Assembly (NCBI GenBank): GCA_027603945.1
Contig: JADIIU010000061.1
Coordinates: 16,386-80,385, forward strand
From: Terramyces sp. JEL0728
Taxonomy: Eukaryota; Chytridiomycota; Chytridiomycetes; Rhizophydiales; Terramycetaceae
DNA: 64,000 bases
Reading direction: 5' to 3'
In this document: piece by piece, positions 1 to 64,000 of the stretch
How the letters are laid out: the number at the start of each line of letters is the position of its first letter
Numbering within the stretch: the first letter of the stretch is position 1
Position numbers and translations under genes: made by a program
Notes under the pieces: generated by a model
Seen by the model: only the letters and a program-made list of their open reading frames with translations
Database searches by the model: none
Told to the model about the DNA's origin: nothing

Positions 1-1034
1 CATCTCACATAAATGATGGGATTTGCGGTAATTTCTATTAAGATAGATTGCTGTGACGGGAGCGATGAATACCAAACCAATATCCAATGTCCACACACAT
101 GCGACGCTCTTCACCAAGAGTATTTGGAAGAACAGGCGCGGTTAGAAGAAATTAGAAAACTTGGAGCACAAAAGAAATTGGAATTGCTTAACAGTGCCAA
201 AGAACAACTAAAGGAATTGAAGAGGGAACTGAAAACTGCAAAAGCGCAATTACCTCGCCTGTTAAAGGAAGCAGAAGCAGCAAAAAATAAACTGGAAGCG
301 CTGAAAAAGAAAGAGCCTGTATCTGAACCTGGCAACTTTATGAAAACAATTTGGAAGAAAGCTTCCTCCTTGCTTGGATTACCAAATATTGAGTTTACGA
401 AAACCAGTGTTAAAAAACAGGAAACCTCTGAAATTGAAATTACAGAAACACCTGCCGCATCTGAATCGTTACAAGAAATCCCAACAGCCAATCCAAATCC
501 TGAATCCACTGCAGAACCTGTTCCTGAAGTAGATCCAGAGCTTGAAAAGGGTTAGTTTTCTTAATCGTAGAGATTGAACAAGCGGAGCAGGAAGAAGGGG
601 AAGCGAGCAAGAAAGTTTCAGACGCAGAATCACGAATTGAGCAGATAAACAAAGATCTTGAACAGGATAATGGAGAGGATGATGTTTATCGAACGCTTAG
701 GAACGAATGCATCGAGCATACAGATAAAGAGTATGTTTGGAGTAATATTAGGTACACCTATAAGCTGTGCTTCTTTTCTGACAGCAAGCAGGGCTGGACT
801 TCTTTGGGCACATTCAGCTCGTGGGATAAAGAAGCCAAGATAATGTCATTTACCGAAGGGCAAACTTGCTGGAATGGACCAGCGAGATCAACCAAAGTGC
901 AATTACAATGTGCTACAGAAAACATACTGGCTAGTGTCTCCGAGCCAAACAAGTGCGAGTACCTGTTTGTCGTTGGAACACCAGCAGAGTGTATAATTAC
1001 TGATGCCGACAAGTCTGCAAGAGAAGAACTTTAA
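1..1034 (+). CDS. Glucosidase II beta subunit (5' end outside window)
   Basis: Non-catalytic subunit of ER glucosidase II, which trims glucose from N-glycans. The window opens inside the N-terminal cysteine-rich repeat: across a 19-nt intron (28-46) the frame reads CDCCDGSDEY, the calcium-binding LDLa-like motif of PRKCSH/Gtb1. A long acidic/lysine coiled coil follows (about 90-670), then the C-terminal MRH (mannose-6-phosphate receptor homology) domain with paired cysteines (TCWNGPARS, QLQCATEN, EYLFVVGTPAEC). The protein ends REEL, a plausible variant of the HDEL retrieval signal. Introns: 28-46, 551-570 and probably 731-751; the last is 21 nt, stop-free and in frame, and its removal gives KEYTYKLC, which fits the family better. 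The stop codon lies inside TAATAAA. The upstream exon(s) with the signal peptide lie before base 1. Confidence 0.85.
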
Positions 1035-1100
1035 TAAATAATCCAGTCGTATTTTGTCACGGTGTTGCTTCAAGGTTGTGACAAAAGTTACCAAATTAAA

Positions 1101-2314
1101 ATGTACAACAGTTCAATTAACAGCATATTCGAGGATAATAATATATCTACATTTGACAGAGCGAGGTTTCGACAGTACCGCCAGGACACATACCAGCAAA
1201 TACCACCGAGGGATCAAATTAAACTACCCACGGATATTGATGCAATAAACAAGTCTGGCAAGTACTTTAAATTCACATATTTCAATTCGAGGGACCCTAC
1301 AAGTCTAGAGCATCCACAGCTGCGGAATTTAATGACGTTTCAAGACAACCAAGTTTATTACCTCCGTATATAAAATTAATGTAGAAATGGATTTGGTAAA
1401 GCGGTTCAATACAATAACGAGGCAGACATATATTGATTTGGATTTGAATGAAGAGAATAAACAGAATTTCCGGATATGCTCTATGGCTTCAAACAAGTCA
1501 GTTCTTCTCCTCGGGGGTAATTATTGGCTAAATGAAGGTTTGACTGGGACTTATTTAATCAAGCAAATAGGCAGTAAAGAGTTGAAGGAATCAGTGATAT
1601 CCCACTCTGCCAGCGCTATTACCAATCACCTAAATTTAGATACCAGCAGATCAGGAGGTGCGCTGCCACTAATTTAGCTCACATATGTTCAGTGTCTAGT
1701 AACGACAATATGCTGCGGATATTAGATTTAGAGACGCAAAAGGTGGTGAAAGGATTTCAGTTTGAGTGGGCTCCAAATTGCTCGGTTTTCAGTCCAGACA
1801 AGTGTATAGTCTGTGTAGTTGGCGATTCAAATACTTGCAAGATTGTATCAGCACAGTCTGGCAAAGAGCTGATTAAACTGCGTGGACATACGGGCCACAA
1901 CTTTGCTTGTGCATGGTCATCAAGCTCACAGTATATCGCAACTGGCAGCGAAGGTAGTTTACAGCTGATCAAGATTTGACTACCCGATTGTACGATATTC
2001 GAAATACTTCTAAACCATTAAAAGTGATACCGTGTTCCTTCAGTGCAGTTCGGTCTTTGAAATTCGATCCGAGCGGGGATTTCCTGCTAATTGCTGAGGC
2101 TGCAGATTTTGTTCATATAATGGATGTCAAGCAAGCAACTAAAGAACAAGAAATAGAAATATATGGAGATATTTCTGGCTGTTGCTGGTCCGAAACAGGC
2201 AATCGTGTCTATATTGGAAATGCTGGTAATTCAACATTTATCTTAGAATTTACTACTGGCGGTTTGATTGAATTCGAAAAGAGAAACATCATCCACGAGT
2301 TTGGCTTGGTTTAG
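1101..2314 (+). CDS. WD40-repeat protein of the C2A9.03 family
   Basis: About 384 aa after removal of three introns (1366-1384, 1658-1677, 1954-1973). The N-terminus RARFRQYRQDTYQQIP and the later blocks (NDNMLRILDLE, GTGSE-type repeat ends, TTRLYDIRNTSKP, AADFVHIMDVK, ISGCCWSETGNRVYIG) match a family of WD40 proteins found in fungi and plants (S. pombe SPBC2A9.03-like). The family is predicted to form a beta propeller; its molecular role is not established. The third intron is certain: without it the frame stops at 1979, with it SEDLTTRLYDIRN is restored. Convergent with the Mcm10 gene, 35 bases away. Confidence 0.8.
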
Positions 2315-2349
2315 ATATTGTTTATTGTTATAATATGTACCTATTTATA

Positions 2350-3558
2350 TTAAATTATTTCTAGTTCACACTCAGACTCGCTCTCCTGCTGGACCAATTT
2401 GGGTTTTTTGTTTGCTATTTGATGCGGATCTCCACCCATTTTCATCAAAGCATTTGGCCCAAATACATTGACACGGTCTACGTTAACAAGCAAATACTCT
2501 CGTCTTCTTCAATGCCAAGCATTTTGCGATATACCTTGCCACCATGCGAATTAGAATTGATAATCATCGCACTACATTAGAAAAATTTACATGTCCGACT
2601 GTTCCTTTTCGCTTAGTACACGTTCAGACGTTGGCTTTGGTGGATTGAATACTTGAACGCTGCTACCTTGGGCTACTACGGTGTGCTTGCCAATTTGATA
2701 GCTGGCATTCTTATCATGCTGTCTGACAGATTTCTTTTTTTCGTGTTTGTTGACTGGGGTTCCAATGGTAAACAAACGGTCGCCAGTAGCAAACTCTTGC
2801 CGTTTGAGTTTTGCCTGCTGGTATATAGCAACTTGATGCGCTTGGCAATACTTGGCTGCTCTTCTATCTAAAAACTGCGAGCATTTTTCTTTTGCACCTC
2901 CATCACAGAAGCCCAAATCAACCGCCCTACCGATTCCCATGAGCAATAAAGAGCTTGTTAATGTGAGAGCCAATTCTCCGTTGTTCTGGGTCGGTTTTGA
3001 TATCTCGCCGTTTAAAATGGCTATGACAGATCCAACCAAATTGTCATTTTGCATGCAATCGCTACCTTTTAAAAATACTCTAATAGATCCGTTGGCTCTG
3101 AGGTCGGTAATCGATAAGCACTGTATTTGCATTCCTCTATCCAGTTGAAAAGGCGCTGATTGCTCATAGACAGCACCGATTGTTACCCAATCCTCGTTGA
3201 TATCGCCATCTTGCATTGTATTTTCAATGTCGCATATCTGGACGTATTTGCGATCATACATACGTTCATCAAGCTCTTCGGTGCTTATTGGCATATCGCA
3301 CAAACGCAACTTTGAATGCCTATCCTGAACTACTTTGTCAAGGTCTATTTTAGGAGCATGGAGTGGGAAAGACTGTATTTTCTTTTCCTTTGGTTCTAGT
3401 TTCTCCACAGTACGCTTTTTCTTGTATTTCTGCTTTATTGCTTGGTATTCATGCTGCAATTTGGCGATTTGCTCTTGATAATCTAGTATCTGCTTTTTAA
3501 TTGCAATCATCCTGATTTCGTCCTTGTTATATTCGAGTGGTTTTGGTGATTGCTCCAT
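2350..3558 (-). CDS. DNA replication initiation factor Mcm10
   Basis: Mcm10 helps activate the CMG helicase and binds single-stranded DNA and polymerase alpha. About 389 aa. The N-terminal third is basic and coiled coil. A central OB fold (WVTIGAVYEQSAP... SIRVFLKGSD... GSVIAILNGEI) is followed by the Mcm10 zinc finger CDGGAKEKCSQFLDRRAAKYCQAH (split here only by reading: cysteines plus final histidine, CCCH). Start chosen at the first ATG (3558, MEQSPK); the open frame upstream to 3597 has only a GTG. Two introns near the 3' end, 2572-2590 (19 nt) and 2478-2497 (20 nt), bring the frame to NALMKMGGDPHQIANKK and a stop at 2350. Without them the protein appears to end at 2587. The C-terminal extension is inferred from splice signals and frame. 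Confidence 0.8.
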
Positions 3559-3593
3559 TTCTTTTGTTTCGGACAAGATTGTAAATATCAGTT

Positions 3594-3784
3594 TCACTTT
3601 GAAGCCAATGTGAAAATGCTCTCAATTCCCGATTCCAAATTAAGATAGATCACGGCATCCTTATCTCGTGTCGTTTGTATTAAAAAGGAGAGAATGCCTC
3701 TTAACTTGGGATTCGCATCGATTATTCGTAATCTCTGACCTTGAAGGCAAACCAGTGCAAAATTTATTGAAAAAAAGTTAAAAT
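3594..3784 (-). CDS. Unidentified open segment without ATG
   Basis: An open frame of about 63 codons fills the space between the VPS13 stop (3792) and the Mcm10 start (3558). It reads FALVCLQGQRLRIIDANPK, then GILSFLIQTTRDKDAVIYL, and ends IFTLASK. The composition looks like a folded helical protein. There is no ATG in frame, so either a short upstream exon is missed or the stretch is chance. I do not recognise a family. Confidence 0.25.
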
Positions 3785-3791
3785 GCTAGTA

Positions 3792-6700
3792 TCAATCAAA
3801 AGGTTTAGTCCTGACAATGTAGTCGGAAAATGCTCCTTCAATATTCTTACGTATCCAATCGCAAGAATCCTGGTTTGGACATGGAATTACCCATCTTCTC
3901 GTTCCATACTTTGGAGCCAATTGGATTTCACATATTCCTGGTTCAATTTTACGGATATCTTCAAATGGTACAACGAATTCGGTTCTACCTTTGTTTGTAT
4001 GTACCAGCATTATGTGGTTGTCGGTCACGATACAAACCAGATCTTCCATCCGCATTTCGAGATGACAGATATAAGATTCATTAAAGTACTTTCCTCCTTC
4101 GACTCCTCTCAGCCAATTTTGTCCAAGCGCTTCTCTCAAATTGAAAGGCTATCGTTAAAACCCATTTACTCTCAAGATCTTGTCTTTTCCAATAAATCTA
4201 GGCAGTCTTTGTCTTTCAATTTCGTCATCGAATACTGTAGTTGTATTTTTGATTCCTTCGGATACATTGGTAACCATGTCCACCATCCCTGTTAATGGTT
4301 TCGCCACCACCCCCAACAATCCCTTTCCGACACCCTTAAAGAATCCTTCTATACCAGCTTCTTTAGCTCCTTGCATCGGCTGAGATACTAATCCGGTTAC
4401 CCCGCTACCAACTCCTCTGACAAATGATGCAGCCCCTGAAGCCATTCCTTGTCCTACATGTTTTGGCCGATTTCTAAACTAAAATAGGATTTACCTGCTG
4501 GCCATTCTTCTTTTTTCTTGAAATTTTTGATCCATCGTCATGACGGATAATCCTTTTCCGATACTTCCAGTGAATTTAGAGAAAGTATCAGATAAGCCAA
4601 ATACAGTTTTCTTTACCAAACTGGTTGCACCTTTAGCAACCTCAATTCCAAATTCTTCGGGCTTGGTAATTTCGAATCCCAGGAGCGGCTCGTAAAACAT
4701 ATCTTTGACACCACTGGCAACGTTGCTAGATTAATTAACTATTACTTGAACAAACCGACAGGGTTCCCCAAAAAGTCTGCAGATCCAACAAAACTATGGA
4801 TTTGACTATAGATTTCTCTCGAATAAAATAGAGTGATCAATTCCATGAATTTTGCCTTGGAGAAAATCGGATGTTGCAATTCAAGTGCGTGCAATCTGAT
4901 TGGAGCATCGTGAATATTTCCAAGAGTCATTGTAAATATATCATAAACTAGATTGAACATTCCAGTACTTCTTGATCTACCTTCTTTGTGTTTCTTCTGC
5001 TCCGACATGCTGAATGACAAATTAACCTGCACTGGCTGCAACAGGAAAGATTCGAAATACAACCGATCTCCACCTTCAGCTGATTTTGGGAAAGTGATAA
5101 CCGAGGATGTATCACATGGCTCAGTAAAATTGGTGATTTCACTGCTGGCAAACTTGGTAAAGTCCATAATTTCATTTAACAATCCTTCATCCAAGTCAAC
5201 AGACAATTCTTGCAATAACGCTGTTAGCCATTCATAATAATCCACTCCATGGGAGGTATCCTTTGAATGAGAGATCGAAGAAAAGAACACTGGTCTGTCT
5301 GCATCTTTTTCTGCGCCGTTTTTCTGTTTCAATACGGTTGGATATATGAAGATAGGGTTTACAGAACCGCCAATTTGGTTGTCAATTTGGAACCATTTTA
5401 ATTTGAGCGTGGTGATAAATTCGGTAATGGTGTCTACCATTTGTATATCCAACGTTTTTGCAGTCAAGTACAGGATTTCTCGCATATCTTTGGAAATAAA
5501 CGAGATGCCAATTCCTTCAATGCGTGCCTTATAGGATGTCAAGATTGGCGATGACTCGTCTTTTCGTTGGAAAGTTTCCAATGTGCTGTTGCTACCGATA
5601 CTAGCCGTTGACATGCGATCTTTTTCATCTCTGTAGGCACTGTTCTTTTCATCATATGGAGTAAGTTTGACAACAATGGTCGGACCCTCCGCAACCAAGT
5701 CGATCGAGATTATCCCCTTTTTGTTATGTCGGCCCTCCAATGGATACTTGAATGGCAACAGAGACCCCAGTTGAGTCAGCTCAATCGGTCTCTGCCTTCC
5801 ATTGACGTCGATTGTCAAGGATTTATTTTCTGCTGAAGGGTAATCCCAAGCATACCGCTGCTCTTCACCCGGCACGACAGTATAGGTTTGTTCCAACCCG
5901 GATTGAAAGTAATTCACATCTACGTTGGTGTAGTTGTCGATTCTAAACGGCCATTTTCCTTCTTCTTTCCAGAATGAAATGAACAAAGTCGCTTTCTCCA
6001 AGGATGTATCGACTCTGATCAAGTCGGAAGAGAGCGATCCTATTCTTCCGACTTTGAGATAAATACTGCCAACTTCAGTCAACTTGAACGGGTTAGACCT
6101 TAATTAGACTTGCTATACCAGGTGCTGAGCATTATTGGAAGCTTGACGCATAAATGCTCCGACAAATTGGCAAGGTGCTTGAAATTCATCAAGGGTATAA
6201 TTTCTCCAGCTTTCATCTAAATTAGAAACCATTTACGGTAGTTGGTTTTGGATCAGGTGGTTGGCCAAACATTAAATCACCCCCAGTGTTGTTTCTTAAG
6301 ATGTACCGCGGGCTAAACGCTACAACTTTTGACATGTAAAACTATTTAAGTCCTAAATACCTTTCCCAGACCTTCTTGAACATCAACTCCTAGCACCACA
6401 TCTGTTGTACGAGCTTGATTGGAAAGTGTAACTTCATAGCTAGAGCCAACAGCTTCAAAGCTCAGATCCTGCAAATTAACCAGCAATTACTCTGCTCCAA
6501 TCTGTATCTGCGATTCGAATCTGCGATCTACTTCGAAGAGGCTCAAAACTAGTGTATGAATACATCATTGGCAAAATCAAAAGTCAGAGCTGTAATACCT
6601 TTTGTTCATCATTCGGCTTGCCTGAACATTCATGTTGTTTTCCGGCGGGGCCAATGAAAGACTTTGTCCTAAAGGTAATATCCAATCCGGTTTTGTTCAG

Positions 6701-9700
6701 AATAAGATAGGGTGAATAAATAGACACAATTCGACCATGGGTATTTCCGTCAATATATTGAACGCCAAGATTGATTTGGATATCATTAGCTCCTCTATTT
6801 GGTTGGGTTTCAATTCGTTTCAAAATTAGGGTTTCGTCTCGATATTCAAGATCTGTCGATGTAATAATAATTGGCTCTTTTTGGGTCAATCCTGCTTCTG
6901 GAATTACAATTTTCAATGCAAGCAAGCGCGATGGGTCTAAAGTATGGTGCAGCTCCTTTTCACCTTGTTTTAACAGTCCAGTGAGCTGCTGTTTTTGATC
7001 TCTGTCAATGATTGAATATTTGAAATCATATGGCAATAGATTTTCAAGAATAAATGGTGGCAGCAGCTTCATGGTAAACATTGGGTATTCCCTACAATTA
7101 CAACGAATTACGGATCTTTTCCATGGAAATTGCAGTTCAACTGGAACTTGAAAGCCGGTGTGCCATCTTCAAATGGGGGGCAGCTGATAATGTACACTAA
7201 CGACTTGCTTTTGGAACTTTTAATGTCTTTCCAGTAAATGCCTTGAGTACACCAATGATAGTTGAATCCGGCTGGCCGAACAAACACAGCGTCGTAATGG
7301 GAAGATTCAATTGGAATTGGGCAAGAGTCTCCTGATCTCAAAATTACTCCTGAATGTGGTCGGGTAGCCCCACTTTTAACACAGGCTATTTCAATGTCAA
7401 TGTTCGTGTCATTCTCTACTGTTTTGGTTGACTGCAGAGTAACGACTTTCACTTTGTCTTGCAAAGTAATCTTGACAACCAGGCGATGTAGCACACCGCT
7501 GATGGCAGGCCGCATTACATATGAAGTGGTACTTTCAGTGTCCACTGGCAAGGCTTTGATTGTTTCCCACGAAGGCCCTTCGATCTGAACTGCAATTTTG
7601 TTTGAATCCGGGACAGTTTGCTTGATGTTAAAACAACTTTACTTCTCTCATTGTCCTCCAGTCATCGAATCTCCAATCAATTGAATCGCCGAAAGCAATT
7701 TTCTTTAATTGAGGATCAGCTTTTCCAGTGTCAGTCCAAACAATTATCGGATATCCGGTCAAATTCTTGATTATATACGGACTTCTACTTTCTCTGCGCT
7801 GGCCTTGTGGTTTGTTTGTCTTTTCAAGAATGGCTTTGTACATATTTAATCCGGTCTCAACCAAAATATGGCTGATATTCAATTCCAGCTTCTTTCTGCA
7901 TAGTAGCAAAATCTGTGATTGTCCATTATCCTCATCTTTTCGCCCCTGAGGTTAAACTGAAATACATCAATAGAGAATTGAAATGATTCAATCAATGGCT
8001 CCCAATGTGAATTCTTGATGTTAAAGTATTTTGCATACAAGGACAGTCCCAAGTTATATTGAGGCTATGTTAATGACATACTACTTTCTTTGTCCAGTCA
8101 GACATTTCGAATATAGTTTGGCCGAATCCAAATTCAAAGATTGGAAGATGCAAATTATCCAAATCATCAATCAGAACTGCCTGTAATTCTTTGATGGTTA
8201 CGCGGAACTACATTAATTTCATTTACGTTTTGAGAAAGATTTTCAGGAAGAGCAACTGGAGCTGGCTGAGTAACCATTTCAGGGTTTGCCGGACCAGCAC
8301 TTGATGCCCTGATTCGATTTATCAGATATGACAATAGCATTACATCTTGGTAAGAAACTCTGATGAGCAACTTTGTTGTTTCTAGAGAAACGCGGTAGTT
8401 GTACACTCCATCAGGTCTAAGCCTGTCATCCATAATGTACGTCAAATTGCAGTCATCCAAAAATCTAATTTGCGTGTCTTTGCGTTGATTCATAACGCAA
8501 AAGAACATGCCAATGTTTTGGAAACTAACGGTATAAATCGTATCCTGCGTCACCACAAAATGATCAGCAATCCAAATTACTGCTTCGGTGTCCGCATCAT
8601 TTGGATCTTTAATAATTACGAATTCTGGTTCAACAAAGCTCACCCTTCCCCTGATAACACTTTCTTGCACTTGGGCATCGGCAACTGCGTTTGGGAGCGG
8701 AGTGACTTTTCTATCTAGTTCGTGATACCATGCTGCAGCTGCAAAGTTTTTAATCGCCAAAATGTGCTCAACCTCAAAGGAGACTTTAGGTTGATCAATC
8801 ATCAAGCTGTATTCGACAAGGTTTGGCTCCATATGATACTTTAAGACAAACTGGTCTTCCATTTCTGCTATAGGAGTCATTATATCTCTGAACAGACTGG
8901 TGTTGTAGCTTCTGGTATCAATCACTGATAATGCGGTAAAGCAGAGCTCGAGATCTGTTGGCCCATTCATTTTCACTTTCGCCGAGACTGTCGTCCCAAT
9001 GATTCTTGCCAAAGAGTATTTCTGCGGCTCATCGTATTTTGTTGGGCAATCGAATACCTCCAAACTGATACTAGGAAGGGAAATTACATAGTCTGTATGC
9101 GATGGAGCCTGAGAGTTTGATTCAGAATTGCTGGATTGCGTCTGCTCTTGCGGTGACTGGCTGATAAGCTTCAAAAGCTCAACAAACAATCTATACTGAT
9201 GGTTTGTAATCTTTAAAATTACGTCTGACAGGAACACTGAAATTTGCGATTGGGGCTGGTCTGGAAGTTCGCGAAGAGTGTCCAACTGGATAACCATGTT
9301 GATGTCTTCAATCATATTTAGAGTTTGTTTTTCTTTTTCTTTAAATACCAATGATTCCAACTTGACTGATTTCAGATTCACCACCGTGCGGTCTTTTACC
9401 ACGAACGCAGATGCTGGATCTATATTTGAATTCGACGACGATTCTGCCGCGATTTCTCCAAGGTAGAACACCAAAGAATCGACATTTTGCCCAGAACCGT
9501 TCGGTACTTCAATGATTGGTGTTTTGATATTGATATCAAAGTAGAATTTCCCAGCTTGCTTTTGGATTTGTGCCGATTGTTCTTCCGCAGCCATTCTCGC
9601 CCCATCCATTAGCGATTTCATTTCCTGGAATTTGCCAAGATATTTTGTTACATTTGCAAGGAAGAAACGATCGTAAATAAATCTCCAAGACGCAGCTTTT

Positions 9701-12700
9701 AATTTCAATGCAGAGTTATAGCCTGGATATTTAGTATTGTTGACATCCAGGGTTTCAAATGTGAAATCGATAGCTTTGTCTTCCTCAATCTGGAGCATAC
9801 ATCTTTTGGATCCAGTCTCTTCGTGCAAGTATAATTTACCGACAGTTCCTGCCAACAAAACGAAATCTTTCTTTGATAATAATCTAACTTCAAAGTCTTC
9901 AAATATACATGAACCGATAGATTTGGCACTTTCAGCAAGAATCAACGTAAATGATGTTATCTTTACTGTAATTTTTGTGGAGCTGGCCAGAGAGGCCGAT
10001 TTGTCTGGACGAAGAAGCGATTTTGTGTTAACATGTTCTGAATGAATAACAGGATCCGAAAGCGAGATTAAGAATTGGTAAATATGCAATACACACTCGC
10101 GCGCCAGAATAAATTTGATTGGGTTGAGTGTCATTTCAATTTCACTACAATTTCCTTCGGCAGAATTGCTCCATGATCTGAATTCAAATTTCATTAGATC
10201 CTGAACAATATCATCCGCAGCAGTTTGGTTGTTTGGAGAGATCAAATCTTGGAATTCTACAACGCTCCCAGCTGATTGATCTTGGACCAAGAACGATCCA
10301 AGTGAAGCCGAAAACTTGGTCTCTTTTGCTCGGATTGTAGCGAATACATTGATGTCCTTTACTTCAAAAAGCGCGATTCCTGCAAACTCGGCTTCCTTCT
10401 TTTTCTTTTCATGTAAAAGGATTGAAGCATTCTTAAAGTCACATTTAAGCTCAAATAAAGCCTGGTTCTGAGACAACGATTGTATCGAAGATTGGCGTGA
10501 CATTTGAGTGTCGTCGTGCAACTCTACAGGGCTCGGTTCAGCAGCAGCAGGAGTAATTGGTGTATCAGGTGGATTTGGATTGTCGATAAATGTTTTTGCC
10601 AGTAATTGGGAGACTTTCTTCAAGACAGCCATTTTTGATTCGGAAATATTCAATTTCAATTTCGGTAGTGTTGCCAGGAGTTTGAATTTTGTATATTCAG
10701 GCGAGTTTTGTAAAATACACATTTTGAATATCAAATTGAGATCCAAGTTTTCCAAGAAATAGTCTTCGCTGAAAAAAACCATATCTGTCTTTATCGAATC
10801 GTCGATATTCGCCATCATTATCTTTACAGCAGACAAATCTACTGTAAATTTATCATAAATGTCGTCAACTAGTTCCAGTAGCGACTTATGAAGCATTTCC
10901 ACAGCATTATGCTTGGTTTCTTCGGAAATGATATTGCTCTTCACGGCTAAATGGCCAGCATCAAGGATAATAACAGGAGCTTTTCCTATTTTTGCACTAA
11001 ATTAGTGGACACTTACTCTGAAGGTAGAATGAAAATTGGAGCATCTGCTTCAATACTCAAATCCAGCGTCTTATGCTCTTCAATAGCAAACATTAGACCA
11101 GCTCTAGTCTGTGATGTTACGCCTTGGAATGCGTCTTGAGCAGCGGCTTGCAACTGATTAAGGGAATCTTGCTCTTCTTTTGACGGTTTAAAGAATTCGA
11201 AAATCGTTGACAAAATTCGGGGGATTACAACAACTTTCAAAGGGAGCATCTTGATTGAAACTGCATTGTCTGCACGGCCATCGAGAGGAGAGTTTTCCAA
11301 ATTCATCACAAAGAAATCAACATTTTCACCAGAGTTGTCGTGTTTAGCCTCAATAAGGGTCGAAAAAATACTAGGCTCTGACGAATGCTCTGCGACAATG
11401 AAATGCTCCATTCTAATTCCTAGAACTCTGCTTTTGGGGTAACTAAGATATTCCGACCTTAGATTTTCAAATCTGCTATACAACAGATTTTTGATGCCAG
11501 CTGGAGTGAATTTACGCAGGTTGAAAGATCCAGATCCCAATTTGGATGTTGTTTTGAACTGGATCGCCTATGGTCAGCAATATTTCTACATTCTTGGGCA
11601 AGTCGTCGCTATTCGTTGGTTCATCGAAATCGAATGTTTCATACAACTTTTGAAGCTGGGTGTTCCATTCTTGGGTTTCATCCTTTTCAGCTGTAGCCCC
11701 GGTAATCCAGCCATACCATCCAGATTGCTGACCTTTTGTCTTTGCTTCCACTTTTGCAGTTTGCGCTGATTTTTTTAGATGAGAAATTGTGATATGGCGA
11801 TACAATCTAATATCATCAAAAGACAATAGTAATTCCAACTGATTCAATTCTTCAATTTCTTCTTCCTCAATTGTTCCATTTCGGAGTGTGGTATATAATT
11901 TAATATACTTGATTCTTTCATCCCTTCTTTTTGAAAAGAATTCCCAGCTCCACTGGTATTTCTTTTGGTGAATATCATTCACAATACACTTTCCTGCGTA
12001 TTGCAGCCAAATTTTGGGGTCCAATTTCGGGGTAATTGCTTTTGGTGGTCTGAATCTTCGGTATGGGTACGATCTTGCTTGTCTATTCATCGTTCCAAAG
12101 ATAGCCATGAATGTAGCGTATTGGTGATCGTCCAGATTGAATGCTAAATCATCAAAATCAACATTCAAATCAAAAGTAGGTTTCGCAATATCAAATTTCT
12201 TTGTCCAGATCAACTAAAATTAGCTAAACCTACTTTTCCGATTCCGGAAACGGGATCTAGGATATACTGTTTATTGGCATCCACCTTGGAGTTGTGCTCA
12301 ATCTAATTGTCAATAATAATTACAGTCTCTGCAAACTTTTTTTGGATTTCAATTCCATCGCCTTTCCTGAATGATTCCGAAACTGTAATGCAGTAGATAC
12401 CGAAATGGCCGAGCTTCAGCAGCTTGTAAATCACTCCAGTATTCAAGATACTGCTGTCAATATTCCAATCCTTATCAGTAGACACTGCAGACAATTCTTG
12501 CAGTGTCATGCCTACACCGAATGGCTTTCCAGGCAAACTTGTCGAATCTTCATACCTAATATGTATATTTTTAATGGATACTTGAATATTATCCACCATT
12601 GTGCTTGAAATTTGACTGAAATAGCCTGCGCTTTCTTCATTAGTATTTCCGAACCTTCGTGTTTAGTGAGAGCTTCCTCGGCTTGCAGCAGCTTTTGCTG

Positions 12701-13070
12701 TTTCGCTTCTTGCTTTGCTAATTCTTCTTCCTCAGGGTCATACTCTATATCGATCCTTGGATTCGCCAGAATATAAACATTGTTTATCGCTATTTTCAAA
12801 GGTTTGTTCTTCAAATCGGACCATGGGATCGTAATAGTTAAATCTCCTACAGTCCCATAAACTACTTCAAGAGGGATCTTCCACTGTGAAAATATATTTG
12901 CTTTTAATTTCAAATTCTTTAGAACGACGTGTCCTGGCGTTATTCGGTAAATTACCTTCCCACACCGCTATCTTCAATTGATTCGTTTCCAGGTTAGCTA
13001 TATAGTCGCCCAGAACCTGTAATCAATAATATATTACTCTGTTTACTATACTGGCTGCAAGTGCCTCCAT
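3792..13070 (-). CDS. VPS13: VPS13 bridge-like lipid transfer protein
   Basis: Large peripheral protein that moves phospholipids between membranes at contact sites. Twenty introns join to give about 2,955 aa. N-terminal chorein domain: MEALAASIVNRVLGDYI, then ETNQLKIAVWEG and VDNIQVSIKNIHIRYEDS. The long repeating beta-groove region follows. The adaptor-binding (SHR/VAB) part has WEPLIESFQFSID, SPYLILNKTG and IADTDWSRDLSF. The ATG2-like C-terminal helices read GVGSGVTGLVSQPMQGA and GVGKGLLGVVAKPLTGM, and the PH-like end has RPFNLREALGQNWLR. Start at 13070 chosen because MEALAASIVNR is the canonical N-terminus. Introns are 19-22 nt: first 13017-13037, last 4149-4169. Two apparent frameshifts (around 11530 and 12640) vanish once 22-nt and 20-nt introns are removed. 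One intron (6578-6598) ends TTTTG instead of AG and hides an in-frame TGA; see findings. The largest exon covers about 8.2-10.99 kb. Confidence 0.93.
6578..6598 (-). other. Putative 21-nt intron with non-AG 3' end in VPS13
   Basis: The minus strand reads GTATTACAGCTCTGACTTTT then G, followed by ATTTTGCCAATGATG. Removing exactly these 21 bases joins DEQK to ILPMMYSYTSFEP, which matches the family (vertebrate VPS13A has a Pro-x-Leu/Met-Phe/Tyr-Ser-aromatic block here). It also eliminates the TGA at 6584-6586. The 5' end and the CTGAC branch box look normal, but the last dinucleotide is TG, not AG. A true unusual acceptor, a mutation, or a one-base sequence error are all possible. Confidence 0.55.
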
Positions 13071-13141
13071 TTTGAGATTTAGCTTTTTTGGAAAGTTCAG
13101 ATTGCAATTATTTACAAATTATTGAAATTGGTAATGTTTAT

Positions 13142-14006
13142 TCAGTCCAGCTTGAATGGTGATGCCTTACTATCTTCGAGCCCAAATCCTTCTATACCCC
13201 AGGTATCGGCAAGAGTGGCAATGATGGAGTAGTGATTGTACCACGCATTATCGGCAGATCCGGGGGTGATAGTTGGTCCAATGAGGAGCGTATATATATG
13301 ATTCCGCTTGAAATCAATGAGACCAAACGGCTTGTTTTCGTCAAATGTAATGACAAAGAGCGTGCTGTCAAATATTGCGTTGTCAAGCAATGGATCGAGG
13401 AAAAATTCCAACCATTTACCGGCAAAATCAATTCCTGTGTCATGGCCATTGTTATCCATGTTTGGTGTGTAAAATATGAAATCAGCGAGATTGTTGTCTG
13501 CAATGTCAACACCTAGCTGGTTGGCATTTACAATACGACTGCATCTCTCCTTGTTATTTTGGATATTGACGAATGAAACGAATGGATTGTGTTTGCGGAC
13601 ATAAGGACGTTCAGTACCGGCAAAACAACCTTTGGGGATTGGATAATCTTCCTGGTAAGCGATCCAAGATTTCCCAATATCTTCAAATCTATCTACCAGA
13701 TTTAAACGGTCAATGTCTGAATCATAGTCCAACTTTACACCTTTTGTGCTTCCTGATATCATTGCGACGTAATTTGGCTGCGAAGGGTGTGTGAGTGCGT
13801 GGTAATTGGAAAGTAACTTTCCCTAGATTAATGGCAATTACTCGTTTCGTAAGGCTATTGAAGTAGGGTTGGGAAAGGGCATCTCCGTAATCAACGTTTT
13901 CAAATACCACAATAAATACACGATCAAATGGAGTGTAGGTTGATGAAAACAACTGATTGTATTTCGCAATCACTTGCCATAGCAGTTGGAGTCCGAAAAG
14001 CTTCAT
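13142..14006 (-). CDS. Secreted phosphoesterase / acid phosphatase (PF04185 type)
   Basis: About 281 aa with one 19-nt intron (13823-13841). After splicing the frame reads NYHALTHPSQPNYVAMISGS, a signature of the alkaline-phosphatase-fold phosphoesterase family that includes fungal secreted acid phosphatases and phospholipase C-like enzymes. Further family blocks: DRVFIVVFENVDYG (metal-binding N-terminal strand), GHDTGIDFAGKWLEFFLDP, TLFVITFDE, HIYTLLIGP and YNHYSIIATLADTWGI. A short hydrophobic N-terminus (MKLFGLQLLWQVIA) may be a signal peptide; an upstream in-frame ATG at 14027 would add seven residues. The substrate cannot be told from sequence. The VPS13 start lies 71 bases downstream on the same strand. 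Confidence 0.8.
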
Positions 14007-14260
14007 GGCAAAAATGGACAAGTGCATTGTCAACAGACAATGAGGTGAAGAATGCGATAGACTACTCCTTGACCATTGTGATCCAAGATTATCTGTTTCT
14101 CTACATCGATCTGACATGCACATGAATAGTTTACGACCATAACTGCAGCTGTGCTCTCACCAATAGATCACAATTCATCTCTACCGTTATAAATAGAATA
14201 ATCTATTTCAATCTGGTGGTTTATCCACATGATTCGCAGTGACTTTTTTCTTCAAATTAA

Positions 14261-15290
14261 ATGAAAGTAATCGACCTGATTAAGCTTTCATTTAGAATCG
14301 CTACCTTTATACCCCGCAAAATTATTGATTCCGTCCTATATTTCACCGGAGTAACGATAATTTTCACTGGAGCAATCATGTATTTTTTCGTAATGTACCA
14401 GCAACGAGAACTGTTGCGAAAGCAGATTATATCCATCAACAATTCTGATTTATCTGAGCCTGAAAAGGCAAAGCGGATACAGCAGTTGTTGAGTGAAAAC
14501 CACAAACCGAAACAGCCAGAAATCGTGTTCCAGGACTGTACGCAACAATCATTTCACACCTCAGGAGCACTTGGATGCAAACACTCTAAACGCAAGTGCA
14601 AGATATATACAAAATGTTGCTTCAAGTGGTTCACCTGTAGATATTGCCATGACGAAGCGTCAGATCACACACTCCAAAATGAAGACGTTGAAAGTATCAT
14701 TTGTATGATGTGTCTTACAATGCAAGAAATTGGTCAAGATTGTAAAAGCTGCAAAGAAAGATTCTCTAGATACCATTGCACTACTTGTAGAATATGGGGC
14801 GAATACAAAAACTCTAAAATTTACCACTGCGATGAATGCATAATGTGCCGGCCTGGGAAAGGTATCGGGATTGACATGTTCCACTGTACGGTGTGCAATT
14901 GCTGTATACCGCTTTCATCCTTTCCAGGCCATCGATGCATGGAAAATCTGTTGGACCGCTCTTGTCCGATTTGCTTGGAGCATATGGGCAACTCTTTGGA
15001 TGTGAAGATTATGGTAATTATCCTTAATTTAGAAATGCGGACACGTACTGCATTTTAGTTGCTATAGAAGACTTTTAAGCTCAACCCATAAGTGCCCAGT
15101 GTGTTTCAAGACCATTAAAGACATGACAGAACAGTACAGGATTTTAGATCAAGCTTACGACCACATTGAAACGACCGTAGTTAAGAATATCTACTGCCAC
15201 GACTGTGAACGAAAATCTCGAGCGAAATCCTATCAGGGAATCCAAAAGTGCCCTGCTTGCTACTCTTATAATACGCTAGTTCTTAAATAA
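14261..15290 (+). CDS. CHY/CTCHY/RING E3 ubiquitin ligase, RCHY1-like, with N-terminal membrane segment
   Basis: About 336 aa, one intron (15014-15032). A predicted N-terminal transmembrane segment (SVLYFTGVTIIFTGAIMYFF) and a charged stretch precede the CHY zinc finger (GCKHSKRKCKIYTKCC, FTCRYCHDEASDH, CMMCLTMQ). The CTCHY finger follows (YHCTTCRIWGEYKNSKIYHC, FHCTVCNCCIPLS), then a RING built across the intron: CPICLEHMGNS, then KCGHVLHFSCYRRLL and HKCPVCF. A last zinc ribbon (IYCHDCERKS, CPACYSYN) completes the Pirh2/RCHY1 order. In that family the protein ubiquitinates soluble targets. The N-terminal membrane segment is not typical of RCHY1 and suggests membrane attachment. The stop lies inside TAATAA followed by A. 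Confidence 0.85.
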
Positions 15291-15376
15291 TAAAAAATTT
15301 AATACATTCTCGTTAGCAAACGGTGAAACGCAGGCTCTTTATGCCCCTCAAAATCCCAAAATAACTTTTTAAAATT

Positions 15377-16425
15377 ATGGTGCAAAAGTCGGATGCAGCT
15401 ACTAATGGATTGGTGCGATACGGGGTAGAAGTAAAGGATTTTGTTAGATTAAAGACTCTGGGGACGGGATCATTTTCCAGAGTTTACCTGGTGAAAAATC
15501 ACCAGCAAAATTACTATGCCTTAAAGAGACTTTACAAAGCACACATCATAAAGAACAAGCAAATCGATCACACCTTGTCCGAGAGGTCCATTTTATCTCG
15601 AATCAACTTTCCATTTATAGTAAATTTGGTCTGCACCTTTAATGACGAATTGAATGTTTATTTCTTGATGGAATACGCCATTGGAGGGGAATTATTTACT
15701 CATTTACGCAGGGCAGGAAGATTCTCTAATGAAATGGCTAAATTCTACTCTGGACAAATCACATTGGCCATGGAGCATTTGCATGGATTAGACATCATTT
15801 ATAGAGATTTAAAGCCAGAAAATATAGTAATTGTAGCTAATACAGCTGCTCGACTACCAAGGAAATGTTAAAATTGCAGACTTTGGGTTTGCTAAAGTTG
15901 TCCCAGACAGAACCTGGACATTTTGTGGGACAGCTGAATATATAGCACCCGAAATTATTAAATCTCAAGGCCATGGAAAAGCTGTCGATTGGTGGGCACT
16001 AGGAGTATTGGTTTTTGAAATGTTGGCAGGGTAAAGTCTATTTAACAAGGTATCCCCCTTTCTACCATGAAGAGCCGTTGGGAATTTACCAGCTTATCAT
16101 AGCTGGAAAGGTAAATTTCCCGCCTCATTTTGCTCCCCAAGCTGTCGATATAATCAGGAGGTTCCTTACTGCAGACTTGTCGAAAAGACTAGGGAACTTG
16201 CAATATGGTGCTCTCCAAGTGAAAGCGCATCCATGGTTTGAAAGCTTCAACTGGGATGATTTGCTGGCAAAGAATATACGTCCTCCTATAGTTCCGTTTA
16301 TCTCTGGTTTGGGAGATACAAGAAATTTCGATGAATATCCAGATGAACTCCCCCAGCAGGAAATTGTACCAAAAGAATATGAAGAGTACTTTAAGGTATT
16401 ATCCATTCTAATCTAGTGCTTTTAA
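15377..16425 (+). CDS. cAMP-dependent protein kinase catalytic subunit, copy 1
   Basis: AGC-family serine/threonine kinase, about 329 aa. Glycine loop [12 protein letters not shown], catalytic lysine in [15 protein letters not shown] catalytic loop, DFGFAK, activation loop [15 protein letters not shown] (TWTxCGT as in PKA, but Ala replaces the usual Pro of CGTPEY), [10 protein letters not shown], and C-terminal tail FKCF. Introns: 15827-15845, 16031-16049 and 16396-16416. The last exon has only nine coding bases (Cys, Phe, stop) and supplies the final Phe of the FxxF hydrophobic motif that docks on the N lobe. All three introns lie at the same codon and phase in copy 2 at 22556. The regulatory subunit is not in the window. 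Confidence 0.92.
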
Positions 16426-16490
16426 TTATATTTATCCTATCTAAATAAACTAAAAGCTCATCGGTATTTGACTTTTTTCCAATCGCACCT

Positions 16491-19400
16491 TTATATCTCC
16501 ACCGTAATTGAAACATTTATTAATGAATTAAAGTCATTGAATATTCGCCCAATAGTGCAATTCTGGTATCGTTCTGCAAATTCAAAAGAGATATCTAAAT
16601 TAAAGCTGTATACCTTTCGGAAGTCTACGGATTGCGAAATTTTGTGGATGCTAGCATCAAATAATGAATGTTTTTCCTGGATTTTGAATTTCTGGAACTC
16701 TTTCAAATCTTCTGCGCTATCTAATGTGTGCTGATCATTGAAATGATCCAATAAAAACCCAGTAGATTGTTTATATCCAAAGGTCGCGGTTGGGATTTGC
16801 TGTAACAAAGTGGTTAAAAATTTAACATTATTAGACAACACTCTCGGTGGCATTAATTGGCCAACGATTAAATCCTGCGCTTTCTTGTATTCCTGCGAAT
16901 CGATCAGAGAGATGGATTCTTGAACTTTATAGCCATGATATCTTGCATTGACTACTCTCGCCTCGTGGATCCATTTCGCCGGCACTTGGCAAGTGTCTAC
17001 CAAAAATTTGTAATCTTCACTGATTCCTTGCGAATAAAATGAGCCAGAATGATCACTAATTGGATACCAGCGAACTAGTAAAGTCTGGATCAGGTCACGA
17101 CGAGATGAAATGCTAGCGATAAAAGTCGCGACAAATATTGCCCACTTCCAAAGGCCGAGACACTCCAGACCAAAAATAAAGTCCAATGTGATCCTTTCAG
17201 CAGTCAGACTATCTTGAAATCCCTGAATTCCCTTCAATTTCAATAAATTTGCGAGCAAAAATGAAACTCTATAATCGAGAGTCTGACCAGTGTGGGTATT
17301 GGTTTCCAAAATGGGTTCCAATAAAGTTGTCGGTGTCGTAAATAGCTGAATAAGTTGGTATTGAATATCAAGTGATTTGGCATCAAATTTCGAAATCGGC
17401 GGCGTGATTTCTGCAAGATTGTTTTGATAAAGAGTCAAAGACGCTTCGATTGACAAGGCTCCTCCAGCACCATACCAAAAAAATAGCCCAAAAGTTCTCT
17501 TCCAATCCAAACTCCTAAAAACAGAAGAGTTCCAATTGGAAACTGAACCGCTGACAAGGTTATAAACAGCCGAGTAGTTTTCATTGATTACTTGAGCTTT
17601 CCATTCCACAAATTGCTTGCTTAAATCGTTCAAGACATCTGTGTTCATCCCGCCCCTTCCAGGAACACCGTTAGGAATGCTAACCTTGTTGCCCCATTCG
17701 ACACCAACTTGAGAGCCAGCACCACCTAGTTGAGATAGAATTATTGCCAGCTTGAAATCTCGATTTTTGATACACGCTTGAACTGCTTCGGCGATTTGGC
17801 GGCCAGTAAGATTATAATACACCTTTTCAATTGAAGTCTTGGATTCCATTACATCCTTGGTTACGCTATTTTCAGAAACTTCCCGTAGCCAATCGCTAAA
17901 CATTGATTTTCGGAATGCCTGCTTGATAACCTGACTTTGTTCTTCATCATAAATTCCTAAATCTGAATCAATTACAAGTCCATCCCAAAGTGCAGAGCAC
18001 AATTTCCACAATTCGACTTCATTTTTCTCAAATATATTGTTATTGCTAGTTGGCTCTGTACTTGTATATATGTCTTTGAATGTTACATTTTTAGCAAACT
18101 CTGACTTTGGTATCAATTTTTGATGAATAGAGCTTTGAGTGGAAATAGTCGAAAAGTTGTCTGGTATATCCTGAGGAGCGTCCACTACTACTTCGCGATC
18201 ACCATGTTTCACAGTCAGAACCCTTTTTGAATTTTCTAGGATAGTATTGAGCATAAATTCGTGCCTTGCAATGTCGTCGGGTTCCTATTGTAAACAAATA
18301 CTTACATTGTGGTATATCTGTGGTTTATATATTGCTAACGAAATAAGGGAATCCTTCTTTTTTGATCTGGCGTTTATTTAATATTCTTACCCTGCAATAA
18401 ATTTTCCACTCGGTGTCCACCCTACCCTGAAGCTGCGTCCCATAAAGAGTGATGCATCGACATGTTGATCTTGTTTTCCAAATGCAATGCTGTCCTTAAA
18501 TCCAGGTAGAGTTGACATAATGTTGGCACAGTTGACGGTATTAACTAAGGACGGATCAGTTTGGCGCAGGTATTTCTTTGGCGATACAATTTCGACTGGT
18601 TTCTCTGCAATATCAACTGGTGCCGAAAATACAGTTCTACTTATCAACGTTTCGGAGTTAATTGCTGGATCTTCAAAAGTTCTCTTTTCGACAGGATTAA
18701 ATGAAAATGAAGGAGCTTTTTGTGGAACAGCTATGGCAGGTTTTTGCGTTTGTTTTGTGTGACTGAATAATGTAGCTTTCATTGATTGAACACTACGCAC
18801 CATTTCAAACTTTTCAATGTTGGCTAAAATATTCTCAGCAACTGGGGTGTTTTCCTTTTCCTCCTCGCTTTGATCTTCATCCATATCTTCATCGCTTTGA
18901 GATTCATTTCCAACAGACTGGCTGGAGGCTTCTTCCTCCATATCTGGTTCGTATGAATCGTCTTCTTCCAAACTAACAGCATCTTCTTCTACGCTTTCTT
19001 CTTCCTCTTCACTTTCTAGTACTTTTTCTTCTAATTCATCTTCACTGTCGTCCTCAAAGTCCTGTTCATATTCTGCATCCAATTCTTCAAGGATATCATC
19101 ATTGCTAGACAATTCCTCATCGCCTTTCCCCCTTTTTTTGATTTCATAAAAAGTATCTTCTACACCAGAGACATCCATTTCGAAATGCACCTGCTTCACC
19201 GGTTTTGCTTTCGGGTCTGGAACTGCTTCAGCTTCATCCTCCTCATCGTCATCCAATAATCCGTATTTGCTGAAATGGTCTACTGAAAAAGCCCACGCAC
19301 CAGAGGACTGTTCAAATCCAAAGAATTCAGTGTCTGGCATATTTCTGAGTTTTCCCAAGTGTTTAATATATCTTGGATCGCTTTGGTTATCAATAATGTC

Positions 19401-22056
19401 TCCCGACGCTTTATCTTTTGCCCAGCATCCCAATAAAGTAACGGTGGCCCTAACATTGACCCCTGTACCAACTGGAACTTTCTTTTCTTCGTCTGGATTA
19501 ACAATTACCACTTGAGGTTTAATTTGAATAACGTTTCCAAGAATATCCCTAATCCCAGATCTGGTCCCTGTTGGCGATGCTGCTAGTAAATCAACTGGTT
19601 CGCGGAAATGGATACTACCATAGAGGGGAACCGTGACTTTAAAGTCTTTTACAGCCCGCAATTCATCATCAGACATAACCAACAATTCGTTCAGCGACGG
19701 AGTCATAATATATTGCTTGCTCCTGTCTGCAGGAGAGACTGATTTCACAGGTTGCGCGACTCTGACTAAAGTTGGAGTAGTTGCTATCTTCTGGGATTCA
19801 ATTTCTTTTTTCGTGGCAGATTCGACTAATGCTGGATCTAGAGAATTGTTCTTTAATGCCTCGTCGTTGAATTTGGCAGGCGACGGTAAAAATGCAGAAG
19901 CGTCATCGATAACCAATCTTTTAACACTTCGCTTGGGGGTGAATCTGGAATCCAGCCCAAGAGTTGCAATATCCCGCGGAGATCCATCTAGCAAATGCAA
20001 GGATTTTTTGGGAGTTACTCCGATTTGATTACGTGCACTCTCTGCAATTGCTGGAGCAGGAGACGGTGGTGCAATACCTCTCAGTTTTATTTGTGAGGTG
20101 CTTCTCGGTGTAGTTTTAAAGTTTGAATTAACGATTGGCAGCTTTGTTCCTTTCTGTGGAGTAATAGGGGCAGGCTGTTGTGAGCTAGGGGCTATATTTG
20201 TACTCTTTTGTAAGAGAGGGTTGTTTCCATAAGGATTTTTATCCAAAGAAGCATGCAATACTGGCTGATTGGTAGTACTAGTTGAGAATAAAGCGTTTCC
20301 AGCCGTAGAGTTGCCAAACAAGGTATTATTAGGTTGGGTGTTTGAGAAACCTCCAAAAGTATTCGTGGCTGGAGCACCAAAAGTGGTCGTTTTGTTTGCA
20401 GTATTACCAAACAAACTGGTAGTGTTAGAGGAAGGCTGAGTCCCACCAAACAGAGGTTGCGCTGCTGCTGGTTGGCCAAAGAGATTTGTTGTAGTAGGCT
20501 GGGTAGTTGCGTTGTTGGCACCAAACAAACCACCAGCAGTTCCAAAAGCAGGAGCGGTGGTAGTAGCTGCCGCAGGTTGTATAGTATTCCCTCCAAACAA
20601 ACTGGTAGTTCCTGCAGCAGGTTGAGCTGTGGTTGCTCCAAATAAACCTCCTCCAGCGGCAGGGGCAGTTGCATTTCCAAACCCAAATGCAGGTTTAGCG
20701 GCTCCCCCAAAAGCGTTCGTAGTGTTTGTTGCAGCGCCAAATGCAGGGGCTGCAGCCTGTCCAAACCCTGTAGTTGCTGCGGGAGTTCCAAATGTTGTTG
20801 CCGGTTTGTTGCCAAACAAAGAGGTGGTATTGGTCTGAGCACCAAAGGCAGGAGCAGGTGTATTATTCGCAGCACCAAATCCAGGGGCTGGAGTAGCCCC
20901 AAAAGCAGGAGCGGTTGTATTTGCTCCAAAAGCAGGAGCAGGGGTGGCTCCAAATCCAGTTGTAGCCGCAGGAGCACCTAAGGTTAAGTAAGATTGTACC
21001 AAATGCTGGTTTGTTTTGATTAGCGCCAAAGCCGCCAAACCCTGTGTTTTGCGCTGGTTGTCCAAAAGTATTCGCTGCAGGCTGTCCAAACGCTGGAGCG
21101 GCAGTATTTTGCCCGAAAGCTGGTGCAGCAGCCGGCTGGCCAAACGTGTTCGCTGCAGGCTGTCCAAATGCTGGGGTAGCTGCAGGCTGTCCAAAGGTTG
21201 TAGCCGGCTGTCCGAAAGCAGGTTTTGCTGCTCCAAATGTATTTGTTCCACCTATCATTAACCAAATTGTACCAAAGCCAGTATTAGCAGGTTGTTGTGT
21301 AGCTCCGAATCCAAATCCAGCTGCTGCTTGCTGAGTAGGAGCAGCAGTTGGGACACTGCCCGGTCCTTTCTTATTCATTTGATAATCTTGAAATCGAAGC
21401 TCCTCCACACTCCAATTTTTATATGCTGGCATTGCTGAAATTGATTGAAAGTTAGATGATTGAGACACTGAAATGGCACCATCTCTTTCAACGGTTACTG
21501 CCCAAGCAGGGCTCCCTGTACCATTATTCGCAGTCTGACTAGTGGGAGCGGAAGATCCACCTCCGAAGCCAGTATTAGTGGCTCCAAATGTACCTCCAAA
21601 TGCAGGTTTCGCTCCAAATGTATTGGTATTAGTTGCCCCAAATCCGGCATTTTGCTGTTGTCCTAAAACCTTAAACGATCTATTACCTCCAAATCCGAAT
21701 CCGGTATTTTGAGCAGGTTGGCCAAAAGCGGGAGTAGCTGCTGGCTGTCCAAATGCATTATTTTGCGCTGGCTGTCCAAAGGTATTTGTTGCTCCGAATC
21801 CTGCAGCTGGCTGTCCAAATGCGGTATTCTGTGCTGGTTGTCCAAATGCATTATTTTGGGCGGGCTGTCCAAATCCTGGAGTTGCTGCGGGTTGCCCATA
21901 TGCATTATTCTGTGCCGGCTGTCCAAAACCCCCTCCGCCTCCAAATGTTGTTGCTCCGAAAGCTGGTTGGTTTTGAGCTGGCTGTTGGCCAAATGCCGGT
22001 TGTTGAGGTTGTCCAAATAAATTGGGTTGATTTTGGAATCTGTTTCCTCCAAACAT
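16491..22056 (-). CDS. Nup98-Nup96 nucleoporin precursor
   Basis: Single gene for both nuclear-pore proteins, about 1,817 aa. N-terminal GLFG/FG repeats (FGQPA, FGATN, SLFGN) are interrupted by the Gle2-binding GLEBS motif (ISAMPAYKNWSVEELRFQDY). The autoproteolytic domain runs from YIMTPSLNELLVMSDDEL to SVDHFSKYGLLD. Cleavage is expected at HF|S, releasing Nup98 from Nup96. An acidic linker of Glu/Asp runs leads into the Nup96/Nup145C part, starting at SLFMGRSFRVGW; its alpha-helical solenoid has GLFFWYGAGGALSIEASL and LVRWYPISD. Five introns (21-24 nt): three in the FG region and two joining the open frames at about 18.4 and 18.3 kb (ending KFIAG and starting RHEFMLNT). Start at 22056 gives MFGGNRFQNQPNLFG. 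The FG region is repeat-rich, so its repeat number depends on assembly. Confidence 0.93.
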
Positions 22057-22555
22057 GAAATTAGATTTAACAAAAAAAATAGCGTGAACAAGGGAAAAAG
22101 CAGCTTGAACCAATACAAAATACTTTACTTTATTGGCTCTGATGGTTTAATTCAAATCCATGTACAGAAAAGGTTTGGATTGTATCTTGATCTATGACTC
22201 ATGGAGGTGAAATTCAGAGTCACTGAACCTTGCAGTATTAATATCTTTCTGTTTGAGTGAGCCATCGTACTGACGGTTTTCTTGAGAATGCGTCCAATAA
22301 CTGGCAGGCATCGATATAGCACCAAACTTTATGATTAATCTTGGCGATTACAAGTTTGCAAGCGCTGAAAAAATCATCCCAGTACTCACAGACATCTGGC
22401 TATACCCATACTTGGCCGCTACCTGCTTAACGATCACCATCCATAGTTCTCTGATTGCAGCCTAAAACATTTTGGTGTTGTTTCTGCTCCCTGTTAGTGG
22501 CTTCAGCCACAGTTAGTTCCATCCCCAACCTTGCTTCTTTTCACATTTCCAATTA
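22057..22555. other. Divergent intergenic region, possible small minus-strand gene
   Basis: About 500 bases separate the divergent Nup98-Nup96 and PKA copy 2 genes. The minus strand holds short open segments (MPASYWTHSQENRQYDGSL... to a stop near 22190, and a tail KPFLYMDLN ending at 22147). A few intron-like signals are present, but no single splicing path is convincing. I see no recognisable family. The segment probably also holds both promoters. Confidence 0.3.
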
Positions 22556-23679
22556 ATGGCGACGCAACCGCAAGCTCAAATTCCTCAGGAAGTATCAATT
22601 CTCACCAATGGCACGGAAAGATTTGGTCATCGGCTGGAGGATTTTGAAAAAATTAGAACCTTAGGTACACTATTCTAATATAAGGAACAGGGACATTTGG
22701 GAGAGTATACCTTTGCAGATACAACCGCTCTGAAAGGTATTACGCATTGAAGATGCTGAGCAAAATTGAAATTGTAAGATTAAGACAAGTGCAGCATATT
22801 ATCTCTGAAAAAAACATTTTAGCTCGCATTCAGTTTCCCTTCATTGTCAATTTGTAATTGATGCTAATGTAGATTATGTACTTTTCAAGATGTTAAAAAT
22901 GTGTATTTACTACTGGAATTTGTTATTGGCGGGGAGATGTTTTCACATTTGCGAAGAGCAGGACGATTTTCAAATGAAATGACAAAGTTCTACGCTTCGG
23001 AAATCACTCTCGCATTGGTTTATTTGCATAACATGGATATTATTTACCGGGATTTGAAGCCAGAGAATTTGGTACTTTTTTTAATTGATGTTAGTTGCTG
23101 GATCACCAAGGACACATTAAAATTGCTGATTTTGGGTTTGCAAAGATAGTTCCAGATAGAACGTGGACTTTGTGCGGGACTCCAGAATATTTAGCCCCAG
23201 AGATTATTCAATCGAGAGGTCACGGAAAAGCTGTTGACTGGTGGGCACTTGGTATTTTGATATTTGAAATGCTTGCGGGGTATTTGTTGCTAATTTAGCT
23301 ATCCTCCCTTCTTTGATGACAACCCATTCGGAATTTATGAAAAAATCCTAGCAGGAAAGATTGTATTCCCTCCTCATTTCCACGCAGATGCAAGAGACCT
23401 GATTAAGCGATTCCTCACTGCAGATTTAACTAATCGCTTAGGAAACTTGAGCGGCGGGTCTGAAGATGTCAAAAATCATCGTTGGTTTGCAGGTGTAAAT
23501 TGGCAGGATGTTTTAGACCGCAAAATCCAGGCTCCAATAGTACCTGTTTGGTCTGGACATGGCGATCCGAGAAACTTTGAAGTATACCCCGAAGCTACTT
23601 CATCTGCATTCGAGCAAGTTTCGTTAGATCCATTCCAACACTATTTCCAGGTAAGTTCTTTTAATCTCAGGGATTTTAA
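22556..23679 (+). CDS. cAMP-dependent protein kinase catalytic subunit, copy 2
   Basis: Second PKA catalytic subunit, about 340 aa: [13 protein letters not shown] glycine loop, YYALKMLSK lysine, [33 protein letters not shown] (fully canonical activation loop) and final FQGF. Five introns of 19-23 nt. The first interrupts the glycine loop codon (22667-22686); the second follows PFIVNL. The last three match copy 1 in position and phase (after PEN-Leu, inside the Gly codon before YPPF, and before a nine-base last exon encoding Gly, Phe, stop at 23671-23679). The start is the first ATG ahead of [11 protein letters not shown]. With copy 1 about 6 kb away across the Nup98-Nup96 gene, this is a local duplication. 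Confidence 0.92.
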
Positions 23680-23833
23680 ACTTTTTAATACTATGAATTC
23701 ACATTGAACTAATAAAGAACTTGTTCTCCTACTTTTCAAACTGCTTGCCATTTCGTTTCACTTGCACCAGCCTCAACGCCCCAGCGCCGCACTATCTTTT
23801 TGTGTTTTCAAAACTTGCCTCACTTCAACTATA

Positions 23834-24939
23834 ATGCTTGGTCCTCAAGATTCCGCGGACAATCAAAATTACAACCAAGAGTACAGCCAGATGAATCAGA
23901 ATCAATATGATGCCGGCAATTGCCAATTTGAACCACAGCCGGGTGTTGAATTCAAACTGGTGGTTGATGAAAATAATAACAACTGGGATGGACAAGACTA
24001 CAACTTTAATGCTCAATCAAATATAGGTGCCATGGCTATGGGTGTTCAACAAAATGTCCAGAACGACTTTTTGGCTGTCCCTGGCCATTATCCTCGCTCC
24101 AGAAGCGGCAGTATTGGCAGCAACGGAAGTATGAACAGCTACAACACCGATATGTACTTGTCCGATACTGGTTCCGATTACGGTGAAGTTACGCCGTTTC
24201 CAGGTTCTTTGGTAGTTCAAGTTCCTTCCCCCTGGATCCAAACCATCCACTCGCCTCTTCACTCACCTACCCCGTCTATGGTTAGTGATAATGGCTACGA
24301 CAACAGCGGCTCTCTGAATGATTTTTTGAGCTCAAATAATTTTGACCAAAATAACTCTGTGCAATATCAGGATTTCGATTTATTCCAGCAAAACGCCTTG
24401 GCCAACTCTGAATATTCTAATATGCAATATCAAAATAATCAGACTTTGAATTTTCCAATCGCGCAACCACTCGATGATTTGCCCATAGAATCCCTGGAGA
24501 ATGAGCAAGAACAAAAATCAACCATTCCTGATGGTCGTTTCTGGAAAGTCATCAAGAACAACGGGCAGACTTTGTACCAATGTCCTTTTCCTGATTGTGA
24601 AAAAAGTACTTGATTACTAACATAGCCTTTACCAGACCATATAATCTCAAATCCCACTACCGTTCGCACACTGGAGAAAGGCCGTATGTATGTGATGCTT
24701 CAGATTGTAAAGCTGCCTTTTCCCGAAAGCATGATTTAAAGAGACACTCCAAACTACACAGGTAACTTTAAACTAATATCAGCGGTGAAAAATTATTCAA
24801 ATGTAAGGCGTGCGGTAAATCATTCTCCAGAAATGATGCATTGGGAAGGCATTTGAAACCATCAGATCAAGGAAAGGAATCTGCATGTGCTCTTAGAATT
24901 AAACTGAACGAGCTTGAACAAATGAACAAACAACTATAA
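23834..24939 (+). CDS. C2H2 zinc-finger transcription factor
   Basis: About 354 aa, two introns (20 and 21 nt). The N-terminal 240 residues are low complexity, rich in Asn, Gln, Ser and Asp (likely an activation region). Three C2H2 fingers follow: CPFPDCEKTFTRPYNLKSH, CDASDCKAAFSRKHDLKRH and CKACGKSFSRNDALGRH, with linkers SHTGERPYV and HSGEKLF. The layout resembles fungal Crz1/Msn/Ace-type factors, but calcineurin docking motifs are not obvious, so I do not assign a target pathway. The start is the first ATG (23834); an upstream open stretch begins with a non-ATG codon. Confidence 0.8.
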
Positions 24940-25018
24940 TTTTAAATATATTCATTGGTTTTTTCTAATAATCCCAAATCATGGTGTTGAATCCGGTCTG
25001 CAATAAGCACTTTCAGAG

Positions 25019-28000
25019 ATGCTAAGCGATAAACTGCTTGATTTGAGACAAGTTGAAAATTTGCTGCAATATTTTGAATCTGCCAAAATGCCTTGTATAT
25101 TAAAAGTAAGAATCATTGAAGCTCGGAACCTCCCAATCATGGACAGAACGACTGAACTCACAGGTACATCAAATGTAAACTGAGATGCATACGTTGAAGT
25201 GAAATTTGCAAACTTGGACGCTGTAAAAACTCATGTTGCTCACAATTAATAGTAGATTTGCAGAAAAACTTTGAATCCGGTGTGGAACCAAGATTTCCGA
25301 TTGGTTATTGCTGGTTAATTTCAGGAAATACATGAAGATTCAGATTTACAGAATGAGCCTCTGGAGTTGGTTATCATGGACTACGATCAAATTACCTACA
25401 ACGACGCCATAGGAACTGTGTTGGTCGATTTAAATCCGCTTTTGACTTGGGATTCAACTAGTCAGATATCAGGATGGTTTCCGATCTATGATACACTGTT
25501 GGGGATTAGAGGAGAGTTGAAGGCACAAATCAAGTTGCAATTTTTTGGAGACATCAATCCATTCAAAGATTCGTCGGCTGGCGTTCAATTCTTCAGTACG
25601 CCTATTTTGCCTCCTGGATACCAAGTTGTGTCAATTCTGGGCTTTGTTAGTGCGTTAGACAATGAAGATGATCCAGAGTACCACTGGACGGATAATTTCA
25701 GGACTCCTAGGAAATCGAATAACGCCAGGACAATGGTGATGTATCGTTTAGCTGGTAATTGATTGTAATAGAAGGCCAAATTAGAAGATTGCTGGGAAAG
25801 AAAGTGTTGGAGTTAAATGGGAATGCAATATTAGGCTATAAACACTATTTTGACAGAGAAGCAGACAAAAAATCAATCACAGTACGAGCTATTGGAACTG
25901 CAATTAGGATTACAAAGACTGATGTCCAAAGAAGCAGAGAAGTGTCAATTGCTGGCCAACAGTCTGTTCCCAGAGAACCCTCCATCGTAACTCCAAAGTC
26001 TCTTGTTCCAGATGAAACCCTAGAAAAGCAGTTTGAAACAAAAGAAAGTGAATTATTCGAAGAGCTTGCTCTACCTCAACCCGCTTTGCAATTGCCTGCT
26101 TCGTATGCTAGAGACCCTGTGTTCCTAACGGTAACTCAGCTTTTAGAAAATGTGGTTATTGGAACTGGCGGGCTAGTGTGTGCAGCTTCCATCAAGATCT
26201 TGGATAATGATGAAAGAGATATCAGAGAAGCGTGGTGGTCGGAACTGCGAGAGGAAATGAAATCCCATGCCAAAACTTTGGGTTGTAATCATATTGCAGG
26301 CTATACGGAACAGACTAGTATCTATGATGAAATCGTACTTTTATTTTGTAGTGGAACTGCAGTTAATATTGACATTTCATCTGGACAGTTCAACGCCAAA
26401 TCTGACGATTTGTCTCCAGCGAATGGTATTGGCCATCTAATGTCTCCAAGTTGGATATCCCAACAATCCGGGCATGTTTCCCTGGAGCAGGTATCATCTG
26501 AAGTAGAGCCAAAGCCAGAGGAAAATCAGGAGGCAAATGATAAAAAAGGCAAAAAAACACCTCCGCGTACTTGAGTGGTTAACGGTAGATTGCAGGTCGT
26601 GCCATATATCCTATAACAGTCGCGATTCACCTTTTCCAATGGCTCTCATAAAATGCGGAGTGTGCAACAAAAAGTATGTCCCTGAAGTTTTGTTGATGAC
26701 CACCGAGCCGTATCCTGAAATGAAAACCATTGGCAATTGGGTGTTGATCGAAGCCCATGGTAATCCTGTTTAATTCTAGTTTGCCGTCCAAAAAAGGTCA
26801 AAGTTGGGGAAACTAGAGCCATTCAAGTCAGTGAATCCATTCCATTTGCGCAATATGATATTCACCGACAACTAATGTACAAGCTCCGCTTATATGGATT
26901 CAACGCAATTTTTGGTCTTAAAATACAACTTTCAGTAGGAGAGAATATGATTACAGCTGTTGCGACTGGAACAGCTACGCATCTGTTGGCTCTGCCCACG
27001 CCTCCTCCGCTAAAGGTATTTAGAAATATAGATTCAATAAACGAAGAAAGTCAGCGGTTTGATGATACCCAGAAAAAACTATTGGCTTTGGGTGAAGTAA
27101 ATAGGGCACAGATTGAAGAGTGTATCGCCGCTTTAAAGATTGCTGAAAAGGAAGAGCAAAACGGAAGCGTTACTGCCGCAGGCGAAGACCAATGGGATAC
27201 TGACTCTAGCACTAGTGAAAAATCAGATATCGATACCCCAGCAATTACCCAATCTAGACTGCAGCAAAAGGCAATGGTTATTGAAATTGATGACGAACAC
27301 GACGAAGATTTGGTCCACTTTTTGAACGACATTTCGAATGAAAATTTCAGGATTTGTAACACGGAAATTCCCCCATTGTCGAAATTTGCCTTCACCGAAG
27401 ACGAAGTGTGCCAGATGGTTACAATGGTCAGACAAACTCAAATTGGAACCTCAAACCATCCAAATAGGGAACTTGCAAATGTTTTTAAAGCACTATACCA
27501 AGAGCTGGCCTTCCAAATGTCTTTTCTGTCCCCATGTACGGTTACTGGATTAAAGTACGACATTCAGCTACCAAAAGAAAACTGCATCCAAGTGAATTTA
27601 AATGCAATGGTGATTGGAAAAAACCTAGTTCCGGAATTCAATGAAGATCCAACATCCGAAAAAAATCTCGAGACGCCAAGGGAGCCAAGGGAATTAGAAA
27701 AGAACAATTCATTCACCCAATCGCCTCTTTACAGTAGACCTCCAAATCACTCAAGATCCCTAAGTTCGGCGTTAGACAAAGATAGTCAAAGCTCCTTCCC
27801 GTCATCAGAAAATTTTGAAGACGATATTCCAGATCCTTTTGAACCGGAAGAGTCGTTGGCATATAATGGCTCCTTAAGGGACATATCCAGAAGAATGAGC
27901 TCTGTCAAAGAAAACTTTCAATACTCGCAGATTGATCTTTCACCGCTGTCATACGTCCCAAACACAACGTTTTTGAGGCTCTTGGGCAGAATCTCATTTC

Positions 28001-28281
28001 ACTTTATCAAGGAAACGAATCTGACTTATGATCCTTATATGGGCTCTTCGGGAATGGGAGGATTCACACATGTATTTATGAAGGAAATTACAGCCGTAAT
28101 CAAGTCGTACGTTCTATGTCTTGGAGGCAATGCAGTGATTGGCTTTAATATTGATCAATCGTTATTCACCGAGTCAATTAAAAATCAAGGGTATGCTTTG
28201 ATATCAGTTAGCGGAGATGTGGTGGAAGTAAAATACCAGAACCAAGATATGGCGATTGATACCCAGACCTTGGACAAATAA
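25019..28281 (+). CDS. C2CD5-like C2-domain protein
   Basis: Orthologue-like of animal C2CD5 (C2CD5/CDP138, a calcium-dependent phospholipid-binding protein in insulin-stimulated GLUT4 vesicle traffic). About 1,045 aa with six introns of 20-22 nt. The N-terminal C2 domain reads CILKVRIIEARNLPIMDRTT, TLNPVWNQDFRL and VIMDYDQITYNDAIGTVLVD, keeping Asp residues for calcium. Next come GWFPIYDTLLGIRGE, DDPEYHWTDNFRTPRKSNNA and KKVLELNGNAILGY. A Cys-x2-Cys ... Cys-x2-Cys zinc-like segment follows, then YKLRLYGFNAIFGLKIQLSVGEN. A C-terminal block (GGFTHVFMKEITAVIKSYV, LGGNAVIGFN) completes the animal order. The start could also be the in-frame ATG at 25088, where the C2 domain begins (MPCILK); the first 23 residues are then untranslated. 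Stop TAA lies inside AATAAA. Confidence 0.88.
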
Positions 28282-28348
28282 AGTAATTTATTGTGTGAAT
28301 CACTGGTTTATTGGTGAATCACCTCCATCTCTGTTTGACTTTTTGACA

Positions 28349-29646
28349 ATGAAGAAATTTGCATCGCGTACTTTCCCTGCGACTAAACAAGCGTACATAC
28401 CAAAGGAGGGCACATATCCTATTGGATTCATTGCCAGTGGAGCATATTCAGGAGTAAAGAAAGAATTCAACGACATTGCAGTTGTTATTTCACCAAAACA
28501 CGCTTGTACAGCGGCTGCAGTATTCACCAAAAACAAGTTCTGTGCCGCACCCGTTCAAGTATCTAAAAAGATCCTGCAAGAGTCGGAAGGAAATGGATAC
28601 TACGGAGTGGTGGTCAATTCCGGATGTGCAAATGCTTGCACTGGAGATGAAGGATTGGCTGATGCACAAGCAATGGCCAGACATTTGACAGACAGCCCCG
28701 TGGTTGTGATGTCAACAGGGGTTATTGGGCAGCGTTTACAGTTGGATAAGATTAAACAGGGCTTGGATGCAGCGGTTGCAAGTGCAGGTTCGACCCATTC
28801 ACACTGGCAAAGTGCTGCTGAAGGTATAATGACCACTGATACTTTTCCAAAGCTTATAAGCAGAGAATTTAAATCAAAAGCAGGCACTTACAGAATGTCT
28901 GGATGGTCAAAAGGAGCCGGAATGAGTAAATCACACTAATGGTAGTCCACCCAAACATGGCAACCATGTTGTCTGCTACTTTCACCGATGCTAAAATTAG
29001 CAGCGAACTGTTGGCTACCACAGTCAAATACGCCGCGGATAGATCATTCAATGCAATCTCGATAGATGGAGATACCAGTACTAATGATACATATGTGGTT
29101 TTGGCTAATGGTGCGTCTAATACCGAAGTTAAACCACACACCCCAGAATATGAAGAATTTAAAAAGAACCTAACAGACTTTTCCATTGATTTGGCAAAGT
29201 TAATTGTTAGGGACGGCGAAGGTGCTACAAAGTTCATACACGTAAAAGTTGAGGTGTTGTATTGTTAATGATAGGGAGCTAGAAGCTTTGATGAGGCAAA
29301 GCAGGTGGCATCAACAATAGCAACGTCTCCACTAGTGAAAACCGCTATTTATGGTAAAGATGCTAATTGGGGAAGAATCGTGTGTGCTGTTGGTTATAGC
29401 GGAGCAGATGTTGTGCCAGAGAAGGTTAATTTGCAATTCTCTTCATTGACAAATCCAGATCTTTCTCTACACCTTTTCAAAAATGGTTCTCCGTATGAAA
29501 TTAATGAAAAAGTAGCCTCAAAAATCCTAGATACTCCAGATATTCTCATTGAAATTAGTTTAGGGTTGGGAAAAGAAGAAGCATCAATGTTCACTTGCGA
29601 TTTCAGTCATGAATACGTCAGCATCAACGCAGATTACCGTAGCTGA
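28349..29646 (+). CDS. ARG7: Arginine biosynthesis bifunctional protein ArgJ (ornithine acetyltransferase)
   Basis: Transfers the acetyl group of N-acetylornithine to glutamate (and may make N-acetylglutamate), closing the acetyl cycle of arginine synthesis, normally in mitochondria. About 418 aa. The autocatalytic site is created by splicing: intron 28932-28951 joins KGAGM to IHPNMATML, whose Thr becomes the nucleophile of the beta chain. Other family blocks: VVNSGCANACTGDEGLADA, MSTGVIGQRL, AAEGIMTTDTFPK, DGDTSTNDTYVVLANG, KTAIYGKDANWGRI and C-terminal EYVSINADYRS. The second intron (21 nt) follows HVKVE. The basic, Ser/Thr-rich N-terminus MKKFASRTFPATKQ suits a mitochondrial presequence. 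The gene symbol follows fungal usage for this enzyme. Confidence 0.92.
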
Positions 29647-29764
29647 TCTATTTAATTGGACTATAATATATTAGTTTATCTGCCCGCCATTACTTTATTA
29701 TCCCTCCCATATTTCTCTTCCTTTGGTTTCCAAACAATATCAGGCAACCTAAGTTAGCTGACTG

Positions 29765-31105
29765 TTACTTGCGGCTCTTATCGTATCCTTTAAACAGCGA
29801 CCGGAGTCTAGTTTGTGCTGCGTTGATCTTGTCTGACCGCGAACGTACACCGCCAATAACTGCCAGTAGGGCATTCTCTGTGTGAAGCTTCAATGGAGGT
29901 AATTTTACTGGCGTTATGTTTACTGGGTCGGCTATAACTACGCTGGATATCATTGGATTATTAGATTTCAACATTTTTGTCTCTGACCTGGCTTTGAGCT
30001 TTTGATGGGTGTCATCTGGATGACTATCAAGGGTTGAAAACTGACTTACAAAATATGGGTTTACTGCAGACATTACATGAGGATTGGATACTCCAACCAC
30101 ATCTCGTTTGGTCTGTGGTAAAGCAGCACGGCTGAATGTTCCATTTGTGGGTTCTATTTTTGCTTCCCTCTCCAAGTCGTCTGTGATTGTGAGTATATTG
30201 CATCGATTAGGGAAAGATTTTGCAATCGGCTGAGGATTTTCGGCCTTTGGCTGATAAAGCAAACTTGGATGCTGGTGGTGTCGAGACAATTTCAAGAATT
30301 CGTCATGATCAATTTCATGGAATTTTGGTGGAATTGTCTCGACATTCTCTTCAAGCAAGAAACTATCTTGTATATCTATTCCATCTGATAAAGCTGGCGG
30401 CAAATGAACTGGAGGGGAAGCTGCCTCAAAGGGTTCCAGGTAGTATGGGCCCTTCTTTTTTTCGGGTTTCGGTGTTGCACTTCGAACTGTCATCGCATGT
30501 TCATTCCTAGCCCGCAAGAATGCCGGTTTGACTTTTAATACTTTTTTCAAAAGCCTACTTTCTGTAATAGTCTGATAAACTGGCCGGCGAATTTTGACAG
30601 GCGGTGGTGTTTTTGGCAACTCTGGCGCTTTGGCTTTACTATAGTCATAAGTCCGTTGCTTTCTTTCTCCTAAATAAGATTTCCGGAGTATATTTTTGAA
30701 CACAACATCTGCACCGATATCTCCAAACCGAGATGCCAAATTTCTGAATAATATTGCGGCATTTTCATCCACAACACCTCGAAGCCTCCTATCTCCTGCT
30801 TTTCTGAATTGATATTCTGCATCTTCGTCGTTAATCATGTCTATTATATCATCAGTGTCAGACTCAATCTCGCTGTCTTCAGTGTCTTCGATCCATTCAT
30901 CTACTTTTGGTATTTCTTTAGGATTGCTTTCCGAGTATAAAACTGCTGGATATGAAGTCGTCTGTTTAATAGCATTAGGCGGCATCTTCTTTAATACTAG
31001 CAATTCCGAATCCGACGCAGATTTGATTAACGGTGGATGGTTTTCCAATTTTGAATCATATATTTCTTCGAATGAAGCTGATTTTTTCAGATTGTATTCA
31101 CTCAT
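29765..31105 (-). CDS. Hypothetical disordered protein
   Basis: Intronless open frame of 446 codons starting MSEYNLKKSASFEEIYDSK. It contains an acidic stretch (EWIEDTEDSEIESDTDDI), many Pro-rich and Lys/Arg-rich segments (PPPVKIRRPVYQ, TPKPEKKKGPYYLEP) and few hydrophobic cores, so it is probably largely disordered. A short segment RRLRGVVDENAAILFRNLA could be helical. No recognised domain or signal peptide. The start is the first ATG. A possible small gene ends 16 bases upstream on the same strand. Confidence 0.65.
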   Translation of the reverse strand: MSEYNLKKSASFEEIYDSKLENHPPLIKSASDSELLVLKKMPPNAIKQTTSYPAVLYSESNPKEIPKVDEWIEDTEDSEIESDTDDIIDMINDEDAEYQFRKAGDRRLRGVVDENAAILFRNLASRFGDIGADVVFKNILRKSYLGERKQRTYDYSKAKAPELPKTPPPVKIRRPVYQTITESRLLKKVLKVKPAFLRARNEHAMTVRSATPKPEKKKGPYYLEPFEAASPPVHLPPALSDGIDIQDSFLLEENVETIPPKFHEIDHDEFLKLSRHHQHPSLLYQPKAENPQPIAKSFPNRCNILTITDDLEREAKIEPTNGTFSRAALPQTKRDVVGVSNPHVMSAVNPYFVSQFSTLDSHPDDTHQKLKARSETKMLKSNNPMISSVVIADPVNITPVKLPPLKLHTENALLAVIGGVRSRSDKINAAQTRLRSLFKGYDKSRK

Positions 31106-31121
31106 TTTACGGTGAACTTTA

Positions 31122-31345
31122 TCAAGCCAGTTTGACGTGGATGTTGAAAGGTGGCAATTGCAGACCTAATTTTAAATTAGAAATATATATTTACAGACAT
31201 CGAGAATCAAATTGTAAACTCTATTACCGCCAATTTCATTCAAACCGACAGTCTTGCTATGTAACTGAATATCCAGCACATACATCGTATTGAGCAGCAA
31301 CGCTCCAAGAGTGCATTTTTTGTAGATTCCCACCGATTGATAGAA
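31122..31345 (-). CDS. Possible small gene or terminal exons
   Basis: A minus-strand frame reads FYQSVGIYKKCTLGALLLN, then MYVLDIQLHSKTVGLNEIG, and across a 29-nt candidate intron (31166-31194, ending AAAATTAG) continues to DVCLQLPPFNIHVKLA and a stop. The hydrophobic/charged pattern looks like a real small domain, but the 5' end is not resolved: in-frame stops occur above 31345, and the only ATG in frame is the internal MYVLD. No family recognised. Confidence 0.3.
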
Positions 31346-31446
31346 CTAGACCTTTAATCTAAAGTAATTGCGATTGAAAGTATGCCTCTCAGATTATCCG
31401 AGATGTCCAGTCACCATATAATTTTCAATTTTTTTATCAAAACTTA

Positions 31447-33486
31447 ATGCTAAAAATTAGAATACCATGCAGGAAGATCCATTCTTGTCTCTCACATCTC
31501 AATAAAACACCGCAAGCTCGATGCGATGCAGAAAATACCAAAACCAGTGGAGATATTTCATTGCCTTCAATGCTGGCCAAATCTAGAAAAACAATTGCAC
31601 AAACAAATAAACAATTAGCGTCAAAACATAGTAATATATCACAGGAGACGATCAAATCCGTGCCAAATACCTCCGAGCCAAAGTTTAAACCGGAAATAGA
31701 TACCCAGGGAAATTTATTGAAATATTTAAAAACCAATCCAAAGAATGGGTATGTTATAGAGATATTCAAATCGCCTATAATGGATATGAATGTGTTCAAG
31801 GCTATCATATCGATTATTATGGATCCGCAACGACACTCATTACTGCAACGACTACTGAAAATCAAACCAACAAACCCCCAAATCTCTACTTTATGGGGGA
31901 TAATTGCCTCGCGATGGATTCTGTGGGATTCACCTCCCAAGTGTTACTCTCTTACACAAATATTTAAAGGACACTTGAATTTAATTAAACCAGAAGCTTG
32001 GATTCAGCAATTAGATCACCAAAATAGTAGAGAATGTGCAAGTACTATCCACCAGTTGAAGCAAGCCGATGTATTGACTGTGGAAGTATGCCTTAAAGCG
32101 ATGGAGATAGTTTGCTTGACAACAGATAGAAAATCAATGAATTCAGTTTGGGCCCTACTCTCAACATTCCATTTGAATGAGTACTATGCCAATAGAACTA
32201 TTTTTGCACTGTGCAATGCCAATGATGTCGACAAAGCAATGCGACTGGTAGAGAAATACGGAAAGAGACTAAACCAAAGTGCTCTGATACAAGTAGTGTT
32301 CATGCTATTGAAGAGAAAAATGGAATTACTTGCGGAGCAATTGGTGCCGCTATTAGACGGAACTGACAAACGTACGCAAAATGTAATCCTTAATATTTAC
32401 TCCCGGACCAATTTTGGCAAGATGATGCAGCATTTCAACAAAATGGAAAAAGATGTTGTAAGTTTAGGAACAGTTTTGAATGCGAATGGAAACGAGATGA
32501 ATATTGACAGGATGTTGAAAACATACAGGGAAAACCATCATTTAAAATCTGAAGTAATACTAAATCTGCTGTGTCGTAATCTTTCTAGTAGAGGCTATAT
32601 TTCGCAAGTCAAAGAAATAATGAAAGATTTTGTACAAGCAGGAGTTGCTCCAACAGAACATACGATATCGATATTGATGCAAGGGTTTCACCAAAGTAAA
32701 CACAACCAAGAAGAATACATCGAGCAGCTAATCCATACTCACAAGGTTAGGAAAGGTGAATTATACTATGTAACTTTGCTGCAGATGTATTCTGATGGAA
32801 ACCCACGACTGCTGCAAGTAATGGAACAAATGTCGGCCGCCAAAGTCAAACCACAATATTTATCACTAGTCAATATACTCAAAGGGGCAACTGCCTTGAA
32901 ACAATGGGATATTGTTAATCATACCATTACCCAACTTTACAAGTATAAGATATCCCAGAAGCACCTGATTTTATTTTTTAAAGCTGCAAAGGGATCTAAA
33001 GATTTAAATATCGTCCAGCAAATAATGCGGTACATTAAAAAATCAAGGCATCGGATGGATATTGAAATGTATGAACATGCTTTGGATTGCTATGCAAATC
33101 AGCCTCAAATTATTCCAGATATCTTGACAACCATCCTGGCTGATTTCACTCCTACCGACCATATTTTTAATTATTTATTGGACTATGATTTCAAGTGCGA
33201 TTACAAGAATGTTCGACTGAAACAGCAGACTTTTCAGAAACTCTTGCGCAAACTAGAATCTGGCCATTTAACAGCATTTATAGACTACAAGCGGCAGTAT
33301 CAGCCTACTGCCGACGACTACTCGGCTGTAATGAAGGCGGTGGAAGGAGACGATCTTGTCCAGGTAGTGGAATTCTTTATAGAGTCGGATTTGGAACCAA
33401 CGCCAGAAATCAAGGAGCAAATACTACGTTTAAAAGATATCAAGGAACTGGAAAGTATCATTACACTGTATAACGAAATAAATTAA
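31447..33486 (+). CDS. Helical-repeat (PPR-like) protein, probably mitochondrial
   Basis: Intronless, 679 aa. The basic N-terminus MLKIRIPCRKIHSCL is compatible with mitochondrial import. From about residue 200 on it is a run of paired helices typical of pentatricopeptide proteins: ALCNANDVDKAMRLVEKYGK, KEIMKDFVQAGVAPTEHTIS, LEQMSAAKVKPQYLS-type units and DIVNHTITQLYKYKISQKHL. Such proteins bind organellar RNA in maturation or translation. Individual repeats are weak, so the assignment rests on pattern and spacing. The first in-frame ATG is used. Confidence 0.65.
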   Translation: MLKIRIPCRKIHSCLSHLNKTPQARCDAENTKTSGDISLPSMLAKSRKTIAQTNKQLASKHSNISQETIKSVPNTSEPKFKPEIDTQGNLLKYLKTNPKNGYVIEIFKSPIMDMNVFKAIISIIMDPQRHSLLQRLLKIKPTNPQISTLWGIIASRWILWDSPPKCYSLTQIFKGHLNLIKPEAWIQQLDHQNSRECASTIHQLKQADVLTVEVCLKAMEIVCLTTDRKSMNSVWALLSTFHLNEYYANRTIFALCNANDVDKAMRLVEKYGKRLNQSALIQVVFMLLKRKMELLAEQLVPLLDGTDKRTQNVILNIYSRTNFGKMMQHFNKMEKDVVSLGTVLNANGNEMNIDRMLKTYRENHHLKSEVILNLLCRNLSSRGYISQVKEIMKDFVQAGVAPTEHTISILMQGFHQSKHNQEEYIEQLIHTHKVRKGELYYVTLLQMYSDGNPRLLQVMEQMSAAKVKPQYLSLVNILKGATALKQWDIVNHTITQLYKYKISQKHLILFFKAAKGSKDLNIVQQIMRYIKKSRHRMDIEMYEHALDCYANQPQIIPDILTTILADFTPTDHIFNYLLDYDFKCDYKNVRLKQQTFQKLLRKLESGHLTAFIDYKRQYQPTADDYSAVMKAVEGDDLVQVVEFFIESDLEPTPEIKEQILRLKDIKELESIITLYNEIN

Positions 33487-33548
33487 ACATGCATCTCGAT
33501 TTGTAAGATCAAGGCTTGCTTTAAATTCTCTGCCATTATTCCAAATTC

Positions 33549-33856
33549 TTATATTAGTTTTTTCAAGATTTGCTTCCATTCAAATTTCTTTGGCGGATTC
33601 TTGCTTTCAACAAACTTGATATTGTTCTGATTGTAAATAGAAAGAGGAAGGATTGTGACAACAAATGTAATCACAGTTCCAATTGCGTATGTTGTCATGC
33701 AAAATAGCATATCCTGTACAAAGTGACCTACTAGAGCAGAGACGACAACATTCGCTGTCAAGAGAATATAAGTATTTTGTAATGCTAGTTTCTGACCCTT
33801 GAAGTCTATCTCTCCACCTTGTAAAAACATGGACTGGTGTTAGTGAGATTTACCAT
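33549..33856 (-). CDS. SPC1: Signal peptidase complex subunit 1 (SPC12 family)
   Basis: Small ER membrane subunit of signal peptidase, about 95 aa. The family signature IDFKGQKLA near the N-terminus is followed by two predicted membrane helices (LTANVVVSALVGHFVQDMLF and TTYAIGTVITFVVTILPLSIY) and a polar basic tail. A 20-nt intron (33834-33853) directly after the start ATG joins M to SMFLQGGE; without it translation could also start at the ATG at 33830. The upstream 257 bases to the RFC gene hold no convincing gene. Confidence 0.8.
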
Positions 33857-34113
33857 TTTGATTGCTTTTTTTGAAAACCTCTTTCACTGCTTGACTGGAA
33901 TTGGAAAGAGCCAAAGAACAAGGATTATTCGTACGATTCGATTGTTATGGATATCAACCATTCCTGCGAGCCGATTCCACAATTCCACAATTGAGCTGAA
34001 ACTATTTTATTTTGGATTATCTCTATTCGTGGCAGCGAGATTATTTATCAGCACCGTGTATGGTCAAAAGTATTGATTAACAAGTCCGAACAATTTTTGA
34101 TCTTCAATCTGCA

Positions 34114-35164
34114 ATGTCCTCACTTCCATGGGTTGAAAAATATCGTCCAGCTTCACTCGATGATCTAGTATCGCACAAAGATATTATATCTACCATTACC
34201 ACATTCATGGATCAAGATAAACTGCCGCATTTGCTGTTGTATGGACCGCCAGGTATTATTATTTTAACAATAGGTACGGGCAAGACATCAACTATCCTTG
34301 CGTGGTAAATTATACTAATGTCAGCGCTAGAACTTTATATGGGAACAATTTCAAACCCAAAGTGCTGGAATTGAATGCATCTGATGATCGTGGGATAGAT
34401 GCCGTCAGAGAACAAATCAAAACATTTGCGTCTTCAAGGATTACTACTTGGGAAAAGACTTCAAGAGCAGTCCCTTACAAATTGATTATCCTTGATGAAG
34501 CAGATGCATTAACTCAGCAAGCCCAAAATGCACTGCGAAGAGTTATTGAGCAGTACACCAAAACTACAAGATTCTGTTTGATTTGTAATTACGTCAACAA
34601 GATTATTCCTGCTCTACAATCCAGATGTACCCGTTTCAGATTTGCACCGTTGGAAATTGATCAGATTGACAATAGACTTCAAATCGTATTAGATGCGGAA
34701 GGCGTCAACATTACAAGTGGTGGAAAGGAAGCCTTGTTGGAGCTGTCTAAGGGCGATATGCGAAAAGCTCTCAACATCTTGCAGTCTTGCCATGCAGCGA
34801 ATGATTTGATTGACCAAGACGCAATTTATCAAACTACAGGCTCTCCACATCCGTCTGATATTAAACAAATTGTTGATTGGCTACTCAATTCGGATTTTAC
34901 CGAATCTTATTCCAGTATACTTGTCCTAACATAGACATTTGCCAGCTACAAGTGGAAAAGGGATTGGCCGTCAGCGATATTTTGACGCATATTTTCCGGT
35001 TGGTCAGTGGGTTAGATATGCCTCAAAAAAGCCGGATTTATCTGATTCAAGAATTGGCAGATATAGAATACAATTTGTCTGTTGGCTGTTCGGACAAGAT
35101 TCAACTGAGCGCTCTAGTAGGTGCTTTCAAGAATAGTATTGATATGACTCTTGTACTTCGCTAA
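34114..35164 (+). CDS. RFC3: Replication factor C small subunit (yeast Rfc3 / human RFC5 type)
   Basis: AAA+ clamp-loader subunit that helps load PCNA. About 329 aa after three introns. LPWVEKYRPASLDDLVSHKD is specific to the RFC5/Rfc3 branch. Walker A GPPGTGKTS is restored by removing a 21-nt intron that splits it; Walker B is LIILDEADALT, sensor 1 FCLICNYVNKIIPALQSRC (SRC arginine finger motif). C-terminal helical collar includes EYNLSVGCSDKIQLSALVGAF. The second intron follows ILAC; the third (20 nt) joins ESYSN to ICQLQVEKGLAV. Stop is within TAAATAAA. Confidence 0.93.
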
Positions 35165-35244
35165 ATAAACGAGTTCCCATTTTCGCGTTTCGGTGAAGCC
35201 TCAGCTTTGGCTCGTTTCATGAAATTTCTCACTCCAAAACACAC

Positions 35245-36749
35245 ATGGAGGAACTAAAGTGCGACCAGTGTGATAAGCAAGCGCACTTCATGTGCTCATT
35301 GTGCAACAGCAGCAAATACTGCTCAACTGATTGCCAAAAACTGGACTGGCCAGAGCACAGGAAAACCTGTCCTGAATACCTTCGACGAATGCAGGAACCA
35401 GAACCAGAGGAAACCGAAGAAGAGAAAATACAGAATATAAAGTTTTATGTAGGACAATTATATACCATCCTTAAACCAGTAACATTAACCATATTAACCT
35501 CCATTTTGTGGGTGAAACTCAATAACCCTTCAACTCCATATTTTGCGACTAATGAAATGTAATTTTAAACTAATGCAGTCCTCGACAAGCTGCCTCTGTT
35601 GGAACTTCATTTGGGACGTCTGGAAATTCATCTTCGGATAATCAGCAATCTTTGATAATTGCTGGCATTATTATGGGACAAATTGTAGTGGCGACTGTTG
35701 TTATGGCATGTTTGTTTAGATATGGACAAGTCAAAATTATATACGGGATTCTTGGAGTGCTAATTTTGATGTTACTTGGATTATTTGGATACCAATTGGC
35801 ACTTATGCTGCTGACTATTTCCAATATTCCATTTGACTGGATTAGTTTTGTATTTTGTTTGTGGAATTTTGTTGCAGTTGGCCTCGCTTCTATTTTCTGG
35901 AAAGGTCCTCAGTTACTGCAGCAAGGCTATCTGGTATTGATGTCATCAATGATGGCATTCTCCCTATCGAGCTTACCTGCTCTGGTAACTTGGATTTTAC
36001 TTGGTTTCTTGGCTGTTTGGGACTTGATTGCGGTTCTATGTCCCTATGGCCCTCTTAGAATCATGCTGGAGTCTGCACAAAAGAACAATACTGAATTGCC
36101 TGCCGCGTTGATCTACTCGGCCATGGTTTGGGTCGGTATGGCTTCTCCACCAAGTCCTCGGCATCCACTTTCTACCCCTGCTCAAATATCCCCGCTAGAC
36201 TTGCCTGAAGCATTGGATGTGGATGAAATCATTCAAGAAAAACCCAAAGTCGCAGTTGTGGATCCCTCTAAAGAATTGCAAAACGATATTCCAGCGTCCG
36301 ACCTTTCCAAAGACAACGCTAATGATGTGACTGATAATTTGGAAACCAAGCGATTGACTTCTGAAATCGAAATGACAGAGCTAAACAGAGATGGACAAGT
36401 AGTAGAACAGGAGGAGGAAGATGACGAAGAAACCGGACTCAAGCTAGGATTAGGCGATTTTGTGTTTTATTCTGTGCTGGTTGGAAGAGCTTCATTATAT
36501 GATTGGATTACAACCATTATTTCCATTTTGGCAGTACTTTCCGGTCTGGTTCTAACCATCTTTATCCTGGTTCTGAAAAGAAAACCTTTGCCTGCTCTTC
36601 CAATATCAATCTTTTTCGGGATTATCTTTTTCTTGGTTGCTTCATTGACTCTCTCCCCAATGATGACAGATTTAGTCGTAAGCAATGAAGTTGCACCAAG
36701 AGGGACTCTGAGTGCGGGACTGCTTGGAGAAGGGTTTGTGTATTTGTAA
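35245..36749 (+). CDS. Presenilin with N-terminal MYND zinc finger
   Basis: Intramembrane aspartyl protease of the presenilin family (catalytic core of gamma-secretase), about 494 aa, one 20-nt intron (35559-35578). Residues 6-42 form a complete MYND finger (C6, C9, C17, C20, C26, C30, H38, C42; KYCSTDCQKLDWPEH). An acidic linker leads into TM1 (YTILKPVTLTILTSILWV). Presenilin motifs follow: FWKGPQLLQQGYLVLMSS, first catalytic Asp in VWDLIAVLCPYGPLR (D253; WD instead of the usual YD), an acidic cytosolic loop (about 290-390), second catalytic Asp in LGLGDFVFYSVLVG (D398) and the PAL motif in PLPALPISI (443-445). The MYND finger and TM1 lie in one uninterrupted exon (35245-35558), so the fusion does not depend on splicing. 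The C-terminus extends about 18 residues past the usual family end. Confidence 0.9.
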
Positions 36750-37005
36750 TAGATATAGTATCTTGGTAATTTTATTGGTCAAACGACTAATCAGTCTTAT
36801 GATTCATCTGAGGTTGAGCGCAGAAAGTTTGCACAGTTTGGTATAATTAGACTATCTTTAGCCCAAGTATCCACTACTCCGCGCTAGCACCCATTGGCAA
36901 CACCTTTTTCATTATCAGGATGCATTTCCTTTGCTCATTCCGCCAAATTTCACATGACTCAGCCTGGTCAGTAAGGAAAGTTTTCCTATAAATTTCGGCA
37001 GGAAA

Positions 37006-39537
37006 ATGGAGACAGACATGGTTTTGAAACTAACAGAAATCCAAAAGTTTTACTTGAAGAATCGCCAAATTCTGATTCCTTCTGAAACTAAACCGATCAG
37101 TGATAAAGTCTTGAAGAATGCTGTAGATTTGTGCTTGTCTGTTGCTGGCGTTTCTCCAAAAATTCTCGCTCAATACCCAGAATTGGTTGGCGCACTTAAG
37201 GAATACCTTACCGTAAAGCACTCGCACGTCGCTAATATCGAGAATACCTACATGACCTCGTTGGCTCATGCATTGAATTCAGAAACAGATGATCTCGTTG
37301 GATATATGGAAAAGCTGTCTGTGTCCGACAAGGATGAAAGCTACAAGTTGTTTCTCAGGATAATGGAGATGATTTCTTCAATTCAAGAATGTGCAGTCTG
37401 CATGTGCAATGATGCCACCATCATCTTCCAATGCGGCCACTCTACTTGTTTATCGTGTTCACAAAGAGTACAGCAGTGTCCATTCTGCAGAGTAGCCATT
37501 GAACATAGACTAAATGACAAGTCAACCGAAGAAGTAGTAGAAGCCAAGTTACCAAAGTTCAAGCTGGTAAAAGACCCAGAAACCTTCTTTGCTTCCAGGA
37601 TTGCCGGTTTGCTCAAGAAGACTTCTAGTTTAGATGATATATCAAAGGTGGAAATTTCTTTACTTGCTGCGCAGAATCCAATGGCGGTATTAGATTTCTT
37701 TGATAACAATGGAAACTACATCAAATCCGAAGAAACTTACTGCTATGTCTTGGGAAGCATATTCAAATCTCAAATTTTGGATCCTTCCAACACAAGGGCC
37801 ACTGATGCTGCACTTTCATCCGACAAGCGTGGTTCCTGGACTTTTATAGAAAGAGATTTCGCCGATATCTTGCAGCAAAGAATCAATTCGCCAAACCGTT
37901 TAATCAGATTCATATCTACAATTACTGGAGGAATGCCAACCACTGATGCAAAGCCAGAATTGAAGAAAGTAAGCCGTCCAATGATCAAGTGGATTGCAGG
38001 ATGTTTGGACAGAATGGATAGTGACAAGACGCAAGTGGAACTTCAAACTAGACTAGGGTTCTGGGCGTGGCTATTCAAGAAGATCCATATTGGAAGTAAG
38101 TTGTACAAAAAGTACGCCAAGACTCAGGCATACGCACAAATGGTGCGTGGAAACATTCCGTTTGAAGTAAAGTTACCAATGGCAGTATTCCACGAATTGT
38201 TTAACGCCAAGGACATTGGAATTTTTGAATTTCTACATAGCAGACCAGGTTTACTATTCAGATATCTCCGTGCCGTTTTAATCAATTACCACAAAGAAAC
38301 AAAAACCCAATTTCGAAAGTTGTTGGAACCAATTTTCAAGCAATTTTCTGGCCCTCAATTGATCGAATCGGTTTACATCTTGGAAAAGACACCAAACCAA
38401 ACCGGCACCAAGCCTTTCTACAAAGTCAAGGACGGCTCGTTCTTTGAAAAGAATGAAATCACCTCAAAGTTTCCAGATTTGAAGTTGCTGGAAATGGTTG
38501 TTTCAATGTTGAAGGCTGAATTGGCATCCAGAGATATCGCAAAGGAATTATGGGTAGATACTACTGTGTCGTGGGATTTGCAACATTTGAAGCGCGGAAG
38601 GCAAGGAAAGGTGCCAGAATGGGTTGACACGGTAAATGCTACTGGAGATAAGGTTATTTTGGACCGTGATAGCGATATCTTGTTGTTTATCCACTGGGTG
38701 CAAGAAGGTAGCGACAGTGTGGATTTGGATTTGTCTGCTCTATTTTTCAATGAGGACAGCAAATACATTGGAACCTGTGATTTTACAACTCTTCAAAATA
38801 GTGGATGCACCCACTCTGGAGATTTGAGAGAGGCACCAGCACCAAATGGATCATCCGAGTACATCACTTTCAAGTTAAAGAATGTTTCTGCCGATGTTTC
38901 AAAGATAGTAATCCAGGTATACTCTTATTCCAAAGTGCATTTTGAAAAATTGCCAAGATGTTTGGTAGGCGTGGGCACTTTGGATTCTGGTGCAAAGGGT
39001 TTGGGGCCAAATGGCTGTCATGTTATTTCTGCTTGTTGTTTATTGGGTGCTTCTACTTCCAACATGTGTGGCTATATTGATACGAGAGAGAGTTCGTTGA
39101 CCTTTATCAATTCGAACCTGAAAGGCGACAGAGATGTGACTGCTGCCAGTGGTGGACACACAGCTTATAGTTTTATTGAAAAATTCCAAACTTGGGCAGA
39201 TTCTCGTATTCCTCCAACTCTTGGGTTTGTAATCAACCATCTCTACTATGTGTTCACTACGGTCAGATTGGTCAAGGAGGAAGGAAGCTTCATTTTCAGA
39301 ATTCGCAAGGGTGAAACGAAGGGTGCATTCGTTGAACGACTGATTGCAGGAGCTGAATTTGACAAAGAATTCATAGCACAAGAAACCGATATGGAAGTCG
39401 AGGCAGCACCGGTTTTATACTTTGGAGCTAAACCAGTGGAATTGCCAGCTGGAAGTACTGTCATCTCCAACACTGACCCAAAACTTGAATCGGACGACTG
39501 TGTATGGACCAATGACCCATATGCCTGCTTTGTATAA
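37006..39537 (+). CDS. RING finger + TerD-like domain protein of bacterial type
   Basis: Intronless, 843 aa. After an N-terminal helical region, a C3HC4 RING occupies about residues 129-161 (CAVCMCNDATIIFQCGHSTC, CPFC). A long unique central region follows. The C-terminal third contains a TerD/tellurium-resistance-type domain: VDLDLSALFFNED, IGTCDFTTLQNSGCTHSGDL, SEYITFKLKNVSADVSKIVI, then SSLTFINSNLKG. The order and length fit the bacterial MXAN_6230/SCO0930 RING-type family as I remember it. In bacteria TerD proteins belong to stress and metal-response systems; in this host a ubiquitin-ligase role for the RING is conceivable but inferred. Transfer from bacteria is suggested by the family and lack of introns, although about ten ordinary genes here also lack introns. 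Stop lies inside TAATAAA. Confidence 0.75.
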   Translation: METDMVLKLTEIQKFYLKNRQILIPSETKPISDKVLKNAVDLCLSVAGVSPKILAQYPELVGALKEYLTVKHSHVANIENTYMTSLAHALNSETDDLVGYMEKLSVSDKDESYKLFLRIMEMISSIQECAVCMCNDATIIFQCGHSTCLSCSQRVQQCPFCRVAIEHRLNDKSTEEVVEAKLPKFKLVKDPETFFASRIAGLLKKTSSLDDISKVEISLLAAQNPMAVLDFFDNNGNYIKSEETYCYVLGSIFKSQILDPSNTRATDAALSSDKRGSWTFIERDFADILQQRINSPNRLIRFISTITGGMPTTDAKPELKKVSRPMIKWIAGCLDRMDSDKTQVELQTRLGFWAWLFKKIHIGSKLYKKYAKTQAYAQMVRGNIPFEVKLPMAVFHELFNAKDIGIFEFLHSRPGLLFRYLRAVLINYHKETKTQFRKLLEPIFKQFSGPQLIESVYILEKTPNQTGTKPFYKVKDGSFFEKNEITSKFPDLKLLEMVVSMLKAELASRDIAKELWVDTTVSWDLQHLKRGRQGKVPEWVDTVNATGDKVILDRDSDILLFIHWVQEGSDSVDLDLSALFFNEDSKYIGTCDFTTLQNSGCTHSGDLREAPAPNGSSEYITFKLKNVSADVSKIVIQVYSYSKVHFEKLPRCLVGVGTLDSGAKGLGPNGCHVISACCLLGASTSNMCGYIDTRESSLTFINSNLKGDRDVTAASGGHTAYSFIEKFQTWADSRIPPTLGFVINHLYYVFTTVRLVKEEGSFIFRIRKGETKGAFVERLIAGAEFDKEFIAQETDMEVEAAPVLYFGAKPVELPAGSTVISNTDPKLESDDCVWTNDPYACFV

Positions 39538-39623
39538 TAAAATTAGCGTTTTTGATGAATTAAATTGATCACGACACGAGTGGCGAATTGCTCAGCAGAT
39601 GCTTCTTTTTCTACAAACAAGGA

Positions 39624-40493
39624 ATGCCTTCAATAAGTTTCTTTTATGGAGGGATTGCATGTATGGTTGCAGCAACATTCACTCACCCAATTGACACAAT
39701 CAAAACCCGATTGCAGCTCAATGGGGAACTTGCCCAAGTTTCTAAATCTAATGTCGTTATGAATATGATCAAGGAAGAAGGGGTTTTTGCATTATGGAGG
39801 GGATTAACACCGTCTCTGCTACGAGAAGCAAGCTATTCGACAATTAGAATGGGATTGTATGAGCCATTCAAAAAACTGTTTAGTGCAGGTGAAGTTAAAG
39901 AACCATTGTACAAAAAGATTATGGCTGGTGGTGCTTCAGGTACGCAAATATTTATTATAGGGATAATCGGCGCATGCATTGCAAACCCCACAGATTTGAT
40001 TAAAGTCAGATTTCAAGCTAGTTCAAATATAAAAGTTGGAGTAATTCAAACTACAATAGATATTGTGAAAACGGAAGGGTTCTGGGGATTGTACCGCGGG
40101 GTTGGACCAACCAGTCAGCGGGCAATGATTTTGACTGCAACCCAGCTTTCCAGCTACGACCATACTAAAAGATATTTAATTGATACCTTGAATTTCAATG
40201 AAGGCATCCTCACTCACTTTGTAGCTTCAATGGTCGCTGGATTTGCATGTGCAACAACAACTGCTCCTGTTGATTTGGTAAAATCGCGGTATATGAACCA
40301 GAAATATGAAAATGGAAAGGGCTTGGTGTACTCATCTCCGGCAGATTGTTTTGTCAAGACTTTCAGAGCAGAAGGGATCCCAGGATTCTTTAAGGGTTGG
40401 CTACCGTCCTGGTTGAGACTTGGCCCACATACCATCATCACATTTATCGTCTTGGAGCAGTTAAGAAAATACTCTGGAATAAAACCTGTTTAA
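39624..40493 (+). CDS. Mitochondrial carrier (SLC25), oxoglutarate/dicarboxylate/UCP-like
   Basis: Three-repeat inner-membrane carrier, about 282 aa. Each repeat has the PxD/ExxK/R signature: THPIDTIKTRLQ, ANPTDLIKVRFQ and TAPVDLVKSRYM, with the G-rich even-helix segments (ALWRGLTPSLLREASYST, GLYRGVGPTSQRAMI, GFFKGWLPSWLRLGPHT). The sequence groups with the oxoglutarate, dicarboxylate and uncoupling-protein branch, but substrate contact residues cannot fix the substrate. A 21-nt in-frame, stop-free intron (39940-39960) lies in GGASG|IIGACIANP; if retained it would insert seven residues. The ATG at 39624 is the first in frame. Confidence 0.88.
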   Translation: MPSISFFYGGIACMVAATFTHPIDTIKTRLQLNGELAQVSKSNVVMNMIKEEGVFALWRGLTPSLLREASYSTIRMGLYEPFKKLFSAGEVKEPLYKKIMAGGASGTQIFIIGIIGACIANPTDLIKVRFQASSNIKVGVIQTTIDIVKTEGFWGLYRGVGPTSQRAMILTATQLSSYDHTKRYLIDTLNFNEGILTHFVASMVAGFACATTTAPVDLVKSRYMNQKYENGKGLVYSSPADCFVKTFRAEGIPGFFKGWLPSWLRLGPHTIITFIVLEQLRKYSGIKPV

Positions 40494-40582
40494 CTTATTT
40501 TTCATATGCTAGCCCACAGATCACATTGTCTGTGCTCGCTGGAAATAAAACGCCAATCAACCCAACACTGAAGATCAAACAA

Positions 40583-41317
40583 ATGTACGAGTTGTTTATC
40601 CAAGTCAAGAATCGAAGAGTCCAGGTGGAAAAGGGACAGTATCAATTCCAGCCAAAACTGATCGAGCTACTCAACAGTGTTGCTCAGGATTATAAGCCAA
40701 CTGGAGATCCAATCCAAGAAACCCATATTGTGGAAGTCCTATTCGCATTCAGCTCGCTCAAAGCTTTCCTTGACAACTATACCTTCACAGCTTTTGCAAA
40801 GACAATATCCAAGAGAGTAATTGAAAACTATGAGCAATCCACCGCTGTAAACAAAATCAATAACTTTCAATCCCACAGAATCAAGATATTATCCACCTGC
40901 GCGCTCGTTCTCAAAGATTATGGTATGATGGACATTGCCGAGCAGTGGATGACAGTTCACATCAAGGAAAATCTGAGGATTGACGGATCATGCTTGGATT
41001 TTGAACTTCGCGATTCACTCACATATGTTACCTATAACCTGGATCCTTTGCTGATTGCATGTGCGAATATATCTCTTTTGACAGGAAACAACTTTTATTC
41101 TTACGAGATCCAAGGTAAAAGCATTCTGAAGTCTGCACATTGGTTGATCCCATATATCCGGAACGAAAAACAGAATGTAATGTTCCTGAAGACTGTGTAT
41201 GAAAGCGATAAGAAAAAGAAAGAGTATGGCAAGACGTGGGAGCCTAGCATGGCAATGAACACTATCAACTTGGCAGTTCCATTCGACTACTCCTTGCTCG
41301 GATTGTATTCGGTGTAA
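40583..41317 (+). CDS. Alginate-lyase-like (PF05426 fold) protein, N-terminus uncertain
   Basis: About 244 aa from the first in-frame ATG. NNFQSHRIKILSTCALVL resembles the NNH/W active-site block of the (alpha/alpha) toroid alginate lyases; RIDGSCLDFELRDSLTYVTYNLDPLLIAC resembles their DGS...E..R...L.Y..F.L block. The open frame runs upstream through YASPQITLSVLAGNKTPINP, which looks like the conserved N-terminal strand of the fold, yet it has no ATG and merges with the end of the carrier gene. No signal peptide is visible, odd for a polysaccharide lyase. Either an upstream exon is missed or the gene is 5'-truncated. Function is inferred from weak motifs only. Stop lies inside TAATAAA. Confidence 0.5.
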   Translation: MYELFIQVKNRRVQVEKGQYQFQPKLIELLNSVAQDYKPTGDPIQETHIVEVLFAFSSLKAFLDNYTFTAFAKTISKRVIENYEQSTAVNKINNFQSHRIKILSTCALVLKDYGMMDIAEQWMTVHIKENLRIDGSCLDFELRDSLTYVTYNLDPLLIACANISLLTGNNFYSYEIQGKSILKSAHWLIPYIRNEKQNVMFLKTVYESDKKKKEYGKTWEPSMAMNTINLAVPFDYSLLGLYSV

Positions 41318-41342
41318 TAAAGATGAATTTTTTCTTGATCAT

Positions 41343-42434
41343 ATGTCGAATCTCAAAGAATATATAAATTCTAAATATCGCTCGTTGCAGAACCCACTGG
41401 CTAAACCAAAAAGGAAGAAAAAGTCAGTCAAGAATCAGAGTGTAAAAATTATTGATGACGAAGCTGCTTGGGGAATGGAATCAGAAGAGGATGCACCATT
41501 TGTAGTGGAACAAGTGGATCACGAATCGAAATTCAAAAAACAAACCGACTCTTGGAATGTAGTGCGGGAAGGAGAAGCACTCGATGCCTTGCCTGACGAG
41601 TCGATGGTTGAAACTGATAACTTTTCTCCAGACAAAAGAAGGTCGCCGTCAGCATCTCCAGCTCGAAGATTACCAAGTGCTTCTCCAATCAAAAGCAGGC
41701 GATCGCCTTCCGTTTCACCTGTGCGAGGTCGAAGGTCTCCTTCAGCATCCCCAGTTAGAGGTCGACGTTCGCCTTCAGAATCACCAAAAGGAAGGTCTCC
41801 CTCAGATTCCCCGGATAGAAAAGACAAAAGAAGGTCGCCAACGCCAGAAGAACAGCCAGTTTTAAAAATGTCAAATGGTTCGTATGCTGGATTACAAAGC
41901 CGGAAGGATATATCCAAGCAAATTGAAAAGGAAAGACAATCAACTCTAATGCAAATCGAAAAACCTGAACAAGGGAAAACCATATATAGAGATAAAACCG
42001 GTAAAAAGATTGATGTTGCCCAAGAGAAAGCAGATCGATTAGCCGAGCAGAAGAGGAAAGATGCAGAGGAAGAAGCCAAGATGGAGTGGGGCAGGGGTCT
42101 GGTGCAGCGAAAGGAACGGCAAGATATGCAGGAAAGACTTGAACGTGAAAAATATCGTGGTTTGGCTGTCTATAGCGACGATGAAGAGCTGAACAATGAG
42201 TTGAAGGAAGTAGTTAGGTGGGGAGATACCATGGCAAAAGCAACAAAGAAAAAGAAATCAAAAAAGCATGCATATAAAGGATTTGCACCACCAAACAGAT
42301 TTGGAATTTTACCAGGATACCGATGGGATGGCGTTGACAGATCCAATGGCTGGGAAACTAAAGTTTTTCAACACTTTCACGATGAAAAATCACATCAGAA
42401 CGAGTATCATAGGTGGGCAACTGAAGATATGTGA
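41343..42434 (+). CDS. BUD13: Bud13 / CWC26 splicing factor
   Basis: Subunit of the RES complex, which binds the activated spliceosome and aids splicing of some introns and nuclear pre-mRNA retention. Intronless, 363 aa. N-terminal SNLKEYINSKY, then about 10 Arg-Ser-Pro repeats of the type RRSPSASPVRG (41636-41850). The conserved C-terminal half has KTIYRDKTGKKID, EWGRGLVQ and the Bud13 signature GFAPPNRFGILPGYRWDGVD followed by RSNGWETK. The short RS-like repeats are a low-complexity linker. Convergent with Ctf18, 15 bases apart. Confidence 0.92.
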   Translation: MSNLKEYINSKYRSLQNPLAKPKRKKKSVKNQSVKIIDDEAAWGMESEEDAPFVVEQVDHESKFKKQTDSWNVVREGEALDALPDESMVETDNFSPDKRRSPSASPARRLPSASPIKSRRSPSVSPVRGRRSPSASPVRGRRSPSESPKGRSPSDSPDRKDKRRSPTPEEQPVLKMSNGSYAGLQSRKDISKQIEKERQSTLMQIEKPEQGKTIYRDKTGKKIDVAQEKADRLAEQKRKDAEEEAKMEWGRGLVQRKERQDMQERLEREKYRGLAVYSDDEELNNELKEVVRWGDTMAKATKKKKSKKHAYKGFAPPNRFGILPGYRWDGVDRSNGWETKVFQHFHDEKSHQNEYHRWATEDM

Positions 42435-42449
42435 TTTAGTAAACCTATT

Positions 42450-45400
42450 TTATTTTATGTACTTTTGGAGATCCTTGACGTAGAAGGGCTTTCTAACCGC
42501 ATTTGAGTAGCCTTCATTAAACTTGTACAGGATTCCTTTGGATTTCTTTTTGTCGAGACCAGTCTTTCCGACCTTATTGGAACTGCCTAGCTGTGGATTA
42601 ATGACCCTGCCAAAAAAGTCTTTAGATGGCTTCTCTGTCTTTAATTTGGACTTTTGAATATTGGTGGATATCAATTCTGAAAGCGCTTTTTGAGATTCGA
42701 TTACTGACCGCGAAGAAGATACAAATGAGCGTTCAGGCTCAACAACTTTGGCATTCTTGATGTCGTTATTTCTTCTGATAGCTTCATGTTCAATCTATTT
42801 AATAAGCGTTTACTTGATTTGAGATAAAGTTGCTGATTGCATAAGGGAAACTAGCAATTGATCTTCTGGACTTGCTGAATGGCTCAATATCAATGAGAAG
42901 ATGTAAAGCACTAATATTAATATAGATTACGGCTCGGTAATATAGACGAGAGTGTTATTCTCCAAGCTCTGTTTGATTAGCCTTATGCCAAAGTCAATAC
43001 AAATCTGTATCAAACGCTCCAACATCTTCTTTTCATGAGCTCTGAGAACTTGGATATTGGCAGGTCTGAAGTTTGGTGCAATAATATTCGCAAGATACGG
43101 ACCCAGTTCTAGTATATTTAGCGTATGATTAGACCAAAAGCATCTAATGTGCGGTGACATGCCAGTATGGAAAGAATGTTCTACACTGCGCGTCTGCTTT
43201 CTACTTACTTCACAATGATAGGAATTGTTTGGAAATTCAAGGCTAACAGGTGTCGAAGTTGCAAATAGTCGGTAGAAATTGATTATAGGATATGCTAAAT
43301 ATTCATTCAACTCGTAACGCTGGTCTTTCCATATTCCTCGTTGCAGTGAATCAAAGAATTGTAGGTATCCGGCTTGCTGTACATATCTTGATTCACGGGA
43401 CTTTCCAGCTATATCAAAGTGCTGGATCTTTAAATAGTTTTCAAAACACACTAGGTTAGTAATAAATACCATGCAAAAGTTTGTCAGGATCGCCGTTTGC
43501 GTCAATCAGGGATTTGAGTCTAAGCGTATACTTGTCCAGATCTGTTGCAGCTTTTCTTTTTGGATCCCCCTGCGAAAAAATTGCCTCTGCTACCTTGTAC
43601 CAACTTTCAGAAATATCCTTATTTCCAACTCTGGCCGAGAGTAATTCTTTTTCTGTCACAGTTGGAGAGTTTTGTTTAATAAATTGAAGAGTATTAATCG
43701 AAGATCTCATATCGCCTTTTGTCATTTCGCAAAGAGTCAGCATTGTTTGCAAACTGGCTTTCAGTCCTTCCCAATTACAAATTTCCAGCAATCGCTTTGC
43801 AAGAGACAAATGCACAGGAGGCTTGAACGTGTACACTTGCGCAATCATTCTAAGCGGTCTCAACACAGAGACAAACCTAAATTAAAGCAACTTACGGATC
43901 ATTGCATATACAAATTATAGGTCTGCGCAAATCTCTGTCCTTTTTCTTGCCCTTGCCTTTGGAAGTGCTTTGAACAATTTTAACAAGTAAATTGATAAAT
44001 GTCTGCATTAGAGATGATTACTTGATCCCCAGAGCCAGATGCACTTGCACCATCAATTTCATCAATAATCACCAGGCTTGGTTTCTTATTTCCAAATACA
44101 GATTTACTTTCGATAGCAGATGTGATTCGGTTTTTGATGACTTCGCTTCCTCTGTCATCACTTGCATTGACTTCAATAATGTTATATCCTGCGTGTTTTG
44201 CAACAATATGGGCTAGCGTGGTTTTGCCCAGTCCTGGAGGGCCAGCCAATAACAATATTCTCTTATCAGGCCGTTGAAGCTTATCCATTGGCTTTTCAAA
44301 TTTTGGATGGTTTTTTGCCTTTCCAACATTCAAGAGCGACTTTTTCAAGTCTTTTCCAAATACGCAATAATCCCAGTGCTTTACCCATGCCAAGATCGAC
44401 CTATTCAAATACTGCTATTAATTGAAATTACCTCGTCCCCAACCAGATCAATGTACATTTTTGGACGGTATTTATCTACCCAAAGCCGGTTATCGCTGTC
44501 GGTTTCCTGCACGTTTAATCTACCCCTGGACATTTCATTCATTTTGCGAGTAGTTTCATCATACCTGAGCTGCTCTCTTGCTTTTTCCATCAGCGTCGCT
44601 ATATTTTGGGAGAGAATGTTTCCGCAATATTTAGTGCGAGACGTTGGTTGTTTCTTTTTTATCGGGAAATATAAGACTGTTCCGTTGGAAGTAACTGCTT
44701 TCATATAAGGTTCACGCGGTTCAACTGCATAATTTTGTTGAAGCTTTGCCGATAATCTAGGTTGAACATTATCTCTTTCCGCTCCCAAACTTTTTTGAAA
44801 TAGCATGGTAGCTGCTCCTTCAGATCCTCTTGAGGTGCTCTGTTCATTCCTATCTGCAAAACATTCCACATAATCGGTTTGGTTTGCATTCAACTTTTCA
44901 GTGTCAAGGTTATAATTCAAAGATTCCAGTTTACTTTTAAAATTAGTAGGTTCATCGTCATCAGATTCAAATCCAAAATTGTTTGGGGTGAAATTGTCGA
45001 TAATCTTTTTGAACGAATTCTGAATTTCATCGTCATCGTCTGATTCGAAATACAATCCAGTCTTGTTTTCCAAGCTTCCAAATGAGCTTGCAGACATTTG
45101 CGAATCTGCATTAACCTTTACTTTTTTATTGAAAATATCGAAATCAGATGGAACTGGAGTAGGTTGTAAATTGGAATATAATGGCGACGATCCAGATATC
45201 GGAGACGAAGGCACAATTGATTCTACATTAAATTTCAAGCACTTCTCTTTTTAGGAGTTTCTGGATCAAATGCTACACTTGATCTGGTAGCTTTTTCGAA
45301 TACATTAGTGGGAGGTAAGCTTTCACCTTCTACTTCTCGCAAAATTTCCATTTCTGATTGCAACTCCCGCTCTATCTTTTGCTCCATCTCCCACGGTTGC

Positions 45401-45471
45401 TCTATTTGATTCCAAGGTTCATCCCCCAGATTCATTTTATGAATTTCGGACAAAGGAAAATTGTCCAACAT
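42450..45471 (-). CDS. CTF18: Ctf18, large subunit of the alternative RFC clamp loader
   Basis: Replaces Rfc1 in the Ctf18-RFC complex for sister-chromatid cohesion and checkpoint signalling. Seven introns of 19-20 nt join six open frames into about 961 aa. The N-terminal region is acidic and disordered. The AAA+ module has LWVDKYRPKMYIDLVGDE, AWVKHWDYCVFGK, Walker A LLAGPPGLGKTTLAH, EVNASDDRGSEV and Walker B LVIIDEIDGAS. RRPIICICNDPFVSVLRPLR is sensor 1. The C-terminus has GILYKFNEGYSNAVRKPFYV, the family's terminal motif that contacts Dcc1/Ctf8. The start is the first ATG of the upstream frame (MLDNFPLSEIHKMNL). Stop lies inside AATAAA. Confidence 0.92.
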
Positions 45472-45807
45472 GGATAACAGTTCAAGATTCGATTTCAGTT
45501 ATTATATTCGCTTAATCTTTTATAAATCCCAAGAAATATTTGGAGAAATCGAGTCAATGACTGCGTTACTACCCGTATGGTAGACTAGTTCTCTGCTTTT
45601 CAAATATCTTGGCCAGCATTCATTTAGTGCGCTTGGAAAGGTCAGATTTATTGGCTCTAACCTCAAAGGAATTAGTTCAGAAGCCATCTCATTTCATCTG
45701 TTCCATTGCATTTTTTTTTGCAAGTCGAGAATTGAAAACTCCGTCTAGGGCTAGGGCTATTTTTTCAATTTCTTTTTTTTCCTCCTTGCAATTCTTTTAC
45801 GCTACAT
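45472..45807. other. Divergent intergenic region between CTF18 and eS21
   Basis: No gene seen. It carries the eS21 promoter: a tandem TAGGGC element at 45745-45759 followed by a long T-rich tract just before the start codon. Confidence 0.6.
45745..45759 (+). promoter_or_regulatory. Tandem TAGGGC box upstream of the eS21 ribosomal protein gene
   Basis: CTAGG GCTAG GGCTA lies 49 bases before the eS21 ATG. It resembles the TAGGG-type (telomere-repeat-like) sites bound by Tbf1 in promoters of ribosomal-protein genes of several fungi. A pyrimidine tract (45760-45795) follows, as is usual near ribosomal-protein transcription starts. The factor is inferred. Confidence 0.45.
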
Positions 45808-46113
45808 ATGGAAAACGACAAAGGACAAGTAAATACAGTTTAATTCAAGGTTGTTGATCTTTACATTCCTCGCAAATGCTCCGCTACCGGACGCCTTATC
45901 AATGCAAAGGACCACGCTTCAGTACAAATCAACATTGTTGATGTTGATGCTACTGGTACTTTGATTCCAGGACAATACAAAGCATACGCATTATCCGGCG
46001 CTGTTCGTGCTGCTGGTGAATCCGATGACTCTATTAACCGCCTTGCAACCCAAGACGGATACCTCAAAAAGTACTTTTTTATTAACCATAGTGTCTGGTC
46101 TTACTCTCAATAA
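45808..46113 (+). CDS. RPS21: 40S ribosomal protein eS21 (Rps21)
   Basis: Small-subunit protein, 87 aa, the usual length for the family. Reads [55 protein letters not shown] and ends VWSYSQ. Two 21-nt introns: 45829-45849 after the seventh codon and 46071-46091 before the last seven codons. The long minus-strand frame over this gene is only a shadow. Confidence 0.96.
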
Positions 46114-46166
46114 GTGTAATTTCATGGCTATAATAAAAGAGTATTCATAGTAAACTGGATTTACAA

Positions 46167-46420
46167 TCATTTGGATTCATGGAGTGGGATTGAAGGATCG
46201 ATTTGGAGCTTGATCACAATGCATCCCGCTTGATGTGGTGAGATGATTTCAGTCTTTGTTTGAGTAAGAGCATCTGTTTCTGCAAGTGCTGTCCAAGAAC
46301 GCATTTCCATCTCCACCAATCTAGCCCAGTCTAAACCTCTGTTTTCCAGGCATTTAATTTGAACTGCAAGTGCTGTTTCAAAGTGGTTTCAATAGACGTG
46401 GCATTTTTACTTTTCAACAT
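46167..46420 (-). CDS. Possible small gene of about 71 aa
   Basis: If a 38-nt intron (donor directly after ATGTTGAAAA) is removed, the minus strand reads MLKTLAVQIKCLENRGLDWA, then MEMRSWTALAETDALTQTK and EIISPHQAGCIVIKLQIDPS, ending HESK. The run from TALAVQ to the stop is open for about 70 codons and looks protein-like. The intron is longer than all other introns in the window, so the 5' part is doubtful. No family recognised. Confidence 0.3.
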
Positions 46421-46432
46421 CAGCAATTTGGA

Positions 46433-47311
46433 ATGAGAGACAGAACCTCTGAATTCTTCTCGTGTGCAGAATCAGCATCGCAGCGTAGCGAAAGCCGTCA
46501 GCATCTACTTCCAAAGCTCAAATCTAAAACAGAATTTACAAAAGCAGCCTCGCTTATCAGCAAAGAGATAAACGATACAGTCGCAAGACTTACCAAACTC
46601 ACTACCCTTGCAAAAAAGAATTCCTTGTTTGAAGACAAGCCGCAAGAAATCAATGAACTCATTTATATAATCAAACAGGACATTGCGAAAATCAACAAGC
46701 AAATTGGGCAGCTATCAGATTACCTGGTTCAGCAGAAACTTCCAAATAAATATTCCAAAGAGCACTCGCACAACGTTATTTCCAGCTTGCAGTCAAAGTT
46801 GGCAAATACCTCAGACGCTTTTACATCAGTACTAAAAGTTCGTTCCGACAATCTAAAAGAACAAACACAACGAAAAGAACAGTATTCATTTGCAGGACCG
46901 TCGACTACAGGAAATACAGATTCGCCATTGTACAATCCGGAAAGAAAATTTACTCAACAAGTCAGTAACGAAGCGGTAATTGACTTTGGATCAGGCTTCA
47001 TGCAGCAAGAGCTAGCTCTGGACAACCAAAACTCTGCATACATACAAGAGCGTAATCAAACCATTGAATCAATTGAATCCACAATTGCAGAGCTTGGCCA
47101 GATTTACACTAGATTCGCATCGGTCATAGCAGAACAACGTGAATTGGTGCAGCGAATAGATGATAATATTGTTGACGTTGAAATGAACGTTGCAGGAGCC
47201 CATACCCAATTATTAAAATACTATCAAGGAATTTCGAACAATAGAACTTTAATGTTGAAGATATTTGGGGTGATGATTACATTCTTTCTAATGTTTGTGA
47301 TGTTGTCGTAA
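46433..47311 (+). CDS. SED5: Syntaxin 5 / Sed5 Qa-SNARE
   Basis: Golgi t-SNARE for ER-Golgi traffic. Intronless, about 292 aa. N-terminus RDRTSEF is the syntaxin-5 hallmark; the Habc bundle follows, then the SNARE motif (YIQERNQTIESIESTIAELG with central Gln in LGQIYTRFASVIAEQRELVQ, NVAGAHTQLLKYY) and a C-terminal membrane anchor (IFGVMITFFLMFVML). The start at 46433 is chosen for the MRDRTSEF N-terminus; the longer open frame upstream has a non-conserved leader. Stop lies inside TAATAAA. Confidence 0.9.
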   Translation: MRDRTSEFFSCAESASQRSESRQHLLPKLKSKTEFTKAASLISKEINDTVARLTKLTTLAKKNSLFEDKPQEINELIYIIKQDIAKINKQIGQLSDYLVQQKLPNKYSKEHSHNVISSLQSKLANTSDAFTSVLKVRSDNLKEQTQRKEQYSFAGPSTTGNTDSPLYNPERKFTQQVSNEAVIDFGSGFMQQELALDNQNSAYIQERNQTIESIESTIAELGQIYTRFASVIAEQRELVQRIDDNIVDVEMNVAGAHTQLLKYYQGISNNRTLMLKIFGVMITFFLMFVMLS

Positions 47312-47413
47312 TAAATCAGATACACCCACTTGCTTTCTGTGTTTGAGCTGCCTTGTGATGCACTACACGCACAGATACCAATAACTTGTCTTTATTCAAA
47401 TCTAGTACAATAT

Positions 47414-48248
47414 TTATAGGGGCCGGCTGCTGCGCTTCCTCCTAGGCTTCTTTTTAACTTTGTCTTCTCTATAGTCCTCAACTGGAACCACTTCCGATTG
47501 GGTTTCCTTGATTTCTTGGAACCGTTTGCCCAACTTGATTTGTCTCTTTACCCACTTTGCAAACCAATGTACGTGTAACGGCATTGTGATTGTGGATATA
47601 ATTTGGAACGAGTACTTGTCTGGCCAACTTAATCGCAAGTGGTAGGCGAAATATACATGAAATACTGGGTTAGCAAAACGCACCTAGTCTGGTAATAAGA
47701 AAAGTCAATCCAAATAAATATTCACTTTTGAATTCCGGATTCAGGTATCCAACAGCCAGGATCAATGTTGGTAATTCCATTACTGCCGCTACTAGAAACG
47801 CACCGGGTACTTGATAGTGTATAATAAGCGGAATTAGCACCAGGTAGATAGTGTGATGTGCCCTGCATTAATAATAACCAACCATCCAGTCACTGGATCC
47901 ATTTGATCTGGATAACAGATATACCCAAGCAGCATATCTGCAATCAAATAAGATATAAAGTATGCTGAAACAATAACTGCCAATGGTGAGTCTATCAAAT
48001 CGAATTTGGAAAGATCAGAATCGTTTCGAAAGTACGATATTACAAATGGTATAGATGAACAGGTCATTACTATTGACGACCCTGTTGTTGTTATCCAGCT
48101 ATACTGACTTGGTCTGGAAAATTTGGTTGGGAAATATTCTTTGCAAAGGTGAAATACTGTAACTTGGAGTAGGAGGAAGGAGGCTATTAGGGCTATATTA
48201 AAGATAAGTACTGTAGAACTGCCACTCCTGGAGGGCGTTGGATAACAT
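47414..48248 (-). CDS. TLC-domain membrane protein (TMEM56/FAM57-like)
   Basis: About 258 aa, three introns (19, 20, 19 nt). The first (48193-48211) joins MLSNALQEWQFY to TLIASFLLLQVTVF. Several membrane helices follow, with YFPTKFSRPSQYSW and LGYICYPDQMDPVTGWAHHT; GWAHHTIYLVLIPLI is the TLC His motif. Then come LVAAVMELPTLILAVGYL and a basic C-terminal tail (KKKPRRKRSSRPL). TLC proteins include ceramide synthases and lipid regulators; the ceramide synthase motif is absent, so the role is open. Confidence 0.75.
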
Positions 48249-48278
48249 CTTTTTGTTTCTCAAACAATTTTTATGGAC

Positions 48279-48532
48279 TCATTGAAGGAAGCCCCACGAA
48301 ATTGAACACGTTGGTGGGAACGAGATATAATTTGCTTTTGCAGTTGCGTAAGAGCTTTCATTAACAAAACCACTAACCGTGAATTGTGTTGGTGGGGACA
48401 ATCTTACAAGATTTGTAGTTGTTGGATCTTGGCGCAGTAAAATTTACAGGTTTGGTTATTGGCTGCAGTCTCCTTAACAATGATTTCCGTACTTGCCGAT
48501 CTACCAATCAAAGCTCGGCTTGGTGTACTCAT
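48279..48532 (-). CDS. Small hypothetical protein, about 77 aa
   Basis: Splicing a 20-nt intron (48428-48447) joins MSTPSRALIGRSASTEIIV ... NNQT to YPTTTNLVRLSPPTQFTVSG and ends SISWGFLQ. The intron has the standard look of this genome and the spliced frame is open to a TGA, which supports a real gene. No family is recognised and there is no signal peptide. Lies head to head with the cysteine-rich gene at 48564. Confidence 0.45.
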
Positions 48533-48563
48533 ATTTAATATTATCGCAACGTAATCTTTTCAA

Positions 48564-48947
48564 ATGATAAACATCTTGTTTGCTCTTCTGCAGGTACAAG
48601 CGCTAAAGATCCAAACTGTGCAAGGAAACTCCATCAATAAAGACGGAGAAACATGCTTGCTATGTCCAGGCTCGGACATTGTCTGGATGATCGACGACAA
48701 CTGCTACTGCGGTACAGCAGCAAAGAATATCACCGAATGCGTCAAAACCAAGAAACCTACTTGGCCGGAAAGAGATAAAGAAATCAAACGGCAAGAGTGT
48801 GGTTCGCCAATCCATAATAAAGACTACCTGGACTGTTTCAGAGCAAATATGGAGAAATCCCAGCAGAAAGACGATTCCAATGCTATAGTCCTGCAATGTG
48901 TGGAAAGCCTGCCACCTGTTTTGGCGGTTGATCATCCCGAATTGTAA
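48564..48947 (+). CDS. Secreted cysteine-rich protein, copy A
   Basis: Intronless, 127 aa, with a putative signal peptide (MINILFALLQVQALK). The mature part has a cysteine pattern CLLCPGSDIVWMIDDNCYC, then GTAAKNITECVKTKKPTWP, shared with the next gene (see 48972). It then diverges with CGSPIHNKDYLDCFR and lacks the Ser/Thr stalk and hydrophobic tail of its neighbour, so it is probably soluble. Function unknown. Confidence 0.7.
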   Translation: MINILFALLQVQALKIQTVQGNSINKDGETCLLCPGSDIVWMIDDNCYCGTAAKNITECVKTKKPTWPERDKEIKRQECGSPIHNKDYLDCFRANMEKSQQKDDSNAIVLQCVESLPPVLAVDHPEL

Positions 48948-48971
48948 GTATGAAAAAGTTTTGAAAATAAA

Positions 48972-49545
48972 ATGGCGACGATTTTAATTCTTGCTTCCAC
49001 AGTACTTTCGCAATCAGTATGGAACTCTGCTTCAGGAGGGATCAGCACAGCCAATTATGCAAATGCAACCAGTACAATAAATGTTACAACTTCGCAGGGA
49101 TTAGCTTGCTTACCTTGTACAGGATCAAGCATTGTCTGGGCAGTAAATACAGCTTGCTACTGTGGATCTACCGCACAAGCCATCGCTAACTGTGTATCAG
49201 GAAAGAATCCTTCATGGCCATTGCTTCCGATCGATCCTGCGATTTTAAACATGAACTGTCCAGCTCCATCAGGTAAGTTTAATTAATCTAGTCGACCCTG
49301 CCGGCTATACTAACTGTATAAATGCTAAAGCTCCTAAACAGGATCCTAACGCAGACCAAATTGTTGGTAGCTGTATTTCTAGTACTGGTGCACAGGTGTC
49401 TGTTGGGGTTGCCAATGGGACTACTGGGTCGAGCAATGGAACTACTGGTTCTGGAAGTAGCCAAGGGACAGGAACTACAAAGAATGATGCCCAAGGAATT
49501 AGTGTGTTTGGATGGGCTATAATTGGTGCAATTCTTCTTTTTTAA
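48972..49545 (+). CDS. GPI-anchored cysteine-rich surface protein, copy B
   Basis: About 184 aa with one 19-nt intron (49273-49291). Putative signal peptide (MATILILASTVLSQ), an Asn/Thr stretch with N-glycosylation sites (NATSTINVTT), then the module CLPCTGSSIVWAVNTACYC, GSTAQAIANCVSGKNPSWP, identical in spacing to copy A. After GYTNCINAKAP and SCISSTG comes a Gly/Ser/Thr stalk (NGTTGSSNGTTGSGSSQG) and a hydrophobic tail (VFGWAIIGAILLF), the layout of a GPI-anchor signal. The start ATG follows copy A's stop by only 25 bases, so the two are a tandem duplication. Confidence 0.75.
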
Positions 49546-49642
49546 TATAATATCGGTGATTTCTAAGGTATTTGAATGCAGTAGGTGGATTTAGTTTGAC
49601 AGCACTGTCTTGTCGATTTCAAGAAAAAAAGCATCTCGAAAA

Positions 49643-51093
49643 ATGGAACAAATCCATCTCGCCAGAGAGTTTGCTACTGAGCAAATTCAAAAATTACACC
49701 TCATCTTGGAATCAAACGTATATGGAAAACAATTGCTGCAATACGCTGATCTTATTTCTCACCAAATTCAAACCTACGACTATGATTCCGTCCAATGGAA
49801 AGATTTGGTGGTTGGGTTTATCGTAGCAATTTACCTGTGGGAAACTTACCTTGATTTGCGTCAACACTCTCGCTTGAAAAAGAATATCATTCCGCAAGCG
49901 CTTGCTGAAGTGATCACCAAGGAAAAGTTTGCACAGTCGAATGCTTACAATATTGACAAGAGCAGATTCAAGATTATGTACCAGGGCATCTACAATATCG
50001 CGCAGATTATCCTTGCTATTCAGTACGATTTGTTTCCTATCGTCTGGGATTATTCAAAGGAATTCATGGAATTGGCGACTTTGCCCCAATCTGAGGTAAT
50101 ATTAACTAACCCTAGATTATACAATCTATTGTATTTGCCGCTCTTTTGATTTCTTTGAACACCGTGGTTAATATCCCAATCCAACTCTATTCCAACTTTG
50201 TTATTGAAGAACGACATGGATTCAACAAACAAACTTATGGCTTGTTCTTCTCTGATACTATTAAGACCTACTTGCTGACTTTGATCATTGGTATGCCTGT
50301 TCTCGCTGGTTTCTTGGCTGTCATTCAATGGGCAGGAAAGAACTTTTTCCTCTATGTTTGGTTATTCATGGTCGCGTTCCAGATCTTTTTTATGGTCATC
50401 TTCCCAACATTTATCCAACCGTTGTTCAACAAATTCACATCTTTGGAAGATGGCGAATTGAAGCAAAAGATTGATGCCTTGGCTTCCAAATTAAAGTTCC
50501 CGCTAACCAAAGTTTATGTTGTTGACGGATCAAAGAGATCTAGCCACTCTAACGCATACTTTTATGGATTTTTCAACAACAAGCGAATTGTAATATTCGA
50601 TACCTTATTAACTCAATCTACCCACAATGAAGTTATTGCTGTTTTGGGTAAGACATACACTAACCGCAGCTCATGAATTGGGCCATTGGTACCATAACCA
50701 TGTTTTCAAGAGATTATTAGTCGCTCAAGCGCACCTGTTTGTCTTGTTCTACTGCTTCAACTTTATTGTCAATTTGCAATCACTCTACACTTCATTCGGA
50801 TTCACCAGCAAGCCAATTATTGTCGGGTTCCTCTTATTCCAATTCATTTACTCACCAGTTGAAACTTTAATTGGCTTCTTTATGAATGTGATTTCACGAA
50901 GAGATGAATTCCAAGCTGATGCATTCGCAAAGAAACTCGGACACGATAAAGACTTGAAATCTGGTAATTTATACTAATTGAAGGTTTGATTAAACTCCAA
51001 ATCGAAAACCTTTCCAACATGAATCCTGATCCACTCTACTCTGTTTGGCATCATAGCCATCCACCGCTTGTTCAAAGATTAGCTGCACTTTAA
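49643..51093 (+). CDS. STE24: CAAX prenyl protease 1 (Ste24)
   Basis: Multi-pass ER zinc metalloprotease that trims prenylated CAAX proteins; about 462 aa. Introns: one after LPQSE (20 nt), one (22 nt) splitting the codon before the HELGH zinc site, and one (20 nt) after LKSG. Landmarks: FVIEERHGFNKQT, VVDGSKRSSHSNAYFYGF, AHELGHWYHNH (HExxH), SRRDEFQADAFAKKLG (third zinc ligand Glu) and terminal NPDPLYSVWHHSHPPLVQRL. All are canonical. Confidence 0.94.
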
Positions 51094-51126
51094 TTGAACT
51101 TAATAAAGCACGTTGATTGCACCAAT

Positions 51127-52683
51127 TTATTCTTCAAATAACACTTCACCTCGTAACAATAATTTGGGCACACTAATCGTAGTCCTACCTTCGTGTGGAC
51201 ATTCATGTGGAAAACAAAACAGTCTACCTGTAACTGGCTTGACCAGTTCCAACAAATTGCCTTTGCTGCCCGGTTTAGGGATAGATTCGAGAATAGCGGT
51301 TTCACCGCCGTATTCACAATCACTCAGGTACAAAATAAACGTGTGTGTAGATCTTTTGGTCCCTTCTGTTCTTGATAGATCGATATGTGCTGGCAACCAC
51401 CCACCTTGAAATTCATAGTCCAGATACCGCATTTGGGGCATTGCTATTATCTTGGTAGATATTCCTGATATTTCCATTGCACTGTTGAATTGCTGCTGCA
51501 CTGCTTTAAGTGTATCGCAATAATATGATCTATTACTACAAGATTTCTTTTGTGCTTGTGCTACTGGAAGTCTGTGAAACATTGAAATCATAGTATTTAT
51601 GAATTCGTCTGTAAAGCATCCATCTAGGTAAAAACTGCCTTTTCCAGTGTTTCCAATATGATTTGGATAAAGTTGTAATAGTTTTGTCGCCTTGCCGGGC
51701 TTGTCTGTTGAAAGTGCTTTATAAATCTTGGTAGAATCTCGTGCTAGTACTCCTGAATGTTCAGGAATAGATTCATCTGCTCCAGACTTTACTAACAGCT
51801 CCACTATCTTGCCATTTCGCTTCCATGTAGCAATAAATAAAGCAGTTTGTCCATATTCATTTCTAACATTAAGCTCTGCCCCCGCCTCTATCAAAGCTTT
51901 GACTTTTGCTTCATTCCCAATTGTAGCTGCTTTGAAAAGTTCTGTGTTTCTCTGTGACCGCACTGTTCCTAAATACATTCGATTCAATTCAGACATTCTT
52001 AAAGCTTTAAACACAGGCTTCTTTGGTATATTTTGTTTGTTCAGTTTGGTGTCTAATTTCAAGTACAAATCCAGTGATTGCTGATAGATCTCTGAAGGGG
52101 ATCTATGTTTGGTGTTTGTACATTCTGATGGTTTCTCCAAATCAATTGCTACACCGCATTTGCATTCCATATCATTAAATGTATCATTTTCCAGAAATAT
52201 CTGCCAAAAGCACATTTCGCATGTGTTGTGAGTGCAAGATGGAAAGGTGAAACAGGTTGTTTCTTTTTCGCAGTTGATACAGGTATCTGCAATCACTCCT
52301 GTTCTGAGTTGGAAAACGAGCATAATAATCCATGTGGCATATGCAGGAAGCTTTTTCCACATAATATCCAGAACACCGTATCCATTGAGGTTGTATTTGG
52401 ATATGGAAGGGTCTGCACCACCTCTTAACAGTAAGGAAGCAATAACATCCCTCTTGAATATAAAACAATATTCAAGCAAAGTTTTGCCACTATAGAATTG
52501 GTTCAAATCGAATTGACTGATATGAACAACACCAAAGCTGGCTTGACTGTTTGCTTCAATTGCAGCAATAAAATTTTCAAATTCCCTGTCCGATATGCGT
52601 TGTCTCACTGTATTTGAATGGTGGATTTCATAGATGGTCCTCTCCCTTTGCGCTCTTCGTTTGCTTTGTCTTGACTTTTTCAT
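51127..52683 (-). CDS. Ankyrin / zinc-binding / 2OG-Fe(II) oxygenase fusion
   Basis: Intronless, 518 aa. N-terminal ankyrin-like units (KTLLEYCFIFKRDVIASLLL, GGADPSISKYNLNGYGVLD) precede a RING-like cysteine cluster (CINCEKETTCFTFPSCTHNT, CEMCFWQIF, ECKCG). More ankyrin repeats follow (FKAATIGNEAKVKALIEAGA, NEYGQTALFIATWKRNGKIV). The C-terminus is a 2-oxoglutarate/Fe(II) dioxygenase of prolyl-4-hydroxylase type: LPAHIDLS (HxD), HTFILYLSDCEYGGETAIL, and PHECPHEG with the distal His, then TTISVPKLLLRGEVLFE (Arg for 2OG). All iron ligands appear present, so it is likely active on a protein side chain. Cellular target unknown. Convergent with Ste24; stop inside AATAAA. Confidence 0.8.
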   Translation of the reverse strand: MKKSRQSKRRAQRERTIYEIHHSNTVRQRISDREFENFIAAIEANSQASFGVVHISQFDLNQFYSGKTLLEYCFIFKRDVIASLLLRGGADPSISKYNLNGYGVLDIMWKKLPAYATWIIMLVFQLRTGVIADTCINCEKETTCFTFPSCTHNTCEMCFWQIFLENDTFNDMECKCGVAIDLEKPSECTNTKHRSPSEIYQQSLDLYLKLDTKLNKQNIPKKPVFKALRMSELNRMYLGTVRSQRNTELFKAATIGNEAKVKALIEAGAELNVRNEYGQTALFIATWKRNGKIVELLVKSGADESIPEHSGVLARDSTKIYKALSTDKPGKATKLLQLYPNHIGNTGKGSFYLDGCFTDEFINTMISMFHRLPVAQAQKKSCSNRSYYCDTLKAVQQQFNSAMEISGISTKIIAMPQMRYLDYEFQGGWLPAHIDLSRTEGTKRSTHTFILYLSDCEYGGETAILESIPKPGSKGNLLELVKPVTGRLFCFPHECPHEGRTTISVPKLLLRGEVLFEE

Positions 52684-52722
52684 ATCGCAAAAATGAGAAA
52701 AAACAATTTATTCTATTGGACT

Positions 52723-53943
52723 CTAAAACATCAAAGTTTGTAAGGTTTGAACGTATGGTTGAGATGCAAAATCAGTGTAGGCTGGGTTAAAGACACCGTA
52801 GGTGTTTGTTTCGCCAGTTTCGCGATGTTCAATTCCCTGTAATTAGTAAAAGCTTACTGCTAATTCCCAAACAGACCAGTGGACCTTGGTTTCCTTGATA
52901 TAGCGAAGGAGGAATCCCCACCATACATTACCATCTTGGCTGTAGACGTTGGTTCCAAATTCGCCCAACCAAACTGGGTAGTACTGCAAGAGGTAGCCCC
53001 AATCTGCGTTGACTGCATCTTTCCATTGCTCATAAGTAGTTGCGTTCCAGTTTTTGAAATTGTAGAACCAATCATAAGAGTGGACGGAATACACGACCTT
53101 GTTTGGGACGTTCAGGCTTACAGGTTGCAGGAATACGCCTTGCAGGTTTTGAGGGCAGCGCAGATGTTGCAGATCTGCAGTACCGCTAAGGATTGAAGTA
53201 ACCATAGTGGAATCTAATACAAACATGCCTTGGACAAAGATTAAAGCGTTAGGGTTGTAGCCTAGCACCATATTGCCCATTCGTTCAGCAGCAGCCTTCC
53301 AATCAGTCTTGAGACCAGTTCCCCAAGTAGGATATTGCGTTTGGAAAATGTCTAGGACCTTCTTTCCGAAAATATTAATGTAGTAGAGCGCAGGTCTAAT
53401 TTCGTTGCGTAAATCCACACCGATTACCCATGGGTTTTTGGCATTCAATTGAACCATAGTTGCGAGTTGTTGATGCACTTGATCTTCGGTCCAGTTATGG
53501 TTGTACCACAATCCGTTATCATCGTTAGGGTCGCAGCACCAGCCGGCATCCATCATGTGGTAATCAAGAATAACCATAATTTGATTGGCGGTAAGAACAT
53601 CAACAATGTGCTGATAAATAGAGATCGCAGTTTGTCCAACAAGACTTGGGTTTGGTTTCAAGAGCGAGGCTTTTACAATGGGATTGTCTCTAACCATTTG
53701 GGCGGAGAATTCCAAACGAATGCAGTTGAATTTTGCCTTCTTGACCAAACTTACCAAGTAATCTACAGTTTGAAATTCTAAACCAAAGGTCAAAAAGTCT
53801 TGCATATGTGCTCCACTCCATGCTGCACAGTGCAAGTGGACTGGAGTGTTGGCTGAGTCTACAATTTGATTTCCCGATGTGCTGAGTGGTGGTACTATGG
53901 CAAACACTGCACTAAGTAATCCTGAAAGTAGGTGGAATTTCAT
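52723..53943 (-). CDS. Secreted glycoside hydrolase family 5 (cellulase-like)
   Basis: About 399 aa with one 21-nt intron (52837-52857). Signal peptide MKFHLLSGLLSAVFAIV. GH5 marks: FNCIRLEFSAQMV, VILDYHMMDAGWCC, acid/base Glu in VIGVDLRNEIRPA, and nucleophile Glu in VWLGEFGTNVYS near the end, with VYSVHSYDWFYNF between. The intron restores WSVWELAGIEHRETGETNT and a C-terminal tail. It probably cleaves beta-1,4 or beta-1,3 glucan; specificity cannot be fixed from sequence. Divergent from the PLA2-like gene. Confidence 0.88.
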
Positions 53944-54345
53944 TGGCGAATGTTCCCATATCCAGAATATAAATCAATTGATTGTCACGGCTAAGTTTCC
54001 ATTTTTGGCAAAGCAAACCACATACCCAGTCCATTCCTTGCAAACAGACCCTCGTGAGCACATTGTTCTGCGCAGTATGATAGATGTTCTATTCTATTGA
54101 AATCGGGCGAATACCCGCAAAGGAATTTAACTGTGGTTCTTTTTTGGTCTCATTCTGGGAAGCAAGGATAATGCAGATTGCCAGCCTCAATTAGTAACAT
54201 AAGGAAGATGCCGCAGTAATTCTGCACATGTTACCAACTTAAAATGACAATCTCTTCCTGGAACAATAGCACATTGTTTTGATCTTCCCATGGATGGATC
54301 CCAACCAGCAGGATAAAACGTAAACAAACCGGAAAGAAGCGCGGA
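53944..54345. other. Divergent intergenic region
   Basis: About 400 bases between the GH5 gene (minus) and the PLA2-like gene (plus). No coding signal found on either strand; presumably both promoters. Confidence 0.6.
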
Positions 54346-54894
54346 ATGTGGTTGTTTGTTAGTCTTATTGCATCTGCGAAAGGTGGAGTACCATGTACCA
54401 GTGCTGGAACGCCGGCGGGTTGTGATAATTCACGAATAAAGCCTTGTGGAACTTTATCTGGATATCCAGTAATCAAATCTGGGACAGATACAGATTGTGC
54501 AGCAAATCCAAATTCGTTCCACCGTGGAGACAATTATATTGTGCAATTCAACAAAGGAAATGGAGGCCAGTGTTATGAATTGTTGATGCGGGTTGGTGAA
54601 TGCTGGGGAACCAATCCAATCAACAATGCCAACTACAATTGCCAAGGGAGATGCGGGCCAGGGTGTGGTGGTATCGCTTGTAGCAACTGGGCAAAAGACT
54701 GTTTGAAGCACGATGTGTGCTCGTGGTACTTTGGTGCCAGTGGTGGTTCTGGCGATCCAAACTGCGGTGATGAATACAACCAGGCGTTCAATGATTGGAA
54801 TACAGACTGCGTATTCGGCAGCTCGTGTAAACTTCTCTCTCCCAGCCAGTCCAGTTCTTGTTGCTCCAATAATCCAATGGTTGGAACTTGTTAA
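54346..54894 (+). CDS. Secreted PLA2-like cysteine-rich protein
   Basis: Intronless, 182 aa, putative short signal peptide (MWLFVSLIASAKG). The core CQGRCGPGCGGIACSNWAK then DCLKHDVCSWY has the CxxHDxC arrangement of phospholipase A2 active sites, followed by GASGGSGDPNCGDEYNQAF. Twelve or more cysteines suggest a heavily disulfide-bonded secreted protein. Similar secreted proteins occur in fungi and oomycetes; activity is not established. The His-Asp pair is consistent with enzymatic function, but a calcium-loop match is only partial. Convergent with the P2C ATPase gene, 24 bases apart. Confidence 0.7.
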   Translation: MWLFVSLIASAKGGVPCTSAGTPAGCDNSRIKPCGTLSGYPVIKSGTDTDCAANPNSFHRGDNYIVQFNKGNGGQCYELLMRVGECWGTNPINNANYNCQGRCGPGCGGIACSNWAKDCLKHDVCSWYFGASGGSGDPNCGDEYNQAFNDWNTDCVFGSSCKLLSPSQSSSCCSNNPMVGTC

Positions 54895-54918
54895 AAATAA
54901 ACGGGCTTTATTCGAAAC

Positions 54919-57900
54919 CTATTTTAATCCAACATAAGAAAACTTTGTTGGATGCAAATCCAAACCATGCACCTCTTGCGAAAATTTGATAGAGTTCTTG
55001 GACCGCATTATTGCCAATCGGATACAAGCATACACAAAAGTAACGATTCCGAATGCAATACCAATTAGCCAGGACAATGGAGTGAGCTTATCTTCAGTTC
55101 CAAAAGCAATGTTGAAAGGAGGAACATAGACAATCATCATTACTAAAGCCGCTCCCAAAAAGATTCCAATGAAATTACGACTGTTGGTGAACATAAACTT
55201 TCCAACTGGGTAATTGAACTTTGCTTTTACGCAAAACAAGTTGAACGATTGTTGAATCATTAGACAAAGATAGTATGCGGAGTTTCCGAATGCAACTGCG
55301 TCGAGTAGTTCATCTTGGGTAAAAGACTGTCCAGTAACCGTAGATACCAACGTATAACCACTAGCGCCAAAGTTAGGATCGGTAGCGTCGGTTGGTGTAA
55401 TCCCAACATGGTACCACATTGCAAAGAAATATGCAACAAGGCAGCCAACAGTTTGGATGGTGCCAACTTCAAGGTACGCGTACGAAAGTACACCCGAATC
55501 AACCAAAGTCTCTTCATCGATTGGTTCGTACCAATTTCTTTTGATTCGTTGCCAAAGAGAGGGAGGGCCGTTTTTAGCATCACTTTTGGTTCTTGCAATT
55601 GATGCAGCGGTAACTGGTCTTCGAGGTTGCAGTTTCATCAAGCTGCTTTTGTCTTCGGGAATATCCCAGGCAAAGGATAGTGCAAGAAAGAGTTCAAAGC
55701 CTAAATCTACCACCATAATCAAAATTGCACTCAGAGGGAGTGGAATTGGAACCGCTACGTTCAGCAAGTTGGCAAAGACTAGGGTTAGAGCGGCAAACCT
55801 TCTGGCATAGTGTGGGTAATAGTATATTTTACGCTTTTCTTCAAGTTTTGGAAAATCAACCTTCCTTCTTCGATGCCATTGACACACGAAGCAAAGTTGT
55901 CGTCAATTAAAATCATAGCTGCAGCTTCTTTGGACACATCCGAACCAGATAGATTCATTGCAATACCTAGATCGGCCTTCTTCAAAGCTGGAGAGTCGTT
56001 GACACCATCCCCAGTAACCCCAACGATATGGCCAAGTGACTGCGCATGCTTCACAATTGCCAGCTTGTGTTTTGGCGATGTCCTTGCAAAAATGATTTCA
56101 TCTTTCGAGAATATGTTATCCCAATCAGCCTCAGTTAGCCCGTCTATTTTTTCACCATGAATAACAATTGCATGAGCGTCGGACTCGGGTACATCCTCTG
56201 GCCTACATTTTCGTTTCTCGGCCAGCGAATCTCTTGTATCTTGAAGCATCAGGTTGATTTTTCTACCAATAGATTCGGCGGTCAACGGATGGTCACCGGT
56301 AACCATCATTACTTTGATGCCAGCTTCTCTACAATGCCCAATAGCTTCTCGAACGCCGTGTTTTGGAGGATCTTCTAATGAAATCAATCCATAAAACGTC
56401 AAATTATCCTATTATTATGCAGCACCTACCTTTGGATAGTTTGGCGGATCTTTTTTAAATTCGTAGTCTGGGTGGTATTTGTCTCCGGGCAAAGCATAGC
56501 AAGCAAAGGCAAGTACTCTATGGCCCTTTGAAGCCATAAAGTTGTAAGTTTCGTCATATTTAGCAATGTGTGCTTCGGTAAGTGGGATTGCACTCTCCCC
56601 ATTGTGGAAAGTGGAACACAGCTTGAGTACTCGTTCAGGCGCACCCTTTAGATACAACATAAAATGTCCGTTACTATGCTTTTTTCTATGGATTGTCATT
56701 GCCCATTTGTTGTCAGAATTAAAGGGAATTTCAAACACTTTTGGATAGTCATCATGCAAGCTGTTGAACTTTTCAATTCTCTGAGCTGCATTTCTTAGTA
56801 GCCCAGCCTCAGTTGCGTCGCCCAAAACCGCACGAGTAGCAATCGGACCTTCATTGCTTTCGAATCTAGCGCGAGAGCAAAGTGCTGACATATGTAAGAC
56901 TTCATTCAACGGAGGATAATCGAGATCTATTTCAATGGCGGCTGAATCTATCCCGCTTTGTCTGATAGCAAAGAAAAGCTTGCTACCAGACCAGATGTAC
57001 GTAACTGTCATTTGATTACGCGTCAAAGTGCCAGTTTTGTCGGTTGCTAGCAATGTAATCGCGCCAAGAGTTTCTACACCCTGCAAATCCTTCACCAAAA
57101 CATTTCTATGAGCCATTTTCTTTGCAGCTAGAGATAACAAAATGGTAACAGTGGCTGGAAGTCCTTCTGGGACAAACCCTACAAATGTTCCGATCGCGAA
57201 ATTAAAAGCGTACGACCAGGTATTGTTTCTGGCGAATTTGGCTACAAAAAAGAAGGTAAGAGCAGTCAACCCGGCAACACCAGCAATTGTATAGACGAAA
57301 AAGTTGATTTCTTGATTCACTGGAGACTCGCGCCGTTCCTCATTTGAAGTCAAAAAAGCAATTTGCCCAATCACGGTATTGTCACCAGTTCGAATAACAA
57401 TACCATAGCATTCCCCATTTACACATAATGTTCCATTAAACATAAGATTATGCGCTTCAAGCGGGCTTTTTTGGCTGTTTTGTATGCCGCGTTCTTGAGC
57501 TTCAGCTTCGCCAGTTAAAGAAGCATTGTCAACCTTGGCGTCGCTCGAAGCAAAAATGTACAAATCAGCAGGAATTTTATCACCAGAACGAATATACACG
57601 ACATCCCCTTTTACCAACTCGGCCGCATGGATGTTGATGGACTTTCCGTCGCGTATTATGTTACATTTTGCAGGAATAAGGTTCTGCAGTTAATTGCGTA
57701 TTACCAAAAACGATTCCAAGATTGCTTGGGATTTTTGAGTTTGGTAAAACTCGATAAAAGCGTTCAAAAAGGCGACAGCAATACAGATAGCGCCAATATA
57801 GACCTATGATTAGCAAGTGGTTACATTAGTAGCGTTGTCAACAGGATCTACCGCATAGATAATATATGCTACTACTCCTGATACCCAGAGCATCACATTA

Positions 57901-58158
57901 AACAAGTGTAGCATGTACATACAAAACTGTATAAAAGGGTGGACTTTTTTAGGAGGACTTAGCTGGTTAGGGCCATCAGTTTCCAAACGCTGCTTGGCTT
58001 CTTCAGATGTCAGCCCAGGGGAAGCGGCAGGCTTTTGAAGGTTAAATTTCACATTGTACATTTGCGAAACCTCTTCAAAAGTCTTTAAATGTTCAACCTC
58101 GAGTCAGTCGAATACTTACGATATCAACTTTCTTTTCCTCTTCTTTTTTATTAGCCAT
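54919..58158 (-). CDS. P-type ATPase of the Na+/K+ (P2C) type
   Basis: About 1,044 aa after five introns (20-22 nt). Motifs: SGDKIPADLY, ASLTGEAEAQERG (TGES is TGEA), membrane VPEGLPATVTILLSLAAKKM, phosphorylation site LATDKTGTLTRNQMTV, GAPERVLKLC, VMMVTGDHPLTAESI and VGVTGDGVNDSPALKKADLG. After the 20-nt intron the membrane part reads THTMPEVFANLLNVAVPIPL and VVDLGFELFLALSFAW, placing it in the Na,K/H,K-ATPase branch that basal fungi also have. The second acidic residue of TM6 (animal DLGTD) is Glu here. Start chosen at 58158 (MANKKEEEKKVD), joined by a 22-nt intron to DIVEHLKTFEEVS. It probably exports sodium or exchanges potassium; no beta subunit is seen. Confidence 0.87.
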
Positions 58159-59665
58159 AGGAGATTGTCTCGTTTTTCGTAAGGAAGATTTTTGTTGATT
58201 TTGCGTCAGTACGTGTTATTGGAATGAGGTCATAACTGTGATTCCGTTTATCAAAGCAAAGATAAAACTTTAGTTGACAGCCAACCTACAGATGGCTATG
58301 CTAGAAAACCAACGTCAGCCCAAAATGGGAACTTTTGAAAGTTATGGCTGTGGGATTTGAAAATGAAGCAGCGATCAACATAAGTGTTTATTAATTTCAA
58401 CCACCTTCTTTTTGAGGTTTACACTTGAAAGCTTTAAAATACCACGGTACTACTGTAATGGGATTGGGGTTGTTTGATTAAAAATTCGGGTACCTGGTTC
58501 ATTAATTCAATGATAGGGCCATGAGAAATTTTACGCTAAAATACGTTGATGTACATATAGCAAACAGAAATCTCTTTACGGAAACGAAATTGGTTTTGAA
58601 TATTCACAACATTGTAGTCAGCTTTGATCAATCCTTCAGAATAGATCCCCTTGACTAGGTACAGTCTGCAACATGGGCTTTATGAATCAATAGACATTAT
58701 CCAGTTCAAAATACAGCAAAGTAAATATTCAGCAGTTAACAAAGAGTGCAGATATTCCCCAAACTCGCAAGGATGAAATATATTTGTCCAAAACAACTGA
58801 GCCAATTAGATATGATTTGATCCACGGTCACACATTGATTTTATTCTTTCTGATGATTCCAAAATTTTCCGTCGGAAATCCATATACGCGTATTTGTCGA
58901 GCATAGTACAATCTAATTTCAGCAAAGCAGATAGTTCTACAATCTTTCTCGGCGATTTAAACATAGTATAGCTTTAGATTTTTACAACTAGAATATTGCA
59001 CGGATATCGTAACGAAATTATAATTGTGGATTTCCATTCGCGTCGTAAAATTAACCACAGAAGCATCTCATCTGGTGCTTGAAACGAATACTTTGTAGGA
59101 TATAAGTTTGTTGAATGTGTAAAATCGTATTATCCGTTCCGGCTTGCAATTTACTATGCTTGATCTCGAAAATTGGAACTCGATGGATTAAATACTCCCA
59201 ACAGAGTATTGGATATTAGAATACCCAGTTCCACTCCTAAATATACACGGAATTGATCTAAAATCCTATTCTATGCACTGCCTTTATAGATTGGCTCTGC
59301 ATTATTCCCTTCAGCGGGTCCATTCCGTTTGATATACTGTAATACATTCTGCCATTAACAGTGTGCGGATTTTCATCTGCAGTAGTGCAGTTTTTAAGGT
59401 GACGTGTGTTTGCAATGTATTTAAAACAGAAAATGCCAATCCGAATAATATCCAAGAAATTTATCAACTGAGAACACACTATTTAACAGACAGTCAAGCT
59501 CGAGATGACTATTCTTGCAGCATACTAACCACCAGATCGTTTGGTTTCCGCTCCCCAGATTGTATGGCTTTTCATTTTAACATATTGCTCATTGGCCACT
59601 TTCAGTTACAATGCTCTGTATTCTGAAATATTTTCAGAATTTGAATTTTTCAATCTCAAATCGCA
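58159..59665. other. 1.5-kb stretch without a convincing gene
   Basis: The longest gap in the window. The plus strand has several open segments of 45-50 codons, such as MRNFTLKYVDVHIANRNLF at about 58.52 kb and another ending IFLGDLNIV near 58.97 kb, with short intron-like sequences between them. They do not join into a consistent protein. No family, repeat or RNA gene was recognised; a decayed or fast-evolving gene remains possible. Confidence 0.4.
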
Positions 59666-61432
59666 ATGAGCACCAAAAAAGTTCCCAAAATCAGTTTAAC
59701 AGTTGGAAAGAGAAGATTATCCCAAGAAGTACAGAAACCACTCAAGAAATTAAAAATCACTTCAAAAGGGATCAAAGTAAATGTTTTTAATCCAAGTTTG
59801 CCGAAGAATGGAACTTGGAATCTTCCCAAGTTAAAGAAACAGCTTCAAAATTGTTGGAGAATTTGTTGAGCTACAAAGATGGGTAATTGTTATTGACGTA
59901 GCGCTCCAATAGAGCCATTTATGGATTTAGTGGACAGGAAAACTTATCCAGACTACTTTCAGATCATTAAAGATCCAATTGCAATTAACGATATCAAGGT
60001 ATGCGGGCATTAATGAGGCAAAAATTAACAAGGGGGCTTACAAAAAGATTGATGATTTTAAAGGAGATGTAATGCAATGTTTTGCAAACTGTAAATCTTA
60101 TAACCAACCCGGATCTGATATCTACAAGGATGCTTCTGATTTGGAAACATTTTTCACTTCTATATATCTGGAAATGAGAGGCGTTGCAGACAGTCCTCCA
60201 TCCAGCAGTCCAGTAAACACTCCCTCAAAGCGAAAGGGGAGGAAATCGTCCGAGAAAAAAGACAGTAATGCCCTTTTAACAAGATGCGCTGGACCAATTG
60301 TTTGAAGCAGTTGAAAATGATGATATTGATACTTTTATTGGATTGTTAGACACTGAACACGTCAACAAGCTACACAAATCCAATGAATTTGATACTGAAT
60401 ATACTTGGTCGTTGCTACATGCAGCTTGCTATTACGGACATGAGGATTTTGTAGAAATAATCATGGAAACTGGCGCAAATGTTGAATTGGAAGACACTTG
60501 GTATCATGGAGTAACCCTATATTAATTCAGCGCGCGCTTGCATGGGCAGCTTTTGGGAATCATGCGAAATTATGTAAAATTTTGATTGAAAAATACAATG
60601 CCGATAAAGAAGCCAAGAATGAACATGGCCAGGTAGCATTTGATCTTGTTGCTGATCCGCACGCAAAGCAGTGGAAAGGCATCTTTGATAAGAAACCAGA
60701 GGTACTCTAAACTAACACAAGAAGAAAACTGAAAGCCGAAGAGCACCGGAAACACCAACTTCGATAACCATAAAGGTTCCTCCGCAAGCAAATCAATACG
60801 GTCAGCGAGCCTCCCAATTCCAAACACCGGCTACTTTTGGCAACAAGCTCTATCCACAGTCTGCCCCTGCACAATTACGAAAGCAATATTCCACTCGGAA
60901 GGTCGAGGTTAGACAAGGAATGAAACCGGGGCCAGGGACACCATTCACTCCACAAACCCAGCCTGTTTTATCAGCATATGCAATGTACAATGCGCAAAAG
61001 CGAGATCCTGTTCAACAAACACTATTATTGGAAATTATTGATTTCGAATCACAAGATGGAACTTTTTCCCTCACACTTCCATTTAACAAGCCGTACATTG
61101 AGCAAAAAGTGGAAGGACACTGTATTACGTTAACCAACTCTATCAAAGCAATCACTTTAAAACTAAGATTGAATCCAACTCCATTTGGGGGTGATGCTGC
61201 CAAATACTTAGTTACTGGACACCACTCAACTACTTTCCATACTATTTCAGGAAGTCAAACGAGAAGCGATCAATTAAATATTGCTGCAGAAGATGATATC
61301 CAAGTGGTGAATGTCCAATTGGCAGATTATATGAATGTTGTAGAGTTTTGTATTAGTGCAATTGGCTATGGCATGGATGATGTAGTTGAAACTGCACACC
61401 AAACATTTATGATTGCTATTAATCGAAATTAA
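59666..61432 (+). CDS. Bromodomain-ankyrin repeat protein
   Basis: About 549 aa, six introns (19-20 nt). After a basic N-terminus, a bromodomain: GAPIEPFMDLVDRKTYPDYF, QIIKDPIAINDIK, AKINKGAYKKIDDFKGDV and CFANCKSYNQPGSDIY, with the acetyl-lysine-binding Asn in YNQPG. A Pro/Ser/Lys linker leads to ankyrin repeats (WSLLHAACYYGHEDFVEIIM, RALAWAAFGNHAKLCKIL). A C-terminal unknown domain follows (LSAYAMYNAQKRDPVQQ, IIDFESQDGTFSLTLPF). The combination resembles fungal chromatin-remodelling (RSC/SWI-SNF-type) accessory subunits; the complex is inferred. Stop lies inside TAATAAA; only 10 bases separate it from the next convergent gene. Confidence 0.82.
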
Positions 61433-61442
61433 TAAACTCGGT

Positions 61443-62660
61443 TTATTCTGATAACGCTCGTTTCCTTTCAAACATTTCTTGATCCACCATGAAATACTCT
61501 TCTTGTTCCTTGGTAATTGGATCATGTGAATATTCACAGTCATCCTTTTGACAACCGCCTTTGGATTGTTTAAGGAAATGAAATGCACAAGGAAAATCCT
61601 TTTTGATATGTGAATATTCGCAGCTGCTCCCTTTCATACAGCTTCCATTTCGATAAAAAGTACATAACTGCTTTGTCCGTGGATCAAATCCTGGCCCGAT
61701 GTGAAGGAAATTACACGAATCGCCAAGAATGCATTTTCCTTGCTTCCACATATTACAAATCCCTGTCTTTTGTCTGGGTTTAGGCCGGTGTTCTGGCACT
61801 TTCTTTGTCTCCACAAGAATAGCGTTTTCCTCCAATCGCTTAGGTTCTCGCTGTTCCGATTGAGAGATACACCCGTCAAAAATAGACGACAAAATACCTC
61901 TCTGGGCATTATCATCTGGATTTGCGGTTTGAGGAGCATTGTTTGGCGATTGGATGTTCACTCTCTTAATTACGACTCTGTTTTTGTCTACTTTAGCAAT
62001 GCAAGTCTTTTGTACATGTCCGCTTCTTAAACACCTGGCGCAATATACCGTATCTTCCAGCTTTGTGCCATTGAAATGCGTATCTGTAACACAAGTTTCT
62101 TTAGAATGCCCATATCTTCCACATCGGACGCATTTCATTCGCTGTATTAAATTTCCATTTATATCCTTTTCTGCTTTGCAATCTTTCATCTTGTGCCCTG
62201 CATATTGACACCGGTTGCATTTGATTTCCAGTTTCTTTTTACTCTTCTTTTTCATGTTTTTAGGCACTATTGAATGAAATAGTAATGCAGGCTTGGATTC
62301 TTTAGTATATTGTTCCACTCTATCTCCTAGCGGGTTATTAGCGGCTGCTACTAAAGGAACATCACCATTAGGCAATACTTCCCCCTCCTCAACATCTTCA
62401 TCCATATCGGAAAGCTGTTCAGTCAATGCAATATCCTTGGGCTGAACAGATACTTTGTCGGTGATTTGATTTGATTTCCTGGCTGCTTCAACCTTTGCAG
62501 AGCCATCTACAGGCACTTTCATCAAACTATTCCCTGCTGCTTCAAATGAATTCGGTGGAATTAACCCGGGTATATTTACAGTAACTGTAGGAATCGTATT
62601 CTCCCATGGCCGAAAGTCATTTTTCATATTTAACCAAGGTTTAGGTTTGCCTTCCATCAA
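61443..62660 (-). CDS. CCHC zinc-knuckle and CCCH zinc-finger protein
   Basis: Intronless, about 405 aa. Three CCHC-type knuckles (CNRCQYAGHKMKDC, CVRCGRYGHSKETC, CARCLRSGHVQKTC) precede three CCCH fingers (CNMWKQGKCILGDSCNFLH, CTFYRNGSCMKGSSCEYSH, CAFHFLKQSKGGCQKDDCEYSH). RNA-binding proteins with CCCH tandem fingers of ZC3H4/6/8 type act in RNA processing and surveillance; the combination with knuckles suggests RNA binding but the target is unknown. Start at the first of two ATGs (62660 or 62657). Stop lies inside AATAAA. Confidence 0.8.
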   Translation of the reverse strand: MMEGKPKPWLNMKNDFRPWENTIPTVTVNIPGLIPPNSFEAAGNSLMKVPVDGSAKVEAARKSNQITDKVSVQPKDIALTEQLSDMDEDVEEGEVLPNGDVPLVAAANNPLGDRVEQYTKESKPALLFHSIVPKNMKKKSKKKLEIKCNRCQYAGHKMKDCKAEKDINGNLIQRMKCVRCGRYGHSKETCVTDTHFNGTKLEDTVYCARCLRSGHVQKTCIAKVDKNRVVIKRVNIQSPNNAPQTANPDDNAQRGILSSIFDGCISQSEQREPKRLEENAILVETKKVPEHRPKPRQKTGICNMWKQGKCILGDSCNFLHIGPGFDPRTKQLCTFYRNGSCMKGSSCEYSHIKKDFPCAFHFLKQSKGGCQKDDCEYSHDPITKEQEEYFMVDQEMFERKRALSE

Positions 62661-62694
62661 AAAAATTTAACTTTTTATTAATCGCAGAAATACA

Positions 62695-63998
62695 TCAGTT
62701 GATCTGGTACTGTTCTTTGTTTCTCGAAATGTTTGGGAATTGCAGAAAAATGTCAGTTCCGTGCCCACTTACGCTTCTAAACTCTAACGATCCTCCAAAA
62801 TACTTGGCGTAGACTCGGGACATTGGTAAACCAAAGCCAAGCTTTCATTAAATATATTTACCCCTGCAATAGGTCCGCCGGTAGCTTGAACCATTGACAT
62901 TTTACTTTGACTAGATAAAAAGTCATCATCTTCTTTCTCCACCGTGGTAAACGAGTATTCCCAAACTCGAGGTTGGTCTTGTCAATAGCCAAGTACCTTT
63001 TAACGGAATACCGCCGCCCTGATCCCTGAATCTAATTATCACATCATCATTGGATCTTCCTATGCAAATTTCAATTGGAGGATGTTCAAAACGGTTTAGT
63101 TTTTTAGATTCTTCCACTGCCATAAGTAAAGGGTACCTGTAGCTCTCATAGCGTTCTTTATCAGCTCCATGAATATATATTCCATATGTACATTGATATA
63201 GGCAAATTTAGTGTCGGTAAATCCAGAAATTTCGTAATCTGGAGCAGTGCCATAGTTGAATTCACACAACTGTTGGACATAATTGCAAATGGAGGTTAAT
63301 ATCGTCGTGGGCGAAGATTGAGTATTAACTACACCGATCCATCCTGCTCGTGGTGATTGTAAAGACATGTAATGCTCAGCAATTACCCTTATACCTATTC
63401 TTGCCCGAATCATTTCATCCAGAAATTCTTGTTTTGAAGACTGCGACATATACTTTCCACATTCCTTTAGTTAGACTGACAATACCATAAATCCTTTTGC
63501 TAAATTTGGAATTACACTCTGGTGAGATTCGGTAAGTTCAGCCAACACACTTGCATATTCTCTCTGCAAATCCTCAGTCTTTGGGTTCGGAAATTCAATC
63601 AGTCTTGAAAACGAATCCTTATATAATTCATACACTTGTGAAATGTAAGGATTGACTCCAACAATGAATGGAAGCTTTTCGATTGCTCTTACTCTTCTCG
63701 CAAGACGAATTGGCAATTCTCGGTGGACATATAAAGCACATACGCTTACATCCTGTTCAAGTGTCAGCAAATAATCCAGCGTAACTGGGTTGATGTTTAA
63801 TTTTGAATATTCTGCAATCAGCGGGCTGTTAAGCCAGACTTTGTTATGAGTGCTCCGCATATTTTGAAGGGTGGCATATTTAGCTGCTGTTTGTCGAATG
63901 AGTGGGTGTAATCTTTTTGTTCTCTGAACAAAATGGCTGATCATTTTTGAAACAAATTTATGTTGCCCCAGCTTATTAATGCTACATTTCATGAGCAT
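62695..63998 (-). CDS. Mitochondrial protein kinase of PDK/BCKDK family
   Basis: Phosphorylates and inactivates the pyruvate (or branched-chain) dehydrogenase E1. About 407 aa with four introns (19-21 nt). Landmarks: IPNLAKGFMECGKY, DEMIRARIGIRVIAEHY, the GHKL N box MELIKNAMRATVE, G1 box RFRDQGGGIP, and AGLGFGLPMSRVYAKYFGGS leading to GHGTDIFLQFPN. The N-terminus (MLMKCSINKLGQHKF) is close to the window edge, so the true start may lie further right; a later ATG (MISHFVQR) is an alternative. The kinase branch is left open. Confidence 0.85.
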
Positions 63999-64000
63999 CG

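Follow-up and report, generated by a model that had tools for sequence, protein, structure and literature searches.

In presenilins the N-terminus is cytosolic, as established for PSEN1, and no MYND finger is known from the presenilins of human, fly and worm, nor from those of plants or Dictyostelium. Gamma-secretase is said to have been thought absent from fungi (PMC10406608), and an earlier study reported presenilin to be absent in its four fungi (PMC2770060). The earlier note on this DNA knew of no described presenilin with an N-terminal MYND finger, and a search of the open-licence PMC literature, judged partly by title and the start of the abstract, agreed with it in yielding no description of a MYND-presenilin among the papers listed; the same literature contained no work that we could find on gamma-secretase function in fungi, and the word MYND does not occur in the main text of PMC13294678.

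The closest described fingers are the MYND domains of AML1-ETO (CBFA2T1), DEAF-1 and ETO2 (PF01753). Those of ETO and DEAF-1 bind corepressor peptides of the PPPLI type, and Met512, Glu514, Thr516, Gln529 and Trp533 are named as the corepressor-binding residues of DEAF-1 (PMC3555993). For BS69, mutation of the Gln and Trp that match in spacing is reported to largely abolish peptide binding (PMC4742278).

The presenilin gene of Terramyces

The window analysed here is a stretch of 64,000 nucleotides from the chytrid Terramyces sp. JEL0728 (Chytridiomycota, Rhizophydiales), in which positions 35245-36749 encode a presenilin of 494 residues, with a single intron of 20 nt and no internal stops after splicing. 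Exon 1 (35245..35558, + strand) comprises the start codon, the MYND finger, a short acidic linker, TM1 and the beginning of the first loop, and exon 2 (35579..36749, + strand) the remainder of presenilin including the stop codon; both are defined by the open frame, the splice and identity to P0001. The intron (GTAATTTTAAACTAATGCAG; 35559..35578, + strand) holds CTAAT, which resembles a branch point, and its removal restores the frame and reproduces the public protein exactly, the spliced product being 100% identical over its full length to the Terramyces model HDV01_006378 (P0001). The finger and the helix bearing TM1 are both located in exon 1, in the same frame and with a stop-free stretch in between; a hidden stop or frame break at this place, named beforehand as one possible refutation of the fusion, is not present. 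The fusion in one uninterrupted exon, as first described from the letters of the DNA, therefore stands with its coordinates, its eight ligands and its catalytic motifs. When the organism's own genome was searched, one presenilin locus was found, namely the one in this window.

Throughout the window, intron-like strings of the form GTR...YTRAY...AG and 19-21 nt in length number 81 on both strands, with about 24 expected under a first-order model. The gene that lies upstream of presenilin on the same strand (34120-35164), which we take to be replication factor C small-subunit-like, ends with a stop 80 bases 5' of the presenilin start and, judged by eye, also requires a minute intron, in this case of 21 nt within the P-loop codons.

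The protease part matches the Pfam Presenilin family (PF01080) at residues 67-467 with 342.9 bits (cut-off 34.3, E 3e-102), covering positions 2-408 of the 408 in the profile. A helix predicted at residues 58-93 (35416..35523, + strand) contains TM1 and aligns with the TM1 region of human PSEN1. The TM6 catalytic Asp motif W252-D253 (36018..36023, + strand) aligns with Y256-D257 of human PSEN1, and D253 is conserved in at least 90% of 64 aligned sequences. The second catalytic Asp, D398 within GLGDF (residues 395-399; 36447..36461, + strand), aligns with D385 of human PSEN1 and is invariant across the 64 sequences, while the PAL motif (residues 443-445; 36591..36599, + strand), placed by alignment with human PSEN1, is kept in at least 90% of them. 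The large hydrophilic loop (residues ~284-394; 36114..36446, + strand) is disordered in the structure model, with pLDDT below 50 at residues 284-318 and 320-390, and the same model shows the presenilin fold with its nine transmembrane helices. Nicastrin, Aph-1 and PEN-2 are encoded in the Terramyces genome, each scoring above its Pfam cut-off. The likeness to PSEN1 and PSEN2 extends over the whole domain, the W/YD, GxGD and PAL motifs, the nine long helices and the partner genes, and judging by these features the protease part of the fusion is apparently intact. By contrast, the named animal rows (three Trichuris, one Ptychodera) are devoid of the N-terminal MYND finger, and Terramyces differs from human PSEN1 in having WD in place of YD and a longer C-terminal tail.

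The MYND finger

The finger is located at residues 6-42 (35260..35370, + strand) with all eight ligands (C6, C9, C17, C20, C26, C30, H38 and C42) in the spacing of DEAF-1; it matches Pfam zf-MYND (PF01753) over the same residues with 37.3 bits (cut-off 22.7, E 2.9e-9) and adopts a beta-beta-alpha fold in the structure model, as in the fingers of AML1-ETO, DEAF-1 and ETO2. The profile of the ZMYND11/ZMYND8-type MYND (PF24324) scored 21.0 bits, below its cut-off of 27. As a MYND-presenilin, the Terramyces protein is matched far beyond chance. By Cys spacing, the counterparts of the five corepressor-binding positions are H14, M16, S18, Q31 and W35, such that three are kept in kind (Ser/Thr, Gln and Trp), whereas H14 and M16 are found at the positions of Met512 and Glu514. 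Gln and Trp are widespread among MYND fingers generally, so that their presence is no proof of peptide binding. The setting also differs, as AML1-ETO, DEAF-1 and ETO2 are transcription regulators, while the Terramyces finger forms part of a membrane protease and, because the presenilin N-terminus is cytosolic, should face the cytosol near TM1. No donor of the finger was identified among the 10 other MYND loci of the genome, seven of which score 21.5-33.1 bits against the family profile, two less than 10 bits and one without a match.

Distribution among relatives

Relatives were collected as 151 distinct rows, which combine the best 120 of 880 matches from the Terramyces search with the best 120 of 2343 from a finger-less aphelid query. 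An N-terminal finger is present in 93 of these 151 listed presenilins (79 by a strict pattern and 14 more by the family HMM) and absent from 58, a proportion that is no rate for presenilins at large, as both searches began from fungi. The earlier note had regarded the architecture as special and called for this survey of presenilin homologues, in which it turned out to be common; a fusion unique to Terramyces is rejected. The finger-bearing rows among those listed come from many fungi outside Dikarya and cover six fungal phyla and one aphelid, aphelids being placed within the kingdom Fungi in the NCBI taxonomy. Both domains also appear for many rows in the precomputed Pfam column of the database, where the wording 'MYND-type domain-containing' is likewise met with in some UniRef names. 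Six of the 14 rows recognised by HMM only (P0007, P0010, P0076, P0099, P0127, P0128) start at a Met within the finger and, from their sequences, look as if an upstream exon had been missed; among the others, the final ligand is missing from P0093 and P0117 and replaced by His in P0078 and P0087, while P0105 is disrupted in its second half.

In the 91 rows used for the tree, with phyla assigned from species names and four species checked, fingers were counted in 23/35 Chytridiomycota, 5/5 Blastocladiomycota, 3/3 Basidiobolus/Syncephalis, 6/7 Glomeromycota, 10/13 Mucoromycotina with Calcarisporiella, 3/7 Mortierellomycota, 1/2 aphelids, 0/1 Gonapodya, 0/1 Piromyces, 0/2 animals and 5/15 rows without species name. 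Judged by sequence, the MYND-presenilins of Globomyces (P0003), Basidiobolus (P0030), Rhizophagus (P0026), Mucor (P0079), Blastocladiella (P0131) and Amoeboaphelidium (P0114) share domain order and protein family with Terramyces, but the linkers of such relatives are mostly longer, and some of them include an RGRGNxAQxIN-like motif or, in Mortierellomycota, P[RQ]LTP. No finger was detected in the animal rows (three Trichuris, one Ptychodera and three animal-like rows), and the listed rows include no named nucleariid, choanoflagellate, Filasterea or other protist. A query for finger-bearing presenilins beyond fungi with residues 40-145 of P0114 recovered only P0114 among the 18 candidates scored, which are too few to judge absence elsewhere. 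Two models carry additional domains, PF06094 in P0028 (Rhizophagus irregularis) and PF00514/PF02985, presumably armadillo/HEAT, in P0012 (Polyrhizophydium), and may represent merged gene models or further fusions.

For 21 of the 58 finger-less rows, a finger-bearing relative is at least 70% identical and the match begins downstream of that relative's finger, as with Boothiomyces, whose match starts at Terramyces residue 49. These 21 rows look like shortened gene models or partial records, but some of them have their own short N-terminus and may truly have lost the finger. The other 37 rows were sorted by us into seven animal or animal-like, nine of a Neocallimastigomycota type, Gonapodya and its relative P0110, three fragments, two with the finger tail only, three aphelid-like and 11 others. 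In the Neocallimastigomycota type (P0066, P0094, P0104, P0107, P0108, P0112, P0115, P0116, P0145) the finger is replaced by a long N-terminus that is often rich in Asn and probably helical; Piromyces is the sole named member, three rows cluster with Piromyces in the tree, and five were assigned to the type because their N-termini are alike or, in the case of P0108, solely because its match is near-identical to that of P0107. This type and Gonapodya look like true losses of the finger. Since 58 of the 151 rows are without a recognisable finger, and some of them probably truly so, the finger is not essential to every fungal presenilin.

Between the finger and TM1, the motif AQ[VILWFM][IV]N was found in 19 of the 151 listed proteins, mostly inside RGRGN[AVI]AQ[VIL]IN-like strings, and its holders span chytrids, Glomeromycota, Umbelopsis, Calcarisporiella and Syncephalis (P0010, P0011, P0014, P0024, P0026, P0028, P0029, P0031, P0032, P0048, P0064, P0080, P0096, P0101, P0106, P0109, P0111, P0127, P0133). 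It lies N-terminal to TM1, at a distance of ~64-110 residues from the WVK-like mark that closes this helix, and five of the 19 proteins are finger-less in their model. Shuffled N-termini contained it in a mean of 0.05 rows and at most two in 200 shuffles, a contrast that is somewhat flattered, the pattern having been chosen after some sequences had been viewed. Terramyces, with its short linker, does not have the motif.

Evolutionary history

The tree, calculated by a quick method from 389 presenilin columns of 91 rows (60 of the 151 being left out as near copies, fragments or, in some cases, for want of names), tracks the fungal groupings and separates the animals with a support of 100. With finger status taken at face value, parsimony requires 21 changes, compared with 28.1 in shuffles, so that the tree alone does not demonstrate a single origin, which rests instead on reading many of the finger-less models as shortened, as the 21 of 58 rows that match a finger-bearing relative from beyond its finger suggest. 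Finger and presenilin distances correlate (r 0.63, 0/1000 permutations, 45 of the 79 rows with a full finger), as expected for joint inheritance. The mean identity of the finger is 49%, or 32% without the ten positions fixed by the pattern, compared with 48% for presenilin and 29% for the entire N-terminal region. We infer as the simplest history a single fusion before aphelids and other fungi split, followed by later losses.

Possible roles of the finger

We moderately favour a reading in which the Terramyces protein is the catalytic subunit of a fungal gamma-secretase, with a cytosolic MYND finger that came down from an early ancestor of the fungi and docks a peptide partner, either a substrate or a regulator. 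The presenilin would form a complex with nicastrin, Aph-1 and PEN-2 that cuts membrane proteins and, after cleaving itself in the loop, would keep the finger on its N-terminal fragment. The finger, which ends ~15 residues before the helix bearing TM1, would recognise a short peptide with proline in the cytosolic portion of the substrate or regulator, and this docking would bring either of them to the enzyme. Peptide docking is favoured because three of the five DEAF-1/ETO residues are kept and because BS69 needs the Gln and Trp for peptide binding; a recruitment of proline-rich partners, as proposed in the earlier note, is a reasonable idea. Points against this reading are the two differing residues (H14 and M16), the low identity of the finger between species outside the positions fixed by the pattern, near that of the entire N-terminal region, and the number of rows in which no finger is recognisable. 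More tentatively, and with some doubt on our part, the finger-bearing proteins may represent a distinct class of gamma-secretase outside Dikarya, whose catalytic subunit has its own cytosolic platform, composed of the finger and often the RGRGNxAQxIN-like motif. Such a platform would have a single origin, prior to the divergence of aphelids from the other fungi, would pick or deliver substrates by cytosolic peptide motifs, and would have been lost in the line of Neocallimastigomycota and Monoblepharomycota, with a helical or plain tail instead.

A rather unlikely alternative to docking is that the finger serves trafficking, stability or scaffolding, such that a cytosolic tie sets the location or lifetime of the complex and has no direct role in the choice of substrates. 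The finger-less relatives in the 64-row alignment retain the presenilin motifs, so that catalysis need not depend on the finger, and many lineages have a long linker with a second conserved motif, as expected of several binding sites; however, the present data fit substrate docking equally well. That the fusion was created in assembly or gene prediction, by reading two adjacent genes as one, is scarcely credible. Some models in the family do look merged, as P0028 and P0012, or shortened, but in Terramyces a single exon encodes both finger and TM1 in one stop-free frame, and separate genomes from six fungal phyla and an aphelid have the identical domain order, by which this explanation is largely refuted and was rejected.

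The finger could also act in cis, binding a peptide in the linker or loop of its own presenilin and thereby gating the enzyme, which we consider improbable. PxLxP, known as a MYND ligand of BS69, is found just before TM1 in Mortierellomycota, where RRRP[RQ]LTPEQ immediately precedes the helix (e.g. at residue 178 of P0036), and it occurs in 21 of 85 linkers compared with 1.2 expected in shuffles. However, this enrichment stems from Mortierellomycota alone: PxLxP is N-terminal in 25 rows, of which 23 belong to this phylum (the others being P0050, with a finger, and P0019, without), so that it amounts to about one event, and neither PxLxP nor P[RQ]LTP is present in Terramyces. Moreover, ETO and DEAF-1, the closest solved fingers, are reported not to bind the PXLXP ligands of BS69 (PMC3555993). 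Loops could be extracted from 80 of the 93 rows with a finger and from 45 of the 58 without one, and PxLxP was seen in 7/80 loops, with 1.8 expected if kinship is ignored. Rows with a finger show no enrichment of PPL-type ligands in either loop or linker (3/80 loops with PPL compared with 1.9 expected), a result that also counts against the docking reading. PPP[LIV] occurs in 2/45 loops of finger-less rows (0.2 expected) but in 0/80 of finger-bearing ones, which argues against a ligand in cis. Docking of a partner peptide by the cytosolic finger remains the reading that we prefer.

Implications

The Terramyces protein is an ordinary member of a conserved and, as far as found, undescribed form of fungal presenilin. 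With its conserved finger in the cytosol, the catalytic subunit offers a handle on the complex, both as a bait for partners and substrates and as a removable part with which the purpose of the complex can be probed. A natural gamma-secretase with a built-in recruitment domain would bear on the question of how human gamma-secretase selects from its large set of substrates.
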